The translations under genes were made by a program, and so were the position numbers. Below, piece by piece: positions 1-64,000 of a DNA stretch of 64,000 bases. Within the stretch, counting starts at the first letter, position 1. Each line of letters starts with the position of its first letter. The stretch lies in NCBI RefSeq assembly GCF_029504575.1, contig NZ_JAQFII010000001.1, positions 6,083,001 to 6,147,000 on the forward strand, in the 5' to 3' direction. The stretch is from Streptomyces sp. SPB162. Its GTDB lineage: Bacteria; Actinomycetota; Actinomycetes; Streptomycetales; Streptomycetaceae. The notes under the pieces were generated by a model, which was given only the letters and a program-made list of their open reading frames with translations, searched no databases and had not been told where the DNA came from.

Positions 1-956
1 ATGGGCAGCGGGTACGGATCACCGTCCAGCCGGAAGACGAGCGCCGGGGCGGGGTCCTGGGACGCCTGCGGGCCGGATCCGAAACCGTCCGTGATGCGGC
101 GCAGCGCCTCCGGCAGGGCGGCGTCCTGCAGGGCGGGCGGCGTGAGGTCCCGCACGAAGCGACGGGCCTCGGCGAGGTTCTCCGACGCCGTGTGTCCGGC
201 CTCCTGGATCCGGGTCCGCGCTGTCCCCGCGCCCGCGCCGTCGGTCCGCAGCGCGCTGTCGGCTGCGCGGGCCAGCAGCACGATGCTGGAGAGCCCCTGG
301 GCCAGCGTGTCGTGGATCTCCCGGGCGAGCCGCTGCCGCTCGGCGAGCACGCCCGCCTCGCGCTGGGAGGCCGCCAGTTCGTCCCGGGTCCTGGTCAACT
401 CGTCGATCAGCCGCTGGCGCTGCCTGCCCTCGCGGTACAGTGCCGCGTACCCGAACGCGGTCAGCACGGCGACGGCCGCTCCGGCGCACGGCCCGATGAC
501 CTTCGCGGCGGTGAGACCGCCCGGCCCCTGGGACTGCACGAAGACGATCAGCGCGGTCGCGGCGCCGACGGCGGGCAGCGACCAGCGCGGCGGCAGCACG
601 TGCAGGTACAGGAAGAACAACGGGAAGGCGACGTAACTGACGTCGCGGTCCGCGAGCAGTAGACCGCTCCACAGGACGGTCACGGCCGCGAGCCAGCCCA
701 GCACCCAGGACCGCGAGGGCTCCCGGCGCTCGCGCAGCACCCCCGCGCCGTAGACCAGCCCGAGCAGCAGGCCGGGCACCAGCAGCGCCACCGGTTCGCC
801 GCCGAAGGCGACGGGACCGAGCGCCACGGCGAGCAGCACGAAGAAGGTGCCGTGCAGGGCCGCGCGCATCAGACGCAGTGCGGGGGTGTCCTCGGGCGCG
901 GGGCGGTCCACGAAACGCCTCGGGGACAGGGATATGCCGGAGTTGCTCACATTCAC
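1..956 (-). CDS. Sensor histidine kinase, NarL/DesK class, 3' part cut off by window edge
   Basis: This is the N-terminal part (318 residues visible) of a two-component sensor kinase; the ATPase domain lies left of the window. Several hydrophobic segments fill roughly residues 30-155. A short helical linker follows, then the phosphoacceptor box LAREIHDTLAQGLSS, whose His is the autophosphorylation site of HisKA_3 kinases. There is no large extracytoplasmic sensor domain, so the membrane block is probably the sensing part. The GTG at 956 is taken as start; an in-frame GTG at 950 is also possible and neither has a strong ribosome site. It diverges from the ABC exporter at 1107, which it may control through a response regulator expected just outside the window. 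That link is inferred from position only. Confidence 0.85.
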   Translation of the reverse strand, partial: MNVSNSGISLSPRRFVDRPAPEDTPALRLMRAALHGTFFVLLAVALGPVAFGGEPVALLVPGLLLGLVYGAGVLRERREPSRSWVLGWLAAVTVLWSGLLLADRDVSYVAFPLFFLYLHVLPPRWSLPAVGAATALIVFVQSQGPGGLTAAKVIGPCAGAAVAVLTAFGYAALYREGRQRQRLIDELTRTRDELAASQREAGVLAERQRLAREIHDTLAQGLSSIVLLARAADSALRTDGAGAGTARTRIQEAGHTASENLAEARRFVRDLTPPALQDAALPEALRRITDGFGSGPQASQDPAPALVFRLDGDPYPLP

Positions 957-1106
957 CAAGGGTACGGGCGGCCGGACGACCCCGGTGGGGCCGTGGCATC
1001 AACCGTTCGATGGATTCCGGAACCGCTCCTCTCCCTGATGGCGGCGGCGGACCGACCGGACAGCCTGGGAGGACCGCAGGCAGGCCGATCCAGGAGGGTC
1101 CGATAC

Positions 1107-2177
1107 GTGTTCGTCGCACTCCGTGACATCAGATTCGCCAAAGGGCGGTTCGCCCTGATGGGCGTCGTCGTCACCCTCATCACCACGCTCGTCGTGTTCC
1201 TGTCCGGCCTGACGGGCGGGCTCGGGCGCGACGCCTCGTCGGCCGTCGACGAGCTGCCGGTGAGTGACATCGTGTTCGGCGCCCCGGCCGGCGCCGCCGC
1301 CGAGGTGTCGTTCAGCAGCAGCACGATCAGCGCCGCCCAGGCCGCCGCCTGGGCGAACGTCCTCGGGGTTGGCTCGGCACAGCCGCTCGGCGTCGCGATG
1401 ACCCGGGCCTCGGGCGCTGCCGCCGCGGGCTCGGTGAGCCTCTTCGGCGGCTCGGCGGACCTGCTGCCGCCGCTGCTCTCCGGCACCGCCCCGCGCGACG
1501 GCCAGGTCGCGGTGAGCGAGTCGGTCGCGAACACCTACGGCGTCGGCCCCGGCGGGACGCTCGGGCTCGGCACCGAGCGGCTGACGGTCTCGGGGATCAC
1601 CGCCACCCGCTCGTACGGGCACGCCGCGACCGTCTGGACCACCCTCGCCACCTGGCAGCGCGTCAGCGGGCAGCGGCAGCCCACCGTGCTCGCCCTCCGG
1701 CACCCGGGAGCGGACCACGGAGCGGTCGACGCGGCGCAGGGGACGAGGGCCGTCGGGCGTGGTGACGCGCTGGTGGGGATCGACGGCTACCAGGCCGAGC
1801 ACCTCAGCCTGCAATTGATCCAGGTGTTCCTGTTCGCGGTGAGCGCCCTGGTGACCGGCGCGTTCTTCACGGTCTGGACGGTGCAGCGCAAGCCCGACGT
1901 CGCGGTCCTCAAAGCCCTCGGGGCGAGCGGCGGCTATCTGGTGCGCGACGCGCTCGCGCAGGCGCTGGCCGTCCTCGGCGGCGGGGCACTGCTCGGCGGC
2001 GCGATCGGCGCCGGGGGAGGCGCGGTCGCGGCGTCGGCGGTGCCGTTCGCGGTCGGTCCGGCCACCGTCGCGGTGCCCGTCGCCGTCATGGTGCTGCTCG
2101 GCCTGGCCGGCTCGGCCCTCGCGATCTTCCGCATCACCTCCGTCGATCCGCTGACCGCGCTGGGAGCCAACCGATGA
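1107..2177 (+). CDS. ABC transporter permease, FtsX/MacB-like
   Basis: This 356-residue membrane protein is the permease half of a small exporter. It has one N-terminal membrane helix (about residues 13-35), a long extracytoplasmic region, and three C-terminal helices. The last stretch contains the characteristic KPDVAVLKALGAS coupling segment of FtsX-type permeases (MacB, LolC, DevC). The GTG at 1107 is chosen because AGGAGGG lies 8 bases upstream and the aligned start VFVALRDIRFAKGRF is typical; longer open frame upstream is not needed. Its stop overlaps the start of the ATPase gene (ATGA), so the two are translated together. The substrate is unknown; lipids, peptides or antibiotics are usual for the family. 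Confidence 0.9.
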   Translation: MFVALRDIRFAKGRFALMGVVVTLITTLVVFLSGLTGGLGRDASSAVDELPVSDIVFGAPAGAAAEVSFSSSTISAAQAAAWANVLGVGSAQPLGVAMTRASGAAAAGSVSLFGGSADLLPPLLSGTAPRDGQVAVSESVANTYGVGPGGTLGLGTERLTVSGITATRSYGHAATVWTTLATWQRVSGQRQPTVLALRHPGADHGAVDAAQGTRAVGRGDALVGIDGYQAEHLSLQLIQVFLFAVSALVTGAFFTVWTVQRKPDVAVLKALGASGGYLVRDALAQALAVLGGGALLGGAIGAGGGAVAASAVPFAVGPATVAVPVAVMVLLGLAGSALAIFRITSVDPLTALGANR

Positions 2178-2842
2178 CCGTCCTCACCCTCGAATCCGTC
2201 CGGCTCACCTATCCGGACGGCGACCGCCGGCTGACCGCGCTCGACGACGTCTCCCTGGACGTCGCGGCGGGTGAACTGCTGGCGGTGGCCGGGCCGTCGG
2301 GATCCGGCAAGTCCAGCCTCCTGGCGGTGGCCGCGACCCTGCTGCGGCCCGACTCGGGGCAGGTCGTCGTGGCCGGCCGGGACACCGGCCGGCTGAGCGG
2401 CAAGGAGCGCACCGCGCTGCGCCGCGAGCACATCGGCATCGTCTTCCAGCAGTCGAACCTCGTCGGTTCGCTGACCGCGCTGGAGCAGCTGCTCGTCGTG
2501 GAGCACCTGCGCGGCGGGTCGGTGCGCGCGGCCCGCGAGCGGGCCGGGGCGCTGCTCGACTCCGTCGGCCTGGACGCGGCCAAGCGCGCCCGCCGGCCGC
2601 ACCAGCTGTCCGGCGGCGAGCGCCAGCGGGTGAACATCGCCCGCGCGCTCTTCGGCCGCCCGGCGGTCCTTCTGGTCGACGAACCGACCGCCGCCCTGGA
2701 CCACGAACGCGGCGCGCAGATCGTCGACCTGCTGGCCCGCGTCACCGCCGAGCACGACACGGCGACGGTCATGGTCACCCACGACCGCGCCGCGATGTCC
2801 CGTGCGGACCGCTCCATGGAGATGGTCGACGGCCGGCTCTGA
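2174..2842 (+). CDS. ABC transporter ATP-binding protein, MacB/LolD class
   Basis: This 222-residue ATPase drives the exporter whose permease ends at 2177. All motifs are present and in order: Walker A GPSGSGKSS, Q-loop in VFQQSNLVG, signature LSGGERQRV, Walker B LLVDEPTAAL, and the switch His in VTHDR. Length and motif spelling match the LolD/MacB/DevA type that pairs with FtsX-like permeases. The 4-base overlap with the permease indicates an operon of two genes. No periplasmic adaptor gene accompanies it, as is usual in Gram-positive bacteria. Confidence 0.93.
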   Translation: MTVLTLESVRLTYPDGDRRLTALDDVSLDVAAGELLAVAGPSGSGKSSLLAVAATLLRPDSGQVVVAGRDTGRLSGKERTALRREHIGIVFQQSNLVGSLTALEQLLVVEHLRGGSVRAARERAGALLDSVGLDAAKRARRPHQLSGGERQRVNIARALFGRPAVLLVDEPTAALDHERGAQIVDLLARVTAEHDTATVMVTHDRAAMSRADRSMEMVDGRL

Positions 2843-2860
2843 CCACCGGCCCACGGCCGG

Positions 2861-3041
2861 CTAGGTCGTGTCTGACACATACCGGCGTCCGCCCGGAGGG
2901 CGGGGTCCGCGGCGTCCGGTGCGGGCGACCGCACGGCGGAGGGTCGTCCTCGTACCGGACATACCTGGACGAGCCCGACAGCGCAGCAGGCGTGCGGGCC
3001 GGGCGTCGCGGGCCAGGCGGGACTTTCGCAACACCCTTTAG
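2861..3041. mobile_element. Possible non-coding mobile-element remnant (MITE-like)
   Basis: This non-coding stretch begins CTAGGTCGTGTCTGACACAT and ends GACTTTCGCAACACCCTTTAG. The ends form a weak inverted repeat (CTAnnnnGTGT on both inward-reading ends). The interior has no open frame with coding character. I recall near-identical ends around transposase genes and solo elements in other Streptomyces genomes, but this is memory, not a search. Its right end supplies the TAA stop of the gene at 3038. Confidence 0.35.
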
Positions 3042-3505
3042 TCGTGCTGGGCGAAGAGCTTCAGTACCGGGACGCCCACCTTGTGGCGCGCCCGCGACGT
3101 CCAGTCGCGGTGGAAGAACTCCTCCACGAAGTGCGGGGCGGTGAGCACGATCACCTCGTCGGCGTGCGTCTGCTCGACGACCGACTTCAGCAGGTCCAGC
3201 GGGTGGTCCTCGACCACCTCGCCGATCGCTTCCGCGCCCGTGGCGCGCAGCGAGTCGAGCGAGTGGCTCAGGGCCCGCTCGGCGGGAAGGGTGGCTTCCC
3301 GCCCTTCGGGCACGTCGTTCTCGTTGGCGGCGTCGTCCAGGTAGCCGAGGGCGACGTCATCCACGGCCCGCAGAAGTCGGTCCTGGTCGCCGCGCGGCTG
3401 CATGAGTACGACGAAGGAGACGGGCTCGTCGCCGTGGAGTGTGGTCACAAGCTCCACATCGGCGGGGGCGAGCGGCTTCTCGATCATGAGTACGGTCGTG
3501 AACAC
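3038..3505 (-). CDS. Conserved actinobacterial protein, universal-stress-like
   Basis: This 155-residue soluble protein has no firm function. The order of predicted strands and helices and the C-terminal segment TGADEVIVLT-like (here THADEVIVLTAPHFVEEFF) resemble the nucleotide-binding alpha/beta fold of UspA proteins, but the glycine-rich ATP loop is not obvious. The GTG at 3505 is chosen because GAAAGAAGGA lies 7 bases upstream; a longer frame to 3577 exists but has a low-complexity, charged extension. Its TAA stop lies in the end of the suspected mobile element at 2861-3041, so the last residues could have been altered by an insertion. It may be co-transcribed with the RibD-like gene upstream (gap 126 bases). 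Confidence 0.75.
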   Translation of the reverse strand: MFTTVLMIEKPLAPADVELVTTLHGDEPVSFVVLMQPRGDQDRLLRAVDDVALGYLDDAANENDVPEGREATLPAERALSHSLDSLRATGAEAIGEVVEDHPLDLLKSVVEQTHADEVIVLTAPHFVEEFFHRDWTSRARHKVGVPVLKLFAQHD

Positions 3506-3631
3506 GGACGCGTCCTTCTTTCTCGTGGGCCACCGGGCCGGCACAGAACCATCCTGCCCCGACTCCGGGCCGGGCACGTGGGGTAAGTGTTCCCGCGCGA
3601 CAGCAAACGGAACGGCATATTCCGCGGATTG

Positions 3632-4459
3632 TCAGCCGCGGGTGTAACGGGTGAACAGGAATCCGTCCTCTTCGAGGATCAAGGCCGGAGAGAACCGCTC
3701 GGGCACGGTGATGCCCGGACCGTTCATGATCCGCGGGGCGTCCCCCGCGGTCAGGAGCGGGGCGATCGTCAGACACAGCTCATCGACTACCCCGGCAGCG
3801 GTGAACTGTGCCAGCAACCGCGGACCGCCTTCGTGCAGCATCCTGGTGAGCCCGAGGTCCGCCAGTTCGCGGACGGCCCGCACCGGGTCGGCGCCGGCCC
3901 CCTCGCCGGCCGTGACGACGTGCGCACCGGCCTTCGTGGCGGCCGCCACTCGTTCGGGGGGCGCGGTGGCGCCGGTCAGGACGATCGTCGGGACCAGCGG
4001 CGCGGTGAACAGCGGCAGGGAGAAGTCCAGGTCCAGGCTTGCGCTGAGGACGGCGATCACCGGTGCGGGCGACTGGCCGGCGGCCGCCCGCCGCGCCGCG
4101 AACGCCTCCCGCGCCTTCGCCGGCCGGTACCCCTCCTGCCGCACCGTCCCGGCGCCGACGACCACCACGTCGGCCAGCGCCCGGAGCGTTCCGAAGATCC
4201 GCAGGTCGGCGGCCGAGGACAGCCCCTGCGACTTCCCGTCGTGCCACGCGGCCCCGTCCAGGGATGCCACCATGTTGGCCCGCAGCCACGGCCCGGCGGC
4301 CCGGTCCGGATACGCGTACGCGTCGGCCAGCCCGTCCAGCGAGTCCAGCCCGGTCAGCGAGTCCTGCGGGTCCTGCGGGGGCTGCGATCCCGGCGCGGCG
4401 GGGCTCGCACCGGCACTGGGGGCGGGAAGGGCACTGGGCACGGGATACAGGCGGCGCAT
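3632..4459 (-). CDS. Pyrimidine reductase family protein (RibD C-terminal / DHFR-like)
   Basis: This 275-residue protein has the RibD C-terminal reductase fold that in riboflavin synthesis reduces a ribosylamino-pyrimidine with NADPH. Visible landmarks are MVASLDGA near residue 75, the glycine-rich VVVGAGTVRQEGYRP, and LTRMLHEGGPRLLAQF with the conserved EGG. There is no cytidine-deaminase half. An N-terminal linker of about 50 Ser/Pro-rich residues precedes the domain. The ATG at 4459 is used, as the upstream frame is Arg/Pro-rich and non-conserved in character. It diverges from zapE. Whether it takes part in riboflavin synthesis is unknown, because no other rib gene is nearby. Confidence 0.82.
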   Translation of the reverse strand: MRRLYPVPSALPAPSAGASPAAPGSQPPQDPQDSLTGLDSLDGLADAYAYPDRAAGPWLRANMVASLDGAAWHDGKSQGLSSAADLRIFGTLRALADVVVVGAGTVRQEGYRPAKAREAFAARRAAAGQSPAPVIAVLSASLDLDFSLPLFTAPLVPTIVLTGATAPPERVAAATKAGAHVVTAGEGAGADPVRAVRELADLGLTRMLHEGGPRLLAQFTAAGVVDELCLTIAPLLTAGDAPRIMNGPGITVPERFSPALILEEDGFLFTRYTRG

Positions 4460-4584
4460 GCCCCGCAGTCTGGCACGGGCCTCTTCCCAGGGCGACGATC
4501 GGACCGCCGGTCTCCGGCGCCGCCCCCGCGGGAGTGGGGTCCGCCACACTGGCGTGGTAGCGCGTGCCGGGAGGACTAGGCTGA

Positions 4585-5727
4585 ATGGTTGTGTCAACCC
4601 CTGTCTCCGCCCTCGCCCAGACCACCGGCCCCGAGTCCGCCGCCGGAGGCCCGGCCACCCTGTGCGGCCGGACGCCCCAGGTGCCCGCGGACCGGCTGGT
4701 CGCCGAGATGGTGCCGCCGCCGCGCTTCGACACCGTCCGGTTCGACAACTACCTACCGGATCCCGACCAGCCCAGCCAGTCGGACGCGGTGAAGACGCTC
4801 AGCGGCTTCGCGGCGACCCTCGGCGGGGCGACGGCGGTGGGCGGCGGCAAGCGGCGCTGGTTCCGCCGCGAGGCCCCGGCCCCCGCCGGGCCCGGCGGGG
4901 TCTACCTCGACGGTGGGTACGGCGTCGGCAAGACCCACCTGCTCGCCTCGCTCTGGCACGCGGCCCCGGCGCCGCGCGAGCTGAAGGCGTTCGGCACGTT
5001 CGTGGAGCTCACCAACCTCGTCGGGGCGCTCGGCTTCCAGCAGGCGGTGCAGGCGCTGAGCGGTCACCGGCTGGTCTGCATCGACGAGTTCGAGCTGGAC
5101 GACCCGGGCGACACGGTGCTGGTCTCCTCCCTGCTCGGCAAGCTCGCCGACGCGGGCGTGAAGCTCGCCGCGACGTCCAACACGCTGCCCGGCAAGCTCG
5201 GCGAGGGCCGCTTCGCCGCCTCCGACTTCATGCGGGAGATCCAGGGGTTGTCCTCCCGTTTCCTGCCGCTGCGCATCGACGGCCAGGACTACCGGCACCG
5301 CGGGCTGCCCGAGGCCCCGGCCCCCTGGTCCGACCGGCAGGTCACCGAGGCCGCGGACCGCACCCCGAGCGCCTCCCTGGACGACTTCGGCCCGCTCCTC
5401 GACCACCTGGCGCGGGTCCACCCCAGCCGCTACGGCGCGCTGTGCGACGGCGTCGACGCCGTCTTCCTGCGGGGCGTGCGGCCGGTGACCGACCAGGCCA
5501 CGGCGCTGCGGCTGGTGGTGCTCGCCGACCGGCTGTACGACCGCGAGGTGCCCGTGGCGGCCTCCGGCACCCCGTTCGACCGGATCTTCAGCGAGGAGAT
5601 GCTGGCCGGCGGCTACCGCAAGAAGTACTTCCGCGCCATATCCCGCCTCACCGCGCTCGCCCGCGACGCTGGGGTCCACCATGCCGAAGGCCGGGGCAGA
5701 CTGCCCGGAGCTGGCGCCTCCGCCTGA
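4585..5727 (+). CDS. zapE: Cell division protein ZapE / AFG1-like ATPase
   Basis: This 380-residue protein belongs to the AFG1/ZapE AAA+ family, which in Escherichia coli acts on Z-ring constriction. Walker A is GGYGVGKTHLLAS, Walker B is LVCIDEFELDD, followed by the sensor-like AATSNTLPGKLGEG segment, all at the expected spacing. The C-terminal part carries AFG1-type motifs such as FDRIFSEEM and KKYFRAISRLTAL. The ATG at 4585 has GGGAGG ten bases upstream. It diverges from the RibD-like gene and is followed by the PPK2 gene 19 bases downstream, suggesting co-transcription. Confidence 0.92.
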   Translation: MVVSTPVSALAQTTGPESAAGGPATLCGRTPQVPADRLVAEMVPPPRFDTVRFDNYLPDPDQPSQSDAVKTLSGFAATLGGATAVGGGKRRWFRREAPAPAGPGGVYLDGGYGVGKTHLLASLWHAAPAPRELKAFGTFVELTNLVGALGFQQAVQALSGHRLVCIDEFELDDPGDTVLVSSLLGKLADAGVKLAATSNTLPGKLGEGRFAASDFMREIQGLSSRFLPLRIDGQDYRHRGLPEAPAPWSDRQVTEAADRTPSASLDDFGPLLDHLARVHPSRYGALCDGVDAVFLRGVRPVTDQATALRLVVLADRLYDREVPVAASGTPFDRIFSEEMLAGGYRKKYFRAISRLTALARDAGVHHAEGRGRLPGAGASA

Positions 5728-5746
5728 TCCGTCGCAGGATCAAAGC

Positions 5747-6667
5747 ATGGCCAAGGACGGGAAGCGCGGCAAGAGCGGTCAGCGGGGCAAGAGCGGCGGG
5801 CGCGGCGACGATGATGTCGGTCCCGTCGCCGACCTCCGTTCACTGCTACGGGTGACACCGGGCGGCGCACCGGTCCGGCTGAAGGCGCACGACTCGCGCG
5901 GCACCCCCGGTGGGCCGCCCGGCAAGAAGCAGGCGCTCGCCGAGACCGCGGAGATGGGCGTCCGTCTGGCGAAACTGCAGGAACGGCTCTTCGCGCAGAG
6001 CACGGCGGGCGATCCGCGCGCGCTGCTGTTCGTGCTGCAGGGCATGGACACCTCCGGCAAGGGCGGCACGGTCAAGCACGTCGTCGGCCAGTTCAACCCG
6101 TCCGGGCTGCGGATGCGCGCCTTCAAGGCGCCGACGCACGAGGAGAAGCAGCACCCCTTCCTCTGGCGGATCCACCGGGCGCTGCCCCACCCCGGCGAGA
6201 TCGGCATCTTCGACCGCTCGCACTACGAGGACGTGCTGATCGTCCGGGTCAGGAACCTGGTGCCGCGCGCCACCTGGTCCAAGCGCTACCGGACCATCAA
6301 CGCGTTCGAGCAGTCGCTCGTCGACGACGGCGTCACCATCGTCAAGATCTTCCTGCACATCGGACACGACGAGCAGCGCGACCGGTTGCTGGCGCGGCTC
6401 GACAACCCGGAGAAGCACTGGAAGTTCAACATCGGCGACATCGAGGAACGGGCCCTGTGGCCCGACTACCAGAAGGCGTACGAGGTCGCGCTGGACAAGT
6501 GCTCCACCGACGCCGCGCCCTGGTACCTCGTCCCCGCCGACCGCAAGTGGTACCGCAACTGGGCGGTCAGCAAGCTGCTGCTGGAACACCTGGAGCTGAT
6601 GGACCCGCGGTATCCGAAGGGCGACTTCGACGTCGACGAGTGCCGGGCGCGGCTGCTCACGACCTGA
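5747..6667 (+). CDS. PPK2-family polyphosphate:nucleotide phosphotransferase
   Basis: This 306-residue kinase transfers phosphate between polyphosphate and nucleotides. The PPK2 hallmark P-loop is LQGMDTSGKGG, followed by FNPSGLRMRAFKAP, the lid and Walker B region IFDRSHYEDVLIVRV, and the DNPEKHWKFNIGDIEER segment. That last block is typical of the PPK2 group often called class III, for which AMP/ADP phosphorylation is known; the direction preferred here cannot be read from sequence. The first 40 residues are a Lys/Gly-rich tail. The ATG at 5747 has AGGATC upstream and fits the family start; in-frame upstream codons overlap zapE. Confidence 0.92.
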   Translation: MAKDGKRGKSGQRGKSGGRGDDDVGPVADLRSLLRVTPGGAPVRLKAHDSRGTPGGPPGKKQALAETAEMGVRLAKLQERLFAQSTAGDPRALLFVLQGMDTSGKGGTVKHVVGQFNPSGLRMRAFKAPTHEEKQHPFLWRIHRALPHPGEIGIFDRSHYEDVLIVRVRNLVPRATWSKRYRTINAFEQSLVDDGVTIVKIFLHIGHDEQRDRLLARLDNPEKHWKFNIGDIEERALWPDYQKAYEVALDKCSTDAAPWYLVPADRKWYRNWAVSKLLLEHLELMDPRYPKGDFDVDECRARLLTT

Positions 6668-6679
6668 CGGGAGCCGGCG

Positions 6680-6868
6680 CTACCCCGAACAGGCGGTGCG
6701 CTGCGCCTCCTGCCACTCGCAGAGCGGGCACATCGTCATACCGGGCTGCGAGGCCGGATACTCCGTGGGCTTGCCGCACAGCACGCAGTCGGCGCGCGGC
6801 CCGTCCCGCACGACGGGCGGGGCGGGGGCCGGCTCGGGTTCGCCGGGGTCGGCGTAGCACTCGGTCAC
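6680..6868 (-). CDS. Small double-CxxC protein (zinc-ribbon-like)
   Basis: This 62-residue protein has two metal-binding knuckles, CVLCGKP and CPLCEW, about 17 residues apart, so it probably folds as a small zinc ribbon. No enzymatic motif is present. The GTG at 6868 overlaps the treZ stop in GTGA form, showing that it is the second gene of a treZ transcript and translationally coupled to it. The N-terminal 25 residues are acidic and Pro-rich. Function is unknown; a role as a metal-binding accessory or nucleic-acid-binding peptide would be a guess. It ends 12 bases from the convergent PPK2 gene. Confidence 0.72.
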   Translation of the reverse strand: MTECYADPGEPEPAPAPPVVRDGPRADCVLCGKPTEYPASQPGMTMCPLCEWQEAQRTACSG

Positions 6869-8625
6869 CCGTCCACCGTACTGCGCAGGATCACGGCCGC
6901 GCGGCCGGGCAGGCGCAGCACGCGGTCGGGGCCCGGCGGGTCGCCGGGGAGCCAGGCGGCGGCGACCGAGACGGCCGCGGTCCGGTCGGCGAACGGCCCG
7001 GCGAGCGGGACGGCCGACGGTTCGTCCGAGAAGTTCACCGCGGTCAGGAAGCGCCCGCGCCGTACGGTCAGGACCTCGCCGCTGATGCCGATGTCGGGCG
7101 GCGGGGTCAGGAGCCCGGCCCCCGACAGCTCCGGCTCGGCCCGGCGCAGCGCGATCAGCTCGCGGTACCAGCCGAGCAGCCGGGCGTGCGGTTCCCGCTC
7201 CGGCTCCGACCAGTCGAGGCAGGAACGCAGACGGGTGGCGGCGTCCTGGGGGTCGGGGATGTCCTCCTCGGACCAGCCGTGCCCGGCGAACTCGCGGCGG
7301 CGGCCTCGCGTGATGGCCGCGCCCAGTTCCGCGTCGTCGTGATCGGTGAAGAACTGCCAGGGGGTGCCCGCGCCCCACTCCTCGCCCATGAAGAGCATCG
7401 GCGTGAAGGGCGAGGTGAGGACGATCGCGGCGGCGAGGGCGAGCCGATCCGGGGTGAGCCGGTCGCCGGTGGCGCGGTTGCCGACCTGGTCATGGGTCTG
7501 CGAGTAGGCCAGGAAGCGGTGCGCCGGGGTCGTCGCACGGTCCACCGGGCGGCCGTGGCACCGGCCGCGGAAGGACGAGTAGGTGCCGTCGTGGAAGAAG
7601 ACGCGGGTCAGGGTCTTGGCGAGCGCGGCCAGCGGCTCGCGTGCGAAGTCGGCGTAGTAGCCCTGGGATTCACCGGTCAGCGCGGTGTGCAGGCAGTGGT
7701 GGAGGTCGTCGTTCCACTGCGCGGCCAGGCCGAGGCCGCCCGCCTCGCGGGGGGTCGTGGTGCGCGGGTCGTTGAGATCGGACTCGGCGATCAGGAACAG
7801 CGGACGGCCCAGCGACTCCGACAGCCCGTCGACCGCCGCCGCCAGTTCCTCCAGAAAGTGCCGCGCGCGCGTGTCCACGAGCGCGTGGACGGCGTCCAGC
7901 CGCAGCCCGTCGAGGTGGTAGTCGCGCAGCCAGGCCAGCGCGCTGCCGATGAGGAACGCGCGGACCTCGTCGGAGCCGGGGGCGTCGAGGTTGACGGCGT
8001 CGCCCCACGGTGTGTGGTGCCGGTCGGTGAAGTAGGGGCCGAACGGCGGGAGATAGTTGCCCGAGGGGCCGAGGTGGTTGTGGACCACGTCCAGGACGAC
8101 ACCGAGGCCGTGCGCGTGGGCCGCGTCCACGAACCGCTTGAGCCCGTCGGGACCCCCGTAGGGCTCGTGGACGGCCCACAGCGAGACGCCCTCGTACCCC
8201 CAGCCGTGGGTGCCGGGGAAGGGGCAGACGGGCATCAGTTCCACGTGGGTGACGCCCAGCGCGGCCAGATGCGGCAGCCGCCCGATCGCGGCGTCGAAGG
8301 TGCCCTCGCGGGTGAACGTGCCGACGTGCAGCTCGTACAGCACCGCGCCCGGCAGCGGGCGGCCGTCCCACGGCAGCGTCCAGTCGAAGGCGTCGTGGTC
8401 CACGACGGCGCCGGCGCCGTCCGGTCCTTCCGGCTGGCGGCGCGAGCGCGGATCGGGCAACGGGGGCCCGCCGTCGAGCACGTACGCGTAGCGGCCGTCC
8501 CGGCCGGCCGGCGCCTCGGTGCGCCACCAGCCGGCGCGGGCCGGATCCGCCGCCAGCGGATGGGTACGGTCACCGGTCAGTACCTCGACGCGCCCCGCGT
8601 TCGGCGCCCACACCTCGAACAGCAC
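6865..8625 (-). CDS. treZ: Malto-oligosyltrehalose trehalohydrolase
   Basis: TreZ (586 residues) releases trehalose from the maltooligosyl-trehalose made by TreY. It shows the N-terminal beta-sandwich (MLFEVWAPNAGRVEVLTG), then the GH13 barrel with DVVHNHLGPSGNY, GLRLDAVHAL (nucleophile Asp), FLIAESDLND (acid/base Glu) and YSQTHDQVGNR (third Asp). Length is normal. The GTG at 8625 has GGAGGA six bases upstream. TreY lies 7 kb away at 15815-18148 with unrelated genes between, although treY and treZ are often neighbours. Confidence 0.96.
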   Translation of the reverse strand: MLFEVWAPNAGRVEVLTGDRTHPLAADPARAGWWRTEAPAGRDGRYAYVLDGGPPLPDPRSRRQPEGPDGAGAVVDHDAFDWTLPWDGRPLPGAVLYELHVGTFTREGTFDAAIGRLPHLAALGVTHVELMPVCPFPGTHGWGYEGVSLWAVHEPYGGPDGLKRFVDAAHAHGLGVVLDVVHNHLGPSGNYLPPFGPYFTDRHHTPWGDAVNLDAPGSDEVRAFLIGSALAWLRDYHLDGLRLDAVHALVDTRARHFLEELAAAVDGLSESLGRPLFLIAESDLNDPRTTTPREAGGLGLAAQWNDDLHHCLHTALTGESQGYYADFAREPLAALAKTLTRVFFHDGTYSSFRGRCHGRPVDRATTPAHRFLAYSQTHDQVGNRATGDRLTPDRLALAAAIVLTSPFTPMLFMGEEWGAGTPWQFFTDHDDAELGAAITRGRRREFAGHGWSEEDIPDPQDAATRLRSCLDWSEPEREPHARLLGWYRELIALRRAEPELSGAGLLTPPPDIGISGEVLTVRRGRFLTAVNFSDEPSAVPLAGPFADRTAAVSVAAAWLPGDPPGPDRVLRLPGRAAVILRSTVDG

Positions 8626-8899
8626 TTACGGCTCCTCCGCTCCGTCGGGCACGTCCGTCGGCCTGCCGGGACCCCGGGGGATCTCGGCGGACCTTCGCAC
8701 CCTACGTTTTCGCGGGCGGCCGGGCACCAGGGCCCGCCCACCGTGCGGCGCGGGCCACGACGGCACCGTCGCGCGGCGCGACCCGGGTCGCTTGGGACGG
8801 CGGTCGCCGCCGTCGGCGATCATGCGGTATGACTCGCCCAGGACGGCGCGGCCGCCGGGGCCGGTCCCGGCGAGGCTGTCCAGGCACTATTTTGGCTTG

Positions 8900-9409
8900 A
8901 TGATCCAGAGCCAGGCAGTACCCGTCGTCCGGCATGCGACCAGGTCCGACCTGCCCCGCGTCGCGGAACTCGCCATCGCCCACGCCGTCTACGAGGAGGC
9001 CGACCCGCCCGCCGCGGGTTTCGCGGAACGGCTCGCCGACGCGCTCTTCGACCGGGCGGAACCGCGGCTGATCTGCCTCGTGGCGCAGCTCGGGGACGGC
9101 TCCCTGGCCGGCTACGCGACCTGCACCCCCGAGTTCGCCACCTGGTCGGGTCACGAGTACCTGCACATGGACTGCCTCTTCCTCGACGGGGACCACCGCG
9201 GCCTGGGCCTCGGCCGGCTGCTGATCGACGCCGTCGCGGCCGAGGCGGCGGCGCTCGGCCTCGAGGAGGTGCAGTGGAACACCCCCGTCTGGAACGAGGG
9301 CGCCATTCGCTTCTACGACCGGCTCGGCGCCACCTCCCGCGAGAAGCGCCGCTACGCCTGGACGGTGCCGGCCGGTGCGGGCGCGCCGCGCGCGGTCAGC
9401 TCCTCGTAG
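8900..9409 (+). CDS. GNAT family N-acetyltransferase
   Basis: This 169-residue protein is a single GNAT domain. The acetyl-CoA pyrophosphate loop is HRGLGLGRLLI (R/Q-x-x-G-x-G/A pattern) and the C-terminal strand has WNEGAIRFYDRLGA, which is typical. The substrate is not predictable; small polyamines, amino acids or antibiotics are usual. The ATG at 8900 has no ribosome site but a TATTTT box ends six bases before it, so the mRNA may be leaderless. Its 3' end overlaps the convergent ltrA gene by 58 bases. Confidence 0.88.
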   Translation: MIQSQAVPVVRHATRSDLPRVAELAIAHAVYEEADPPAAGFAERLADALFDRAEPRLICLVAQLGDGSLAGYATCTPEFATWSGHEYLHMDCLFLDGDHRGLGLGRLLIDAVAAEAAALGLEEVQWNTPVWNEGAIRFYDRLGATSREKRRYAWTVPAGAGAPRAVSSS

Positions 9410-10500
9410 CCGAAGCACAGCGCCAGTACCAGGACGGCGCCGCCGACCTGGGTGAGCGCCGTGAGGCGGGTGCCGAGCGGGACGGTGGCGGCGAGCAGGC
9501 CCGCGGCGCAGAGCCGGGGGAGCAGCGGACGGAGTCCGATGGCGTGGCGGTCGGCCGCATCGGCGGTGAGGAAGAGCGCGATGCCGCCCGCCAGCGCCCA
9601 GGCCTGCGCGTCGCCGAGGTGGTCGCCGGCGTGCCCGACGGCGGACTTGACGCCCGCGGCGAAGAGCAGGACGCCGAGCAGCAGTCCGTAGTGGCCGAGG
9701 TTGTAGATCCGCACAGCCGCGAAGTTCCGCTGAGCGGCGGTCAGTCGCGCCAGGGCGTGCTCGCCCCGCTCGTCGTCCCCGTGGCCGAAGTACGCCCACC
9801 ACAGCCCGAGGCAGACGCAGAGCATCAGGACGGCGGCGCTGACCCGTCCCGCGGTGAGCTGGGCGTCGCCGACACCGACGCCGATCGCGATCACGGACTC
9901 GCCGAACGCCACGATCATGATGAGGCCGTGCCGCTCGACGAAGTGGCCGCAGCGGATGGTGAACTCCCCCAGGTCCACCAGCCGGGGCGTGGCGAGCAGG
10001 ATGGCCAGGGACACCGTCCACAGGCCCAGTTGGACGCCTCCCCGCAGATAGCCGCCGATGACGACGAGGGCGGCGTTGAGGACGTTCAGGCCGCCCATGC
10101 GCGCCACCGAGCTGAGCGTCACGCCCGAAGCGGCGAAGGTGCCGCAGTGCACGGCTATGACGAAGAGGTAGGCGAGGCCGAAGACGACACCGCTGCCGTC
10201 GAAGGCGTGCGGGACGGCCAGCGAGATGATCAGGAAGCCGGCCATCCCGGCGAGCATCAGCCCGCGTCGGCTGGGGGTGGTGGGCGGCATCGCGTTGGTG
10301 AGCCAGATGAACGCGTCGTACATCCACCAGATCAGCGCGAGCATGATCACGACCCGCAGCAGCCCGCCCCCGTCGAGGTGGTGGGCGAGGCTGGCGGTGA
10401 GCTGGGTGACGGTGAAGACGAAGACGAGGTCGAAGAAGAGCTCCAGAGGGCTGACCCGCAGGGTCTCCTGGCCGGTGGAGTCGCGGTAGTCGGTGGTCAC
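9352..10500 (-). CDS. ltrA: Low temperature requirement protein A (LtrA) family membrane protein
   Basis: This 382-residue polytopic membrane protein (about 10-12 hydrophobic segments) carries the LtrA signature SPLELFFDLVFVFTVTQL at its start and the conserved VERHGLIMIVAFGESVIAIGVG block in the middle. LtrA was named from a Listeria cold-growth mutant; the molecular function remains unclear. The GTG at 10500 is preceded by CATACT about 11 bases upstream, compatible with a leaderless transcript. The last 58 bases overlap the convergent GNAT gene. Confidence 0.9.
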   Translation of the reverse strand: MTTDYRDSTGQETLRVSPLELFFDLVFVFTVTQLTASLAHHLDGGGLLRVVIMLALIWWMYDAFIWLTNAMPPTTPSRRGLMLAGMAGFLIISLAVPHAFDGSGVVFGLAYLFVIAVHCGTFAASGVTLSSVARMGGLNVLNAALVVIGGYLRGGVQLGLWTVSLAILLATPRLVDLGEFTIRCGHFVERHGLIMIVAFGESVIAIGVGVGDAQLTAGRVSAAVLMLCVCLGLWWAYFGHGDDERGEHALARLTAAQRNFAAVRIYNLGHYGLLLGVLLFAAGVKSAVGHAGDHLGDAQAWALAGGIALFLTADAADRHAIGLRPLLPRLCAAGLLAATVPLGTRLTALTQVGGAVLVLALCFGYEELTARGAPAPAGTVQA

Positions 10501-10543
10501 GCCGGTGAGTATGGGCGATCGCCGACGTGTGCGAAAACGGAAC

Positions 10544-10583
10544 GAAGAAGTCCCGCAGGGCTGTTGCCGTACGGGACTCCTCC
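10544..10583 (-). terminator. Rho-independent terminator of the MFS/oxidoreductase operon
   Basis: Downstream of the MFS stop, the minus strand forms a 12-pair stem (GGAGGAGTCCCG with CGGGACTTCTTC, two G-U pairs) around a 16-base loop. A pyrimidine- and T-rich tail ending in TTTT follows. Confidence 0.75.
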
Positions 10584-10600
10584 ACGCGCCGACCGCAGGC

Positions 10601-12025
10601 CTACCGGCGGCGCAGACCGGCGAAGACGAGGGCCGACCCGGCCAGCACGATCACCGCGTCGACCAGCAGTGCGGCGTGGATGCCGCTGAGCACCGAACCG
10701 GTCGCGGTGGTGCGGGCGGTGGCGATCGCGCTGAGCACCGGGATGCCCATCGTGATGCCGACCTGCTGGGTCATCGAGGTGAGCCCGGTGGCCAGCCCCT
10801 GCTCGTCATCGGGCAGACCCGAGGTCGCGGTGACCATGTACCCGACGATCGCCGAGACATGGCCGAGGGCGCCCGCCGCCGAGGCGGCGAGGAGCAGGGT
10901 CAGGGCGCTGCCGCCGTCGGTGCCGAGCAGGACGAAGGCGGCGGTGGCCAGGGCCTGGACGAGCAGCCCGCAGGACAGGACGGCGCGGGTGCCGTGCCGT
11001 CCGATGAGCCGCGGGGTGGCCATTCCCCCGGCGAAGGCGGCGGCACCGAGCGCGCAGAACGCCAGACCGGTCTGCAGGGGCGAGTAGCCCAGCACCTGCT
11101 GCATGTACAGCGTCAGGAGGAAGACGACCGAGCTCTCCATGGCGAAGGTGACCAGACCGCCGAGGTTGCCCCACTTGACGGTGTGCCGGGTCAGGACCCG
11201 CAGCGGGGCGAGCGGGGCCTCGGCGCGGAGCTCGACGCGCCAGAAGGCGAGGAAGAGCGCAGCGGCGGCGGCGAGGCAGCCGAGCGCGGCAGGGTCGGTC
11301 CACCCCTGCTCGCCGGCCAGGGTGACGCCGTAGACCAGGGCGAGCAGCCCGCCGGTGACGGTGATCGCGCCGGGGACGTCGAGCTGGGAGCGGGCGCCGC
11401 GGCTCTCCTCGATCACGGCCGGGGCGGCGAACAGGACGACCAGCGCGACGGGCACGTTGAGGAAGAAGGCCCAGCGCCAGCTCAGCAGGTCGGTGAGGAC
11501 ACCGCCGGCGATCGCGCCGACGGTGAAGCCGGCCGACATGAGGGTGCCGTTGAGGCCCAGCGCCTTGGCCCGCAGCGGGCCCTCCGGCAGCGAGGTGGTG
11601 AGCAGCGAGAGCGCGGCGGGGGTGGCCATCGCGGAGGCCAGGCCCTGGGCGACGCGGGCGCAGAGCAGCATCTCGGGACCGGTGGCCAGCCCGCCGGCCA
11701 GCGAGCCGGCGGCCAGCAGGCCCATGCCGGCGAGCAGCATCCGGCGGCGTCCGACGAAGTCGGCGAGCCGGCCGAAGAGCAGCGTGAACCCGGCGGCGGG
11801 CAGCATCATCGCGGTGGCGATCCACTGCAGGTTCGCCCATGAGAAGCCGAGGCCGTGGCCGATGTCGGGCAGCGCCACGTTGAGGATCGAGAAGTCGACG
11901 GCGAGCATGAACTGCGAGCCGAGGAGCAGCAGGAGGACGAGGCGCTGGCGGGAGGTCATCCGCGCGGTGGCGTCCGGGCCGGCGGTGTCGACCGCGGTGG
12001 CGGGTGGCGTGGTGAGGGCGGTCAT
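10601..12025 (-). CDS. MFS drug efflux transporter, DHA2 (EmrB/QacA) family
   Basis: This 474-residue transporter has about 14 membrane segments. The loop 2-3 motif is GRLADFVGRRRMLLAG and the segment VAQGLASAMATPAALSLL matches motif C of drug:H+ antiporters. It likely exports a hydrophobic toxic compound by proton antiport. Its ATG lies two bases after the stop of the oxidoreductase gene (12028-12948), so both are read from one transcript, with the terminator at 10544-10583. The XRE regulator further upstream on the same strand may control the pair. Confidence 0.92.
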   Translation of the reverse strand: MTALTTPPATAVDTAGPDATARMTSRQRLVLLLLLGSQFMLAVDFSILNVALPDIGHGLGFSWANLQWIATAMMLPAAGFTLLFGRLADFVGRRRMLLAGMGLLAAGSLAGGLATGPEMLLCARVAQGLASAMATPAALSLLTTSLPEGPLRAKALGLNGTLMSAGFTVGAIAGGVLTDLLSWRWAFFLNVPVALVVLFAAPAVIEESRGARSQLDVPGAITVTGGLLALVYGVTLAGEQGWTDPAALGCLAAAAALFLAFWRVELRAEAPLAPLRVLTRHTVKWGNLGGLVTFAMESSVVFLLTLYMQQVLGYSPLQTGLAFCALGAAAFAGGMATPRLIGRHGTRAVLSCGLLVQALATAAFVLLGTDGGSALTLLLAASAAGALGHVSAIVGYMVTATSGLPDDEQGLATGLTSMTQQVGITMGIPVLSAIATARTTATGSVLSGIHAALLVDAVIVLAGSALVFAGLRRR

Positions 12026-12027
12026 CT

Positions 12028-12948
12028 CTACTGTCCGATCGTGAGTACGGCGTTGCCGGCGATCCGCCGGTCGCGGAGGTCGTTGAGGGTGGCGGCGGTG
12101 TCCTGCCAGGCGGCCAGACGCCCGATCTCCGGGTGCAGCCGGTCGTTCGCCACCAGCCGGACGAGGGCGGCCAGATCGGGGCCGAACGCCTCGTCGAAGT
12201 GCTCGTAGTGGAAGTGCCGCACGGCGGCGGAGCGGGGGCCCTGGAAGAAGGCGAAGAAGCTCAGCTCGGCGGGCTCTCGGGAGGCCTGGCCGAACCAGAT
12301 CAGCGTGCCGCGCGGCCGCAGCAGCGCCAAGGCCCGGGCGGTGGACGCGCCGCCCACCGACTCCAGCACCGTGTGGAAGGGGCCGCGGGCGTCGGCCAGG
12401 TCGTGGACGACGGTCGCACCGAACTCGGCGAGCCGCCTGCCGCGTTCGGGCGTCGCGGTGACGGCGGTGACCTCGGCGCCCGCGCCGACGGCCAGTTCGG
12501 TGAAGTAGTGGCCGACGCCGCCGGACGCGCCGGTGAGCAGCAGCGGATGCCCGGACACACAGCCGGTGGTGCGCAGCAACCGCAGCGCGGTGAGCCCGGC
12601 CAGCGGCAGCGCGGCCGCACGGATCGAGGAGACTCCGTCGGGCAGGACGGCGAGCGCGTCGGTGCGGACGGCCGCGTACTCGGCCCAGCCGCCGCCCGCC
12701 GGGTGGCCGACGATCCGCTGTCCGGCCCGCGGGCCCGAACCGTCCGCCGCGGCCTGGACGACCAGGCCGGCGATGTCCTTGCCGGGTCGCTGCCCGGGGC
12801 GCGGGGCGTGCAGCCGGAAGACCTCACCGCGGTTGACGGAGAACGCCTCGACCTTGACCAGCGCCTCGTCCGGCGCCGGCCGGGGCTCCTCCGCGTCGCC
12901 CAGGACCACCATGGCGTCGGGGTGCCCGGTGGGCAGCAGTGCCTTCAT
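12028..12948 (-). CDS. Zinc-independent alcohol dehydrogenase / quinone oxidoreductase family protein
   Basis: This 306-residue MDR-superfamily enzyme has a GroES-like N-terminal half and a Rossmann half with LLTGASGGVGHYFTELA for NAD(P)H. The structural and catalytic zinc Cys residues of true alcohol dehydrogenases are absent, so NADPH:quinone or enoyl reductase activity is more likely. The start ATG has GAGGG upstream. It is the first gene of a two-gene operon with the MFS exporter, which suggests detoxification or tailoring plus export of one compound. A perfect 7-3-7 palindrome lies about 100 bases upstream. Confidence 0.88.
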   Translation of the reverse strand: MKALLPTGHPDAMVVLGDAEEPRPAPDEALVKVEAFSVNRGEVFRLHAPRPGQRPGKDIAGLVVQAAADGSGPRAGQRIVGHPAGGGWAEYAAVRTDALAVLPDGVSSIRAAALPLAGLTALRLLRTTGCVSGHPLLLTGASGGVGHYFTELAVGAGAEVTAVTATPERGRRLAEFGATVVHDLADARGPFHTVLESVGGASTARALALLRPRGTLIWFGQASREPAELSFFAFFQGPRSAAVRHFHYEHFDEAFGPDLAALVRLVANDRLHPEIGRLAAWQDTAATLNDLRDRRIAGNAVLTIGQ

Positions 12949-13045
12949 CGTCTGTCCCTCGATCCGGCGCGGTGCGGGTGCACCGCGCTGAGATCAAGGA
13001 AAGCCGCAGGTCAAAGGGTGTGTCCAACAGCCTTTTGGCGGTCTC

Positions 13046-13062
13046 GACAACCATCGGTTGTC
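13046..13062. promoter_or_regulatory. Candidate operator upstream of the oxidoreductase/MFS operon
   Basis: GACAACCATCGGTTGTC is a perfect 7-base inverted repeat with a 3-base spacer. It lies between the XRE regulator stop (13081) and the oxidoreductase start (12948), where an operator for that operon is expected. The binding protein is unknown. Confidence 0.5.
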
Positions 13063-13080
13063 AGCGCACCCCAGGGGGCG

Positions 13081-13920
13081 CTACCGCGACCGGACGGCCG
13101 GCTCCGTGGTCCAACTGGCAAGCAGCGCCAGCCGTTCGGCCGTCGTGGAGCCGGGTGCGACGGTGTACGCGACCAGCGTCTGGTCAGGGTCGCCGGGCAG
13201 CGCGAGTGTCTCGTAGCCGAACTCCAGTTCCCCGGCGACGGAGTGGGCGATCCGCTTCACCCCGTACGTCTTCTCCTTGACGAGGTGGTCGGCCCACAGC
13301 CGCCGGAACTCGTCGCTCTTGAGCGACAATTCGCCGATCAGTGCCGCCATGCGCTGGTCGTCCGGGTGCCGCCCCGCGTCCAGCCGCAGATACGCGACGG
13401 TCTCGGCGGCCACCGCGTTCCAGTCCGGGTACAGCCCGCGGGTCTGCTCGTCGAGGAAGACCGAACGGGCGATGTTGCACTCGCCGTCCGGGTACCTCGA
13501 GAACCCGCAGACGGCGTCGGCGAGCGCGTTCCACGCCAGGGCGTCCATCCGCCGCCCCAGGACGAAGGCCGGCCCGCTCATCGTGTCGAGCAGCAGCCGC
13601 AGCCCCGGCCGCACCCGCGTGCTGCCGCGCGGCGCCGCGCGGGCGGTACGGGCCGGCCGGGCCAGCGCCCGCAGGTGTTCCCGCTCGGTCTCGTCGAGCC
13701 GCAGCACCCGCGCGATCGCGTCGAGCACGGAGTCGGACACGTTCTGGCCGCGGCCCTGCTCCAGCCGGATGTAGTAGTCCACGCTCACCCCGGCGAGCTG
13801 GGCGACCTCCTCGCGGCGCAGCCCCGGCACCCGCCGCCGCCCGTGCGACGGCAGGCCCACGTCCTCGGGCTGGATACGGGCGCGGCGCGACTGCAGGAAC
13901 CCGCTCAGATCTGTGTCCAT
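13081..13920 (-). CDS. XRE-family regulator with MmyB-like ligand domain
   Basis: This 279-residue regulator has an N-terminal helix-turn-helix (residues about 13-75). The box RRVPGLRREEVAQLAGVSVD and YYIRLEQGR are hallmarks of the MmyB-type group. The C-terminal domain (about 105-270) matches MmyB-like ligand domains, which bind fatty-acid-like molecules, with LAWNALADAV and GDPDQTLVAYTVAPG. The ATG at 13920 is used; the frame continues upstream without conserved content. Such regulators usually sit divergent to the short-chain dehydrogenase they control, as here with the gene at 14067. Confidence 0.9.
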   Translation of the reverse strand: MDTDLSGFLQSRRARIQPEDVGLPSHGRRRVPGLRREEVAQLAGVSVDYYIRLEQGRGQNVSDSVLDAIARVLRLDETEREHLRALARPARTARAAPRGSTRVRPGLRLLLDTMSGPAFVLGRRMDALAWNALADAVCGFSRYPDGECNIARSVFLDEQTRGLYPDWNAVAAETVAYLRLDAGRHPDDQRMAALIGELSLKSDEFRRLWADHLVKEKTYGVKRIAHSVAGELEFGYETLALPGDPDQTLVAYTVAPGSTTAERLALLASWTTEPAVRSR

Positions 13921-13953
13921 GGAAAGCAGCCTAGATCGCGGGCCGAACGCGAG

Positions 13954-13990
13954 CCTGGTTCCGACAGACCCAGGAACAGCACAGCCCTGG
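13954..13990. promoter_or_regulatory. Repeated CCTGG/CCAGG boxes in the XRE-SDR intergenic region
   Basis: CCTGG (13954-13958), CCAGG (13970-13974) and CCTGGG (13985-13990) occur in alternating orientation at regular spacing between the divergent regulator and SDR genes. This arrangement suits the regulator's operator, but it has not been tested. Confidence 0.4.
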
Positions 13991-14066
13991 GTAGGCCCCG
14001 CGACAACTCGCAGAGTGGAGCACGTCAGCAGGACACCTCGCACCACCACTTCAGGGAGCACCTCGC

Positions 14067-14828
14067 ATGAGCTACGACAACCTCGCCGGCCGCACCGCAG
14101 TCGTCACCGGAGCCGCCAGCGGCATGGGGGAGGCCACGGCCAGGCTGCTCGCCGCGCACGGCGCCCGGGTCGCGCTGCTGGCCCGCCGCGCGGACCGGCT
14201 GGACGAACTGGCCGGGAAGATCACCGCGGCCGGCGGCCAGGCGCTGGCCGTACCGGTCGACGTCACCGACGGCGCCTCCGTGGACGCGGCCGCCGAGCGG
14301 ATCCACCAGGCGTACGGAGCCGTCGACCTGGTGGTGAACTCGGCCGGCGTGATGCTGCCGAACCCGCTCGAGGACGGTCGGATCGACGAGTGGTCCCGCA
14401 TGATCGACACCAATGTGACGGGCGTGCTGCGGATCATCCGCGCCTTCACCGCCGACCTCGTCGCCGCGGCGGCGGAGGGCCGGCCGGCCGACCTGGTCAA
14501 CATCTCCTCGATCGGCGCGCACCTCACGTTCCCCAACTACGCCGTCTACGGAGCGACCAAGGCCGCGCTCACCCACCTGTCGACGCTGCTGCGCGCCGAA
14601 CTCGGGCCGCGCGACGTGCGCGTCACCAACATCGAGCCGGGGCTGACGGACACCGAGCTCGGCGGGCACATCGACAACCAGGAGCTGTCGGCGCAGCTCG
14701 GGGGCATGTTCGACGCGATGGGCAGTTTGTCGTCGGACGATGTCGCGGACCTCATCGGGTTCGTCGCCAGCCGGCCCGCGCACGTTAACCTGCGCCAGGT
14801 GATCGTGCTGCCGACCCGGCAGGCATGA
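14067..14828 (+). CDS. Short-chain dehydrogenase/reductase
   Basis: This 253-residue classical SDR has the cofactor motif VTGAASGMGEATA, the structural VNSAGVM (NNAG-type) block, and the catalytic Ser in NISSIGA followed by YxxxK as YAVYGATKAA. The PGLTDTELGG segment after it matches enzymes that act on small ketones or alcohols. The ATG has GGGAG upstream. It diverges from the MmyB-like regulator, its likely controller, and is followed by a LysR gene. Confidence 0.93.
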   Translation: MSYDNLAGRTAVVTGAASGMGEATARLLAAHGARVALLARRADRLDELAGKITAAGGQALAVPVDVTDGASVDAAAERIHQAYGAVDLVVNSAGVMLPNPLEDGRIDEWSRMIDTNVTGVLRIIRAFTADLVAAAAEGRPADLVNISSIGAHLTFPNYAVYGATKAALTHLSTLLRAELGPRDVRVTNIEPGLTDTELGGHIDNQELSAQLGGMFDAMGSLSSDDVADLIGFVASRPAHVNLRQVIVLPTRQA

Positions 14829-14856
14829 GCCGCACAGCAACGGGGGAACGTCGGCG

Positions 14857-15825
14857 GTGGATCTCGATCTCGCTCAGGTCAGGGCCTTCGTCGTCACGGC
14901 GCAGCGGCTGCACTTCGGACAGGCGGCCGCCGAGCTGTTCCTCAGCCAGCAGGCCCTGTCCAAGCGCATAGCCCGGCTGGAGGACGCGCTCGGGGTGCGG
15001 CTCTTCGACCGCACCGGGCACAGCGTCGGACTCACCCCCGCCGGGGAGCGGTTCCTCGGGCCCGCCCGGGACGTCGTACGGGCCGGGGAGGCCGCGGTGG
15101 CGGCCGCCCGGCACAGTGAGCGGCCGCTGCGGGTGACGGTGTGGGGCCACATGTTCGTCCCGCTGCGGACGATCCGGCTGGTCGTCGGCGAGGAGCCGGA
15201 CATGGACATCGAGCTGAGCCTGCGACCCGGATTCGCGGCCGCGCTGTCCGGGCTGCGGGCCGACGAGATCGACTTCGCGCTCGGCCGCACCCACGATCTG
15301 GACGAGCCCTGGCCGCGCGCCCTGACCCGGCGGCTGGTGCGGCTGGACCCGGTCAAGGCGGTGCTCAGCCGGGACAGTCCGCTCGCCGCGGCCCCGGCGC
15401 TGCGCCCGGACGACCTGCGGACGAGCCGCCTGTGGTTCCCGGCGGCCAGGGAGAAGCTCGACTTCCTGCGGAGCTTCGTCGAACGGTTCGACATCCCCGG
15501 GGACTTCGGCGGGATCAACCTCGGCCTCGAACCCTTCCTCGACCACCTCCGGGGCCGTCCCGAGCACTTCTCCCTGCTGCCCACCGACGTGGAGATCCCG
15601 CCCGGCACGGGTCTGGTGGAGATCCCCGTGGTGGACCCGACCCCGCTCTACGCCTGGCACGTCATCTGGCGCGCGGGCGAGGGTCACCCGGCCCTGGGAC
15701 CGCTCCTCGACGCCTTCGCCCGCACCGCACGGGTCCACGACTGGTTGGCCTACGACCCCGCCAGGCACTGGCTCCCCGACACCGACCGGGGAGCCCTCGG
15801 CCGGGACGGCGGCCCTACGACGTGA
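14857..15825 (+). CDS. LysR-family transcriptional regulator
   Basis: This 322-residue protein starts with a winged helix-turn-helix (FGQAAAELFLSQQALSKRIARLEDALGVRLFDR region, residues about 17-50). A periplasmic-binding-like effector domain follows. The GTG at 14857 has GGGGGAA upstream. LysR proteins usually regulate a divergent or neighbouring gene; here the preceding SDR gene is on the same strand and 28 bases away, so the two are probably co-transcribed. The 3' end overlaps the convergent treY stop by 11 bases. Confidence 0.9.
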   Translation: MDLDLAQVRAFVVTAQRLHFGQAAAELFLSQQALSKRIARLEDALGVRLFDRTGHSVGLTPAGERFLGPARDVVRAGEAAVAAARHSERPLRVTVWGHMFVPLRTIRLVVGEEPDMDIELSLRPGFAAALSGLRADEIDFALGRTHDLDEPWPRALTRRLVRLDPVKAVLSRDSPLAAAPALRPDDLRTSRLWFPAAREKLDFLRSFVERFDIPGDFGGINLGLEPFLDHLRGRPEHFSLLPTDVEIPPGTGLVEIPVVDPTPLYAWHVIWRAGEGHPALGPLLDAFARTARVHDWLAYDPARHWLPDTDRGALGRDGGPTT

Positions 15826-18148
15826 GCAGCGCCACCGGGTGCGTCGCGAACAGGTCCGCGACGGGGACGGTGCCGCGGTGGTGGGTGCCCGTCAGCCGGT
15901 CGGTCCAGTCGCCCGGCGGCAGGGTCAGCCCGGTGTCCCCCCATCCGCCCGCCTGTTCCAGCCCGTGCGACAGACGGGTGACGGCGGTGATCGAGCGCCC
16001 GGACCTGGCGAACGCGACACAGTGGGCGGCGGCCGGACCGGTCGCGTGCAGGGGCTCGTACGTGGCCTCGGCGCCGAACCAGTCCGGGTGCTCACGGCGC
16101 AGCAGCAGCGCGGTCGTCGTCACCAGCTCCTTCGGGCCGTCCCGCCGGTCCGCCGGCCGGTAGGGGCGGCGGTTGTCGGGATCGACGAGCAGCAGCTGGG
16201 GGTGCTCGTCGCCCTGATAGATGTCCGGCACCCCCGGCATCGTCAGCTGCAGCAGCACCGCGCCGAGCCGGTTGACCCGGGAGGGGGCCTCGATCGCGCG
16301 GGAGATGTCGGCGGTCGCGTAGTAGGTCGGCCCGGTGATCAGCTCGCGGGCGAAGGTGTCGAGCCGCTTCTCGTACGCCGTGTCCTGCTCCGTCCAGCTG
16401 GTGCGCAGCCCCGCCTCGCGCTCCGACTTCAGCAGCGTCGCGGCGACCACCTCCTCGGCGCCGTAGCTGCAGAAGACCACGGCGTACTGCCAGGCCAGGT
16501 ACTCCGCGTGCCGGTCGACGAGCGCGATGCCGGCGCGGGTGAAGTAGCTGCGCAGGTGGTCCGATTCGCGGCGCAGCCAGGACCGCCACAGACCGGGGTG
16601 CTCCGAGATCGCGGCGAGCCGGGCGCGGACGTCGGCGCTGCGCTTGGTGTCGTGGGTGGACAGGACGGTGCCGGTCGCCGGCCAGTCGCGTTGCAGGCGG
16701 GCGCAGAACGCGTGGAACTCCTCCGGGGTGGTGGTGGGGTGCGCCGGGTCCCGGCCGACCTCGTTGAGCGGCAGCAGCGGGTACCAGCGGTAGAAGGCGG
16801 TGTCCTCGACGGCCTTGGCGTGCAGCGCCGAGGCGACCTGGGCGAAGCGGACCGCGAAGCCGGCGTCCGCGCCGAGCGCGAGGTCGCGGATCTCCGCCGC
16901 GGCCGGCACCCCCGCCTCACGGGCCGCGGTCTCCAGCAGGGTGACGGCCTCGGCGGGCGCGTCCTGGCCCGGCACGACGTAGGGGCGGTAGACCGGCAGC
17001 CGGACCAGCACCTCGCGGATGGCCCGGCGCAGCACCGCCGGATCCTGCCCGGGCAGCGCGCGGGCGGCGGTACGGCCGAGCCGGCTCACCTCGGCGGCCA
17101 GGTCCCGCGTCACGATCTTGTACGCGGCCCGTCGTGCGGTCGGCCCCCACTCGCCGCCCCGGTCGGCTTCCTGGCCGGTGAAGTCGGCGTAGCCCGCCGT
17201 GATCCGCTCCACCCCGACCGGATCGGCGAACAGCCCGTCGACCCGGTCCAGGGAGTCGTACCCGGTGGTCCCCGCGCAGGCCCAGTCGGCGGGCAGCGCC
17301 TCGTCGTGGCCGAGGATCTTCTCCACCACGGTCCAGCGGCCGCCGGACGCGTCGGAGAGCCGGCGCAGGTACCCGGCGGGGTCGGCGAGGCCGTCGGGGT
17401 GGTCGATGCGCAGGCCGTCCGCGACGCCGTCGTGCAGCAGCTCCAGGAGCTTGGCGTGGGTCGCGTCGAAGACCTCCGGGTCCTCGACGCGGACCGCGAT
17501 CAGGTCGGAAATGGTGAAGAAGCGCCGGTAGTTGAGATCGGTCCTGGCCTCGCGCCAGTGGGCCGGCCGGTACCACTGGGCGTCCAGCAGCTCGCGCAGC
17601 GGCAGCGCCTCGGTGCCGGCGCGCAGCGGGAACGCGTGGTCGTAGTAACGGAGCACCGGCTCGCCGAGCGCCGTGTCGTCCTCGACGGCCAGTTGGCCCA
17701 GCACCTCGTCGAGCGGGGCGCCCAGGACCGGCATGAGGATCTTGCCGTCCAGCGCCGCCCAGTCGATGTCGAACCACCGTGCGTAGGGGGAGTCCGTCCC
17801 TTCCCGTAGTACCGACCACAGCGGACGGCTGAGGTGTTCCGGAACGGGGACCGCCATGTGGTTGGGCACCGTGTCGAGGACGATGCCGAGGCCGTGCGCG
17901 CGGGCGGTGCGGGACAGCGCTCGCAGCCCCTCCTCGCCCCCCAGCTCCTCGCTGACGCGGGTGTGGTCGACCACGTCGTACCCGTGCGTGGAGCCGGGCG
18001 CGGCCTGGAGCACCGGGGACAGGTGCAGGTGGGAGACGCCGAGCGCGGCGAGGCGGGGCACCGCGGCCTCGGCATCGGCGAACGTGAAGTCCGGTTGCAG
18101 CTGCAGCCGGTAGGTGGCGGTGGGCACGGCGGCCGTCGGCGGGGTCAT
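15815..18148 (-). CDS. treY: Malto-oligosyltrehalose synthase
   Basis: TreY (777 residues) isomerises the reducing end of glucans to a trehalose unit. GH13 landmarks are LDTVPNHMAV, DGLRIDHPDGL, VVEKILGHDE and STHDTKRSADVRAR; the last block and the C-terminal FARELITGPTYYA region are specific to TreY. The ATG at 18148 is chosen; a GTG at 18172 with AGGA nearby would add eight residues. It follows glgX by 51 bases on the same strand, so glgX-treY form an operon that feeds debranched glycogen chains into trehalose. Confidence 0.95.
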   Translation of the reverse strand: MTPPTAAVPTATYRLQLQPDFTFADAEAAVPRLAALGVSHLHLSPVLQAAPGSTHGYDVVDHTRVSEELGGEEGLRALSRTARAHGLGIVLDTVPNHMAVPVPEHLSRPLWSVLREGTDSPYARWFDIDWAALDGKILMPVLGAPLDEVLGQLAVEDDTALGEPVLRYYDHAFPLRAGTEALPLRELLDAQWYRPAHWREARTDLNYRRFFTISDLIAVRVEDPEVFDATHAKLLELLHDGVADGLRIDHPDGLADPAGYLRRLSDASGGRWTVVEKILGHDEALPADWACAGTTGYDSLDRVDGLFADPVGVERITAGYADFTGQEADRGGEWGPTARRAAYKIVTRDLAAEVSRLGRTAARALPGQDPAVLRRAIREVLVRLPVYRPYVVPGQDAPAEAVTLLETAAREAGVPAAAEIRDLALGADAGFAVRFAQVASALHAKAVEDTAFYRWYPLLPLNEVGRDPAHPTTTPEEFHAFCARLQRDWPATGTVLSTHDTKRSADVRARLAAISEHPGLWRSWLRRESDHLRSYFTRAGIALVDRHAEYLAWQYAVVFCSYGAEEVVAATLLKSEREAGLRTSWTEQDTAYEKRLDTFARELITGPTYYATADISRAIEAPSRVNRLGAVLLQLTMPGVPDIYQGDEHPQLLLVDPDNRRPYRPADRRDGPKELVTTTALLLRREHPDWFGAEATYEPLHATGPAAAHCVAFARSGRSITAVTRLSHGLEQAGGWGDTGLTLPPGDWTDRLTGTHHRGTVPVADLFATHPVALLTS

Positions 18149-18199
18149 GCAGGAGTGCGTACCCCGCCGCACGGTCCTACGATCACATCGCCTCGCCGA

Positions 18200-20320
18200 T
18201 TACGCCGGGCGTTGCAACACCACCAGGCTCCGGTCGGTCAGCTGCAGGCGGTCGCCCGCCGTCACCTTCTTCCCGCTGCCCGGCTCCACGCCCTCGGGGC
18301 GGCCGGTGTCCACGATCAGCTGCCACTCGTTCCCGTGGTCGACCGGAACCACGAACTCCATCTCCTCCGCCTGTGCGTTGACCAGCAGCAGGAAGGAGTC
18401 GTCCGTGATCCGCTCGCCGCGCGCGCCCGGCTCGGAGATCGCGCTGCCGTTGAGGAACACCACCAGCGACTTGGCGTGCGCCGCCTGCCAGTCCCGCTGG
18501 GCCATCTCCTCGCCCTCGGGGGTGAACCAGGCGATGTCGGAGAGCTCGTCGTGGGTGCCCTCCACCGGACGGCCGTGGAAGAAGCGCCGGCGGCGGAAGA
18601 CCGGGTGGTCGCGCCGGAGCCAGACCATGGTGCGGATGAACTCGTGCAGCTGCTGCGCCCCGGTCTCCTCCTCCTTCGGCCACTTCACCCAGGCCAGCTC
18701 GTTGTCCTGGCAGTACGCGTTGTTGTTGCCGCGCTGGGTGCGGCCGAACTCGTCGCCGTGGGAGAGCATGGGCACGCCCTGGGACAGCATCAGGGTGGCG
18801 ATGAAGTTGCGCAGCTGGCGGCCGCGCAGGGCCAGGATGTCCGGATCGTCGGTCTCGCCCTCCTCGCCGCAGTTCCACGAGCGGTTGTGGCTCTCGCCGT
18901 CGCGGTTGTCCTCGCCGTTGGCCTCGTTGTGCTTGTCGTTGTACGAGACCAGGTCGTTGAGGGTGAAGCCGTCGTGGCAGGTGACGAAGTTGATGGAGGC
19001 CAGCGGGCGGCGGCCGTCGTCCTGGTAGAGGTCGGAGGAGCCGGTCAGCCGGGAGGCGAACTCCGCGAGGGTGGCGTTCTCGCCCCGCCACAGGTCCCGG
19101 ACCGTGTCGCGGAACTTGCCGTTCCACTCTGCCCAGAGCGGCGGGAAGTTGCCGACCTGGTAGCCGCCCTCGCCGACGTCCCAGGGCTCGGCGATCAGCT
19201 TGACCTGGCTGACCACCGGGTCCTGCTGCACCAGGTCGAAGAAGGACGACAGTCGGTCCACCTCGTGGAACTGCCGGGCCAGCGTCGCCGCGAGGTCGAA
19301 GCGGAACCCGTCCACGTGCATCTCGGTGACCCAGTAGCGCAGCGAGTCCATGATCATCTGTAGGACGTGCGGACTGCGCATCAGCAGGGAGTTGCCGGTG
19401 CCGGTGGTGTCCATGTAGTAGCGCTTGTCGTCGCTCAGCCGGTAGTACGAAGCGTTGTCGAGCCCCCGGAAGGAGAGCGTCGGCCCCAGGTGGCTGCCCT
19501 CGGCCGTGTGGTTGTAGACCACGTCGAGGATCACCTCGATGCCTGCGGCGTGCAGCGCCCGCACCGCCGTCTTGAACTCCAGGACCTGCTGGCCACGGTC
19601 GCCCAGCGACGAGTAGGTGTTGTGCGGGGCGAAGAAGCCGATGGTGTTGTAGCCCCAGTAGTTGTTCAGCCCCGCGTCCGCCAGCCGGTGGTCCAGCACG
19701 AACTGGTGGACCGGCATCAGCTCCAGGGTGGTGACACCCAGTTCCACCAGGTGGCCGATGACCGACGGGTGCGCGAGGGCCGCGTAGGTGCCGCGGATCT
19801 CCTCGGGCAGGTCGGGGTGGAGCATCGTCAGGCCCTTGACGTGGGCCTCGTAGATCACCATGCGGTGGTAGTCGATCCGCGGCGGTCGGTCGTCGGCCCA
19901 GTCGAAGTAGGGGTTCACCACCACCGAGGTCATGGTGTGCGGCGCCGAGTCCTGGTCGTTGCGGATCTCCGGCCGCCCGAACTGGTAGCCGTACACCGCC
20001 TCGTCCCAGTCGATCGAGCCGCTCACGGCCTTCGCATAGGGGTCCATCAGCAGTTTCGACGAGTTGCAGCGATGGCCCTTGGTCGGCTCGTACGGGCCGT
20101 GCACCCGGAACCCGTACCGCTGGCCCGGCATCACGCCCGGCAGATAGGCGTGCCGCACGAAGGCATCGGCCTCCCGCAGTTCCACGGCGGTCTCGGAGCC
20201 GTCGTCGTGCAGCAGACACAGTTCGATGCGTTCGGCTACTTCGGAGAAGAGGGCGAAGTTGGTGCCCGCGCCGTCGTACGTGGCGCCAAGGGGATATGCC
20301 GTACCCGGCCAGACTTGCAT
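18200..20320 (-). CDS. glgX: Glycogen debranching enzyme
   Basis: GlgX (706 residues) cleaves alpha-1,6 branches from phosphorylase-limited glycogen. It has an N-terminal CBM48-like domain (WPGTAYPLGATYDGAGTNFALFS) and the GH13 isoamylase motifs DVVYNHTAEG, GFRFDLAATL, LIAEPWDVG and NFVTCHDGFTL. The NDKHNEANGE loop is typical of GlgX. The ATG at 20320 has GGGAGTGGAAGAG upstream; the frame could extend to 20425 without similarity. It heads the glgX-treY operon and carries an inverted repeat about 90 bases upstream. Confidence 0.95.
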   Translation of the reverse strand: MQVWPGTAYPLGATYDGAGTNFALFSEVAERIELCLLHDDGSETAVELREADAFVRHAYLPGVMPGQRYGFRVHGPYEPTKGHRCNSSKLLMDPYAKAVSGSIDWDEAVYGYQFGRPEIRNDQDSAPHTMTSVVVNPYFDWADDRPPRIDYHRMVIYEAHVKGLTMLHPDLPEEIRGTYAALAHPSVIGHLVELGVTTLELMPVHQFVLDHRLADAGLNNYWGYNTIGFFAPHNTYSSLGDRGQQVLEFKTAVRALHAAGIEVILDVVYNHTAEGSHLGPTLSFRGLDNASYYRLSDDKRYYMDTTGTGNSLLMRSPHVLQMIMDSLRYWVTEMHVDGFRFDLAATLARQFHEVDRLSSFFDLVQQDPVVSQVKLIAEPWDVGEGGYQVGNFPPLWAEWNGKFRDTVRDLWRGENATLAEFASRLTGSSDLYQDDGRRPLASINFVTCHDGFTLNDLVSYNDKHNEANGEDNRDGESHNRSWNCGEEGETDDPDILALRGRQLRNFIATLMLSQGVPMLSHGDEFGRTQRGNNNAYCQDNELAWVKWPKEEETGAQQLHEFIRTMVWLRRDHPVFRRRRFFHGRPVEGTHDELSDIAWFTPEGEEMAQRDWQAAHAKSLVVFLNGSAISEPGARGERITDDSFLLLVNAQAEEMEFVVPVDHGNEWQLIVDTGRPEGVEPGSGKKVTAGDRLQLTDRSLVVLQRPA

Positions 20321-20410
20321 GTCGCGACTCTTCCACTCCCGGACCGGATGACGGTAGGCCGTTCGCCCGGTCACATCGTTGTCAACGCTTGCATCTTCGC
20401 GTAGATGTGG

Positions 20411-20431
20411 GCGCAAAAGTGCCATTTGCGC
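20411..20431. promoter_or_regulatory. Inverted repeat upstream of glgX, candidate operator
   Basis: GCGCAAA-AGTGCCA-TTTGCGC is a perfect 7-base inverted repeat with a 7-base spacer, about 90 bases before the glgX start. It could bind a dimeric carbohydrate or stress regulator. It also lies 173 bases before the divergent gene at 20604. Confidence 0.45.
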
Positions 20432-20603
20432 AAGTGGGATCTTCCCCGGGAGGGGTGCGGTATGTCTGCCCGTCTCCCAACAGCCGGAAACCGTAAGGGT
20501 GATGACGCGGTGCGGTTGTAGTCAAGTAGGGTCGATAGGGCTGCGGTGCCACCCGGTGGGCAGTAGCCTTCCTTGATCGTGGACGGGGGAGGGAGGCGGT
20601 GGC

Positions 20604-21848
20604 GTGGTGACGTCGGGAGGCCTTGTGCTCCCCAGTGGCGGGGATCAGGGAGACCGGAGCGGCGCCACAGCCGACGGTTCGCCCGGCGCGGTCACTCTCG
20701 CGCAGCCGTTGGAGATAGGGGCGGAACTGGACTGGGACGCCGACGCCTGGGCGGAGGTGCGCACCCGTGCCAGCCGCGCCGGGCGGGCATACGTCTGGCT
20801 CAACCTCGTCGAGCAGCGCCTGCGCGCCGTCGTGAACGCCGTGCTGCGCCCGATCTACGAGCCCGTGCACGGCGAGGAGTGGGTGGTCGCCGCCGCGGGC
20901 CCGGCAGGACACGAATGGGTGCAGCGCGCTGCCGCCGTCCGTGAGGTCAGCCGCCGCAAGGGCTTCCTGCTCGACCCCGCCGACGACAACATCCTCAGCT
21001 TCCTGACCCTCCCGCAGCTGCGGGAGCTCGTCGTGCAGCACTGGCCGTGCTTCGAGCCGTACTTCGACGAGCGCCGCGACCTCGAACTGGCGCTCGACGA
21101 GCTCGAGGTCGCCCGGCATGTCGTCTCCCGCAACCGCGCGCTGTCCCGCACCGTCCTGGCGCAGGCCGAACGGGCCGCCGCCCGGCTGCTGGACATCCTC
21201 GGTGCCGGGGCGGGCTACGCCGCGGCCGACCGGCTCCCCGTCGACGTCGTCGAGGAACTGGTCGCCGACCGCTACGCCGACGTCGTCGGCGTCTACTCCG
21301 ACCGGGTCCGGCTCCAGCGCCAGCTGCCCGCCGAGGACCTGTTCGGCTCCGCGCACCGGCTGGACGCGATAGGCATCGGGCTGAACCTCCTCGTGCAGAA
21401 CTACTCCGGCCGCCGGCTGATGCGGCTCGCGGAGACCGGCTGCCGCATCCGGCTGCTCTTCCTCAACCCCGCCAGCAGCGCCGTCCGCCGCCGGGAGCGC
21501 GAGCTGGGTCTCGGGCGCGGCGAGCTGAGCCGCTCCGTCGAGATGAACATCATGCACATGCGCCGGGTCAGGGCCCGGCTGCGCGACCCGGGCGCCTTCG
21601 AGATCCGGGTCTTCGACGAGACACCGCGCTTCACCGCGTACCTCGTCGACGGCGACAGCGCCGACGGTCTCGCCGTCGTCCAGTCCTACCTGCGGCATGC
21701 CCGCGGGATGGAGGTCCCGGTGATGGTGCTGCGCGGTCCCTCGCGCCGTGTCGTCAAGGACGACCCGCGCGGTGAGCACAGTGGACTCTTCGACGTCTAC
21801 CGCGAAGAGTTCGAAGGGGTCTGGGCCGACTCCCGGCCGGTGTCCTGA
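20604..21848 (+). CDS. SAV2148-family HEPN domain-containing protein
   Basis: This 414-residue cytoplasmic protein matches, by recall, the actinobacterial family named after SAV2148. After a variable 40-residue tail, the region WDADAWAEVRTRASRAGRAYVW starts an all-helical HEPN-like domain (about residues 42-180) that includes an R-x6-H arrangement at R82/H89 (RPIYEPVH), the pattern of HEPN ribonucleases. The C-terminal third (about 250-400; RLMRLAETGCRIRLLFLNP and FDETPRFTAYLVDGD) resembles the phospholipase-D-like DUF5919 fold. No function is established. The GTG at 20604 follows GGAGGGAGG. The exonuclease gene starts 80 bases downstream on the same strand. Confidence 0.88.
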   Translation: MVTSGGLVLPSGGDQGDRSGATADGSPGAVTLAQPLEIGAELDWDADAWAEVRTRASRAGRAYVWLNLVEQRLRAVVNAVLRPIYEPVHGEEWVVAAAGPAGHEWVQRAAAVREVSRRKGFLLDPADDNILSFLTLPQLRELVVQHWPCFEPYFDERRDLELALDELEVARHVVSRNRALSRTVLAQAERAAARLLDILGAGAGYAAADRLPVDVVEELVADRYADVVGVYSDRVRLQRQLPAEDLFGSAHRLDAIGIGLNLLVQNYSGRRLMRLAETGCRIRLLFLNPASSAVRRRERELGLGRGELSRSVEMNIMHMRRVRARLRDPGAFEIRVFDETPRFTAYLVDGDSADGLAVVQSYLRHARGMEVPVMVLRGPSRRVVKDDPRGEHSGLFDVYREEFEGVWADSRPVS

Positions 21849-21928
21849 CCTCGGGGCGAGGGACTCACTGTCAGTGGTGCACGAGAGGATGGCAGAGCAC
21901 ACGGGGGACCAGTGGGAGGTAGGCGCGT

Positions 21929-22709
21929 ATGGCATGGCATCGGGAGCTGCTGGTCGGCTTCGACCTGGAGACGACGGGGACGGATCCGCACGAGGCGCGG
22001 ATCGTCACGGCCGCCGTCACCGAGGTCAAGGGCGGTGAGCCGATACGGCACCGCGAGTGGCTTGTCGACCCCGGCGTCGCCATTCCCGAGGGCGCGACCG
22101 CGATCCACGGCATCACGACCGAGCGGGCCGTGGCCGCGGGCCGCCCCGCCCGCGAGGCCGTCGCCGAGATAGCCGGCGCGCTGCGCGGGTACTGGGCGGA
22201 CGGCGTCCCGGTCGTCGTCTACAACGCCCCCTTCGACCTGAGCCTGCTCGCCGCCGAGTTGCGCCGCCACGGGCTGCCCGGCCTCGGAGGCGCCCCCGGG
22301 CCGCGCCGTCGGTCCGGTCCTGGACCCGCTGGTCATGGACCGGGCGCTGGACAAGTACCGCAAGGGCAAGCGCAATCTGGAGGCCGCCTGCGCGGTGTAC
22401 GGGGTGGTGCTGGACGACGCGCATGAGGCGGGAGCCGACGCCCTCGCCGCCGTCCGGGTCGCCCGCGCGCTGGGCGAGCGGTACGCGGAGGCGGGCGAGG
22501 CCGACCTCTGGGACCTGCACCGCTCCCAGATCCGCTGGTACACCGACTGGGCCACCGGCTACCAGAAATGGCTGCGCCGCGACCGCGACCCGCAAGCCGT
22601 CGTGGACGCCTCCTGGCCGCTCCGGCTGGACGCGCTGCTGCCGCAGCAGCGCGCCGCGTCCACCGGCGTCAGCCTGCTGGACGAACCGGACGTTCCGGGC
22701 CGGGGCTGA
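21929..22709 (+). pseudogene. DnaQ-like 3'-5' exonuclease, broken by a one-base frameshift
   Basis: Two overlapping frames together encode one DEDDh exonuclease of about 259 residues. Frame one (from ATG 21929, GGGAGG upstream) carries FDLETTG (D12, E14) and NAPFDLSLL (D103). From about 22293-22300 (CCCCCGGG) the similarity moves to the next frame, which reads GPVLDPLVMDRALDKY and holds the third motif HEAGAD. Removing one C from the C-run restores an uninterrupted protein. As written, frame one ends at 22426 without the catalytic His and is probably inactive. The cause may be a sequencing error, a recent mutation, or less likely recoding. It follows the HEPN gene by 80 bases. Confidence 0.82.
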
Positions 22710-22756
22710 CGGGCCGAGACTGACGGGCCGAGACTGACGGGCCGGGGCTGACGGGC
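22701..22756. repeat. Four tandem copies of a 14-base unit at the exonuclease stop
   Basis: The unit CGRGRCTGACGGGC occurs four times head to tail (22701, 22715, 22729, 22743). The two middle copies are identical to each other, as are the two outer copies. The TGA stop of the exonuclease frame is inside the first copy. Confidence 0.95.
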
Positions 22757-22810
22757 CGGCCGGGGGCACCGGCGGCTGCCGTCGATCTTCCGGTGCGCTG
22801 TGGCCGTTGT

Positions 22811-23710
22811 TCAGAACGGGTACCAGCGGACGGTGGGGTCTTCGTCGCGTAGCGACGTGACCCGGCGGCGGAACTCGGCGAGTGCCGCCGGGTTCGCGGG
22901 GGCGTGCTGGGCCACCCAGGCGCAGCTCGCGGTCTCCCGCGCGCCGCGCAGCACGGCGCAGCCGTCCCACTCGCGCACGTCCCAGCCGTAGGTCGCCGTG
23001 AAGGTGTCGTAGGCGGCCGGGTCCAGCCCGTAGCGGTCCCGGCTGAGCGCCATCACCACCAGGTCGTGTTCGCGCAGGTCGGTGGAGAACGTCTCCAGGT
23101 CCACCAGGACCGGTCCGTCGGGACCGACCTGGACGTTGCGCGGCAGCGCGTCGCCGTGGATCGGGCCGCGCGGCAGGCGGGGCGTCAGCGCGGCGGCGGC
23201 CGCCGCGAACCCGTCCCGTCGGTCGCGCAGATACGCGGCGTCCGCCGGATCGATCGCCTCGCCCGCCAGGCGCAGCCAGCGCTCCACTCCGCCCAGCAGA
23301 TCGCGCGGCGGCAACGTCAGAGCGGACGGGGCCGGCAGCGCGTGCACCAGTCGCAGCAGCCCGGCGAGGTCGGCGGCCCCGGCGGGACGCACCGGATCGG
23401 GCAGTCGTGCCCAGTACGTGACGGGATGTCCGTCGACCAGCCGGGCCTGCGGTGTGGCCGCCCGCACCGCCGGCACGTCGTGCTCCGCCAGCCACCCGGC
23501 GATCCGTACCTCACGCTCGGCGCGCCCGAGCAGTTCGGCGCTGCGGCCGATCTTGACGACGAGGCCGTCGCCCACCGCGAACACCGCGTTCTCACCCAGC
23601 GCCAGCAGCCGCGCCCCGGCCGCGTCCGGCGACGCGTCGGGGACCGAAGCCGCCGCCGCCAGCACGGCCCGTGCCCGTTCCTCCGTGAACGCCGTGCCCG
23701 ATCGCCCCAC
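22811..23710 (-). CDS. Aminoglycoside phosphotransferase (APH) family kinase
   Basis: This 299-residue protein has the protein-kinase-like APH fold. A Lys in LVVKIGRS serves nucleotide binding, IHGDALPRNV is the catalytic loop (HGDxxxxN), and LVDLETF is the metal-binding segment. The family phosphorylates aminoglycosides, macrolides, homoserine, fructosamines and others; the substrate here is unknown and resistance should not be assumed. It is convergent with the exonuclease, and the 14-base repeats lie between the two stops. It diverges from the sugar ABC importer, 211 bases between starts. Confidence 0.87.
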   Translation of the reverse strand: MGRSGTAFTEERARAVLAAAASVPDASPDAAGARLLALGENAVFAVGDGLVVKIGRSAELLGRAEREVRIAGWLAEHDVPAVRAATPQARLVDGHPVTYWARLPDPVRPAGAADLAGLLRLVHALPAPSALTLPPRDLLGGVERWLRLAGEAIDPADAAYLRDRRDGFAAAAAALTPRLPRGPIHGDALPRNVQVGPDGPVLVDLETFSTDLREHDLVVMALSRDRYGLDPAAYDTFTATYGWDVREWDGCAVLRGARETASCAWVAQHAPANPAALAEFRRRVTSLRDEDPTVRWYPF

Positions 23711-23813
23711 GACTGCGCCTTCCGCCGTTCCCCGTCCGAATGATCACCGACAGTCTCCCACCTACCCGCGGACCGTGCTCCGAGGGCGCCCGCCGGGAGC
23801 CGACGTGCCGTCA

Positions 23814-23850
23814 CATGGTCTTGACGGGCCGCCCGGGGGTCCGGACCATG
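23814..23850. promoter_or_regulatory. Inverted repeat around a -35-like box before the sugar ABC operon
   Basis: CATGGTC (23814-23820) and GACCATG (23844-23850) are perfect inverted arms. A TTGACG box (23821-23826) follows the first arm and lies 17 bases before GACCAT. The layout suits a promoter with a repressor or activator site for the importer starting at 23922; the -10 match is weak. Confidence 0.4.
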
Positions 23851-23921
23851 ACGGAGGCCCGCCGGGGCCTCGCGACGGCCGGGCGGACCGTCCGACGAGC
23901 CGCGCAAAGGAGCCGCCTGCC

Positions 23922-24827
23922 GTGACCCTGGCGACCGCGCCACCCAGGACCCGCCCCCGGCGACCCGACCGTGGCGTGTGGTTCCTCGTCCTCCCGGCAC
24001 TGATACCGATCCTGCTGTTGAGCGTCGGACCGCTGCTGTACGGGATCGGCCTCTCGTTCACCGACTCGCAGTCGGGCCGCACCCAGCCGACGCAGTGGAC
24101 CGGGCTGCAGAACTTCTCCGACCTGCTGCACGACTCCCTCTTCTGGGACTCGTTCCGGATCGGTCTGGTGTGGGCGGTCGGGGTGACCGTGCCCCAGTTC
24201 CTGCTCGCGCTCGGCCTCGCGCTGCTGCTCGACCAGCCACTGCGGATGCGCTGGCTCGCCCGCGCGCTGGCCATCGTCCCGTGGGCGATGCCGGAGGTCG
24301 TCGTCGGCATCATGTGGCGGCTGGTCTACCACCCGGACGCGGGCGTGCTCAACGAGACGCTGCGCCGACTCCACCTCGGCGACGGCACCGACTGGCTCGC
24401 CGGGCTGTCGACGGCGCTGCCCGCCGTGATCGTCGTCGGGATCTGGGCCGGGATGCCGACCACCACCGTCTCGCTCCTCGCCGGGCTGCAGAACGTGCCG
24501 CGTGAGCTGCACGAGGCCGCCGCGGTGGACGGCGCCGGTGCCTGGCGCAGGTTCCGGACCGTGACCTGGCCGGCGCTGCGGCCGGTGGCGCTCGCCATGA
24601 CGGCGCTCAACTTCATCTGGAACTTCAACTCGTTCGCGCTGGTCTACGTGCTCACCAACGGCGGCCCCGGTGGCCGCACCCGGCTGCCGATGCTCTTCGC
24701 CTATGAAGAGGCCTTCCGCTACGGGCAGTTCGGCTACGCGGCGGCGATGGGCTGCGTCATGGTCGCGGTGATCTCCGTACTCCTGGCCGTGTACCTGGCC
24801 GGCCGGCTCAGGGGGGACGACCAGTGA
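23922..24827 (+). CDS. Carbohydrate ABC transporter permease (MalF-like)
   Basis: This 301-residue permease has six membrane segments. The cytoplasmic EAA loop is ELHEAAAVDGAGAWRRFRTVTWPAL, which docks the ATPase. LPALIPILLLSVGPLLYGIGLSF near the N-terminus is typical of MalF/UgpA-type sugar importers (CUT1). The GTG at 23922 has AAAGGAG about ten bases upstream. The gene starts a three-gene operon with overlapping ends. No ATPase gene is present, as is usual for Streptomyces CUT1 systems that share the MsiK ATPase. Confidence 0.93.
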   Translation: MTLATAPPRTRPRRPDRGVWFLVLPALIPILLLSVGPLLYGIGLSFTDSQSGRTQPTQWTGLQNFSDLLHDSLFWDSFRIGLVWAVGVTVPQFLLALGLALLLDQPLRMRWLARALAIVPWAMPEVVVGIMWRLVYHPDAGVLNETLRRLHLGDGTDWLAGLSTALPAVIVVGIWAGMPTTTVSLLAGLQNVPRELHEAAAVDGAGAWRRFRTVTWPALRPVALAMTALNFIWNFNSFALVYVLTNGGPGGRTRLPMLFAYEEAFRYGQFGYAAAMGCVMVAVISVLLAVYLAGRLRGDDQ

Positions 24828-25678
24828 CGGCCGCCCGCAACCAGCTGATCAAGCGCCGGGCCGGCCGCACCGGCCAGTACCTCGCGCTCCTCGGCTACCT
24901 GGTCTTCCTCGGGTTCCCGCTGTTGTGGCTCGTCTCGACGGCCTTCAAGCCGCCGCGCGAGCTGGCCACCCTGCACCCCACCTGGTGGCCGAAGAACCCC
25001 ACCCTCGACAACTTCCGGCAGGCCTTCGACGAGCAACCGCTGCTGCACGCGGCCCTGAACAGCCTGCTGGTCGCGGTCAGCTCCGCGGCCATCGCGGTGC
25101 TCCTCGCGACGCCGATGGCGTACGTGATGGCGCGGCACCGCTCCTGGCTGAGCCGGGCCGGCACCGGATGGGTGGTGGTCAGCCAGGCGTTCCCGTTCGT
25201 GCTGGTGATCATCCCGCTCTTCCTGATCCTCAAACGGCTGCACCTGATCAACGCACTGCCGGGCCTGGTGATGGTCTACGTCGTCTGGACGCTGCCCTTC
25301 GCGCTGTGGATGCTGACGGGGTACGTCCGGGCCGTGCCGCGCGAGCTGGAGGAGGCCGCCGCGGTGGACGGCGCCGGCCGGTTCCGCATCCTCGTCTCCG
25401 TCACCGCGCCGCTGCTCGCCCCCGGCATCGTCGCCACCGGCCTGTTCGCCTTCATCACCGCGTGGAACGAGTTCTTCTTCGCGCTGGTGCTGCTGAAAAC
25501 CCCGGAGAAGCAGACCATGCCGATCATCCTCACCCACTTCATCGGCGCCGAGGGCGTGGCGGACCTCGGTCCGCTCGCCGCCGCCGCGCTGCTCGCGACC
25601 CTTCCCAGCCTGCTGCTCTTCGCGCTGATCCAGCGCAGGATCGCCGGCGGCATGCTGGCCGGGGCGGTGAAGGGCTGA
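24824..25678 (+). CDS. Carbohydrate ABC transporter permease (MalG-like)
   Basis: This 284-residue second permease has six membrane segments and the EAA loop ELEEAAAVDGAGRFRILVSV. FPLLWLVSTAFKPP near the N-terminus is the typical MalG/LacG-type opening. Its GTG overlaps the stop of the first permease (GTGA), and its stop overlaps the ATG of the binding protein, so the three are translationally coupled. The placement of the binding-protein gene last, rather than first, is unusual for CUT1 operons. Confidence 0.93.
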   Translation: MTAARNQLIKRRAGRTGQYLALLGYLVFLGFPLLWLVSTAFKPPRELATLHPTWWPKNPTLDNFRQAFDEQPLLHAALNSLLVAVSSAAIAVLLATPMAYVMARHRSWLSRAGTGWVVVSQAFPFVLVIIPLFLILKRLHLINALPGLVMVYVVWTLPFALWMLTGYVRAVPRELEEAAAVDGAGRFRILVSVTAPLLAPGIVATGLFAFITAWNEFFFALVLLKTPEKQTMPIILTHFIGAEGVADLGPLAAAALLATLPSLLLFALIQRRIAGGMLAGAVKG

Positions 25679-26988
25679 TGCGCCGGTCCTCCCACCGCCC
25701 GCTCGCGATGTCCGCGGCCGCGATCGGGGCCGCGCTCACCCTGCTGACGGCCGGCTGCGCGGGCGGCGGCGACAGCTCCGACGACGGGCGGATCACGCTC
25801 CGCTTCCAGAGCCTGGCCTGGCAGGAGGACTCCGTCGCCGCCAACAGGCAACTCGTCGCCGAGTGGAACCGCACCCATCCGGCCGTCAAGGTCGAGTACG
25901 TGCAGGGCAGCTGGGACAGCGTCCACGACCAGCTCCTGACGTCCTTCGAGGGCGGGGAGGCGCCGGACGTCATCCACGACGCCTCCGACGACCTCGCGGA
26001 CTTCGCGTACGGCGGCGACCTCGCCGACCTGGGCGGCCTGCTTCCGCCGACCCTGCGCGACGCGATCCCGGCCGCCTCCTGGCAGACCACGACGTTCGGC
26101 AAGGGCGTCTACGGAGTGCCGTTCCTGCAGGAACCGCGCATGATCATCGCCAACCGCGCGCTGCTGGTGAAGTCCGGCGTCCGCATCCCGGCCGCCGACA
26201 CCCCCTGGACGTGGGACGAGTTCCGGCAGTCCGCGAAGAAGCTGACCGGCGACGGGACCTACGGGGTCGCCTGGCCACTGAAGGAGCCGGTCAGCTCGAC
26301 CCTCAACCTCTCGCTGTCCACCGGCGGCCAGATCTTCGCGCGCGGCGCCGACGGCAAGGTCACCGTTCGCTTCGACGCCGCCGACCAGGCCGTGCCGCGC
26401 GTCATCCACGACCTGGTCAACACCGATCACAGCGCGTCGCGCACCACGCTCGGCATGGGCGGCTCCGACACGCTGCCCGGATTCTTCGCCGGCAGGTACG
26501 CGATGGTCCCGCTCGGCTTCTCCTACCGCCAGCAGATCCGGCAGCAGGCCCCGAAGGGCTTCGACTGGATCGTGCTCCCCGCCCCCGCGGGGCCCGGCGG
26601 CAACCGCGCGCAGGGCGTCAGCCCGCAGACCCTCTCCGTTTCGCAGGACTGCCCGCACAAGAAGGAGGCCGTCGCGTTCATCGACTTCCTGCTGCGCACG
26701 GACAACGTCGTCCGGCTCGCCAAGGGCGACTGGATGCTTCCCACCGCCACGGCCGCCCTGCGCGACCCGGCCCTGCACACGGAGCGGAACGGCTGGTCCA
26801 CCGGCACCGCGCTGGCCCCCTACCTGCGCTCCGCGCCGGCCCAGTCCGTCCGCGGCTACCCGGAGTGGAAGGACAAGGTCGCCACCCCCGCCTTCCAGGA
26901 GTACTACAGCGGCGCCATCGGCCTCGACGAACTGCGCCACCGGCTGGTCACGGACGGAAACCGCGTGCTGGCCCGCTACCAGCGGTAG
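25678..26988 (+). CDS. Extracellular sugar-binding lipoprotein of the ABC importer
   Basis: This 436-residue solute-binding protein has a positively charged start, a hydrophobic stretch and a lipobox LTAGC (Cys near residue 28), so it is anchored to the membrane outside. The body is a family 1 binding protein (RFQSLAWQEDSV, LLTSFEGGEAPDVIH, PWTWDEF). The sugar is not predictable. It is the last gene of the operon, with its ATG overlapping the preceding stop, and is followed by a strong terminator. Confidence 0.93.
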   Translation: MRRSSHRPLAMSAAAIGAALTLLTAGCAGGGDSSDDGRITLRFQSLAWQEDSVAANRQLVAEWNRTHPAVKVEYVQGSWDSVHDQLLTSFEGGEAPDVIHDASDDLADFAYGGDLADLGGLLPPTLRDAIPAASWQTTTFGKGVYGVPFLQEPRMIIANRALLVKSGVRIPAADTPWTWDEFRQSAKKLTGDGTYGVAWPLKEPVSSTLNLSLSTGGQIFARGADGKVTVRFDAADQAVPRVIHDLVNTDHSASRTTLGMGGSDTLPGFFAGRYAMVPLGFSYRQQIRQQAPKGFDWIVLPAPAGPGGNRAQGVSPQTLSVSQDCPHKKEAVAFIDFLLRTDNVVRLAKGDWMLPTATAALRDPALHTERNGWSTGTALAPYLRSAPAQSVRGYPEWKDKVATPAFQEYYSGAIGLDELRHRLVTDGNRVLARYQR

Positions 26989-27015
26989 CGGGCCCGCGCG
27001 CGGAAGCGGACACGA

Positions 27016-27051
27016 GCCGGCCCGGTCTCCCCCGTGAGAGACCGGGCCGGC
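27016..27051. terminator. Strong bidirectional terminator
   Basis: GCCGGCCCGGTCTC and GAGACCGGGCCGGC form a perfect 14-pair stem around an 8-base loop. It lies between the convergent stops of the sugar-binding protein and the MMPL transporter and can serve both. Confidence 0.9.
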
Positions 27052-27066
27052 AGTGGGCGGGGAGGG

Positions 27067-29340
27067 TCAGACGCGGGCCGCGTCGTACTCCTCGTGGGGC
27101 CGGCCGGCCGGGGGAGCCGGCGGGGCCAGGACGGCCTCGTCGTGGGTCATGTCCGGGAGCCAGCCGAGCCACTTGGGCAGGTACCAGTTGCGCTCGCCGA
27201 GCAGGGCCATGACGGCGGGGAGCAGGACCCCGCGGATGATGGTCGCGTCGATCAGGACGGCCACCGCCAGGCCGACGCCCATCTGCTTCATGCTCTGCAT
27301 GGAGAGGGTTCCGAAGATGGCGAACACCGCGACCATGATGACCGCCGCGCTGGTGACGACACCCGCCGTGGTCGTGATGCCCTGCTGGATGGCGGCCTGG
27401 GTGCTGAGCCCGCGCATCCTGGCCTCACGGATCCGGGAGACCACGAAGACGTGGTAGTCCATGCTCAGTCCGAAGAGGATCACGAAGAGGAAGAGCGGCA
27501 GCCAGGCGACGACCGCGCCGGTGCCCGTGGCGCCCACCAGCCCCGCGCCCCAGCCGTGCTGGAAGACGGCGGCCAGCACACCGTAGGCCGCACCCACCGA
27601 CAGCAGGTTGAGGACGATGGAGGTGGCGGCGATGGTGAGGGAGCGGAAGGACAGCAGCATCAGGACGAAGGCGAAGACGATCACGAAGGCGAAGACCGGC
27701 GGGACGCTGCTGGTGATCTTGTTGGTGAAGTCCATCGAGCCGGCCGTCTCACCGGTGATGGGCGCTTCGAGCCCCGGAACCTTGCCGAGCGTGTCGGGCC
27801 GTACCTCGTCCCGCAGTTGGACCAAACCGGCCTCGGCCTTCGCCTTGTCCGTGCCGCCCGCCAGCGGGACGTCGATCTGCGCGACGTTCTCCTTGGCGTG
27901 GACGACCACGGTGACCGGGCCCTTGCTGGCGCCCTTCGCGACCGCCTCGGCGCGGAACGCCTCGATCGCCTGCTTGACGGGGGCGGAGTTGATGTCGTCG
28001 GCCCTGACGACCACATGGGCCGGGTCGGGACCGCCGGGGAACGCCTCGTTGATGCGGTCGTAGGTCTGGATGATGGGCAGGTCGCTGCCGAGTTCCTGGT
28101 TCATCGTGAGGTTCGCGGTGTGCAGCCCGAGCGCCGGTGCGGCCACGAGGAGCAGCGCGCCGCCCGCGATGACGGTGGCGGTCTTCGGGTTGCGCAGCAC
28201 CGGGGTGAGGACGGTGGTCCAGAAGCGGCTGTTGCTCGTCGCGGCGCCCTGGGGGGTGTTCTTGCGAGCACGGTTGAGGAAGGGGATGCGGCCCTTCTCG
28301 ACGCGGTGGCCGAGCAGCGAGAGCAGGGCGGGCAGGACGGTCACGGAGCCGAACATGGCGACCGCGACGACCATCATGGTGGCCACGCCCATGGCCTTGA
28401 AGTCGGCGATCCCGGTGAAGAGCATGCCGGCCATCGCGACGATCACGGTGATGCCGGAGATGAGGATGGCGCGGCCCGACGTCGCCGAGGCGATCTTGAT
28501 GGCGGTCTGGGCGTCGTGTCCCGCGGCCCGCTCCTCCCGCTCACGGCGCAGGTAGAACAGGCAGTAGTCGACGCCGACGGCCAGACCGACCAGCAGCATC
28601 ACGGAGTTGGCGGTGTCGCTCATCGGCACCAGGTGGCTGACGACCGCGACCAGGCCGGTGGTGGCCACGAAGGCGGTCACGGCGAGGAGGACCGGCAGCA
28701 GGGCGGCGACCAGCGCGCCGAAGGCGATCAGCAGGATGCCCAGCGCGACCGGGACCGCGGAGAACTCGGCGGTCTTGAAGTCGTCGCCGAACGCGTCGCC
28801 GAGCACCTTCTGGCTGCTCGCCTCGCCGAACTCCTCGATCCGCAGGTCCCGGTACTTGGCCTGCGTTCCCGCCACCGCGTCGGTGACCTTGGTGACGCGG
28901 TCCTTGGCGGTCTCCTTGTCACCGGTCATCTCGAACCGGATCAGCGCGGACTTCTGATCCGCGGAGATCGCCTTGGTGTCGTAGGGCGAGGTGATGTCGG
29001 CGGTCTGGCCGGTGCTCTTGACCGCGGCTATGACCGCGTCCACGGCCGTGTGGACGGCGGGATCCGCGACCGTGCCGCCGGACTTGACCTGGATGAGCAC
29101 CATCTCGCCCGCGGCGCCCTTGATGCCCGCGTCGTCGATGATCCCCGCCGCCTGGCTGACCTCGCCCGGCAGACCCTCCTCCTGGCTGGCGTCCACCCGG
29201 CCGGCCATCTGCCCGATGGCGAGCGCGAGGACCACGAAGACCAGCCAGCCGATCACGGCGGTCCAGCGGTGCCGGGCGCTCCAGCCACCCATCGCCGCGG
29301 CGATTCCCATTTTGCTGCCGTGTGCGCGTCCGCGACTCAC
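27067..29340 (-). CDS. MMPL/RND-superfamily transporter
   Basis: This 757-residue protein has the MMPL layout. A first membrane helix (WTAVIGWLVFVVLALAIG) is followed by a large external domain, five more helices, a second external domain, and six helices. GVDYCLFYLRREREER and GLSMDYHVFVVSRIREAR are the paired MMPL signatures with the conserved Asp-Tyr on helices 4 and 10. Family members export lipids, siderophores or drugs using proton flow. The GTG at 29340 has GAGGGGGAA upstream. It stands alone, and no TetR gene is next to it. Confidence 0.93.
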   Translation of the reverse strand: MSRGRAHGSKMGIAAAMGGWSARHRWTAVIGWLVFVVLALAIGQMAGRVDASQEEGLPGEVSQAAGIIDDAGIKGAAGEMVLIQVKSGGTVADPAVHTAVDAVIAAVKSTGQTADITSPYDTKAISADQKSALIRFEMTGDKETAKDRVTKVTDAVAGTQAKYRDLRIEEFGEASSQKVLGDAFGDDFKTAEFSAVPVALGILLIAFGALVAALLPVLLAVTAFVATTGLVAVVSHLVPMSDTANSVMLLVGLAVGVDYCLFYLRREREERAAGHDAQTAIKIASATSGRAILISGITVIVAMAGMLFTGIADFKAMGVATMMVVAVAMFGSVTVLPALLSLLGHRVEKGRIPFLNRARKNTPQGAATSNSRFWTTVLTPVLRNPKTATVIAGGALLLVAAPALGLHTANLTMNQELGSDLPIIQTYDRINEAFPGGPDPAHVVVRADDINSAPVKQAIEAFRAEAVAKGASKGPVTVVVHAKENVAQIDVPLAGGTDKAKAEAGLVQLRDEVRPDTLGKVPGLEAPITGETAGSMDFTNKITSSVPPVFAFVIVFAFVLMLLSFRSLTIAATSIVLNLLSVGAAYGVLAAVFQHGWGAGLVGATGTGAVVAWLPLFLFVILFGLSMDYHVFVVSRIREARMRGLSTQAAIQQGITTTAGVVTSAAVIMVAVFAIFGTLSMQSMKQMGVGLAVAVLIDATIIRGVLLPAVMALLGERNWYLPKWLGWLPDMTHDEAVLAPPAPPAGRPHEEYDAARV

Positions 29341-29596
29341 GGTTCCCCCTCGTCATGGCAGCGGCACCACGCCGCTTGCTTCACCCATGACGCTAGGGGC
29401 TGGGAGGTGGGCGACCCATCAGGCTTCCAGGTGACTTGGTGGTGGGGGTTCTCCCCCATGCGGGTGAGGCTATCCCCACCCCCCGAAGACGTCGGTCCCT
29501 TACACCTATAAAGATCGCCTAAGGAAACCAAGCCCACAGTGCTCCGATGAATCGGTCAACTTTCGGCCCTCGTACGGGAGTTTGCTGCGCATTCCC
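29341..29596. other. Intergenic region upstream of the MMPL gene
   Basis: This part of the 321-base gap holds no gene that I can support. A short hairpin GGGGGTTCTCCCCC lies at 29444-29457. A TATAGG box on the minus strand near 29500 could be part of the MMPL promoter, but no good -35 partner is visible. Confidence 0.4.
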
Positions 29597-29625
29597 TTGA
29601 CCCTCGCGGGCAGTGGTCGTATGTT
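29597..29625 (+). promoter_or_regulatory. Promoter of the beta-helix gene
   Basis: TTGACC (29597-29602), 17 bases, then TATGTT (29620-29625) form a good housekeeping-type promoter. The predicted start of transcription is near 29632, about 30 bases before the ATG at 29662. Confidence 0.65.
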
Positions 29626-29661
29626 TCCGGCACTTACGAGGCCGATCCCCCTGGAGGGACC

Positions 29662-32307
29662 ATGCCCGCACCCCTGAGGACCGCCCCCCTGAAACCCGTC
29701 CGCCGCAGAGCCGCGGCCGTCTGCGCCTCGCTGGTGGCCGTGGTCGCGTTCGCCACCACCGGACTCACTCCGGCCGCCGGAGCTCCGGCGGCCGCCCCAC
29801 TCGATGTCCACGTCTCCCCGACCGGTGACGACCACGCCGCCGGCACCGCCAAGCACCCCGTCCGCACCCTGGAGCACGCTCGCGATCTCGTCCGCGCCCG
29901 GGTCGGACACCTCACCGCCGACCTCACCGTCCATCTGGCCCCCGGCACCTACCGGCAGTCCAAGCCGCTCGTGCTCGACGCCCGTGACTCCGGGAGCAAC
30001 GGCCACCGGGTCATCTGGGACGGCGCCGGGTCCGCGGTCGTCAGCGGCGGCCGCCAGGTGACCGGCTGGCACCAGGTCGCCGGCCGGTCCGGCCTGTGGG
30101 CCGCGCCCGCGCCGAGCGGCCTGACCGACACCCGGCAGCTGTACGTCGACGGGGTGCGCGCCCAGCGCGCCCGCGGCCGGGTCCCCGTCGAACTGACCTC
30201 GACCCCCACGGGATACACGGCCTCCGCCGGCACCCTCGCCGGCTGGCGGAACATCGGCGACGCCGAGTTCGTCTACACCAGCGGCGAGACGCTGTGGAAC
30301 ATCGCCCGCGACGGCCTCGGCCAGTGGACCGAGCCGCGCTGCCCCATCGCCTCCGCGAGTGGCACCACGATCACGATGGCCCAGCCCTGCTGGGACAATT
30401 CCAACAAGCGTGTCGAGTTCCCGGACATCCCCGGCCGGACCGTCAGCATGGTCGGCCCCGGCAAGCTCACCAACGGCGGCCACGCCTCTTACCTCGAGAA
30501 CGCGTACGAACTGCTGGACCAGCCCGGAGAGTGGTACTTCGACCGCACCGCCCGCACCGTCTACTACCTCCCGCGCCCCGGCGAGGACCCGCGGAAGGCG
30601 GACGTCGAGGCGCCGGTCGCGCAGAAGCTGATCGACGGCGGCGGAACGGCCGCCGCACCTCTGCACGACGTCGCCTTCCGGGGGCTGCAGTTCAGCTACG
30701 CGACCTGGCTGACCCCCTCCGGCCCCGGCGGCTTCTCCGAGATCCAGGCCGGTTACACGATCACCGGGCCGACGGGCTGGGCCACCCAGGGCCTGTGCCA
30801 CTTCGTCGAGGGCGGCACCTGCCCGTTCGCGAACTGGACGAAGATGCCCGGCAACGTCTCGCTCGCGCACAGCCGCGCGGTCGAGTTCTCCGGTGACGTC
30901 TTCGCGCACCTCGGCGCGGCCGGGCTGGAGCTGGGCACCGGCACCGAGGACGCCCGCGTCAAGGGCAATATCTTCACCGACATCTCCGGCAACGGCCTGG
31001 AGATCGGCGGGGTCGACGGCGCCGAGCCCGCCACCGGCGTCCAGGCCACCGACAACCACCTCTACGCGTTGCCCCGCGAGTTCCACGGCGGGGTCGCGAT
31101 CCTCAACGGCTACACCACGCACACCACGATCGCCCACAACCAGATCGACCACGTCGGCTACTCCGCGATCTCGCTCGGCTGGGGCGGCTGGCCCGACAAG
31201 GTCGGCTCGCCCGCGACGCCGAACGCCAGTCACGACAACGCCGTGCGCGACAACCTCATCTTCGACTACATGCAGATGCTGGACGACGGCGGCGGCATCT
31301 ACACCCAGGGCCTGACCGGCACCTCGATCGCCGACGGCGAGAAGGTCACCGGCAACGTCATCCACGGCCAGTGGGGGCTGGGCAAGAGCGTCTACACCGA
31401 CAACGGGTGCACGTACGAGACGGTCCAGGGCAACGTCCTGTACGGCGCCTCGTACGCCAACGTCGCGAGCCGGCACACCGACTACCGCGACGCGCTCGGC
31501 AACAACGACCCGACCCTCGTCAAGGACAACTGGTGGGAGGAGGGGACCGCCGACGGCGACAACAAGGGGCTGGTCACCACCGGCAACCGCATCATCACCG
31601 CACCGTCCGACGCGCCCGCCGAGGTCGTCGCGAACGCGGGCCTCGAACCCGCCTACCGCGGACTGCTCACCCGGCGGATCGGCGCGCTCAGCACCCCTGA
31701 GGCACCGTCACGGGTGGGCACCGACACCGGCGGCGCGACCGCGCTGACCGTCACCTTCAACCCCACCTTCGCCGACGGCGGCGCGCCGGTGACGTCCTAC
31801 ACGGCGCACGTGTACGACGCCGCGGGCCACGAGGCGGTGACCGTGCCGGTCACGGCCGCGGAGTTCCGCGCCCGCGGCTACCTGCGCGTCACGGGACTCA
31901 AGGCGGCCGAGCCGTACACCGTCACCGTGAGCGCGGCCAACGCCAAGGGCAGTGGGGCGGCGTCGCTGCCGTCGGCCGCTCTCGCGCCGAGCGCCGTGAC
32001 GACGCTGCCGGCCGCGCCGACCGGGGCGAAACTCCGGGCCCAGGCACACGCGGCGACCGTCGTCTGGACACCGCCGGTGAACACCGGCGAGGCAGAGGTC
32101 ACGGGTTACGTGATCACCGTCTCGGACGGTCGCACGATCGAGGTCACCGGCCGGGACACGCTGGTCACCCAGCCGTCGGGCAAGGGCATGTTCCGCGTCG
32201 TCGGGGGACTGACCCCGGGCACCGCGTACAAAGTCACCATCGCGGCCGTTACCGCGGCGGGGACCGGTCCTTCGGTGACCGCGAGCGGCACCACGCCGGC
32301 CGCCTGA
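29662..32307 (+). CDS. Secreted right-handed beta-helix protein with two FN3 domains
   Basis: This 881-residue protein starts with an Arg-rich n-region, a hydrophobic core and an Ala-x-Ala signal cleavage region near residue 40, so it is exported. Residues about 45-680 form a parallel beta-helix. LDVHVSPTGDDHAAGT plus LEHARDLVRAR opens many secreted polysaccharide-acting proteins, and the repeat-like VKGNIFTDISGNGLEIGG and NHLYALPREFHGG match beta-helix coils. Two fibronectin type III modules occupy about 690-780 and 790-880. Such proteins are often glycoside hydrolases or lyases of plant cell-wall glycans (a GH141-like identity is my guess). The ATG has GGAGGG upstream. Confidence 0.85.
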   Translation: MPAPLRTAPLKPVRRRAAAVCASLVAVVAFATTGLTPAAGAPAAAPLDVHVSPTGDDHAAGTAKHPVRTLEHARDLVRARVGHLTADLTVHLAPGTYRQSKPLVLDARDSGSNGHRVIWDGAGSAVVSGGRQVTGWHQVAGRSGLWAAPAPSGLTDTRQLYVDGVRAQRARGRVPVELTSTPTGYTASAGTLAGWRNIGDAEFVYTSGETLWNIARDGLGQWTEPRCPIASASGTTITMAQPCWDNSNKRVEFPDIPGRTVSMVGPGKLTNGGHASYLENAYELLDQPGEWYFDRTARTVYYLPRPGEDPRKADVEAPVAQKLIDGGGTAAAPLHDVAFRGLQFSYATWLTPSGPGGFSEIQAGYTITGPTGWATQGLCHFVEGGTCPFANWTKMPGNVSLAHSRAVEFSGDVFAHLGAAGLELGTGTEDARVKGNIFTDISGNGLEIGGVDGAEPATGVQATDNHLYALPREFHGGVAILNGYTTHTTIAHNQIDHVGYSAISLGWGGWPDKVGSPATPNASHDNAVRDNLIFDYMQMLDDGGGIYTQGLTGTSIADGEKVTGNVIHGQWGLGKSVYTDNGCTYETVQGNVLYGASYANVASRHTDYRDALGNNDPTLVKDNWWEEGTADGDNKGLVTTGNRIITAPSDAPAEVVANAGLEPAYRGLLTRRIGALSTPEAPSRVGTDTGGATALTVTFNPTFADGGAPVTSYTAHVYDAAGHEAVTVPVTAAEFRARGYLRVTGLKAAEPYTVTVSAANAKGSGAASLPSAALAPSAVTTLPAAPTGAKLRAQAHAATVVWTPPVNTGEAEVTGYVITVSDGRTIEVTGRDTLVTQPSGKGMFRVVGGLTPGTAYKVTIAAVTAAGTGPSVTASGTTPAA

Positions 32308-32314
32308 CGCGCGG

Positions 32315-33112
32315 TCAGGCCGAGAGCAGTATCCGGCGGGGGAGGAGGGCCCCCGCGTAGCGCTCCAGCAGCAGCTCGACGAGTTCCGGGGCCGCGCCCA
32401 GCACAGGAGCCAGGGCGTCGGCGCCGGCCTCGCGGGCGCCGCGGAATATGCGGTCGGGAAGACGGCCCGGCGCGATGACGTAGGGGGCGACGGCGATGTG
32501 CCGCACGCCCTCCGCCCGCAGTTGCCGGACCGCGTCCTCGGTCCGGGGGAGGGATGCGGAGGCGAACGCAGGCCGCACGGCGCACCAACCGGTGTGCCGC
32601 CACTCCCGCGCGATTTCAGCGATCACTGCGATCGCCTCCGGGTCGGTGGAGCCCGCCGAGGCCAGGACGACCCCCGTCGAGCGGTCGCCGGGGGTGACCC
32701 CGGCCTCGGCCAGCCGCCGCTCCAAGGCGGCGGTCAGCAGGGGCGAGGGGCCGAGGACGTCGGCCACCGCGACCCGCAGCCGCGGGTGCGCGGCGGTCGA
32801 CTCGCGCAGCACGGCGGGTATGTCGGCCTTCGCGTGGAAGGCACGGGTGAGGAGCAGCGGCAGCGCGACGATGTCGCGGACCCCCTCCGCCGCGAGGCGG
32901 TCGACGACCTGCGACACGGTCGGCGCGCAGAAGTCGAGGTATGCGGTGGCGACGCGCAGCCCCGGCCGGGCCGCCCGTACCCGCTCGGTCAGCGCCTGGA
33001 CGGTCGCGGCATGGCGCGGATCGCGACTGCCGTGGGCGATGATCAGAAGGGGCGGCGCGGAGCGCCACGTCGCAGGGGTGGCGGTGGGCGACGGGTGGGC
33101 GGGCCCGTTCAT
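32315..33112 (-). CDS. Sirohydrochlorin chelatase (CbiX/SirB type)
   Basis: This 265-residue two-domain protein inserts Fe2+ (or Co2+) into sirohydrochlorin. Each half repeats the CbiX fold: LLIIAHGSRDPRHA (metal-ligand His) and LPLLLTRAFHAKADIP in the first, VVLASAGSTDPEA and VAPYVIAPGRLPDRI in the second. In the second half the chelatase His of the HGS motif is replaced by AGS, so one active site is expected. It is the last gene of the sulfur operon, one base after the permease, and makes siroheme for the sulfite reductase at its head. Confidence 0.9.
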   Translation of the reverse strand: MNGPAHPSPTATPATWRSAPPLLIIAHGSRDPRHAATVQALTERVRAARPGLRVATAYLDFCAPTVSQVVDRLAAEGVRDIVALPLLLTRAFHAKADIPAVLRESTAAHPRLRVAVADVLGPSPLLTAALERRLAEAGVTPGDRSTGVVLASAGSTDPEAIAVIAEIAREWRHTGWCAVRPAFASASLPRTEDAVRQLRAEGVRHIAVAPYVIAPGRLPDRIFRGAREAGADALAPVLGAAPELVELLLERYAGALLPRRILLSA

Positions 33113-34033
33113 TCACTGGCTCCTGGACACCAGGCCGCGGCTGCGCAGCACGCGCCGCTCCAGCGGGCTGAAGATCAGCAGGTCGATGGCGATGCCGACG
33201 ACGAGGATGAGGATGATGCCGAGGAAGATGCCCGGCATGTCGGACCCTTCGCGCATGTTCTCCAGGTAGCGCCCCAGGCCGGTGCCGAGGTCGGGGGAGG
33301 ACGCGATGAGTTCGGCGGCCATCAGGGAGCGCCAGGAGAAGGCCCAGCCCTGCTTGAGGCCGGCCAGGTAGCCGGGCAGCGCGGCCGGCAGCAGGATGTG
33401 CCGGGCGCCGCTGACCCCGGAGGCGCCGAGCGTGCGGCCGGCGCGCAGGTAGAGCGGCGGCACCTGGTCGATGCCGGAGATCAGGCCGTTGGCGATGGAG
33501 GGCACGGCGCCGAGCAGGATGACGGCGTACATCGCGGAGTCGGTGATGCCGAGCCAGATGACCGCGGCGGGCACCCAGGCCACCGACGGCAGCGACTGCA
33601 GGCCCGACAGGATCGGCCCGATGGCGGAGCGGACGAACGGGACGCGGGCCACGACGAGCCCGATCGGGGTGCCGATGGCGACCGCGGCGAGGAAGCCCAG
33701 CAGCCCGCGCTCGACGCTGGTCCAGACGATGTCGAAGAGCTGGCCCTCGTTCCACAGCGTCATGAAGCTGCTGCCGACCGCCCGGGGGGCGGGCAGCTTG
33801 GTCTCCGGCGCGAACCCGGCCAGCACGGCGAGCTGCCACACCACGAGGACCAGCACGACCGCCGAGACCGGCGGCAGCACCTTCTTGACCAGGACCTGGG
33901 TGAACGGGGTGCGCCGGACCTGGACCGTGTCCAGGGCGTCGAGCCCGGCCTCAAGACCCGCGAGGTCCTGCGTCCGGGCGCCGGCGTCCTGCTTGGCCCC
34001 CCGGTCGTCGGGAACGGTGTCAGTGCTGGCCAT
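33113..34033 (-). CDS. ssuC: Sulfonate/nitrate/taurine-type ABC transporter permease
   Basis: This 306-residue permease has six membrane segments and the loop GASGVSGARHILLPAALPGYLAG, the SsuC/TauC-type EAA motif. The ATG at 34033 has GGGGAGA nine bases upstream and is favoured over a GTG six codons earlier. It overlaps the end of the ATPase gene by 14 bases and abuts the chelatase gene. The position inside a sulfate-reduction operon points to uptake of organic sulfonates; sulfate itself is usually taken up by a CysTWA system not seen here. Confidence 0.9.
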   Translation of the reverse strand: MASTDTVPDDRGAKQDAGARTQDLAGLEAGLDALDTVQVRRTPFTQVLVKKVLPPVSAVVLVLVVWQLAVLAGFAPETKLPAPRAVGSSFMTLWNEGQLFDIVWTSVERGLLGFLAAVAIGTPIGLVVARVPFVRSAIGPILSGLQSLPSVAWVPAAVIWLGITDSAMYAVILLGAVPSIANGLISGIDQVPPLYLRAGRTLGASGVSGARHILLPAALPGYLAGLKQGWAFSWRSLMAAELIASSPDLGTGLGRYLENMREGSDMPGIFLGIILILVVGIAIDLLIFSPLERRVLRSRGLVSRSQ

Positions 34034-34829
34034 GTCGGCGGATCTCCCCACGCAGTTCTTCGGTGATCTCGATGGACAGCTCGGCGACGGCGGCGTCCTC
34101 GATACGGCGCGGCTGCGGGATGTCCACGGTCCACTCGCGGGCCACCCGGCCGGGGCGCGACGTCAGCAGCACCACGCGCTCGGCGAGCCGGACGGCCTCG
34201 CGCACGTTGTGGGTGACAAACAGGACGGAGACCCCCGTCTCGGCCCAGATACGGGTGAGCTCGCCGTGCAGGACGTCCCGGGTGATGGCGTCCAGCGCCG
34301 CGAACGGCTCGTCCATCAGCAGCACGTTGGAGTCCTGGGCGAGCGCGCGGGCGAGCGCGACGCGCTGCCGCATACCGCCCGACAGCTCGTGGACGCGCTT
34401 GCCGTACGAGCCGTCAAGGCGCACCAGACTGAGCAGCCGCTCGGCCTCCGCGCGGCGTTCGGCGCGCGGCACACCGCGCAGCCGCAGCGCCAGTTCGATG
34501 TTCTTGCCGGCGGTGAGCCACGGGAAGAGCGCGTGCTCCTGGAACATCAGCGCGGGACGGCCGCCGCCCGGCACCGTGATGGTGCCCGCGGTCGGCTGGT
34601 CGAGGCCCGCGACCAGGTTGAGCAGGGTCGACTTGCCGCAGCCGGAGGCGCCGAGGAGGCAGACGAACTCACCGGGATGGACGTCGAGGGTGATGTCGTC
34701 CAGGACCGCCTGGGCGGAGCCCGGACGGCCGAAGACCTTGTGGACGTGGTCGATCCGAACGGCGGGCGCGCCGTCTGCGACGGCGGTGTCCGCGCTGTGC
34801 TGCTCGGTGGTCCTGACTGCCGTGGCCAT
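34020..34829 (-). CDS. ssuB: Sulfonate/nitrate/taurine-type ABC transporter ATPase
   Basis: This 269-residue ATPase has Walker A GASGCGKSTLL, Q-loop LMFQEHALFPW, signature LSGGMRQRVALARAL, Walker B LLMDEPFAALD and switch His VTHNVREA. The spelling is typical of SsuB/TauB/NrtC. It powers import with the neighbouring permease and binding lipoprotein. A hairpin in the 117-base gap after the binding-protein gene may lower its expression relative to that protein. Confidence 0.92.
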   Translation of the reverse strand: MATAVRTTEQHSADTAVADGAPAVRIDHVHKVFGRPGSAQAVLDDITLDVHPGEFVCLLGASGCGKSTLLNLVAGLDQPTAGTITVPGGGRPALMFQEHALFPWLTAGKNIELALRLRGVPRAERRAEAERLLSLVRLDGSYGKRVHELSGGMRQRVALARALAQDSNVLLMDEPFAALDAITRDVLHGELTRIWAETGVSVLFVTHNVREAVRLAERVVLLTSRPGRVAREWTVDIPQPRRIEDAAVAELSIEITEELRGEIRRHGQH

Positions 34830-34878
34830 CCGGTCACCTCCTGGTACGTGGGCGGGCGGGCGGTGCGTGCTGCGGGCC

Positions 34879-34912
34879 GCCGGTGTCCGACCCCTGCGGG
34901 ACGGACACCGGC
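34879..34912 (-). terminator. Intercistronic hairpin between ssuA and ssuB
   Basis: GCCGGTGTCCG and CGGACACCGGC form a perfect 11-pair stem with a 12-base loop between the binding-protein stop and the ATPase start. There is no U-tract, so partial termination or mRNA 3'-end protection is more likely than a full stop, giving more binding protein than transporter. Confidence 0.65.
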
Positions 34913-34946
34913 TGCGCGTCGTCGGGCTTCCGTGTTACAGGTCGGG

Positions 34947-36071
34947 CTACTGCTTGCCGAGCCCCGCCGCGTCCACCGCGGGCTTGCCCGCGGCCGCGAG
35001 GACCTTGTTGAGCAGCGTCAGGTCGTAGATCCCGGCGAGGTCGGGCTTCTTCAGCAGGCCGGCCTTGACGGCGTGGTCGGCCTCGGAGGTCAGCGACTTG
35101 GCCAGCGGGTCGTCGATGACCTGGATGCCGGCCCACGCCGGGTCGAGGATCCCGGTCGGCAGTGCCTTCTGAGTGTCCTTCTTGAGCTGGGCGTTCGCCG
35201 CGGCCTTCGCCTTGTCCGGGTTGGCCGTGATCCAGGCGTTGGTGTTCACCGAACCCCGCAGCACCGCCTCGACGACGTCCGGGTGCGCCGCCAGGAACTT
35301 CTGCGACACGATGACGTTGGTGATCACGAACTTCTTGTCGGGCCACAGGTCACGCTCGTCGAGCAGCACCTTGGCGCCCTCGGAGACGAGCTTGGACGCC
35401 GTCGGCTCCGGCACCCACGCGCCGTCGATGGAACCGGACTTGTACGCGTCGGGGGTCACCTTGTTGTCGGTGCGGAAGACGGAGACGTCGCCCTTGCCGC
35501 TCTGCGCGTCGACCTTCCAGCCCTTTTCGGCGATCCAGTTGAGGAAGGCCACGTCCTGGGTGTTGCCGAGCTGCGGGGTCGCGATCTTCTTGCCCTTGAT
35601 GTCGTCCAGGGTCTTGATCTTCGCGGGGTTGACGACCAGCTTCACGCCGCCTGAGGCGGAGCCGGAGATGATCCGCAGGTTGGTGCTCTTCGACTTGGTG
35701 TAGCCGTTGATGGACGGCGAGGGGCCGATCCAGCCGATGTCGATGGAGCCGGCGTTCAGCGCCTCGATCTCGGACGGGCCCGCGTTGAAGGTCTGGGTCT
35801 TGACGGCGGTGCCGCCCAGCTCCTTCGCGAACAGGCCCTGGTTGAGGCCGACGAGCGCGGTGGCGTGGGTGAGGTTCGGGAAGTAGCCGATCTTCACCTC
35901 GTCGGCGGAGAGCTTCTTGGCACCCGAGCTGGCGACCGGGGCAGCGCCGCTGTCCTTCGTGTCGTCGGACTTCGAGCCGTACCCGCAGGCGGCGAGAGCG
36001 CCGAAGAGCAGCGGGAGGGTCGCGGCAGTGGCGATCGATCGCTTCAGGCTGCGGGTGGTTCTTGCAGACAC
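34947..36071 (-). CDS. ssuA: Aliphatic sulfonate-type ABC substrate-binding lipoprotein
   Basis: This 374-residue protein has a basic n-region, hydrophobic core and lipobox ALAAC (Cys near residue 29). It then has an SsuA/TauA/NrtA-type fold with KIGYFPNLTHATALVGLNQG and GSIDIGWIGPSPSINGY, the binding cleft typical of sulfonate or nitrate analogues. The GTG at 36071 has AGGAA eight bases upstream. Operon context favours sulfonates; the sequence alone does not exclude other anions. Confidence 0.9.
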   Translation of the reverse strand: MSARTTRSLKRSIATAATLPLLFGALAACGYGSKSDDTKDSGAAPVASSGAKKLSADEVKIGYFPNLTHATALVGLNQGLFAKELGGTAVKTQTFNAGPSEIEALNAGSIDIGWIGPSPSINGYTKSKSTNLRIISGSASGGVKLVVNPAKIKTLDDIKGKKIATPQLGNTQDVAFLNWIAEKGWKVDAQSGKGDVSVFRTDNKVTPDAYKSGSIDGAWVPEPTASKLVSEGAKVLLDERDLWPDKKFVITNVIVSQKFLAAHPDVVEAVLRGSVNTNAWITANPDKAKAAANAQLKKDTQKALPTGILDPAWAGIQVIDDPLAKSLTSEADHAVKAGLLKKPDLAGIYDLTLLNKVLAAAGKPAVDAAGLGKQ

Positions 36072-36181
36072 GGGAGGTGTTCCTCTCGGAGGTCCGGAAC
36101 GCGCCTAGCTCGGCGGGGCCGGAAGGTCGTCAGGTCTTCGGTGGCACGGGTGTACTCGCATGCGGTCGCGCGGTTCAGCGG

Positions 36182-36283
36182 TTAGAGCGCACATCGCGCC
36201 ACCCCGCCCGTGCCGGCGCCGAGGAGGCCGCTGCCGACGCGGCCGCCCTCCTTGGCGAAGCCCGAATACGCCTCGGTGACCAT
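36182..36283 (-). CDS. Possible 33-residue peptide coupled to cysN
   Basis: An ATG that overlaps the cysN stop (TGATG) opens a 33-codon frame, rich in Gly (10 of 33), ending in RCAL and TAA at 36182. Coupling to cysN makes translation likely, but no motif or known family is visible. It could be a real small protein or just re-initiation on the way to ssuA, whose own ribosome site is further downstream. Confidence 0.3.
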   Translation of the reverse strand: MVTEAYSGFAKEGGRVGSGLLGAGTGGVARCAL

Positions 36284-37632
36284 CAGAAGTCCCACCCCTC
36301 TTGTTCCTTCTCCGCGGCGGACGCGCCGGCCGCGGCCGGCGCGGCGAACGCCTCGCCCGCCATGCCCGCGGTCAGCGTCGTGCCGTCCGCCGGGTCGATC
36401 AGCAGGAAGGAGCCCGTCAGCCGCGAGTCCGCGTAGGCGTCCAGCGGCAGCGGCTCGGCGGTGCGCAGCACGACGGCGCCGATGTCGTTGACGTCCAGCT
36501 GCGCCGGTCCCGACTCGTGCGCGAGCCCGGCCGTCAGGTTGATGCGGTACGGGAGCTCCTTGACGACGGCCTTCACCGTGCGCGTCGCGTGCTTGAGCAG
36601 CACCCGGGAGCCGACCTTGAGCGGCCGCTCGTGCAGGTGGCAGACGGTCGCCTCGACGTCCTGGGTGGTCGCCGGCGCGGAGGCGGTCGGCGCGATCAGG
36701 TCGCCGCGCGAGATGTCCAGGTCGTCGGCGAGCAGCACGGTCACCGACTGCGGCGCCCAGGCGGTGTCCACCGACTCGCCGAGGGCGTCGATACCGGTGA
36801 TGGTGCTGGTCGCGCCGGACGGCAGGACCGTCACCTCGTCACCGACCCGCAGGATGCCCGAGGCGATCCGGCCCGCGTAGCCGCGGTAGTCCGGGTGCGC
36901 GGCGGTCTGCGGGCGGATCACGTACTGGACCGGGAAGCGGGCCGGGGCGTCGGTGAGGTCGGTGCCGACCTGCACCGTCTCCAGGTGCTCCAGGACGGTG
37001 GGGCCGCCGTACCAGTCCATGTTCGCGGACGCGGTCACGACGTTGTCCCCGGCGAGCGCCGAGATCGGGATCGTGGTGATGTCCGGGACGCCGAGCGACG
37101 CCGCGTACGCGGTGAACTCCTCGGCGATGGCCGCGAAGACGGGCTCCGCGTACTCCACCAGGTCCATCTTGTTGACGGCCAGCACCACGTGCGGGACGCG
37201 CAGCAGCGCGGCCACCGCGGCGTGCCGCCGGGTCTGCTCCACGACGCCGTTGCGGGCGTCGACGAGCACCACGGCCAGCTCGGCGGTCGAGGCTCCGGTG
37301 ACCATGTTGCGGGTGTACTGCACGTGGCCCGGGGTGTCGGCGAGGATGAAACGGCGCCGCGGGGTGGCGAAGTACCGGTACGCCACGTCGATGGTGATGC
37401 CCTGCTCGCGCTCGGCCCGCAGGCCGTCGGTGAGCAGCGCGAGGTCCGGCGCCTCCTGGCCGCGGCGGCGCGAGGCGTGTTCGACGGCCTCCAGCTGGTC
37501 GGTCAGGACCGACTTGGAGTCGTGCAGCAGTCGACCGACCAGGGTGGACTTGCCGTCGTCTACGGAGCCGGCGGTGGCGAAGCGCAGCTGCGAGGTGGCC
37601 GCGATCTGCTCGGCGGTGGTGATGCTGGTCAT
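36283..37632 (-). CDS. cysN: Sulfate adenylyltransferase, GTPase subunit
   Basis: CysN (449 residues) couples GTP hydrolysis to APS synthesis by CysD. The EF-Tu-like G domain shows GSVDDGKSTLVGRLL (G1), the switch region GITIDVAYRYF, DTPGHVQYTRNM (G3) and NKMDLV (G4). Two beta-barrel domains follow. It is not fused to an APS kinase, since CysC is separate. The start is directly adjacent to the cysD stop. The C-terminal tail EQEGWDF is short. Confidence 0.96.
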   Translation of the reverse strand: MTSITTAEQIAATSQLRFATAGSVDDGKSTLVGRLLHDSKSVLTDQLEAVEHASRRRGQEAPDLALLTDGLRAEREQGITIDVAYRYFATPRRRFILADTPGHVQYTRNMVTGASTAELAVVLVDARNGVVEQTRRHAAVAALLRVPHVVLAVNKMDLVEYAEPVFAAIAEEFTAYAASLGVPDITTIPISALAGDNVVTASANMDWYGGPTVLEHLETVQVGTDLTDAPARFPVQYVIRPQTAAHPDYRGYAGRIASGILRVGDEVTVLPSGATSTITGIDALGESVDTAWAPQSVTVLLADDLDISRGDLIAPTASAPATTQDVEATVCHLHERPLKVGSRVLLKHATRTVKAVVKELPYRINLTAGLAHESGPAQLDVNDIGAVVLRTAEPLPLDAYADSRLTGSFLLIDPADGTTLTAGMAGEAFAAPAAAGASAAEKEQEGWDF

Positions 37633-38559
37633 TTAGAAGTACCCCTCGCGCTTGCGGTCTTCCATCGCGGCCTCGGACATCTTGTCGTCGGCGCGGGTCG
37701 CGCCCCGCTCGGTGAGCCGGGACGCGGCGATCTCCACGATGACCTGGTCGATGGTGAAGGCGTCGGAGTCCACCGCGCCGGTGCAGGACATGTCCCCGAC
37801 GGTGCGGTAGCGGATGGTCCGCTTCTCGACGGTCTCGCCGGGCTTCGGGCCGCCCCAGTCGCCCGCCGTCAGCCACATGCCGCTGCGGGCGAAGACGTCC
37901 CGCTCGTGCGCGTAGTAGATCTCCGGCAGTTCGATGCCCTCGCGGGCGATGTACTGCCACACGTCCAGCTCGGTCCAGTTGGAGAGCGGGAAGACCCGGA
38001 CGTGCTCGCCGGCCGCGTGCTTGCCGTTGTAGAGCTGCCACAGCTCGGGGCGCTGGCGGCGCGGGTCCCAGGCGCCGAACTCGTCGCGCAGGGAGAAGAC
38101 GCGCTCCTTGGCGCGGGCCTTCTCCTCGTCGCGGCGGCCGCCGCCGAAGACCGCGTCGAACCGGCCCTCGCCGATCGCGTCGAGCAGCGGCACCGTCTGC
38201 AGCGGGTTGCGGGTCCCGTCGGGGCGCTCGCGCAGCCGGCCGTCGTCGATGTAGTCCTGCACGCTCGCCACGTGCAGGCGCAGGCCGTGCTCGGCGACCG
38301 TGCGGTCCCGGTACTCCAGCACCTCGGGGAAGTTGTGGCCGGTGTCCACGTGCAGCAGCGAGAACGGCACCGCGGCCGGCGCGAACGCCTTCAGCGCCAG
38401 GTGCAGCATGACGATGGAGTCCTTGCCGCCGGAGAAGAGGATCACCGGCCGCTCGAACTCGCCCGCGACCTCGCGGAAGATGTGCACCGCCTCGGACTCG
38501 AGCGCGTCCAGGTGGCTCAGCGCGTACGCGGATTCATTGGGTGCGGCAACGGTGGTCAC
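37633..38559 (-). CDS. cysD: Sulfate adenylyltransferase, catalytic subunit
   Basis: CysD (308 residues) makes adenosine 5'-phosphosulfate from ATP and sulfate. The PP-loop FSGGKDSIVMLH and the block FGGGRRDEEKARAKERVFS are family hallmarks, with RPELWQLYNGK and NWTELDVWQYI further on. The GTG at 38559 overlaps the cysC stop (GTGA) and has GAGAGGGG upstream. It works as a complex with CysN, whose gene follows without a gap. Confidence 0.96.
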   Translation of the reverse strand: MTTVAAPNESAYALSHLDALESEAVHIFREVAGEFERPVILFSGGKDSIVMLHLALKAFAPAAVPFSLLHVDTGHNFPEVLEYRDRTVAEHGLRLHVASVQDYIDDGRLRERPDGTRNPLQTVPLLDAIGEGRFDAVFGGGRRDEEKARAKERVFSLRDEFGAWDPRRQRPELWQLYNGKHAAGEHVRVFPLSNWTELDVWQYIAREGIELPEIYYAHERDVFARSGMWLTAGDWGGPKPGETVEKRTIRYRTVGDMSCTGAVDSDAFTIDQVIVEIAASRLTERGATRADDKMSEAAMEDRKREGYF

Positions 38560-39116
38560 AGTGCCAGTCCCCTCTCGACGAGCAGCGCCTGCAGCGCCGC
38601 GGCGGAGTCCTCGACGGTGCGCCCGTGGGTCTCGAGGCGCAGATCCGGTGCCTCGGGCGTCTCGTACGGGTCGTCGACCCCGGTGAGCCCGGAGATCTCA
38701 CCGGCGGCCTGTTTCGCGTACAGCCCCTTCACATCGCGTTCCGAGCACACCTCGACCGGCGTGGCCACGTGCACCTCCAGATACGGGGTGCCCTGCTTCC
38801 GGTGGCGCCCGCGGACGGCCTCGCGGCTGTCCGCGTAGGGGGCGATGACGGGGACGAGGACCTTGATCCCATTGGAGGCCAGCAGTTCGGCGACGAAGCC
38901 GATCCGCTGCACGTTGGTGTGCCGGTCCTCGCGGGTGAAGCCGAGCCCGGCGGAGAGGAACTCGCGGATCTCGTCGCCGTCCAGCACCTCCACCCGGTGG
39001 CCCGCGTCGCGCAGCCGGTCCGCCAGCGCGAAGGCGACCGTGGTCTTGCCGGCGCTGGGCAGCCCGGTGAGCCACACCGTGGCGCCTGCCTCCCGCGGGC
39101 TCGCTGTCGCGCTCAT
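38556..39116 (-). CDS. cysC: Adenylylsulfate kinase
   Basis: CysC (186 residues) phosphorylates APS to PAPS. It has the P-loop GLPSAGKTT, VEVLDGDEIREFLSAGLGF, REDRHTNVQRIGFVA and PYADSREAVR, which are APS-kinase motifs. The ATG at 39116 has AGGAG six bases upstream; an ATG at 39146 that overlaps the cysH stop would add ten residues and cannot be excluded. Its presence next to a cysH of the iron-sulfur type means that both APS and PAPS could be used. Confidence 0.94.
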   Translation of the reverse strand: MSATASPREAGATVWLTGLPSAGKTTVAFALADRLRDAGHRVEVLDGDEIREFLSAGLGFTREDRHTNVQRIGFVAELLASNGIKVLVPVIAPYADSREAVRGRHRKQGTPYLEVHVATPVEVCSERDVKGLYAKQAAGEISGLTGVDDPYETPEAPDLRLETHGRTVEDSAAALQALLVERGLAL

Positions 39117-39145
39117 CTCTCGCTCCTGGGATATCTGAGTGGTCA

Positions 39146-39850
39146 TCAGCCGTGCAGCCCGCACTCGGTCTTGCCGCGGCCTGCCCAGCGGCCGGCGCGG
39201 GCGTCCTCGCCCTCCAGCACCCGGCGGGTGCACGGGGCGCAGCCGACGGACGCGTAACCGTCCATCAGCAGCGGGTTGGTCAGCACCCCGAACTCCTCGA
39301 CGTACGCGTCCACGTCCGCCTGCGTCCAGCGGGCGATCGGGGAGATCTTCACCTTGCGGCGCTTCTCGTCCCAGCCGACGACCGGGGTGTTGGCGCGGGT
39401 CGGGGACTCGTCGCGGCGCAGCCCGGTGGCCCAGGCGTCGTACGCGGTCAGTCCCTCCTCCAGCGGCTTGACCTTGCGCAGCGCGCAGCACAGGTCCGGG
39501 TCACGGTCGTGCAGCTTCGGGCCGTACTGGGCGTCCTGTTCCGCGACGCTCTGTACCGGGGTCAGCGTGATCAGGTTGACGTCCATCACCGCACCCACGG
39601 CGTCGCGGGTGCCGATGGTCTCGGGGAAGTGGTAGCCGGTGTCGAGGAAGACGACGTCCACGCCGGGAAAGGCGCGGGACGCCAGGTGCGCCACGACGGC
39701 GTCCTCCATCGAGGATGTGACGCAGAAGCGCGGGCCGAACGTCTCGGCGGCCCAGCGCAGTATCTCCAGCGGGGACGCGTCCTCGAGGTCGCGGCCCGCC
39801 TGCTCGGCCAGATCGCGCAGGTCTTCGGCGGTGTGCTGTGCGGTGGTCAC
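39146..39850 (-). CDS. cysH: Assimilatory APS/PAPS reductase with FeS-type cysteines
   Basis: This 234-residue reductase makes sulfite from activated sulfate using thioredoxin. DTGYHFPET is the PP-loop-like substrate segment, and KTECGLHG at the C-terminus holds the catalytic Cys. It has CC in DLCCALRKVKPL and a CxxC in GCAPCTRRV, the four ligands of the [4Fe-4S] cluster that marks APS reductases rather than classical enterobacterial PAPS reductases. The GTG at 39850 overlaps the stop of the small zinc-ribbon gene (GTGA). Confidence 0.94.
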   Translation of the reverse strand: MTTAQHTAEDLRDLAEQAGRDLEDASPLEILRWAAETFGPRFCVTSSMEDAVVAHLASRAFPGVDVVFLDTGYHFPETIGTRDAVGAVMDVNLITLTPVQSVAEQDAQYGPKLHDRDPDLCCALRKVKPLEEGLTAYDAWATGLRRDESPTRANTPVVGWDEKRRKVKISPIARWTQADVDAYVEEFGVLTNPLLMDGYASVGCAPCTRRVLEGEDARAGRWAGRGKTECGLHG

Positions 39851-40041
39851 GACTCGCCTCCGGTCGGGGGGTTCTGGTGAAGTCCCTGGGCCAGCAGGCC
39901 GAGGAACTTCAACTGAAAGGCCCGGTTGCACGCCCGGCATTCCCAGGCGGCGCCCGATCCGTGCGGAACCTTCTCCTCGGAGGGGCGCAGATCCTCGTCC
40001 CCGCAGTACGGGCAGTAGAACGGCGCGGCGCGTTCGGTCAT
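39847..40041 (-). CDS. Small zinc-ribbon protein between sulfite reductase and cysH
   Basis: This 64-residue protein has a CPYCGDEDLRPSEEK knuckle and a CRACNRAFQLKF knuckle, 22 residues apart, so a single zinc ribbon is likely. Its ATG overlaps the sulfite reductase stop and its stop overlaps the cysH start, both by four bases, so it is made in step with both enzymes. I recall the same small gene at this place in the S. coelicolor sulfur cluster. Function is unknown; help with FeS or siroheme enzymes, or redox regulation, is possible. Confidence 0.85.
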   Translation of the reverse strand: MTERAAPFYCPYCGDEDLRPSEEKVPHGSGAAWECRACNRAFQLKFLGLLAQGLHQNPPTGGES

Positions 40042-41735
40042 GACAGGGCCTCCTCGGAGGCGCGGGCGGCCCAGGTCGCGAAGCGCTCGTCACCCTCGCG
40101 CTCGTCCTCGAACCGACGCAGCACGCGCTCGACGTAGTCGCCCAGGCCGGCGGAGGTGACCTTCAGCCCGCGCACCTTGCGGCCGAAGCCGGGGTCCAGG
40201 CCGAGGCTGCCGCCCAGGTGCACCTGGAAGCCCTCGACCTGCTCGCCGTTCTCGTCGGTGACCAGCTGGCCCTTGAGACCGATGTCCGCCACCTGGATGC
40301 GGGCGCAGGAGTTGGGGCAGCCGTTGACGTTGATGGTCAGCGGCTGGTCGAAGTCCGGCAGCCGGTGCTCCAGCTCGTCGATGAGGGAGGCGCCGCGCGC
40401 CTTGGTCTCGACGATGGCCAGCTTGCAGTACTCGATGCCGGTGCAGGCCATGGTGCCGCGCCGGAACGGGGACGGCTTCACCTGGAAGCCGAGCGCCTCG
40501 AGACCGGCCACCAGCGACTCGACCCGGGACTCCGCGACGTCCAGCACGATCATCTTCTGCTCGACCGTGGTGCGCAGCCGGCCCGAGCCGTGCTCCGCCG
40601 CCAGCTCCGCGATCTTCGTCAGCGTGGAGCCGTCGATCCGGCCGACCCGCGGCGCGAAGCCCACGTAGAAGCGGCCGTCGTGCTGGCGGTGCACGCCGAC
40701 GTGGTCGCGCCACTGCTGCTCGGGGTGGACGGGCGCGGGGCCGTCGATGAGCTCGCGCTTCAGGTACTCGTCCTCCAGGACCTGCCGGAACTTCTCGCTG
40801 CCCCAGTCCGCGACCAGGAACTTCAGCCGGGCGCGGTTGCGCAGCCGGCGGTACCCGTAGTCGCGGAAGATGCCGATGACACCGGCCCAGACGTCGCTGA
40901 CGTCCTCCAGCGCGACCCACGCGCCGAGCCGCACGCCCAGCTTGGCGTTGGTGGACAGCCCGCCGCCGACCCACAGGTCGAAGCCGGGGCCGTGCTCGGG
41001 GTGGTTCACACCGACGAAGGCGACGTCGTTGATCTCGTGCGCCACGTCCAGCAGCGGCGAACCGGAGATCGCCGTCTTGAACTTGCGCGGGAGGTTGGAG
41101 AAGTCCTTGGAGCCGATGTAGCGCGTGTGGATCTCGTCGATCGCGGAACTGCCGTCGATGATCTCGTCGGCCGCGATCCCCGCGACCGGCGAGCCGAGGA
41201 TGGTGCGCGGGGTGTCGCCGCACGCCTCGGTGGTGGACAGGCCGACGGCCTCCAGCCGGCGCCAGATCTCCGGGACGTCCTCGATCCGGATCCAGTGGTA
41301 CTGGATGTTCTGCCGGTCCGTCAGGTCCGCGGTGCCGCGGGCGAACTCCTGCGAGATCTCGCCGATGACGCGCAGCTGCTCGGTGGTGAGCCGGCCGCCG
41401 TCGATGCGGACCCGCAGCATGAAGTACTCGTCGTCCAGCTCGTGCGGCTCCAGGACGGCGGTCTTGCCGCCGTCGATCCCGGGCCTGCGCTGGGTGTAGA
41501 GACCCCACCAGCGCATGCGTCCGCGGAGGTCGGCGGGGTCGATCGAGTCGAAGCCGCGCTGGGAGTAGATCGTCTCAATGCGTGTCCGCACGTTGAGACC
41601 GTCGTCGTCCTTCTTCGTCTGCTCGTTGGCGTTGAGCGGGGTGAAGTGGCCCATCGCCCACTGGCCCTCACCACGGTGGCGTCCGGCCTTGCGGCGGGCC
41701 GTGGTGTCGGCTGGTTGATCAGGAGTGGAGGCCAT
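40038..41735 (-). CDS. Ferredoxin-type sulfite reductase
   Basis: This 565-residue enzyme reduces sulfite to sulfide with six electrons from ferredoxin. The siroheme/[4Fe-4S] ligands are in CTGIEYCKLA and NGCPNSCARIQ, and the RRRGxxT-type substrate residues lie in the two internal halves. The family includes nitrite reductases; the sulfur operon and siroheme chelatase make sulfite the likely substrate. The ATG at 41735 has AAGGA upstream. It is the first enzyme gene of a roughly 9-kb minus-strand operon headed by the leader peptide at 41986. Confidence 0.93.
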   Translation of the reverse strand: MASTPDQPADTTARRKAGRHRGEGQWAMGHFTPLNANEQTKKDDDGLNVRTRIETIYSQRGFDSIDPADLRGRMRWWGLYTQRRPGIDGGKTAVLEPHELDDEYFMLRVRIDGGRLTTEQLRVIGEISQEFARGTADLTDRQNIQYHWIRIEDVPEIWRRLEAVGLSTTEACGDTPRTILGSPVAGIAADEIIDGSSAIDEIHTRYIGSKDFSNLPRKFKTAISGSPLLDVAHEINDVAFVGVNHPEHGPGFDLWVGGGLSTNAKLGVRLGAWVALEDVSDVWAGVIGIFRDYGYRRLRNRARLKFLVADWGSEKFRQVLEDEYLKRELIDGPAPVHPEQQWRDHVGVHRQHDGRFYVGFAPRVGRIDGSTLTKIAELAAEHGSGRLRTTVEQKMIVLDVAESRVESLVAGLEALGFQVKPSPFRRGTMACTGIEYCKLAIVETKARGASLIDELEHRLPDFDQPLTINVNGCPNSCARIQVADIGLKGQLVTDENGEQVEGFQVHLGGSLGLDPGFGRKVRGLKVTSAGLGDYVERVLRRFEDEREGDERFATWAARASEEALS

Positions 41736-41881
41736 GGCGATGCGTCCTTCGGGCAGCGGCGAATACGTCGGTGTTAGCGCGGATGCACCCTATGGCCTGC
41801 GGAAACCTGAAAACGATCAGGGCAGTTGGCAGCGGCGGGGCGCGTGGCGCGACCTCGACACGAGAGGGTGGCGGGTTGCCG

Positions 41882-41895
41882 GCGCCGATCGGCGC
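41882..41895 (-). promoter_or_regulatory. Perfect palindrome after the leader peptide, candidate attenuator
   Basis: GCGCCGATCGGCGC is a perfect 14-base palindrome starting eight bases after the leader stop and able to form a hairpin in the mRNA. A ribosome stalled at the leader's late Cys codon would sit next to it. No U-tract follows. Confidence 0.45.
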
Positions 41896-41902
41896 GGCGC
41901 GA

Positions 41903-41986
41903 TCAGATCGCCGGACAGATGGCGCTGGACACGCGGCAGAAGTCGACGTGCGGCCGACCTACCAAGGCGATTCCAGTGCGGGACAT
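41903..41986 (-). CDS. Cysteine-containing leader peptide of the sulfur operon
   Basis: This 27-residue ORF reads MSRTGIALVGRPHVDFCRVS and continues SAICPAI. It matches the actinobacterial putative-leader-peptide pattern (R-x-H-V-D-x-C-R-V-x-S-x-x-C) found before cysteine and sulfur genes. Cys codons are at positions 17 and 24. In mycobacteria, Cys-rich short ORFs are known to attenuate downstream genes when cysteine is plentiful; by analogy this one should sense Cys-tRNA for the operon beginning at 41735. There is no clear ribosome site, so the mRNA may be leaderless. The ORF lies 167 bases before sulfite reductase. Confidence 0.82.
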   Translation of the reverse strand: MSRTGIALVGRPHVDFCRVSSAICPAI

Positions 41987-42027
41987 GTCGGAAGCGTGGC
42001 ATGCGGGTCTCGGAGCAGTCCACCGTC

Positions 42028-42042
42028 GTCCAGTATGTGGAC
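42028..42042. promoter_or_regulatory. Inverted repeat upstream of the leader peptide
   Basis: GTCCA-GTATG-TGGAC is a perfect 5-base inverted repeat with 5-base spacer, 42 bases before the leader ATG. On the minus strand it contains CATACT, a possible -10 element, so it could be an operator overlapping the sulfur operon promoter. Confidence 0.4.
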
Positions 42043-42078
42043 CAGAATATCCCACCTAGTGAGACGTTGTGTTCTGCG

Positions 42079-42651
42079 TCACTGCTCGGAGGCCCACGGT
42101 CCGAGCGGGGCTGCCTGGTCCGCTTCCTCCGCCGTCCTGGTGTCGAAGAGCCGGAAGCCGCGCCGCTCGTAGTTGGCCATCGCATACGGCCCGTCCAGGT
42201 CGCACGTGTGCACCCAGACCCGCTTCGTCGCGTCCCGCCCCGGCCACCGGCCGGCCAGGTCCCAGGCGCGGGCGGTCCCGTACGACAGCAGGTGGCCACC
42301 GATCCCGCGCCCCCGGAAGGCCGGCAGCAGCCCGAAGTACATGATCTCCACGACGCCGTCGTCCTGCGGATCGAGCTCGACGAACCCGGCCGGCGTGCCC
42401 CCCTCGTACGCGACCCACGTCTCCGAGCCCGGCCGCTCCAGATGCGCCTGCCAGCGCCCGTACGTCCAGCCCAGCCGGTCGGTCCACCGGCAGTCCGCGC
42501 CGACCGACGCGTAGAGGAACCGGCTGAAGTCGGGCGACGGCACCTCGGCGGCCACGATCCGGACCCCGTCCTCGGCGGCGGGCACGGCCGAGGGCCGCAG
42601 ATCCGCGGGCGAGGTCTGTTCGAGGGACCAGGTGGTCACGCTGATGCTCAT
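42079..42651 (-). CDS. GNAT family N-acetyltransferase
   Basis: This 190-residue protein has a GNAT core with VEIMYFGLLPAFRGRGIGGHLL (acetyl-CoA loop R-G-R-G-I-G) and a C-terminal strand NYERRGFRLFDTR. The unusual N-terminal segment with RWTDRLGWTYGRW and WVAYEGGTPAGF is shared by a group of actinobacterial acetyltransferases of unknown substrate. Its 3' end is only 37 bases from the candidate operator of the sulfur operon on the same strand, so the promoter of that operon must lie in or just after this gene. Confidence 0.88.
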   Translation of the reverse strand: MSISVTTWSLEQTSPADLRPSAVPAAEDGVRIVAAEVPSPDFSRFLYASVGADCRWTDRLGWTYGRWQAHLERPGSETWVAYEGGTPAGFVELDPQDDGVVEIMYFGLLPAFRGRGIGGHLLSYGTARAWDLAGRWPGRDATKRVWVHTCDLDGPYAMANYERRGFRLFDTRTAEEADQAAPLGPWASEQ

Positions 42652-42751
42652 GGCCGCAGCCTAGGCGGTGGCCCCGCGCGCGGCGAAGTCCGGGAGCCGC
42701 GCCCCCGTGAGCCCTGCCGCGCACCCGCCACGGACTCGTACGCTGTCCCGC

Positions 42752-43696
42752 ATGAGTCCGAGCCGTCCCGTCGTCGTCCTCGGCGAATGCGTCGCCGACG
42801 CCTTCGCCGCCCCCCGGTCCGGCGAGCCGGCCGCCGGGCTCGATCTGACCGTGGTCCCGGGCGGCGGCCCCGCCACCACCGCGGTCGCGCTGGCCCGCCT
42901 CGGCACGCCCACCCGGTTCCTCGGCCGGCTGTCGGGCGACGTCTTCGGGCGGCTCTTCCGCGAGCGGCTGGCCGGCTCCGGCGTCGACCTGACCGGCTGC
43001 CCGGACGCGGCCGAGTCCAGCACGCTCGCCGTGGCCGACCTCGACGGGGCCGGCCGCGCCCGCTACTCCTTCCACGCCGAGGGGACCGCCGACTGGCAGT
43101 GGACGGCGGCCGAACTGACGGCCGGCCTGCCCGCCGGCCCCGCCTGCCTGCACACCGGCTCCCTCGCCCTGGTGCGCGACCCCGGGGCGGAGCGCATCGA
43201 AGAACTCCTGGACGACCTCCACCCCCGCGCGACGATCAGCATCGACCCCAACGTCCGCCCGGGCCTCGTACCCCCCGACCGCTACCGGCAGCGGCTGCCC
43301 CGCTGGTGCCGCGCGGCCGACATCCTGCGCCTCAGCGACGACGACCTCACCCACCTGCACCCCGACACCCCGCCGGAGAAGGCCTGCGACGAGTGGCACG
43401 GCCTCGGCGTCCGCCTCGTCGTCATCACCCTCGGAGCGGCGGGCGCCCTCGCGTCCCTGGACGGGATACGGATCCACGTACCGGCCCACCCGTCCGATGT
43501 CGTCGACACCGTCGGCGCGGGCGACGCCTTCATGGCAGGCCTTCTGCACCACCTCCACTCCGCGGGCCACCTGGGCGGGCGTCTGCCCGCACTCACGTCC
43601 GAGGACGTGCAGGAGGCCGTCGTCCTCGGCACGGCAGTGGCGGCGGCCACCTGCGCGGTGCGGGGCCCGAACCCGCCGTGGCCGCACGAGTTGTAG
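42752..43696 (+). CDS. PfkB-family carbohydrate kinase
   Basis: This 314-residue sugar kinase has the N-terminal PfkB glycine motif PGGGPATTAVALARLG and the C-terminal catalytic motif DTVGAGDAFMAGLL with the base Asp. Fructokinase, ribokinase or 2-keto-3-deoxygluconate kinase activity is possible. The ATG at 42752 lacks a ribosome site but follows TACGCT by eight bases, so it may be leaderless. It is convergent with the GAF regulator; a nested hairpin region separates them. Confidence 0.9.
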   Translation: MSPSRPVVVLGECVADAFAAPRSGEPAAGLDLTVVPGGGPATTAVALARLGTPTRFLGRLSGDVFGRLFRERLAGSGVDLTGCPDAAESSTLAVADLDGAGRARYSFHAEGTADWQWTAAELTAGLPAGPACLHTGSLALVRDPGAERIEELLDDLHPRATISIDPNVRPGLVPPDRYRQRLPRWCRAADILRLSDDDLTHLHPDTPPEKACDEWHGLGVRLVVITLGAAGALASLDGIRIHVPAHPSDVVDTVGAGDAFMAGLLHHLHSAGHLGGRLPALTSEDVQEAVVLGTAVAAATCAVRGPNPPWPHEL

Positions 43697-43723
43697 TCCG
43701 CCTCACCGTTACGCCTCCGGCCG

Positions 43724-43798
43724 GGGTTCGGGCACGCCGGCCCCGCGCGGACCGGTTCGCGCCTGCGGTGGGCTTTCCCCGCCCACCTGCCCGAACCC
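43724..43798. terminator. Nested hairpins between two convergent genes
   Basis: An outer stem GGGTTCGGGCA/TGCCCGAACCC (11 perfect pairs, 43724-43734 with 43788-43798) encloses a GGTGGGC/GCCCACC hairpin (43767-43787) with loop TTTCCCC. It probably works as a bidirectional terminator for the PfkB and GAF-regulator genes. Confidence 0.6.
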
Positions 43799-43912
43799 GT
43801 CACGGACGCGCGGACGTCGGCGCCCGCCGCGAGGCGACCGCAGCCGGACCGCCCGTGGGGCGACGACGACGGAGGGCCCGGCCTGCGCACCCCGCCACCG
43901 GCCCGGACGGAG

Positions 43913-45199
43913 TCACATCCGCGCGGCCACGACCGCCGGCGCCACGGAACACGGCAGCAGGTCCACGACCCGAGCGGGCCGCACCACCTCCACCTCCACC
44001 CCATCCGCGAAGCGATACGGCCGATGCGCCAGCACACCCCCGAGGCTGCGGCGCAGCCTCGACAGTTCCGCGCGGACCGTCACGGTCCGCCCCGCGTCCC
44101 CGAACAGGTCCCGCGCCAGCTCAGCCGCACTCCGCCCGCCCCGGTGAAGCGCCAGCACGAACAGAAGCTCCGCGTGGCGCGGGCTGAGCTGCTGGGCCCA
44201 GCTGCCCGCCGCTCCCGAGACCGTCACCGTCCAGGCGCGCGGCCCGCTGACGTCCAGAACGACCCGGCTCGCGGGGCCCGCCGGGTCCCGGCCGTCGCCG
44301 ACCCGGATCAACCATCCGCCGGGCAGCGGCTCGACCGCGCACACGCCCAGGGTCGGCAACCACATCTCGCCGGCCCGCAGGGCCGCCGGCAGCGCCACCC
44401 GATCCGGCGGCGCCATGCCGGTGACCGCGGCGGTCCAGCCGTCGCGGTCCACCGCCACGGCCGGCCGGCCCCTTCCCGCCAGCCGCGCGAGCAGCGGCGC
44501 GGCCACGGCCCGCAGCCGTTCCACGGAGGCCCAGTGCCGTTGCCGCAGCTCGCCCTCGGCGACGCGGGTCACCGCGGTCACCAGGGAGAGGGTGGCCGGG
44601 TGGATGGTGGCGGCGGGGCCGCTGACGTCCACGACGCCCAGCAGCCGGCCGTCGCGCGGATCGTGCAGGGGCGCGGCGGCGCAGGTCCACCCGTGGTGGG
44701 TCCGTACGAAGTGCTCGGAGGAGTGCACCTGGACGGGCGTGCGGGTCACCAGCGCGGTGCCGATCGCGTTGGTGCCGACCGCGTCCTCGGCCCAGGACGC
44801 GCCTTCGGCGAACCCGAGCCGGTCGGCACTCCTGCGCACCGCGAGGCTGCCGTCCCGCCACAGCACCCGGCCATCGGCGTCCGTGACCACCATGATGTGC
44901 CAGGCGACGTCGGCCACCGTCACGAGGCCCTCGCGCAGCTGCGGTATGACGTCGCCGAGCGGCGAGGACTGCCGGCGGTGTTCGAGCTCCTCGGTGGGGA
45001 GCAGGCCGGTGTGCCGGCCGACGTCCGGATCCACACCGTGCTTCCGCACCCGCCGCCAGGACTCGCTGATCACCGTGCGGGGCGTAGCGGGCGGCGGGTC
45101 GCCCGCCAGGGCGGCGTTGTGCACGCGGGCGAGCAGCCGGGCCGACTCGCGGACGCCCATGGCCCCGAGACGGCCGGGGCCGATCGGCGGGTGTGTCAC
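43913..45199 (-). CDS. GAF-domain transcriptional regulator
   Basis: This 428-residue regulator resembles the sensory half of AcoR-type activators. RTVISESWRRVRKHGVDPD near the N-terminus is the usual opening, and a GAF domain spans about 85-230 (EGASWAEDAVGTNAIGTAL, HHGWTCAAAPLHDPRDG). It lacks the sigma-54 AAA+ domain. Instead it ends in a winged-helix-like domain (LSPRHAELLFVLALHRGGRSAAELARDLFG; about 345-410), so it works with the ordinary sigma factor. The GTG at 45199 has GGGGG four bases upstream; longer frames to 45466 are non-conserved. In this group the target is often an aldehyde or alcohol dehydrogenase, but none is adjacent here. Confidence 0.85.
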   Translation of the reverse strand: MTHPPIGPGRLGAMGVRESARLLARVHNAALAGDPPPATPRTVISESWRRVRKHGVDPDVGRHTGLLPTEELEHRRQSSPLGDVIPQLREGLVTVADVAWHIMVVTDADGRVLWRDGSLAVRRSADRLGFAEGASWAEDAVGTNAIGTALVTRTPVQVHSSEHFVRTHHGWTCAAAPLHDPRDGRLLGVVDVSGPAATIHPATLSLVTAVTRVAEGELRQRHWASVERLRAVAAPLLARLAGRGRPAVAVDRDGWTAAVTGMAPPDRVALPAALRAGEMWLPTLGVCAVEPLPGGWLIRVGDGRDPAGPASRVVLDVSGPRAWTVTVSGAAGSWAQQLSPRHAELLFVLALHRGGRSAAELARDLFGDAGRTVTVRAELSRLRRSLGGVLAHRPYRFADGVEVEVVRPARVVDLLPCSVAPAVVAARM

Positions 45200-45286
45200 T
45201 TTGCCCCCGGTTCGCCTGCTTCTCGCGATCTGCTTCCCATGGTGCCCGCCCGCCCGTCCGCGGTGCCCGGGCCATCGGCATACCCA

Positions 45287-45302
45287 TTGCAACGAGCTGC
45301 AA
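45287..45302. promoter_or_regulatory. Inverted repeat upstream of the GAF regulator
   Basis: TTGCA-ACGAGC-TGCAA lies about 90 bases before the regulator start and could be an autoregulatory site. Apart from this, the hairpin at 45439 and the short repeats at 45513, the 343-base gap between the regulator and the acyl-CoA dehydrogenase shows no gene. Confidence 0.35.
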
Positions 45303-45438
45303 CCGTTGCGGGTGCGCGGGGGGCCGAAGGACAGTGACGCGGCGCCGCCGCACGGGGGCGCCGAGGTCCGTTCCACCGTACGACGCGCCACTGCGAGTCC
45401 GGCTCGATTGCCGCCGGACAGCGGGGCAGCTGAACCGG

Positions 45439-45468
45439 GGGTGGCGCCGAGTCGGCGCGGCGCCACCC
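45439..45468 (-). terminator. Terminator of the acyl-CoA dehydrogenase gene
   Basis: GGGTGGCGC/GCGCCACCC forms a nine-pair stem with a 12-base GC-rich loop, 75 bases after the stop of the upstream gene on this strand. Confidence 0.6.
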
Positions 45469-45512
45469 TCTGCCACGCCGTCGCGCCCCCACCCGCCGAA
45501 TCAGGCGGAGCA

Positions 45513-45539
45513 GCCGAACCGGCCGAACCGGCCGAGCCC
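45513..45539. repeat. Three 9-base repeats beside the acyl-CoA dehydrogenase stop
   Basis: GCCGAACCG occurs twice and GCCGAGCCC once, head to tail, ending four bases from the stop codon of the gene at 45543. Confidence 0.8.
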
Positions 45540-45542
45540 CGT

Positions 45543-47180
45543 TCAGTCCGTGAGCGGCCGGGCGCGGTCCACGATCGAGGCGAGGTCGAGCGTGTGCGGC
45601 AGGGTGCCGAACGCGGCTCCCCAGTCGCCGCCGAGGCGCGAGGCGCAGTACGCGTCGGCCACGGCGGGCGGGGCGAACCGTACGAGCAGGGAGCCCTGGA
45701 GGATCAGGGCCATCCGTTCGACGATGCGCCGGGCTCGGGCCTCGACACCGTCCAGGTCGGCCAGTTCCGTCAGCAGGTTCTTGATGGCACCGTCCAGCCG
45801 GTGGTCCGCGCGGCGGGCCAGGCCGATCTCGGTGAGGAACGCGTTCAGGGCCATCGGATCGCGCCGCAGCACCCGCAGCACGTCCAGCGCCTGGACGTTC
45901 CCCGACCCCTCCCAGACCGAGTTCAGCGGTGACTCGCGGAACAACCGGGGCATCCCCGACTCCTCGACGTACCCGTTGCCGCCCAGGCACTCCAGCGCCT
46001 CCACCGCGACGGCCGGGCAGCGCTTGGTCACCCAGTACTTGGTGACGGCCACCGCGAGGCGCCGGAAGTGCCGCTCGTGCTCGGTGTCGATGTCGTAGGA
46101 GGCGGCGAGCCGCATCGCGGTGGTCGTGGCGGCCTCCGACTCCAGGGCGAGGTCCGCCAGAACGTTGCGCATCAGCGGCTTGTCGACGAGCGGGCCGCCG
46201 AACGCGCTGCGGTGGGTGGTGTGGTGCACCGCCTGGGCGACCGCCTGCCGCATGATGGCCGCCGAACCGACGGCGCAGTCCAGCCGGGTCGCCGCGACCA
46301 TCTCGATGATGGTCGCCACCCCGCGGCCCTCCTCCCCGACCCGGCGCGCCCACGTTCCGTCGAACTCCACCTCGGAGGAGGCGTTGGAGCGGTTGCCGAG
46401 CTTGTTCTTCAGGCGCTGGATCGCGAAGACGTTGCGGGTCCCGTCCGGCAGCACCCGCGGCAGCAGGAAGCAGCTGATCCCGTCCGGTGCCTGGGCCAGC
46501 ACCAGGAAGCCGTCGGACATCGGCGCCGAGCAGAACCACTTGTGGCCGGTCAGCGCGTAGGCGCCGTCCTCGGCGAGTGGCTGCGCGCGGGTGGTGTTGG
46601 CCCGGACGTCGGAGCCGCCCTGCTTCTCCGTCATCCCCATGCCGAACAGCGCGCCCGGCTTCTCGCCGGGCGCGGCGAGCCGCTGGTCGTAGATCCGTGA
46701 GCGCAGCCGCGGCTCCCATTCGGCGGCCAGCGCCGGATCGGCGCGCAGGGCGGGCACCGCCGCGTGCGTCATCGACACCGGGCAGCCGTGTCCCGCCTCG
46801 GCCTGCGACCACACCAGGAACCCGGCCGCGCGGCGCAGGTGCCCGTCGGGGCGCGACCAGGCGTCCGTCAGGCCGGCCGACACGGCGTGGCCCAGCAGCC
46901 GGTGCCAGGACGGGTGGAAGTCGACCTCGTCGACCCGGTGGCCGTACCGGTCGTGGGTGCGCAGTACCGGGGGACTGGTGTTCGCCTCCTCCCCCCACTG
47001 CTGTCCCTGGGCCGATCCTGCGGCCCGGCCCAGCTCGCCCAGTTCGCCCTGGATCTCGGCCAGCCGCTCCGGGGCCGCATGGCGCTCCACGGCCTCGACG
47101 AGGGCGGCGTCGGAGGCGTGGACGTCATATCCGACCAGCGGCGGAGGCTGGTTGGTCACCGTGTGTGTGGGGGCGCTCAT
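45543..47180 (-). CDS. Acyl-CoA dehydrogenase family protein, AidB-like
   Basis: This 545-residue flavoprotein has the AidB-like layout, longer than ordinary 380-residue acyl-CoA dehydrogenases. GMGMTEKQGGSDVRANTT is the FAD/substrate loop, and ECLGGNGYVEESGMPRLFRESPLNSVWEGSGNVQALDVLRVL carries the R-x-x-x-x-x-x-x-WEGS/T signature of AidB in shortened form. E. coli AidB is linked to the alkylation response and binds DNA; some relatives dehydrogenate isovaleryl-CoA. The ATG at 47180 has no clear ribosome site. An Ada-type alkylation repair cluster lies 5 kb away (52507-54440) but is not in the same transcript. Confidence 0.9.
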   Translation of the reverse strand: MSAPTHTVTNQPPPLVGYDVHASDAALVEAVERHAAPERLAEIQGELGELGRAAGSAQGQQWGEEANTSPPVLRTHDRYGHRVDEVDFHPSWHRLLGHAVSAGLTDAWSRPDGHLRRAAGFLVWSQAEAGHGCPVSMTHAAVPALRADPALAAEWEPRLRSRIYDQRLAAPGEKPGALFGMGMTEKQGGSDVRANTTRAQPLAEDGAYALTGHKWFCSAPMSDGFLVLAQAPDGISCFLLPRVLPDGTRNVFAIQRLKNKLGNRSNASSEVEFDGTWARRVGEEGRGVATIIEMVAATRLDCAVGSAAIMRQAVAQAVHHTTHRSAFGGPLVDKPLMRNVLADLALESEAATTTAMRLAASYDIDTEHERHFRRLAVAVTKYWVTKRCPAVAVEALECLGGNGYVEESGMPRLFRESPLNSVWEGSGNVQALDVLRVLRRDPMALNAFLTEIGLARRADHRLDGAIKNLLTELADLDGVEARARRIVERMALILQGSLLVRFAPPAVADAYCASRLGGDWGAAFGTLPHTLDLASIVDRARPLTD

Positions 47181-47301
47181 GGCAGTAACCGTAGGTGTCC
47201 GCACGCGCCGGGCGGTAGGCGACGCCCCGCCGCCGCCCGGTCGGGCCGGGCGCCCGACAGGGGGTGGGACCGGGTCCGCCGGGGGCGGATACCGTAGGCG
47301 G

Positions 47302-48441
47302 GTGCACGCAGCGGATGGAAGAAAAGCGCGGCCTCCCGGCCGCTGGGGCAGGGCTCGGGCCCTGTACCGGAATGTGTCGAAGCGCAAGGTCGGCTGGCTG
47401 CTGCTGAAGGACACCGTCAACTCCTCCATCGAGTACCGGGTGACCGGACTCGCCGCGGAGGCGGCCTTCTTCGTCCTGCTGTCCCTGCCGCCGCTGCTGC
47501 TCGGCCTCGTCGGCGCGCTCGGCTACGTGGACACCGTCATCCGCACCGACACGATCGCGCACCTGCGGGACAACATCCTCACCGCGTCCGCCACGGTCCT
47601 GTCCGACAAGGGGGTGAACCAGCTGGTCCGCCCGCTGGTGGACAGCGTCTTCCACGGGCGGCGGCCCGATCTCATCTCGCTCGGCTTCGTGATCGCGCTC
47701 TGGTCGGGCTCCCGCGCCGTCAACGTCTTCGTCGACACCATCACGATCATGTACGGCCTGGAAGGGCACCGCGGGATCGTCAAGACCCGGCTGCTCGCCC
47801 TGCTGCTCTACATCATCGCGCTCGTCGTCGGCGCGCTGGTGCTGCCCCTGATGGTCGCGGGACCCGACGCCTTCGTGTCGGTGCTGCCGCGCAGCCAGGG
47901 CACGATCCACGTCCTCTACTGGCCGGTCGTCCTCCTGGTGTCGATCGCCTTCCTCACCACGCTCTACCACGTGTCGGTGCCCGTGCGGTCACCCTGGTAC
48001 GAGGACGTGCCGGGCGCGCTGATCGCGCTCATGATGTGGGTCCTCGGCAGCTTCCTGCTGCGCATCTACCTGACCAACACCGTCGAGGGGCCGACGATCT
48101 ACGGGTCGCTGGCCGCGCCCGTCGCGGTGCTCCTGTGGATCGGCATCTCGGCCTTCGCGGTGCTGGTCGGCGCCGCCGTCAACGCGGCGGTGGACCGTAT
48201 CTGGCCGTCGCTCGCCACCGCCGCCGCCCGCGAGCAGAACGCCCGCGCCCTGGAGGCGGCCGCGGTGCGCGTGGTCGCCGACGCCGCCAGGCGGCGGGCC
48301 GCGGAGGACGGCCGCGACGACGACTTCGACGACGACAGTGACCTCGGCCCCGACGACCCGCCGCCCGCCGAGTTCCCCGAGCGCTGGACGCGCTTCCTGC
48401 CGCCGTCGGACGTCCGCGCGCGCCTCCGCCGCCGCGACTGA
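47302..48441 (+). CDS. YihY/BrkB-family inner-membrane protein
   Basis: This 379-residue protein has six hydrophobic segments between residues about 50 and 310 with YihY markers EAAFFVLLSLPPLLLG, LWSGSRAVNVFVDTITIMYG and RSPWYEDVPGALIALMMWVLGSFLLR. A cytoplasmic tail of about 65 residues is strongly acidic (DDDFDDDSD) and Pro-rich. The function of YihY proteins is not known; earlier labels as ribonuclease BN are wrong. The GTG at 47302 is the first start after the promoter-like TACCGT. Confidence 0.88.
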   Translation: MHAADGRKARPPGRWGRARALYRNVSKRKVGWLLLKDTVNSSIEYRVTGLAAEAAFFVLLSLPPLLLGLVGALGYVDTVIRTDTIAHLRDNILTASATVLSDKGVNQLVRPLVDSVFHGRRPDLISLGFVIALWSGSRAVNVFVDTITIMYGLEGHRGIVKTRLLALLLYIIALVVGALVLPLMVAGPDAFVSVLPRSQGTIHVLYWPVVLLVSIAFLTTLYHVSVPVRSPWYEDVPGALIALMMWVLGSFLLRIYLTNTVEGPTIYGSLAAPVAVLLWIGISAFAVLVGAAVNAAVDRIWPSLATAAAREQNARALEAAAVRVVADAARRRAAEDGRDDDFDDDSDLGPDDPPPAEFPERWTRFLPPSDVRARLRRRD

Positions 48442-48497
48442 CCGCGGCCCGGGCGTCCAGGTGCCCCGCTGTCCGCACGCCGGGGCAGAATGAAGGG

Positions 48498-49187
48498 GTG
48501 TACCAGGAGCGGTTGTCGCGGGTCGCGGGCGCGGTGCTCTGGACCCGGACCGTCGGTGCCGCGGAGGGTGGGCCCTACCGCGTGCTGCCCGACGGCTGCA
48601 TGGACGTGATCTGGTGCGACGGGGAACTGCTCGTCACCGGCCCCGACACCCGCGCCCACGTGGCGCGGACCCCCGCCGGCGCGCGCTTCGCGGGGCTGCG
48701 GTTCGCGCCCGGCCGGGGGCCCGCGGTGCTGGGCGTCCCGGCGTACGAACTACGTGATCTGCGGGTGCCGTTGGACGCGGTGTGGCCGGGTGCCGCCGCC
48801 CGGCGGATCGCCGAGCGGATCGGCGACGCGGCCGATCCGGGGCGCGCCCTGGAAGACGCGGTGACCGGCGCGGCACGCGGACCCGGCACGGCGGACCGCC
48901 TGCTGGTCGCGACGGCGTCGCGGCTGGCCTCCGGCGGCACCGTGGCCGCCGCGGCGCAGGCCGCGGGGCTGGGCGAACGGCAGCTGCACCGGCGCAGCCT
49001 GGCGGCGTTCGGCTACGGCCCGAAGACGCTCGCGCGGGTCCTGCGCCTGCAGCGCGCGCTGGAACTGGCCCGCCGGGGGACCCCGTTCGCCGCGGTCGCG
49101 GTGGCGGCGGGCTACGCCGACCAGGCGCACCTCGCGCGCGAGGTGAAGGCGCTGGCCGGGGTGCCGCTCGGCGAACTCGTCCGCTGA
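48498..49187 (+). CDS. AraC-family regulator with DUF6597-like N-terminal domain
   Basis: This 229-residue regulator starts with the sensory segment YRVLPDGCMDVIWCDGELLVTGPDT seen in many actinobacterial AraC proteins and ends with the two helix-turn-helix motifs (AAAAQAAGLGERQLHRR and VAVAAGYADQAHLAREVK). The target is unknown; the convergent VOC-protein gene is a common partner in this family. The GTG start follows GAAGGG closely. Confidence 0.88.
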   Translation: MYQERLSRVAGAVLWTRTVGAAEGGPYRVLPDGCMDVIWCDGELLVTGPDTRAHVARTPAGARFAGLRFAPGRGPAVLGVPAYELRDLRVPLDAVWPGAAARRIAERIGDAADPGRALEDAVTGAARGPGTADRLLVATASRLASGGTVAAAAQAAGLGERQLHRRSLAAFGYGPKTLARVLRLQRALELARRGTPFAAVAVAAGYADQAHLAREVKALAGVPLGELVR

Positions 49188-49206
49188 ACGGACGGATGAG
49201 GCGGAA

Positions 49207-49614
49207 TCAGGCGGGCGGATCCGGCAGGACGGCCAGCAGGTCGACGTGGTTGCCGTCGGCGTCCAGCACGGTGGCGTAGCGCTGGCCCCAGAAGGCGTCG
49301 AACGGCGCGAGGTGCCCGGTGTAGCCGGCGCCCGTGAGATCGGCGTACACCTTGTCGACCTCCGCCGGACCGTCACACGTGAACGCCAGCCCGGCCCGGC
49401 CGCCGCCCTCCGGCGGGGCCTGCCAGTCCGGGGAGAAGGAGCGCACCACCTCCTCGGTGTCCCAGACGAGGAGCGGCCCGCCGGGAAGCGCCGCCTCGAC
49501 GTGCGGCTGGCTGTCGGCCTCCGCCGGGATGTCCAGCCCGAGCCGGCGGTAGAAGGCGAGGGACGCGGCCATGTCGGAGGCGAGCAGACCGATGAACGCG
49601 AAACGAGGAGTCAT
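49207..49614 (-). CDS. VOC (glyoxalase/bleomycin-resistance-like) protein
   Basis: This 135-residue protein has the paired beta-alpha-beta-beta-beta fold of the VOC superfamily: FIGLLASDMAASLAFYRRLGLDI at the start, and GQRYATVLDADGNHVDLL at the end with a metal-binding-like Asp/His. Substrates vary (glyoxalase, dioxygenase, antibiotic binding). The ATG at 49614 fits the family start; the frame extends upstream without similarity. It is convergent with the AraC-type gene, 19 bases apart. Confidence 0.85.
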   Translation of the reverse strand: MTPRFAFIGLLASDMAASLAFYRRLGLDIPAEADSQPHVEAALPGGPLLVWDTEEVVRSFSPDWQAPPEGGGRAGLAFTCDGPAEVDKVYADLTGAGYTGHLAPFDAFWGQRYATVLDADGNHVDLLAVLPDPPA

Positions 49615-49687
49615 GCCCGCCACGTTAGGCGCGCGACGGGCCCGCGGTCTTGAACGAATCGGACACCTGGAGGAGGTCGTAAATCGG

Positions 49688-49716
49688 TGGACAGTGCCTC
49701 CGGCCCGTCGTAATCT
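49688..49716 (+). promoter_or_regulatory. Promoter upstream of the rsgA leader
   Basis: TGGACA (49688-49693), 17 bases and TAATCT (49711-49716) make a good housekeeping promoter. Transcription from about 49723 would give a 5' region of about 175 bases before rsgA containing the small ORF at 49776. Confidence 0.6.
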
Positions 49717-49775
49717 CCTGTGGACCGCGGCGGTGGAAGACCGCGGCCGGCACACATACGTGGAGGTGTATCTCG

Positions 49776-49847
49776 ATGACTGTCTTTGCGCAGGGCGCTG
49801 CCCTCATTCCGTCGCACAGCATCCTTACCTCCGCGGTCGCCGGCTGA
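49776..49847 (+). CDS. 23-residue upstream ORF before rsgA
   Basis: This ORF (MTVFAQGAALIPSHSILTSAV and AG) has a very good ribosome site, GGAGG nine bases before its ATG, better placed than that of rsgA itself. It ends 49 bases before the rsgA start. It may be a leader that controls rsgA translation, or a free small protein. It has no recognised motif. Confidence 0.5.
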   Translation: MTVFAQGAALIPSHSILTSAVAG

Positions 49848-49896
49848 CCACTTCCTGACCTTCAGCTCCGGGGCCGCCCTTTCGAAGGGCATTCCG

Positions 49897-50997
49897 TTGA
49901 CCAACGGATCTGCTTCCCTGCCGTTCACCTCGTACGGCTGGGACTCCATTCTCGACACCGAATTCACCCCGTACGCCGCCCAGGGCCTGCTGCCCGGCCG
50001 GATCGTGCGGGTCGACCGCGGGCTCTGCGACGTCGTCACCCCTGACGGCACGCTGCGCGCGGACACCACCTTCGTCAACTCCTCCTCCGATCCCATGAAG
50101 CTGGCCTGCACCGGCGACTGGGTGGCCGTCGACCGGGACGCCCCGACGGGTCCCGCGGTGCGGGCGCTGCTGCCGCGCCGGACGGCGTTCGTCCGCTCGA
50201 CCTCCTCCAGCCGTTCCGAGGGCCAGGTGCTGGCGGCCAACATCGATCACGCCGTGATCGCCGTGTCGCTGGCCGCCGAACTCGACCTGGGTCGGCTGGA
50301 GCGGTTCCTGTCGCTGGCCTGGGAGAGCGGCGCGCAGCCGCTCGTCGTCCTGACCAAGGCGGACCTCGCGGGCGACACGACCCATCTGCTCGCCGACGCC
50401 GAAGGTGCGGCGCCCGGTGTGCAGGTGCTCGTGGTGAGCGCCACGACCGGCGAGGGCGTCGACGTGCTCGCCGCGGTGCTGGCCGGCAGCACCTCCGTGC
50501 TCCTGGGACAGTCGGGCGCGGGCAAGTCCACGCTCACCAACGCCCTGCTGGGCCAGGAGATCCAGGAGGTCCAGGGCATCCGTGACGCCGACGGCAAGGG
50601 CCGGCACACGACCACCACACGGGATCTGCTGCCGCTGCCCACCGGCGGGGTGCTCATCGACACCCCCGGGCTGCGGGGGGTGGGGCTCTGGGACGCCGAG
50701 TCCGGTCTCTCACAGGTCTTCTCGGAGATCGAGGCGCTCTCCGCCGACTGCCGGTTCCACGACTGCGCGCATGTCGCGGAGCCCGGCTGCGCGGTGCTCG
50801 CCGCCCTGGAGGACGGCTCGCTGCCGCACCGGCGGCTGGAGAGCTATCGCAAACTCCTGCGCGAGAACGCGTGGATCGCCTCCCGCACCGACCAGCGGTT
50901 GCGCGCCGAGATGCGCCGTGACTGGAAGATGAAGGCGGCGGCGGGGCGGGCGATGTACGAGGCAAAGCGCGGCGGCGGCCACCGCAGGGAGGCCTGA
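49897..50997 (+). CDS. rsgA: Ribosome small-subunit biogenesis GTPase RsgA
   Basis: RsgA (366 residues) helps late 30S maturation. The N-terminal OB fold includes GRIVRVDRGLCDVVT, followed by a circularly permuted GTPase: VLTKADLA (G4), VVSATTGEGV (G5), GQSGAGKSTLTNALLG (G1), HTTTTRDLL (G2) and IDTPGLRGVG (G3). The zinc site CRFHDCAHVAEPGC follows. TTG 49897 is chosen because AAGGG lies seven bases upstream and SYGWDS-type sequence follows as in homologues; the frame is open to 49786. The extra leader and rare TTG start suggest translational control. Confidence 0.93.
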   Translation: MTNGSASLPFTSYGWDSILDTEFTPYAAQGLLPGRIVRVDRGLCDVVTPDGTLRADTTFVNSSSDPMKLACTGDWVAVDRDAPTGPAVRALLPRRTAFVRSTSSSRSEGQVLAANIDHAVIAVSLAAELDLGRLERFLSLAWESGAQPLVVLTKADLAGDTTHLLADAEGAAPGVQVLVVSATTGEGVDVLAAVLAGSTSVLLGQSGAGKSTLTNALLGQEIQEVQGIRDADGKGRHTTTTRDLLPLPTGGVLIDTPGLRGVGLWDAESGLSQVFSEIEALSADCRFHDCAHVAEPGCAVLAALEDGSLPHRRLESYRKLLRENAWIASRTDQRLRAEMRRDWKMKAAAGRAMYEAKRGGGHRREA

Positions 50998-51010
50998 GAC
51001 GGCTCCGGTG

Positions 51011-51032
51011 CCGGGTCCCGTGACGGGCCCGG
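51011..51032. terminator. Hairpin between rsgA and the small membrane protein gene
   Basis: CCGGG(T)CCCG / CGGGCCCGG pairs with one bulged T around a TGA loop. It lies between two convergent stops. Confidence 0.5.
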
Positions 51033-51066
51033 CCCGGCCGCCGAGCAGGTTGCCGTGAGCGCGAGT

Positions 51067-51192
51067 TCAGCCGGCGCCGTTGTGACGGCGGCGCCGGATC
51101 GCGATCGGGCTGCCCTCGCTCCAGAACGTGGCCACGACGCTCGCGATACCGAGGGCCACGATCACAATGCCGAGGATGATCGTGTAGACCAT
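51067..51192 (-). CDS. 41-residue single-helix membrane protein
   Basis: This small ORF has GGGAGG six bases before its ATG. It encodes a hydrophobic helix (TIILGIVIVALGIASVVATFW) followed by a short, very basic tail (IRRRRHNGAG), the classic layout of a small inner-membrane peptide with cytoplasmic C-terminus. It is convergent with rsgA and downstream of the LacI gene on the same strand, 123 bases away. No known family is recognised. Confidence 0.7.
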   Translation of the reverse strand: MVYTIILGIVIVALGIASVVATFWSEGSPIAIRRRRHNGAG

Positions 51193-51315
51193 GAACGTCC
51201 TCCCGTTGGCGGGGGTGCGCACCATCACCGCACCTTCACAATCGCTGTCGTTCCGTGACCTTCCCGTTGCCCCCGGTTCCCAACCGTCCCCCGGGGTAGC
51301 AGTACTTGACCCCTG

Positions 51316-52362
51316 TCAGGCGGATTGCCGTCGGACCAGATGGGTGGGGGTGACCACCGAAGACAGCGGGAGGGCCCCGGGGGCGTCGCGCCGCGGGTCG
51401 AGGCTGCGCAGCAGTAGCCGGGCCATCAGCCGGCCCATCTCCTCGATGTCCTGGCGGACCGTCGTCAGCGGGGGTTCGGTCAACTGCGCGACCTGGACCA
51501 TGTCGTCGAAGCCGACCAGCGCGACGTCGTCCGGCACACTGCGTCCGCGCTGCCGCAGTACCCGCAGCGCTCCCGACGCCATCAGGTCGGAGGCGGCGAA
51601 GACGCCGTCCAGGTCCGGGCAGCGGTCCAGCAGCTCGGCCATCGCGCGCTCACCGCCGTCGGGGGTGAAGTCGCCCTCGACGATCAGCGCCGGATCGGCC
51701 TGCGGGAGGATGTCGCGGAAACCGTCGAGCCGGTCGACGGACGCGGTCTGGTCGAGCGGCCCGCTGATGTGGGCGATCCGGCGGCGGCCGAGGCCCGTCA
51801 GATGGCGCACGGCGGTGCGCGCACCACCCCGGTTGTCGCAGTCCACGTAGAGCGCGTTGCGGTCCCGCTCGGTCTCCGCCCAGCCGGGCCGCCCGCCGAA
51901 GACGGTGGGGATGCCCGCCTTGCGGGCGAGCTCGGGCAGCGGGTCGTGCGCGTGCAGCGAGAAGATCAGCGCGCCGTCGACGTGGCCACCCGCGAGGTAG
52001 CGGCCCACCCGGTCGTAGTCGGCGGTGCCCTCGACCAGCAGCAGCACCAGCTGGTTGTCGTGCGCGGTCAGCTCCTTGCTGATGCCGCGGACCTGCTGGG
52101 CGAAGAACGGGTCGGAGAAGAACCGGGTCTCGGGCTCGGCGACCACGACGGCCACCGCGTCGTTGCGGCGGGTCACCAGCGTCCTGGCCGCCTGGTTCGG
52201 TACGTAGCCCAGCTCCTCGACGGCCTTCCGCACCCGCTCGACCAGCAGTGCGCGCACTCCCGCGCCGCCGTTGACCACGCGTGAGGCGGTGGCGCGGGAC
52301 ACCCCGGCCCGCTCGGCGACGGCCTCCAGGGTGGGGCGGGACGGGAAGGTCTGCTCGGACAC
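51316..52362 (-). CDS. LacI-family transcriptional regulator
   Basis: This 348-residue repressor starts with the LacI helix-turn-helix and hinge (PTLEAVAERAGVSRATASRVV, NQAARTLVTRR) and continues with a periplasmic-binding-like sugar sensor domain ending in VGFDDMVQVAQLTEPPLTTVRQ. The GTG at 52362 has GAGGAG six bases upstream. A near-perfect palindrome TGGGAGAGCGCTCTCACA stands 53 bases before the start and is probably its own operator. No sugar transporter is adjacent, so the main target is elsewhere; the ABC operon at 23922 has no such site. Confidence 0.93.
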   Translation of the reverse strand: MSEQTFPSRPTLEAVAERAGVSRATASRVVNGGAGVRALLVERVRKAVEELGYVPNQAARTLVTRRNDAVAVVVAEPETRFFSDPFFAQQVRGISKELTAHDNQLVLLLVEGTADYDRVGRYLAGGHVDGALIFSLHAHDPLPELARKAGIPTVFGGRPGWAETERDRNALYVDCDNRGGARTAVRHLTGLGRRRIAHISGPLDQTASVDRLDGFRDILPQADPALIVEGDFTPDGGERAMAELLDRCPDLDGVFAASDLMASGALRVLRQRGRSVPDDVALVGFDDMVQVAQLTEPPLTTVRQDIEEMGRLMARLLLRSLDPRRDAPGALPLSSVVTPTHLVRRQSA

Positions 52363-52414
52363 TGCACGCTCCTCTGCGAGCTCGATGCGGACAGGGTATC
52401 GCTCCGGCCGACAC

Positions 52415-52432
52415 TGGGAGAGCGCTCTCACA
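52415..52432. promoter_or_regulatory. LacI-type operator before the lacI-like gene
   Basis: TGGGAGAGCGCTCTCACA contains the perfect 12-base palindrome GAGAGCGCTCTC and only one mismatch over 9-base arms. It resembles CebR/LacI sites (TGGGAGCGCTCCCA) of actinobacteria. Confidence 0.75.
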
Positions 52433-52506
52433 AGCTGTTCGACCTCCCTGGCTCCCCGTCCGATTTCCGCCAGTCCCACTCCCTTCCGTGCCGCAGACTG
52501 GGGAAC

Positions 52507-53901
52507 ATGATTGACGAAGAGACCGGATATGCGGCGGTACGCGGCCGCGACGCCCGTTTCGACGGCGTCTTCTTCTTCGCGGTCGCGACGACCGGCATCT
52601 ACTGCCGTCCCAGCTGCCCGGCGGTGACGCCCAAACAGCGGAACGTCCGCTACTACCCCACGGCCGCCGCCGCCCAGAGCGGCGGCTTCCGCGCCTGCCG
52701 GCGCTGCCGCCCGGACGCCGTCCCCGGCTCCCCGGAGTGGAACGTCCGCGCCGACGTCGTGGGCCGCGCCATGCGGCTGATCGGCGACGGCGTGGTCGAC
52801 CGCGAAGGCGTGGCGGGCCTGGCCGGCCGGCTCGGCTACAGCTCCCGCCAGGTCCACCGCCAGCTCACCGCCGAGGTCGGCGCGGGCCCGGTGGCGCTGG
52901 CCCGCGCGCAGCGCGCCCTGGCAGCCAGGGTGCTGCTCCAGACCACCACCCTGTCCGTCACCGACACGGCGTTCGCCGCCGGCTTCGCCAGCGTCCGCCA
53001 GTTCAACGACACCATCCGCGAGATCTACGCCCGCACCCCGAGCGAGCTGCGTGCCACCGCGCGCGCCGGCACCACCGCCGCACGCGCTGCGGAGCCCGGC
53101 TCCGCGTCCGGAGTGCCCCTGCGGCTCGCCTACCGGGGGACCTACGACGCGGCGGGGGTCTTCGACTTCCTGCGCGCCGAGCTGGTGCCCGGCATCGAGG
53201 AGATCACCGGACCGCCCGCAGCCCGCACCTACCGGCGGACCCTGCGGCTGCCGCACGGCCCCGGCGTGGCCGAGGTCGACGAACGCCACCGGGACGGCTG
53301 GCTCGACTGCCGGCTCCGTCTCGCGGACCTGCGCGACCTGACCACCGCCGTCCAGCGGGTACGCCGGCTGTTCGACCTGGACGCCGACCCGTACGCCGTC
53401 GCGGACTCGCTGCGCGGCGACCCGCTCCTCGGCCCGCTGGTCGCCGCCCGTCCCGGGCTGCGCTCACCCGGGGCGGCCGACCCCGACGAGCTCGCCGTGC
53501 GCGCCGTACTCGCCGACCCGGCCGCGGCCGCGGAGCTCGTCGCGGCCTGCGGCGACCCGCTCCCCGCGTCCGACGGCGGACTCACCCACCTGTTCCCCGA
53601 ACCCGCCCGCATCGACCACCCCGCGCTGCGCCCGCTGACCGCGGCCCTCACCGCCGGCACCCTGCGCCTCGACCCGGGCGCCGACCGCGACGAGGCGGGT
53701 CGCGCGCTGTCGGCCCTGCCGGGCATCGACGCCTGGACGGCCGGATACATCCGGCTCCGCGCCCTCGGCGACCCCGACGTCGCCCTCCCCAACGAACCCC
53801 CGCTCAGCGACGCCTGGCGCCCGTGGCGGAGCTATGCCCTGCACCACCTCTGGGCCGCGGGCCACCGCGCCCGCCCCCGACTGGAGTTGACGACCACATG
53901 A
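52507..53901 (+). CDS. Ada-AlkA fusion protein with degenerate glycosylase domain
   Basis: This 464-residue protein combines an Ada metal/methyl-acceptor domain (C33, C37, C64, C67 all present), an AraC-type helix-turn-helix (about 80-175) and an AlkA-like region. The AlkA N-terminal part (about 205-300) is normal. The HhH-GPD part is eroded: the GQQVS-type segment after VRAVL is gone, and the hairpin ends LPGIDAWTAGYIRLRALGDPDVALPNEPP instead of LPTD. The catalytic Asp is therefore missing and about 20 residues are lost before WRPWRSYAL. It likely still senses and activates, but may not excise bases. It overlaps ogt by four bases. Confidence 0.9.
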   Translation: MIDEETGYAAVRGRDARFDGVFFFAVATTGIYCRPSCPAVTPKQRNVRYYPTAAAAQSGGFRACRRCRPDAVPGSPEWNVRADVVGRAMRLIGDGVVDREGVAGLAGRLGYSSRQVHRQLTAEVGAGPVALARAQRALAARVLLQTTTLSVTDTAFAAGFASVRQFNDTIREIYARTPSELRATARAGTTAARAAEPGSASGVPLRLAYRGTYDAAGVFDFLRAELVPGIEEITGPPAARTYRRTLRLPHGPGVAEVDERHRDGWLDCRLRLADLRDLTTAVQRVRRLFDLDADPYAVADSLRGDPLLGPLVAARPGLRSPGAADPDELAVRAVLADPAAAAELVAACGDPLPASDGGLTHLFPEPARIDHPALRPLTAALTAGTLRLDPGADRDEAGRALSALPGIDAWTAGYIRLRALGDPDVALPNEPPLSDAWRPWRSYALHHLWAAGHRARPRLELTTT

Positions 53902-54440
53902 GCACGCCAGCAGCCCCCGCCGCCCCCGTGACCGTAGCGCCCCGGGTGACCCCCGACGGCGGCCAGACGACCCTCTACACCACCGTCGACAGCCCCGTCG
54001 GAGAGCTGCTGCTCACCGGCGACGGCACCGCGCTCACCTCGCTCTCCGTCCCCGGCCAGCGTGGTGGCGCAACGGTCCTGCCCGGCTGGCGCCGCGAGCC
54101 CGCGGCGTTCGCCGAGGCCGAGCGTCAGCTCAAGGAGTACTTCGCGGGCGAACGCCGCACGTTCGACCTGCCGCTCGCGCCCGTGGGGTCCGCCTTCCGG
54201 CAGCGGGTGTGGAACGCCCTCGACGACGTTCCGTACGGCGCGACCGTCAGCTACCGGGGGCTCGCCGAAGCCGCCGGATCGCCCGGTGCGGTCCGCGCGA
54301 TCGGCGGCGCGGTCGGATCCAACCCGCTGCTCGTCATCCGTCCCTGCCACCGCGTGATCGGCGCGGACGGCAGCCTCACCGGCTACTCCGGCGGCCTGGA
54401 ACGCAAGCGGACGCTACTCACCCTGGAGGGCGTCCTCTGA
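53898..54440 (+). CDS. ogt: Methylated-DNA--protein-cysteine methyltransferase
   Basis: This 180-residue suicide enzyme takes methyl groups from O6-methylguanine. The acceptor Cys is in IRPCHRVIGADG, and the DNA-binding helix-turn-helix is VPYGATVSYRGLAEAAGSPGAVRA. The N-terminal domain is shorter than that of human MGMT. Its ATG overlaps the Ada-AlkA stop, so both are made together as a repair operon. The 3' end overlaps the convergent oxidoreductase gene by 27 bases. Confidence 0.95.
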   Translation: MSTPAAPAAPVTVAPRVTPDGGQTTLYTTVDSPVGELLLTGDGTALTSLSVPGQRGGATVLPGWRREPAAFAEAERQLKEYFAGERRTFDLPLAPVGSAFRQRVWNALDDVPYGATVSYRGLAEAAGSPGAVRAIGGAVGSNPLLVIRPCHRVIGADGSLTGYSGGLERKRTLLTLEGVL

Positions 54441-54836
54441 CACCGTCCGCCCGTGCATTCCGGCCTCGCCGCCCTCGATGCCCCAGGCGATCACCCGGCG
54501 CGGCCGGATCCGGATCACCTCCGGGCTGAGGTACGCCCCCAGGTCGTGCGGACCGACGACCTGTTCCGCCGTACCCCGGATCTCGATGCCGCGCACCACC
54601 CACGGCTTCCGGCTCACGACATCGTCGACGATCAGCGAGACCCGCGGATTGCCGGCGATGTTCCGCCACTTCTTCGTCGTTCCCAACCTGAATCCGCCGA
54701 TGTCGATCAGACCGTCCTCACGCACCACGAACCCCACCGCGTTCGCCTGCGGCTGCCCCTTCGGATCCACGGTCGCCAGCCGGCCCAGCTGCTGCCCGTC
54801 CAGATACGCCCGCTCGCCCGCACTGAAAATCGTCAT
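54414..54836 (-). CDS. PPOX-class flavin/F420-binding oxidoreductase
   Basis: This 140-residue split-barrel protein has LGRLATVDPKGQPQANAVGF, which fits the class that binds F420 or FMN, and the RNIAGNPRVSLIVDD segment near the middle. It begins MTIFSAGERAYLDGQQLG, typical of the F420-type group. It probably reduces a small molecule; the substrate is unknown. The ATG has no strong ribosome site. The 30-base repeat array lies just upstream on the chromosome. Confidence 0.85.
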   Translation of the reverse strand: MTIFSAGERAYLDGQQLGRLATVDPKGQPQANAVGFVVREDGLIDIGGFRLGTTKKWRNIAGNPRVSLIVDDVVSRKPWVVRGIEIRGTAEQVVGPHDLGAYLSPEVIRIRPRRVIAWGIEGGEAGMHGRTVSEDALQGE

Positions 54837-54890
54837 AGGGCCAGCCTCACACCGGGACGGGTGCGGGGCATCGGCTCATCGACCTACGCC

Positions 54891-55010
54891 GCTGGACCCG
54901 GACCCGTGAAACCCGACCCCGCTGGACCCGGACCCGTCAGACCCGACCCCGTTGGACCCGGACCCGTCAGACCCGACCCCGCTGAGCCCGGACCTGTCAG
55001 ACCCCGGGCG
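54891..55010. repeat. Four tandem copies of a 30-base unit
   Basis: The unit, about GCTGGACCCGGACCCGTCAG plus ACCCGACCCC, occurs at 54891, 54921, 54951 and 54981. The first three copies differ by only a few bases; the last is diverged. The array ends exactly at the stop codon of the DUF456 gene. Confidence 0.95.
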
Positions 55011-55493
55011 TCAGCCGAGGACGACCGCGCCGAGCCACGCGCCCGCCACCAGGAGGCAGGCGAAGAGCTCGGCGAGGACGGAGCGGCCGACGGCGCGCAT
55101 CGCGGTGCGGGTGGCGGTCCAGGCGCCGCCGTGGGTGCCGAGCCGGACGCGTTCCACGCCGTAGATGTACGCCACGAAGCCGATCGGCGCGCCGATGACC
55201 GGGAGGACGAAGAAGCCGAGGACGGCGCAGGAACCGGCGGCGAAGAGGTTGCGCCAGGTGAGTTCCGAGTCGCGGATGCGGCGGGCCGGCAGCAGCCACT
55301 GGACCACCTGGTTGAGCGCGAGCAGCCCGGTCGCCGTGGCGAGGACCCCCCAGGTCAGCGGGGTGTGCAGATTGGTCGCCCACCACAGGACGGCGCCCCA
55401 GCACAGCAGCGACCCGGGCACGCCGGGGACCAGCACGCCGAACAGGCCGAGCAGCATCACGACGCCGATCAGGCACAGCTGTGGGGTCCCCAT
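55011..55493 (-). CDS. DUF456 family small membrane protein
   Basis: This 160-residue membrane protein has about four hydrophobic segments with the family marks LVPGVPGSLLCWGAV, the RRIRDSELTWRN loop, and a C-terminal GPIGFVAYIYGVER-like part (here GAPIGFVAYIYGVERVR). The function of DUF456 is unknown. The ATG is at 55493; it is transcribed with the same orientation as the TrmB/LuxR-like gene, 54 bases downstream of it. Confidence 0.87.
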   Translation of the reverse strand: MGTPQLCLIGVVMLLGLFGVLVPGVPGSLLCWGAVLWWATNLHTPLTWGVLATATGLLALNQVVQWLLPARRIRDSELTWRNLFAAGSCAVLGFFVLPVIGAPIGFVAYIYGVERVRLGTHGGAWTATRTAMRAVGRSVLAELFACLLVAGAWLGAVVLG

Positions 55494-55547
55494 GGGCTCA
55501 CCCTGCCGGATGGACGCCCCGCACGCCTGCGGATATCGGCCGGCAGG

Positions 55548-56531
55548 TCAGCCGTGCCGGGCGATCCAGCCACGCTCGTAGGCGTGCCAGCCGAGCTGGA
55601 GCCGGGTGGTCACCCCGGCGATCTCCATGAGGTGCTTGACCCGGCGCTGCACGGTGCGCAGCCCGAGATCGAGCTGCTTGGCGACGCTGGCGTCGGTGAG
55701 CCCGGCGAGGAGCAGCGAGAGGATCTGCAGATCGACGAAGTCGGGCGCGTCCAGTGGCACCTCGTCGACGCCGAGGCCGTTCAGGCGCAGGGGCATCGCG
55801 GTACGCCACACCCCCTCGAAGAGCCCCATCAGGGATTCGAGCAGGCCACTGGCGTGCACGACCAGCGCGGCGGGCTGTCCGGTGCGGCGGGTCAGCGGCA
55901 CCATGGCCATCGACCCGTCGGCCACCACCAGCTTCGTCGGGACCCGGTCGATCACCCGCACCTGCTCGTCGCGGTTCATCGCGGCGGAGAGCTCCGTGAT
56001 GCCGTTCGTGCTGGTGAGGATCTCGCGTTCGATCACCACCCGGTAGGCGACGCCGCGCTCGGCGGCCTGCTCCTCGGCGCTGTTGTCCATGCCGGTTACG
56101 GCCACGGGGGTACCGGTGACGAGGGCGCAGACCTCCTTCTCCGCGCCGAGCTGCAACTGCAGGAAGCGTTGGGCGACGGCGCTCGCGCCCGTCACCACCT
56201 CCAGCAGGTCGTGGACGGCCGGTTCGGTCGCCTCGGCCCGGAACTCCGAGGCGAGCACGGCGGCCGCGAGTTCCGCCTGTTCGAGTTCGTGCCGCTGCTG
56301 CGTGAGCAGCGCGGCCAGCGCGACGCCGGGCGGCGCGGCCACCCAGCGGCCCGGCCGGGCCGAGGACTGGGCCACCAGCCCGTGCCCCTCCAGCCGCCGC
56401 AAGGTGCGTGCCGCCTCCTCCTCGGACCTGCCGAGGCGCTGCGCGAGATCGGATATCTCGGCGGCGCCGAGACCGATCAAGGCGCGGTAGGCGGACTCCT
56501 GGACGTCGTCCAGTCCTATGGCACCGAGCAC
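55548..56531 (-). CDS. TrmB/LuxR-like transcriptional regulator
   Basis: This 327-residue protein has a TrmB-type winged helix at the start (LIGLGAAEISDLAQRLGRSEEEAARTLRRLEGHGLV) and a LuxR-like helix-turn-helix at the end (LTDASVAKQLDLGLRTVQRRVKHLMEIAG), with a phospholipase-D-like sensor region between. This double-headed layout is common in Streptomyces. The GTG at 56531 has GGGGAGGGGG upstream and is preferred to a start at 56588. It diverges from the PP2C-like gene. Effector and targets are unknown. Confidence 0.87.
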   Translation of the reverse strand: MLGAIGLDDVQESAYRALIGLGAAEISDLAQRLGRSEEEAARTLRRLEGHGLVAQSSARPGRWVAAPPGVALAALLTQQRHELEQAELAAAVLASEFRAEATEPAVHDLLEVVTGASAVAQRFLQLQLGAEKEVCALVTGTPVAVTGMDNSAEEQAAERGVAYRVVIEREILTSTNGITELSAAMNRDEQVRVIDRVPTKLVVADGSMAMVPLTRRTGQPAALVVHASGLLESLMGLFEGVWRTAMPLRLNGLGVDEVPLDAPDFVDLQILSLLLAGLTDASVAKQLDLGLRTVQRRVKHLMEIAGVTTRLQLGWHAYERGWIARHG

Positions 56532-56772
56532 GGCGCCCCCTCCCCAAGGTGGCGGGAATGAGCCACGGCGGTTTCCCGCCGCGGACATCTTCCCTGCTCA
56601 CCCCCCTGTTCTGCCAGTGTGGCGGCGATGCGGGCATGACTTGGCACGAGTTGGGTCGTTTCGCACGAGCGCCGTCGGCCGACCCAACCGTGGGGGGAGG
56701 GCCGGCCGACGGGCCCGCGTCAGGTATGCGATCCACCGTTTCCAACGGCCTCTCGCGGTGGACAATAAGGGC

Positions 56773-58164
56773 ATGAGCCAGCAGGGGGAGACGCACCCTC
56801 GTCACGAGGACGAGTGGTGGCGCCAGTTGTACGGGAGCCCGGAGCCGGGCGAACCCCAAGCGTCGGCCGAAACGGTCGACGACCATTACGCCTCGGTCCT
56901 GTCCGCCGTCGGCACCCCGGACGAACCACCTGTTCGGGACGAACCACCTGTTCGAGCGGAACCGCCCGCCGACGCGGTGCCGCCCGCTCGCGAGCCGTAC
57001 GACCAGGAGACGGACGCGTACGACGACCCCGGCAGGCCGGACACCATCCGGCTCCGCCGCGCGGCCCCGGAGGGCGGGCGGCCGGGCGGCGGGGTGGTTC
57101 CCGCCGCGGGCGAGGCGTGGGGGCAGCAGGCGTACCGGCCGGCGCAACCGGCTTCGCCGAACCCGCCGGAGCCCGTCGTCCCGCCGCCGGGGAACCGGAC
57201 CGGGACGCGCGCGCCGACCGCCTTCGGCGAGGGCCCGGTGACGTGGAGCGACCCGGATCCCGGCCCCGCCCCTGACCTGCCGCCCGGCTGGGCGCCGGCG
57301 GAGCCGCCCGTCGAGACGGCGCCGCCGTTCGTCGGCGACCGCCCGCCCACGTACGCGGCGGAACCGACGGCCTGGCCGGTGGCGCACCCGGACGAGCTCG
57401 ACAGCCTCGTACCCGACACCGTGCTCGACGGGGCGCAGTACGGCGTCCTGACGCTGCGGACCGCCTCCGTGCGCGGCGACTCCGCGCGGTACCGGGGCCA
57501 GCCCCGGCGGGACGCGATCCTGACGGCGCGTTTCGGTGCCGGTGACGACGGCCTCCTGCTGCTGGCGGTCGCCAGCGGAGTACGGGCCTCCGACGACGCC
57601 CCCCGGGCCGCGCAGGACGCCTGCCGGTGGATCGCGGGCGCGGTCGGCCGGAGCCGGCAGCGGCTGTCCGAGGACATCCGCGCCGCCCGCCGCGGCTCGC
57701 TCAAGTCGGGACTGCACCGGCTCACCGACCGCTGCTACGGGCGGCTGCGGGCCAGGGGCGAGGACCTCGGCCTCGAGGAGGGCGAGTACACGGCCTCGCT
57801 GCGCTGCCTGCTGCTGCCGGTGGACCCGTCCTGCCGCATCCGGCTGTTCTTCGGCGTCGGGGACGGCGGGCTGTTCCGCATCCGCGACGGCAGCTGGCAG
57901 GACCTGGACCCGGTGGGCAAGGAGGCGGAGCCCGGGGAGCGCTTCCGGTTCCGCGCCTCGGTCGCGCACCCCGGCGACGCGCTGCTGCTGTGCAGCGGCG
58001 GCCTCGCCGAGCCGCTGCGCGGCGAGCCGGCCCTCGCCGCCCGCCTGGCCCACCAATGGGGCAACGGCCACCCCCCAGGCCTCACCGCCTTCCTCGCCGA
58101 GGCCCAGACCCGCGTCAAGGGCTACGCGGACGACCGCACGGCGGTGGGCGTCTGGGAGGCGTAG
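56773..58164 (+). CDS. PP2C-like protein, probable pseudophosphatase
   Basis: This 463-residue protein has a 230-residue Pro/Ala-rich N-terminal region (including two DEPPVR repeats) and a C-terminal PP2C-like domain (about 235-460). Metal-site pieces are visible as FFGVGDGGLFR and DDRTAVGVW. The first Asp-Gly motif, normally ADG, reads AVASGV with Ser at residue 268, and the NED box is PRRDA. Loss of these Asp residues suggests a scaffold or binding protein instead of an active phosphatase. The ATG at 56773 has AAGGG nearby. Confidence 0.8.
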   Translation: MSQQGETHPRHEDEWWRQLYGSPEPGEPQASAETVDDHYASVLSAVGTPDEPPVRDEPPVRAEPPADAVPPAREPYDQETDAYDDPGRPDTIRLRRAAPEGGRPGGGVVPAAGEAWGQQAYRPAQPASPNPPEPVVPPPGNRTGTRAPTAFGEGPVTWSDPDPGPAPDLPPGWAPAEPPVETAPPFVGDRPPTYAAEPTAWPVAHPDELDSLVPDTVLDGAQYGVLTLRTASVRGDSARYRGQPRRDAILTARFGAGDDGLLLLAVASGVRASDDAPRAAQDACRWIAGAVGRSRQRLSEDIRAARRGSLKSGLHRLTDRCYGRLRARGEDLGLEEGEYTASLRCLLLPVDPSCRIRLFFGVGDGGLFRIRDGSWQDLDPVGKEAEPGERFRFRASVAHPGDALLLCSGGLAEPLRGEPALAARLAHQWGNGHPPGLTAFLAEAQTRVKGYADDRTAVGVWEA

Positions 58165-58348
58165 TGCCCTGCCGCCGGCCGGAGGGATCCCCGCTACCGC
58201 GAGGGAGGCGCCCCCGGCGGTCCCGCCGCAGGCTCGCGGCGTGGCGGTGCGGTCGCCGAGGCCCGCGCCGTAGGCGCACAAGTGGCGGGGGCGCGCCTCG
58301 CGTGGGGAGATGGGGGCAAGTCCCCGCGACGAGCGATTGGTGCGCCCG

Positions 58349-60091
58349 ATGGCGAAGCAGACCGTGGCCGAGCAGTTCGTCGACATCCTCGTGCGCGCCG
58401 GGGTGGCGCGCATGTACGGGGTGGTCGGCGACAGCCTCAACCCCGTCGTCGACGCGATCCGGCGCAACGCGGCCATCGAATGGGTGCACGTGCGCCACGA
58501 GGAGGTGGCGGCCTTCGCGGCGGGCGCCGAGGCGCAGATCTCCGGGAAGCTGACGGCCTGCGCCGGTTCCTGCGGCCCCGGCAACGTCCACCTGCTCAAC
58601 GGACTGTTCGACGCGCACCGCTCCATGGCCCCGGTGCTGGCGCTGGCCGCGCAGATCCCCAGCAGCGAGATCGGCACCGGCTACTTCCAGGAGACCCACC
58701 CGGACCAGATGTTCAAGGAGTGCAGCCACTACAGCGAGCTGATCTCCAACCCGGAGCAGATGCCCCGCGTGCTGCAGACCGCGATCCAGCACGCCATCGG
58801 CCGCGGCGGCGTCTCCGTCATCAGCCTCCCCGGCGACATCGCGGCGCAGCCCGCCCCGCAGCGCAGCATCGAGCACGCGCTCGTCACTCGCAGGCCCTCC
58901 GTCCGGCCCGGTGACGCCGAGCTCGACGCGCTCGCCCGGATGGTGGACGCCGCGGACAAGGTGACGCTGTTCTGCGGCAGCGGCACCGCCGGCGCGCACG
59001 ACGAGGTGATGGCCTTCGCCGAACGGGTGAAGGCCCCCGTGGGCCACGCGCTGCGCGGCAAGGAGTGGATCCAGTTCGACAACCCGTACGACGTCGGCAT
59101 GAGCGGCCTGCTCGGCTACGGTGCCGCCTACGAGGCGATGCACGAGTGCGACCTGCTGATCCTGCTGGGCACCGACTTCCCGTACAACGCCTTCCTGCCC
59201 GACGACGTGAAGATCGTGCAGGTGGACGTCCGCCCCGAGCACCTCGGCCGGCGCTCCAAGCTGGACCTGGCGGTGTGGGGCGACGTGCGCGAGACCCTGC
59301 GCTGCCTGACGCCCATGGTGCAGGTCAAGACGCGGCGCAAGTTCCTCGACCGGATGCTGAAGAAGCACAGCGACGCGCTGGAAGGCGTCGTCAAGGCGTA
59401 CGCCCGCAAGGTCGAGAAGCATGTCCCGATCCATCCCGAGTACGTGGCCTCGGTCCTGGACGAAGAAGCAGCCGCCGACGCGGTCTTCACCGTCGACACC
59501 GGCATGTGCAACGTCTGGGCGGCCCGCTATCTCACCCCCAACGGCAAGCGCCGGGTGATCGGTTCGTTCACCCACGGCTCGATGGCCAACGCGATGCCGC
59601 AGGCGATCGGCGCGCAGTTCCTGGACCGCCGCCGGCAGGTCGTCGCGCTGTCCGGCGACGGCGGGTTCGCGATGCTGATGGGCGATTTCCTGACCCTGGT
59701 GCAGCATGATCTGCCGGTGAAGATCGTGCTGTTCAACAACTCCTCGCTCGGCATGGTCGAGTTGGAGATGCTGGTGGCGGGCCTGCCGGCCTCCGGAACG
59801 TCCAACCACAACCCGGACTTCGCGGCGGTGGCGCGGGCCTGTGGGGCCTACGGCGTCCGGGTGGAGAAGCCGAAGGAGCTGCGGGACGCGCTGCGCGGCG
59901 CGTTCAAGCACAAGGGGCCGGCGCTGGTGGACGTGGTCACCGACCCGAACGCGCTGTCCATCCCGCCGAAGATCACCGGCGAGCAGATCGGCGGCTTCGC
60001 GCTGTCGATGAGCAAGACCGTGCTCGACGGCGGGGTCGGCAGAATGCTGCAGATGGCCCGCTCCAACCTGCGCAACGTACCCAGGCCGTAA
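58349..60091 (+). CDS. poxB: Pyruvate:quinone oxidoreductase / thiamine-diphosphate enzyme
   Basis: This 580-residue enzyme oxidises pyruvate to acetate and CO2, passing electrons to quinone. The substrate/TPP activating Glu is in HVRHEEVAAFAAGA, GSCGPGNVHLLNGLFDA is the family GPG loop, and the TPP motif is GDGGFAML to LFNNS. The C-terminal end ISFALSMSKTVL-like (GFALSMSKTVLDGGVGRML) parallels the amphipathic membrane-anchoring helix of E. coli PoxB. The ATG at 58349 is used; the frame extends 13 codons upstream. It has no operon partners. Confidence 0.93.
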   Translation: MAKQTVAEQFVDILVRAGVARMYGVVGDSLNPVVDAIRRNAAIEWVHVRHEEVAAFAAGAEAQISGKLTACAGSCGPGNVHLLNGLFDAHRSMAPVLALAAQIPSSEIGTGYFQETHPDQMFKECSHYSELISNPEQMPRVLQTAIQHAIGRGGVSVISLPGDIAAQPAPQRSIEHALVTRRPSVRPGDAELDALARMVDAADKVTLFCGSGTAGAHDEVMAFAERVKAPVGHALRGKEWIQFDNPYDVGMSGLLGYGAAYEAMHECDLLILLGTDFPYNAFLPDDVKIVQVDVRPEHLGRRSKLDLAVWGDVRETLRCLTPMVQVKTRRKFLDRMLKKHSDALEGVVKAYARKVEKHVPIHPEYVASVLDEEAAADAVFTVDTGMCNVWAARYLTPNGKRRVIGSFTHGSMANAMPQAIGAQFLDRRRQVVALSGDGGFAMLMGDFLTLVQHDLPVKIVLFNNSSLGMVELEMLVAGLPASGTSNHNPDFAAVARACGAYGVRVEKPKELRDALRGAFKHKGPALVDVVTDPNALSIPPKITGEQIGGFALSMSKTVLDGGVGRMLQMARSNLRNVPRP

Positions 60092-60154
60092 TCTCCGCCG
60101 CGGCCCTGTTCCCCGCCGCCGGCTCTCCCTGGTCCATGACTGGACGGGCCCGGG

Positions 60155-60673
60155 GTGGGCATGCATCCCGACAGGGTGTTCGACGGGGACGAGGGCGGCG
60201 GCCGGAGCGGAGTGATGGAGCGTCAGCCGAAGGAAGACAGCGCACCGCGGCAGAACAGCCGCGGATCACCAGGCATCATCGAGGCGCGGGAGTTGCGGCA
60301 CGACCTGCGCCGCGCGGATCTGTCGGCGATAGCCGAGACGCGCAGAATGCTGCGCGAGCAGTTGCGGCGCTGGGGTGTACCAGGACTGGTCGATATCGCC
60401 GAACTGCTGACCAGTGAACTCGTCACCAACGCGCTGCAGCACACCGACGAGGGGGCGGTATTCACGGCCACCCTCTCCGACGGACCGGTGCACCGGTTGC
60501 GCGTCGAGGTGCACGACCACGCGGGCAGGCGCCCCCGGCTGCACACGGCGAGCGAGAACGCCACGTCGGGCCGCGGGCTGCTGCTCGTGCAGGCGCTCGC
60601 CGATGCCTGGGGCGTGCGCTCACAGGGCACCGGGAAGGTCGTCTGGTTCGAGCTGGACGTCGAGACCGCCTGA
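60155..60673 (+). CDS. RsbW-like ATP-binding protein (anti-sigma factor kinase family)
   Basis: This 172-residue protein is a single GHKL ATPase domain. The N-box is ELLTSELVTNALQH, the G1 box is VEVHDHAGRRP with Asp, and the G2 box is SGRGLLLVQALADAWG, as in Streptomyces serine-kinase anti-sigma proteins. The first 45 residues are unstructured. The GTG at 60155 or an ATG at 60215 could be the start; GGAG sites are near both. A partner anti-anti-sigma factor or sigma factor is not adjacent. Pentanucleotide repeats begin directly at its stop. Confidence 0.87.
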   Translation: MGMHPDRVFDGDEGGGRSGVMERQPKEDSAPRQNSRGSPGIIEARELRHDLRRADLSAIAETRRMLREQLRRWGVPGLVDIAELLTSELVTNALQHTDEGAVFTATLSDGPVHRLRVEVHDHAGRRPRLHTASENATSGRGLLLVQALADAWGVRSQGTGKVVWFELDVETA

Positions 60674-60736
60674 CCCTGCCCTGCCCCGCCCCGCCCCGCC
60701 CTGCTCGATTCGATTCGTCGACTCGACTCGACTCGA
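60674..60736. repeat. Pentanucleotide repeat tract after the RsbW-like gene
   Basis: Six units of CCCYG (60674-60703) are followed by about seven units of YTCGA or TCGA (60704-60736). The tract begins at the base after the TGA stop and lies between two convergent genes. Confidence 0.9.
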
Positions 60737-60749
60737 TCCGGCGCGGCGT

Positions 60750-61883
60750 TCAGCCGTACTGCCGTTCCAGATCCTGGAGTTTGCGCTCCAGCGAGTCCAG
60801 CCGGGGAATCGTCAGGGTGTCGTCCTCGGCCGTGAGATCGACGGTGTGCGGCTGCTCCTCGGGCGTGTCGGGCGCCGGTGAGAGCGCGGGCGGCTCGGAC
60901 CGCTCGGCGGAGAGCCGTGCCCAGCGCCGTTCCGAACGGGAGCGTTCCGGCTGCAGCGCGGGGCGCGGGCGCACCGGCAGTTCGGCCGTCCCGGCGGCTA
61001 TGACGGGCTCCGTGGTGCCGCCGGGACCGCTGCCGCCCGAACCTCCGCTCGGCAGCTCCGGGCGACGCTCGCCCCGGTCGCGGCTCCAGCCGCGGTGCTG
61101 GCGGTTGAGCGCCCTGACCCGGGCCCGCTCCAGCCGGACGTGGTCGCGGCGGCGGACGTCGTTCACCTCTTTCTGCTTGCGGTCCTCGCGGACCTCCTCC
61201 ACCGCCTCGTCGAGCGAGCGCACGTTCTCCAGCAGCATCAGCGACCAGGCGCCGTAGGTCTCCAGCGGGGCGCGCATCCAGCGAACCATCCGGATCTGCG
61301 GCAACGGACGCGGCACCAGGCCCTGTTCACGCAGTGCGGCCCGCCGGGTCTGCTTGAGCGCCCGGTCGAACAGCACCGCCGCCGACAGGGACATCCCGGC
61401 GAAGAACTGCGGGGCGCCGGCGTGCTCGATACCGCGTGGCGCGTGCACCCAGTTGAACCAGGCCGCGGCGCCCGCGAACATCCACACCAGCATCCGGGAG
61501 CCGAGCGCCGCGTCGCCGTGGCTGGCCTCGCGCACCGCGAGCACCGAGCAGAACATCGCCGCGCCGTCGAGGCCGAACGGGACCAGGTACTCCCAGCCGC
61601 CGTCGAGGTTGAGGTTCTGCCGGCCGAAGCCGACCAGGCCGTGGAAGGAGAGCGCCGCGGCGACCGCCGCGCAGCAGAAGAGCAGGACGTACGAAGCACT
61701 TCCGTAGACCGCCTCCTTGCGGCGCCGGCGCTCCTCGCTGCGCTCCCATGAATCGCTGCCGGGTACGTTCTCGTCGCCGCCGCGTGCCCGGCGGTTGCGG
61801 AGCGCGACCGCCGAGGCCGCGAGGACCGCCAGGCCCACGGCCCCCGAGAGCGCCCAGTCCAGCGATATGTCGGTAAGTCTCAT
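60750..61883 (-). CDS. DUF2637-domain membrane protein (SpdB-like)
   Basis: This 377-residue protein has four to five hydrophobic segments in the first half (residues about 10-190) with DUF2637 markers LSFHGLVGFGRQNLNLDGGWEYLVPFGLDGAAMF and AAAWFNWVHAPRG. A long charged cytoplasmic half follows with a helical part (VRSLDEAVEEVREDRKQK), a disordered Gly/Pro section and a short coiled tail. DUF2637 proteins occur as SpdB spread proteins of Streptomyces conjugative elements and as chromosomal relatives of unknown role. No conjugation genes are near, so this is a chromosomal member. Confidence 0.88.
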   Translation of the reverse strand: MRLTDISLDWALSGAVGLAVLAASAVALRNRRARGGDENVPGSDSWERSEERRRRKEAVYGSASYVLLFCCAAVAAALSFHGLVGFGRQNLNLDGGWEYLVPFGLDGAAMFCSVLAVREASHGDAALGSRMLVWMFAGAAAWFNWVHAPRGIEHAGAPQFFAGMSLSAAVLFDRALKQTRRAALREQGLVPRPLPQIRMVRWMRAPLETYGAWSLMLLENVRSLDEAVEEVREDRKQKEVNDVRRRDHVRLERARVRALNRQHRGWSRDRGERRPELPSGGSGGSGPGGTTEPVIAAGTAELPVRPRPALQPERSRSERRWARLSAERSEPPALSPAPDTPEEQPHTVDLTAEDDTLTIPRLDSLERKLQDLERQYG

Positions 61884-62016
61884 GTGCGATTCCTAGCGTC
61901 GCTTCCGTCACGCACGGGCCGCGAGACGGCTCACGGGCGCCATCTTGACGAACGGCGCACGGACGTGAAGAGGTTTCGCCGGAATAGCACGCCTTTGGAG
62001 CGAAAAGTCGAACAGG

Positions 62017-62841
62017 TCAGCCGGTGGCGGCCAGGCGTTCGATTCGATCGGCGTCGCACGTACGCGGGCAGGTGCCACAGGTCTGGGTGGGGCGCACGGT
62101 GTAGAACAGGCAGCACGAGAGGCGGTCCCGGGTACGGGCCGGCACCCGGTCGGGGAGCGGCCGCGGCGCACGCAGGTCCCGGAATTCCGCGCCGCCGGTG
62201 TACGGGGCGGTGGTGCCCGGCAGCAGCGCCGTCAGTTCGGTCATCGCCCGCTCGCCCTCGCCGAGCAGCTCCCCGACCCGCCAGAGGCCCTCGGTGACCT
62301 CGTCCGTGGCCATGCCCCACAAGGCGCGCCTGCCGCGCCGCAGCCGGGGCCGGAAGCCGTCCAACAGGGGCGCGAGATGCTCGGCGAGCGCGGAGCGCAG
62401 CTCCAGGCGCAGCGCCTCCTCGGAGTCCACGACGCGGGCTCCGGGGAGTGCGGCGGCCGGGTCGTCCGGCAGGCAGCTGAAGTCCTGGGTGCGGACCGTG
62501 AGCCGGCCCTGGGTGCGGTGGAACGACACGTCGGAGACCGGCAGCCGCGGGACCCTGCGGTGCAGGAACCACGGGACGGTGAAGAGCAGGCAGGCCGGAT
62601 AGGCGTAGCGGTGCAGGCCGAGGCCGGCGACGACATCGGGCCGGGCGCGCTTCCCGTGGTCGCGCAGTACCTGCCGGTCGTCCCAGACGAGGAACGCGTC
62701 CAGGGCTTCACCGCCCGCGGCCAGCTCGTCCGCGCGCACCCAGCCGTCGCCGCTGCGCGGCGCTTCCTCGGTGACGCGCAGCGAGGGGTACACCCCCGTC
62801 AGGCGGGCGTAGGCGGGGGCGGTGACAGGCATGGCGAGCAT
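62017..62841 (-). CDS. FhuF-like siderophore-iron reductase
   Basis: This 274-residue protein ends in the FhuF-type iron-sulfur motif: CCLFYTVRPTQTCGTCPRTC, in which two adjacent Cys and a CxxC are the 2Fe-2S ligands. In E. coli FhuF releases iron from ferric siderophores. The ATG at 62841 has CAGGA nine bases upstream; a TTG at 62868 is also possible. An almost ideal iron box sits 31 bases upstream, so expression is likely repressed when iron is plentiful. No siderophore biosynthesis genes are adjacent. Confidence 0.87.
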   Translation of the reverse strand: MLAMPVTAPAYARLTGVYPSLRVTEEAPRSGDGWVRADELAAGGEALDAFLVWDDRQVLRDHGKRARPDVVAGLGLHRYAYPACLLFTVPWFLHRRVPRLPVSDVSFHRTQGRLTVRTQDFSCLPDDPAAALPGARVVDSEEALRLELRSALAEHLAPLLDGFRPRLRRGRRALWGMATDEVTEGLWRVGELLGEGERAMTELTALLPGTTAPYTGGAEFRDLRAPRPLPDRVPARTRDRLSCCLFYTVRPTQTCGTCPRTCDADRIERLAATG

Positions 62842-62871
62842 GGCGGACCGTCCTGAAAGGAGTTCCAAGGG

Positions 62872-62886
62872 AGGTAAGGCTTACCT
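62872..62886. promoter_or_regulatory. Iron box (DmdR/IdeR-type operator)
   Basis: AGGTAAG-G-CTTACCT is a perfect 7-1-7 palindrome. It matches the core of the actinobacterial iron box (TTAGGTTAGGCTCACCTAA). It lies between the FhuF-like gene and the divergent GntR gene; a second partial site TTAGGTTAA occurs on the minus strand near 62907-62915. Confidence 0.85.
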
Positions 62887-62961
62887 TATCCGATGGCGCG
62901 GGGGTTTAACCTAACGGCACTACGCCACACGAGTGGTGTCGCCCCCAGACGGAAGGACCCG

Positions 62962-63666
62962 GTGAACGACACCGCGCCCGCGCGCCCCGCCGGAGCCACG
63001 TCCGTCCCGCCGCCGCGCGACGGCGAGCGGCGGCTGCCCGAGCGTTACTCCGTCCGCGACCAGGTGCTCAACGCGCTGCGCAGCGCGCTGGTCAGCGGGG
63101 AACTGCGGCCCGGCGACGTCTACTCGGCGCCCTCGCTCGCCGAGCGCTACGGCGTGTCGGCCACGCCGGTCCGCGAAGCCATGCAGCTGCTCGCCCGGGA
63201 GGGTGCTGTCGAGGCCATGCCCAACCGGGGGTTCCGGATCGCCGAACGCAGCGCGCGCGACCTGGCGGAGCTGGCGGAGGTCAGGGCCCTCATCGAGGTC
63301 CCCGTCGTGCTGGGCCTCGCCCGGACCATCGCCCCCGAGCGGTGGGAGGCGCTGCGGCCGCTGGCCGCCGCAACCGTCGCCGCGGCGGCGCGCGGCGACC
63401 GGGCCGCCTACGCGGAGTCCGACCGGCGCTTCCACCGCGCCATGCTCGAGCTGTCCGGCAACCACCAACTGGTCGCCGTGGCGGACGAGCTGCACCGGCG
63501 CTCCCAGTGGCCGGTGTCCGGCCCGTCCCGCACACCGTCGCGCCCGGGCGAACTGCTCGCCGACGCGACGGAGCACGCGGTGCTGCTGGAGGCGTTGGTG
63601 GCCGGAGACGTGGTCACGGTCGAGTCCCTCGTCCGGGAACACTTCTCCGGCTCCGCCTGGGGTTAG
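62962..63666 (+). CDS. GntR-family transcriptional regulator (FadR/FCD subgroup)
   Basis: This 234-residue regulator has a winged helix (PSLAERYGVSATPVREAMQLLAREG, residues about 45-75) and an all-helical FCD ligand domain with YAESDRRFHRAMLELSGNHQL holding the metal-ligand Asp and His. The GTG at 62962 has GGAAGGA upstream. Targets are unknown; the iron box upstream may also affect it because the gap is only 120 bases between divergent starts. Confidence 0.9.
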   Translation: MNDTAPARPAGATSVPPPRDGERRLPERYSVRDQVLNALRSALVSGELRPGDVYSAPSLAERYGVSATPVREAMQLLAREGAVEAMPNRGFRIAERSARDLAELAEVRALIEVPVVLGLARTIAPERWEALRPLAAATVAAAARGDRAAYAESDRRFHRAMLELSGNHQLVAVADELHRRSQWPVSGPSRTPSRPGELLADATEHAVLLEALVAGDVVTVESLVREHFSGSAWG

Positions 63667-63696
63667 CGGCCCCGAGCCCGCTGCCGCGGCCCGCCG

Positions 63697-64000
63697 TCAG
63701 GCGCTCGGGGCGGGGTGGGGGAGCCAGACCGGGATCCCTCCCAGGAGGGCGTGGAGGCGGGCGGCCTCCGCCCGCAGGGCGGTGGCGGCGGGTTCGGGCT
63801 CCACGTCGGCGAGCGCGAGCATGGCCGGGGCCGTGCCGACGAGGTACCCGATCTCGACGCGGATGCGGAGGGATTCGGTGAAGCCCCGGTGAGCCTCGGC
63901 GAGGTCGCCGTCGGCAGCCGCGAGGCCCGCCAGATGGCGCCAGGTGAACGAGGTCAGCAGCGCGTCGCCGTGGGCGACGGCGCCCGCGTGGGCGCGCCGG
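63697..64000 (-). CDS. C-terminal end of a TPR-like protein, 5' part beyond window
   Basis: Only the last 101 residues are visible. They are helical, with TPR-like pairs (GDLAEAHRGFTESLRIRVEIG) and Ala-rich helices, as in the C-terminal tails of AfsR/SARP- or LuxR-type regulators or other TPR proteins. No catalytic motif is seen and the family cannot be fixed from this piece. Confidence 0.55.
   Translation of the reverse strand, partial: RRAHAGAVAHGDALLTSFTWRHLAGLAAADGDLAEAHRGFTESLRIRVEIGYLVGTAPAMLALADVEPEPAATALRAEAARLHALLGGIPVWLPHPAPSA

Follow-up and report, generated by a model that had tools for sequence, protein, structure and literature searches.

Sulfur operon and leader peptide

The window analysed here is a stretch of 64,000 nucleotides from Streptomyces sp. 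SPB162. It contains a minus-strand run of sulfur genes from 41735 to 32315, in agreement with the nine-kb operon proposed in an initial annotation of this DNA. The run opens with cysI, encoding sulfite reductase (40038..41735), and continues (32315..40041, minus strand) with a zinc-ribbon ORF, cysH, cysC, cysD, cysN, genes for an ssuA-type (aliphatic-sulfonate-type) binding protein, an ATPase and a permease, and lastly the sirohydrochlorin chelatase gene. In S. coelicolor, expression of the corresponding genes (SCO6094-SCO6102) increases jointly upon oxidative stress (PMC4991794), which fits a single unit. However, ssuA is preceded by some 210 bp of intergenic DNA, which leaves room for a second transcription start. 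The cysI-cysH interval holds a 64-aa ORF (40041-39847, minus strand) in the place of SCO6101, and its zinc-ribbon match falls below the Pfam cut-off.

Upstream of cysI by 167 nt, and on the same strand, lies a 27-codon ORF (41903..41986) that runs from an ATG at 41986 to a TGA at 41905-41903 and encodes the peptide MSRTGIALVGRPHVDFCRVSSAICPAI. It has two cysteine codons, TGC at codon 17 (41936..41938) and TGT at codon 24 (41915..41917). The peptide matches the NCBIfam family NF042934, 'putative leader peptide' (cis_reg_atten), with 35.6 bits (E 4.7e-9) against a curated cut-off of 27 bits, and the same ORF occupies the same place at 43 Streptomycetaceae cysI loci from two genera. Two claims of the initial annotation are thereby borne out, namely that such an ORF with Cys 17 and Cys 24 precedes sulfite reductase and that it follows the actinobacterial sulfur leader-peptide pattern. 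Against the stricter Ms4527A profile the leader scores 24.1 bits, under the cut-off of 45, and it lacks a consecutive Cys tract, with cysteine at positions 17 and 24 only.

Probable promoter and operator

A probable -10 element, CACGCT (41993..41998, minus strand), is conserved in the 43 loci and lies six bases before the leader ATG. Separated from it by an 18-base spacer is a probable -35 element, TGGACT (42017..42022, minus strand), conserved in relatives. In this copy the -10 departs from the consensus, and a sigma-70 scan did not find it. Across the family, 71/119 leaders have a TANNNT box whose end lies 5-8 nt from an in-frame start, compared with 2/238 out of frame, so leaderless transcription looks general; the present copy has CACGCT in place of TANNNT. 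A leaderless transcript of the operon, starting at 41986, is plausible.

Just upstream of the -35 element is a 15-bp inverted repeat, GTCCACATACTGGAC (42028..42042, minus strand), which is conserved in relatives. It is the 5-5-5 inverted repeat, GTCCA-CATAC-TGGAC (42042-42028), of the initial annotation. As it lies upstream of the putative promoter, it would be absent from the transcript. It fits the NdgR ChIP-seq motif (PMC4340878) at 14 of 15 positions. Because the window holds three further 14/15 matches, the motif match by itself is no proof. In that study, the S. coelicolor NdgR site list includes GTCCACATTTTGGAT, cysI (SCO6102) is named as NdgR-bound, and the cysM and rhodanese units likewise have NdgR bound upstream of them (PMC4340878). 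We infer that the GTCCACATTTTGGAT peak belongs to cysI, and the repeat is probably an NdgR operator. The cysM and rhodanese units of the present genome carry leaders as well, an indication that cysI, rhodanese and cysM units are each under the control of both NdgR and a leader. Control is probably layered, with NdgR at the promoter and the leader on the transcript. The 15-bp operator before cysI is common to the NdgR regulon study and the present locus, but the sections of that study consulted say nothing of leader peptides at these genes (PMC4340878).

A second conserved inverted repeat (42065-42049, minus strand) lies further upstream of the NdgR-like site. It also occurs at L045, L053, L054 and other loci. 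In the sister genus it reads TTGTCTCR-N5-YGAGACAA, and here it is degenerate.

A near-invariant cysteine codon

Both cysteine codons of the leader had been put forward as sensors. This does not hold across the 43 cysI loci of the two genera, where Cys24 is the only cysteine generally kept. At position 17, most of the sister genus has Gly, as do some members of the leader's own genus. Cys24 is also the sole cysteine conserved family-wide, at the end of a peptide motif that is shared across leaders, [HA]-V-D-L-x-R-V-x-S-x-x-C.

Throughout the class, this conserved cysteine is encoded by TGT in 135 of 137 leaders. The set comprises 119 leaders recognised by a first motif pattern, every one of them with TGT (119/119), and 18 more parsed from 19 loci that the pattern had missed. 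One of these 19 has no leader, sixteen have TGT and two have TGC. In the two exceptions, L107 and L109 (25.9 bits, under the cut-off), TGC stands at this place, but a Cys run holds TGT two codons upstream. The other cysteine codons of the same 119 leaders are TGC in 121 cases and TGT in 21 (15% TGT), and the gene background has 7-14% TGT: 181 TGC and 14 TGT in CysI genes, 44 and 5 in the genes of the window, and 951 and 149 in gene-like ORFs of 80 loci. The leaders are related, and very small p-values for the TGT bias are inexact for this reason. When the 119 leaders are collapsed into 47 groups below 70% identity, every group still has TGT.

Several other sources of such a rule were considered. 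Selection bias in the profile search was discarded after a DNA pattern scan that allowed either TGY codon in a separate genome collection returned 80/80 TGT, most of these being Streptomyces cysI leaders. A general synonymous constraint was not evident between genera, where variation is 0.230 in the leader and 0.231 in cysI, although within genera leader variation is about half that of cysI, with only 3 sister-genus loci comparable. A programmed frameshift at UGU was rejected, as the +1 and -1 frames have no fixed length and indels follow UGU in relatives. Other invariant residues of the motif (Arg -1, Asp 3 and Arg 6) each use several codons.

The single conserved UGU codon is probably the sensor, because the sole conserved cysteine is almost always UGU. 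It lies 0-5 codons ahead of the stop in nearly all leaders. As a separate observation, a G follows TGT in 1/119 leaders, where about a third would be expected.

A search of the genome for tRNA-Cys genes identified two (L320:1470-1541 and L321:1469-1542), both with the anticodon GCA, and none with ACA; the two genes clearly differ in sequence. UGC and UGU therefore appear to share one anticodon, with UGU decoded through a G:U wobble pair. In E. coli attenuators, codon choice is conventionally attributed to selective charging of isoacceptors (PMC1183508). That account does not readily extend to a preference between two codons that have a single anticodon in common. Slower wobble decoding could account for the choice instead. 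In its broadest form, the proposal for class Actinomycetes is that a position-fixed, wobble-read UGU behind a conserved nascent peptide serves as a single-codon cysteine sensor whose threshold is set by decoding kinetics, possibly together with the peptide in the tunnel. The case for and against this proposal appears evenly balanced.

Leader RNA and spacer

The initial annotation had combined the leader-peptide sensor with a hairpin, and of these the sensor idea stands while the hairpin mechanism does not. The perfect 14-base palindrome after the leader stop, GCGCCGATCGGCGC (41882-41895), is present, although it follows the stop by seven bases and not by eight. Palindromes of this length number 21 in the window, compared with 17.1 +/- 2.6 expected, and among aligned relatives this one is intact in one, altered in three and missing from most of the genus. 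Roles as a hairpin or as an operator were both rejected on the grounds that the palindrome is chance-level and lineage-specific; it is probably outside the mechanism.

The 167-nt spacer between the leader stop and cysI (41736..41902, minus strand) has no intrinsic terminator according to a terminator scan, and the palindrome lacks a T-run. On folding, the whole leader was predicted to be no more stable than shuffled sequences (z 0.15). Neither an antiterminator nor alternative hairpins were found. No consensus fold or covariation was found inside the leader motif region, and no Rfam family matches within the window.

A Shine-Dalgarno sequence, GAAGGAC, lies near the 3' end of the spacer. Predicted accessibility of this cysI ribosome-binding site does not change with the leader, at 0.497 free and 0.486 with the leader masked; the read-out at the ribosome site reported for mycobacteria is not reproduced by modelled folding at this locus. 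Folding across the family gives some slight support for a masked ribosome-binding site, but foreign leaders are predicted to mask it almost as well as native ones (0.287 for native and 0.326 for foreign leaders, p 0.04). From the stop codon onward, family spacers are C-rich and G-poor, with a skew of about 0.20, compared with 0.047 in regions upstream of ordinary genes, which are only roughly matched controls.

Proposed mechanism and alternatives

Family membership, conservation, synteny with the experimentally studied mycobacterial Ms4527A leader and five sister leaders before other sulfur genes of the genome together give good support to the idea that a leader peptide attenuates the sulfur operon in response to cysteine. 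We consider it likely that the ORF acts as a leader of the NF042934/Ms4527A kind, on which ribosomes stall when cysteine is short. Transcription would begin at or adjacent to the leader ATG, and ribosomes would load straight onto the leader, translate the conserved short peptide and arrive at UGU24, three codons before the stop. With ample Cys-tRNA, they would pass UGU, terminate and leave, and the operon would stay low. With scarce Cys-tRNA, a ribosome would pause at the wobble-read UGU and, by standing at the leader's end, would let cysI and the downstream genes be expressed.

How the pause would be converted into expression is a separate matter. In our analysis, translational release of cysI would be the most likely output step, at roughly even chances, with Rho a possible but clearly less probable route and other routes less probable again. 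One consideration against the single-UGU reading is that standard attenuation theory expects little sensitivity from only one regulatory codon (PMC1183508).

The Rho alternative, to which we give a tentative and minor share, holds that the spacer is a Rho loading site exposed once the ribosome leaves, and that a ribosome paused at UGU covers the start of this site, comparable to the tna operon. The C-rich, G-poor spacers (skew about 0.20, compared with 0.047), the placement of the sensor codon 0-5 codons from the stop in nearly all leaders and the missing intrinsic terminator all agree with it, and Rho was proposed earlier for mycobacterial cys leaders (PMC1262725). However, this agreement is one of composition, measured against roughly matched control regions, and the mycobacterial counterpart is reported to be translational (PMC13236596).

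Less probable still is an arrest peptide, in which the nascent chain itself would stall the ribosome and may sense an extra signal, such as a sulfur metabolite. The motif keeps the same spacing in leaders that precede unrelated sulfur genes, most of its invariant residues use several codons, and no conserved RNA structure offers a different explanation of it. The profile search itself selects the motif, however. Cys-tRNA is also the simpler signal, given a sensor residue that is Cys in every case and downstream genes that belong to cysteine metabolism, and arrest in the P site would not require UGU over UGC.

It is unlikely that UGU is retained for RNA pairing or binding rather than as a codon. 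The scarcity of G after TGT (1/119) would suit such a role, and in cysI leaders, though only there, UGUCC could pair with the GGAC of the ribosome-binding site. Yet the complementary word is not enriched downstream, the folds have no fixed partner, the flanking bases vary among leaders, and the family-wide difference in masking between native and foreign leaders is the small one given above.

Transcription attenuation of the classical type, in which the palindrome would form the terminator hairpin and both Cys codons would be sensors, has the leader ORF and the palindrome in its favour, but it is very improbable given a palindrome that is chance-level, unconserved and without a T-run, and a Cys17 that is not conserved. 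A functional small protein without cis regulation would explain the conserved peptide and is the least probable reading of all, as the ORF always adjoins sulfur genes, varies in its 3' tail and length, has a near-fixed codon at one position and has a mycobacterial counterpart that is reported as cis-regulatory.

Relation to known leaders

The leader is a further member of the already described NF042934/Ms4527A family, and the basic idea is known, because it belongs to NF042934 and corresponds in position to Ms4527A, the cysteine attenuator of mycobacteria. Canestrari et al. (2020) reportedly described Ms4527A in Mycobacterium smegmatis, together with other leaderless short ORFs of the polycysteine type. 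The family models are related, both leaders stand before a sulfite reductase gene, several leaders per genome precede cysteine genes, and the family architecture looks leaderless. In contrast to Ms4527A, the present leader has two separated cysteines, one of them conserved, and no polycysteine tract. Leaders of the Ms4527A type are reported to be cysteine-responsive attenuators in M. smegmatis, a link made by experiment (PMC9031893, PMC13236596, PMC9094748).

Other actinobacterial cys leaders (Seliverstov et al. 2005; PMC1262725) likewise place Cys codons near the stop without a terminator hairpin, but the leaders described there, from Mycobacterium, P. acnes and B. longum, have runs of Cys codons rather than one conserved Cys. 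Attenuation of the enterobacterial trp, his and leu operons also uses a sensor codon within a leader ORF, with rare sensor codons in leu (PMC1183508), but neither a terminator nor alternative hairpins were found in the present system.

The NF042934 model is a protein profile and is silent on codon choice, to which the UGU rule is added here. This rule appears to be new; it was not found in the literature searched, which did not cover the primary paper by Canestrari et al. (2020). If true, a near-invariant UGU would replace 'cysteine codons' as the sensor by one particular codon at a defined position. A synonymous UGU-to-UGC change would then test whether wobble decoding sets the sensitivity of the attenuator. 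The rule would also aid the annotation of leaders with few Cys residues.

Sister leaders and family distribution

A genome search identified six such leaders, five above the NF042934 cut-off and one below. All six precede sulfur genes: cysO-cysM, cysI, a luciferase-like monooxygenase gene, a rhodanese gene, an ABC permease gene and a cysteine dioxygenase gene. The last of these leaders (L006; G000:C1:3461213-3461266, minus strand) has TGT as its sensor codon and lies before the cysteine dioxygenase and a rhodanese; similar HMDLVRYAGCVC leaders occur in relatives (L104, L113-L115 and L143). Induction of a cysteine-degrading dioxygenase by cysteine shortage would be paradoxical. This leader and the non-consensus -10 of the cysI copy both count against the stalling explanation preferred above.

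The NF042934-type family is present in 110 of 148 sampled genomes of class Actinomycetes. Outside the class, about 230 sampled genomes of the phylum gave one weak match, and 14 control genomes gave none (0/14). Two mycobacterial-type cysI leaders, L108 and L119, pass the Ms4527A model with 57.7 and 53.4 bits (cut-off 45). At two loci (L163, G055:C251; L075, G164:C520), leaders occur as back-to-back pairs, one before cysI and the other in the opposite direction, which suggests divergent units that each have their own leader.
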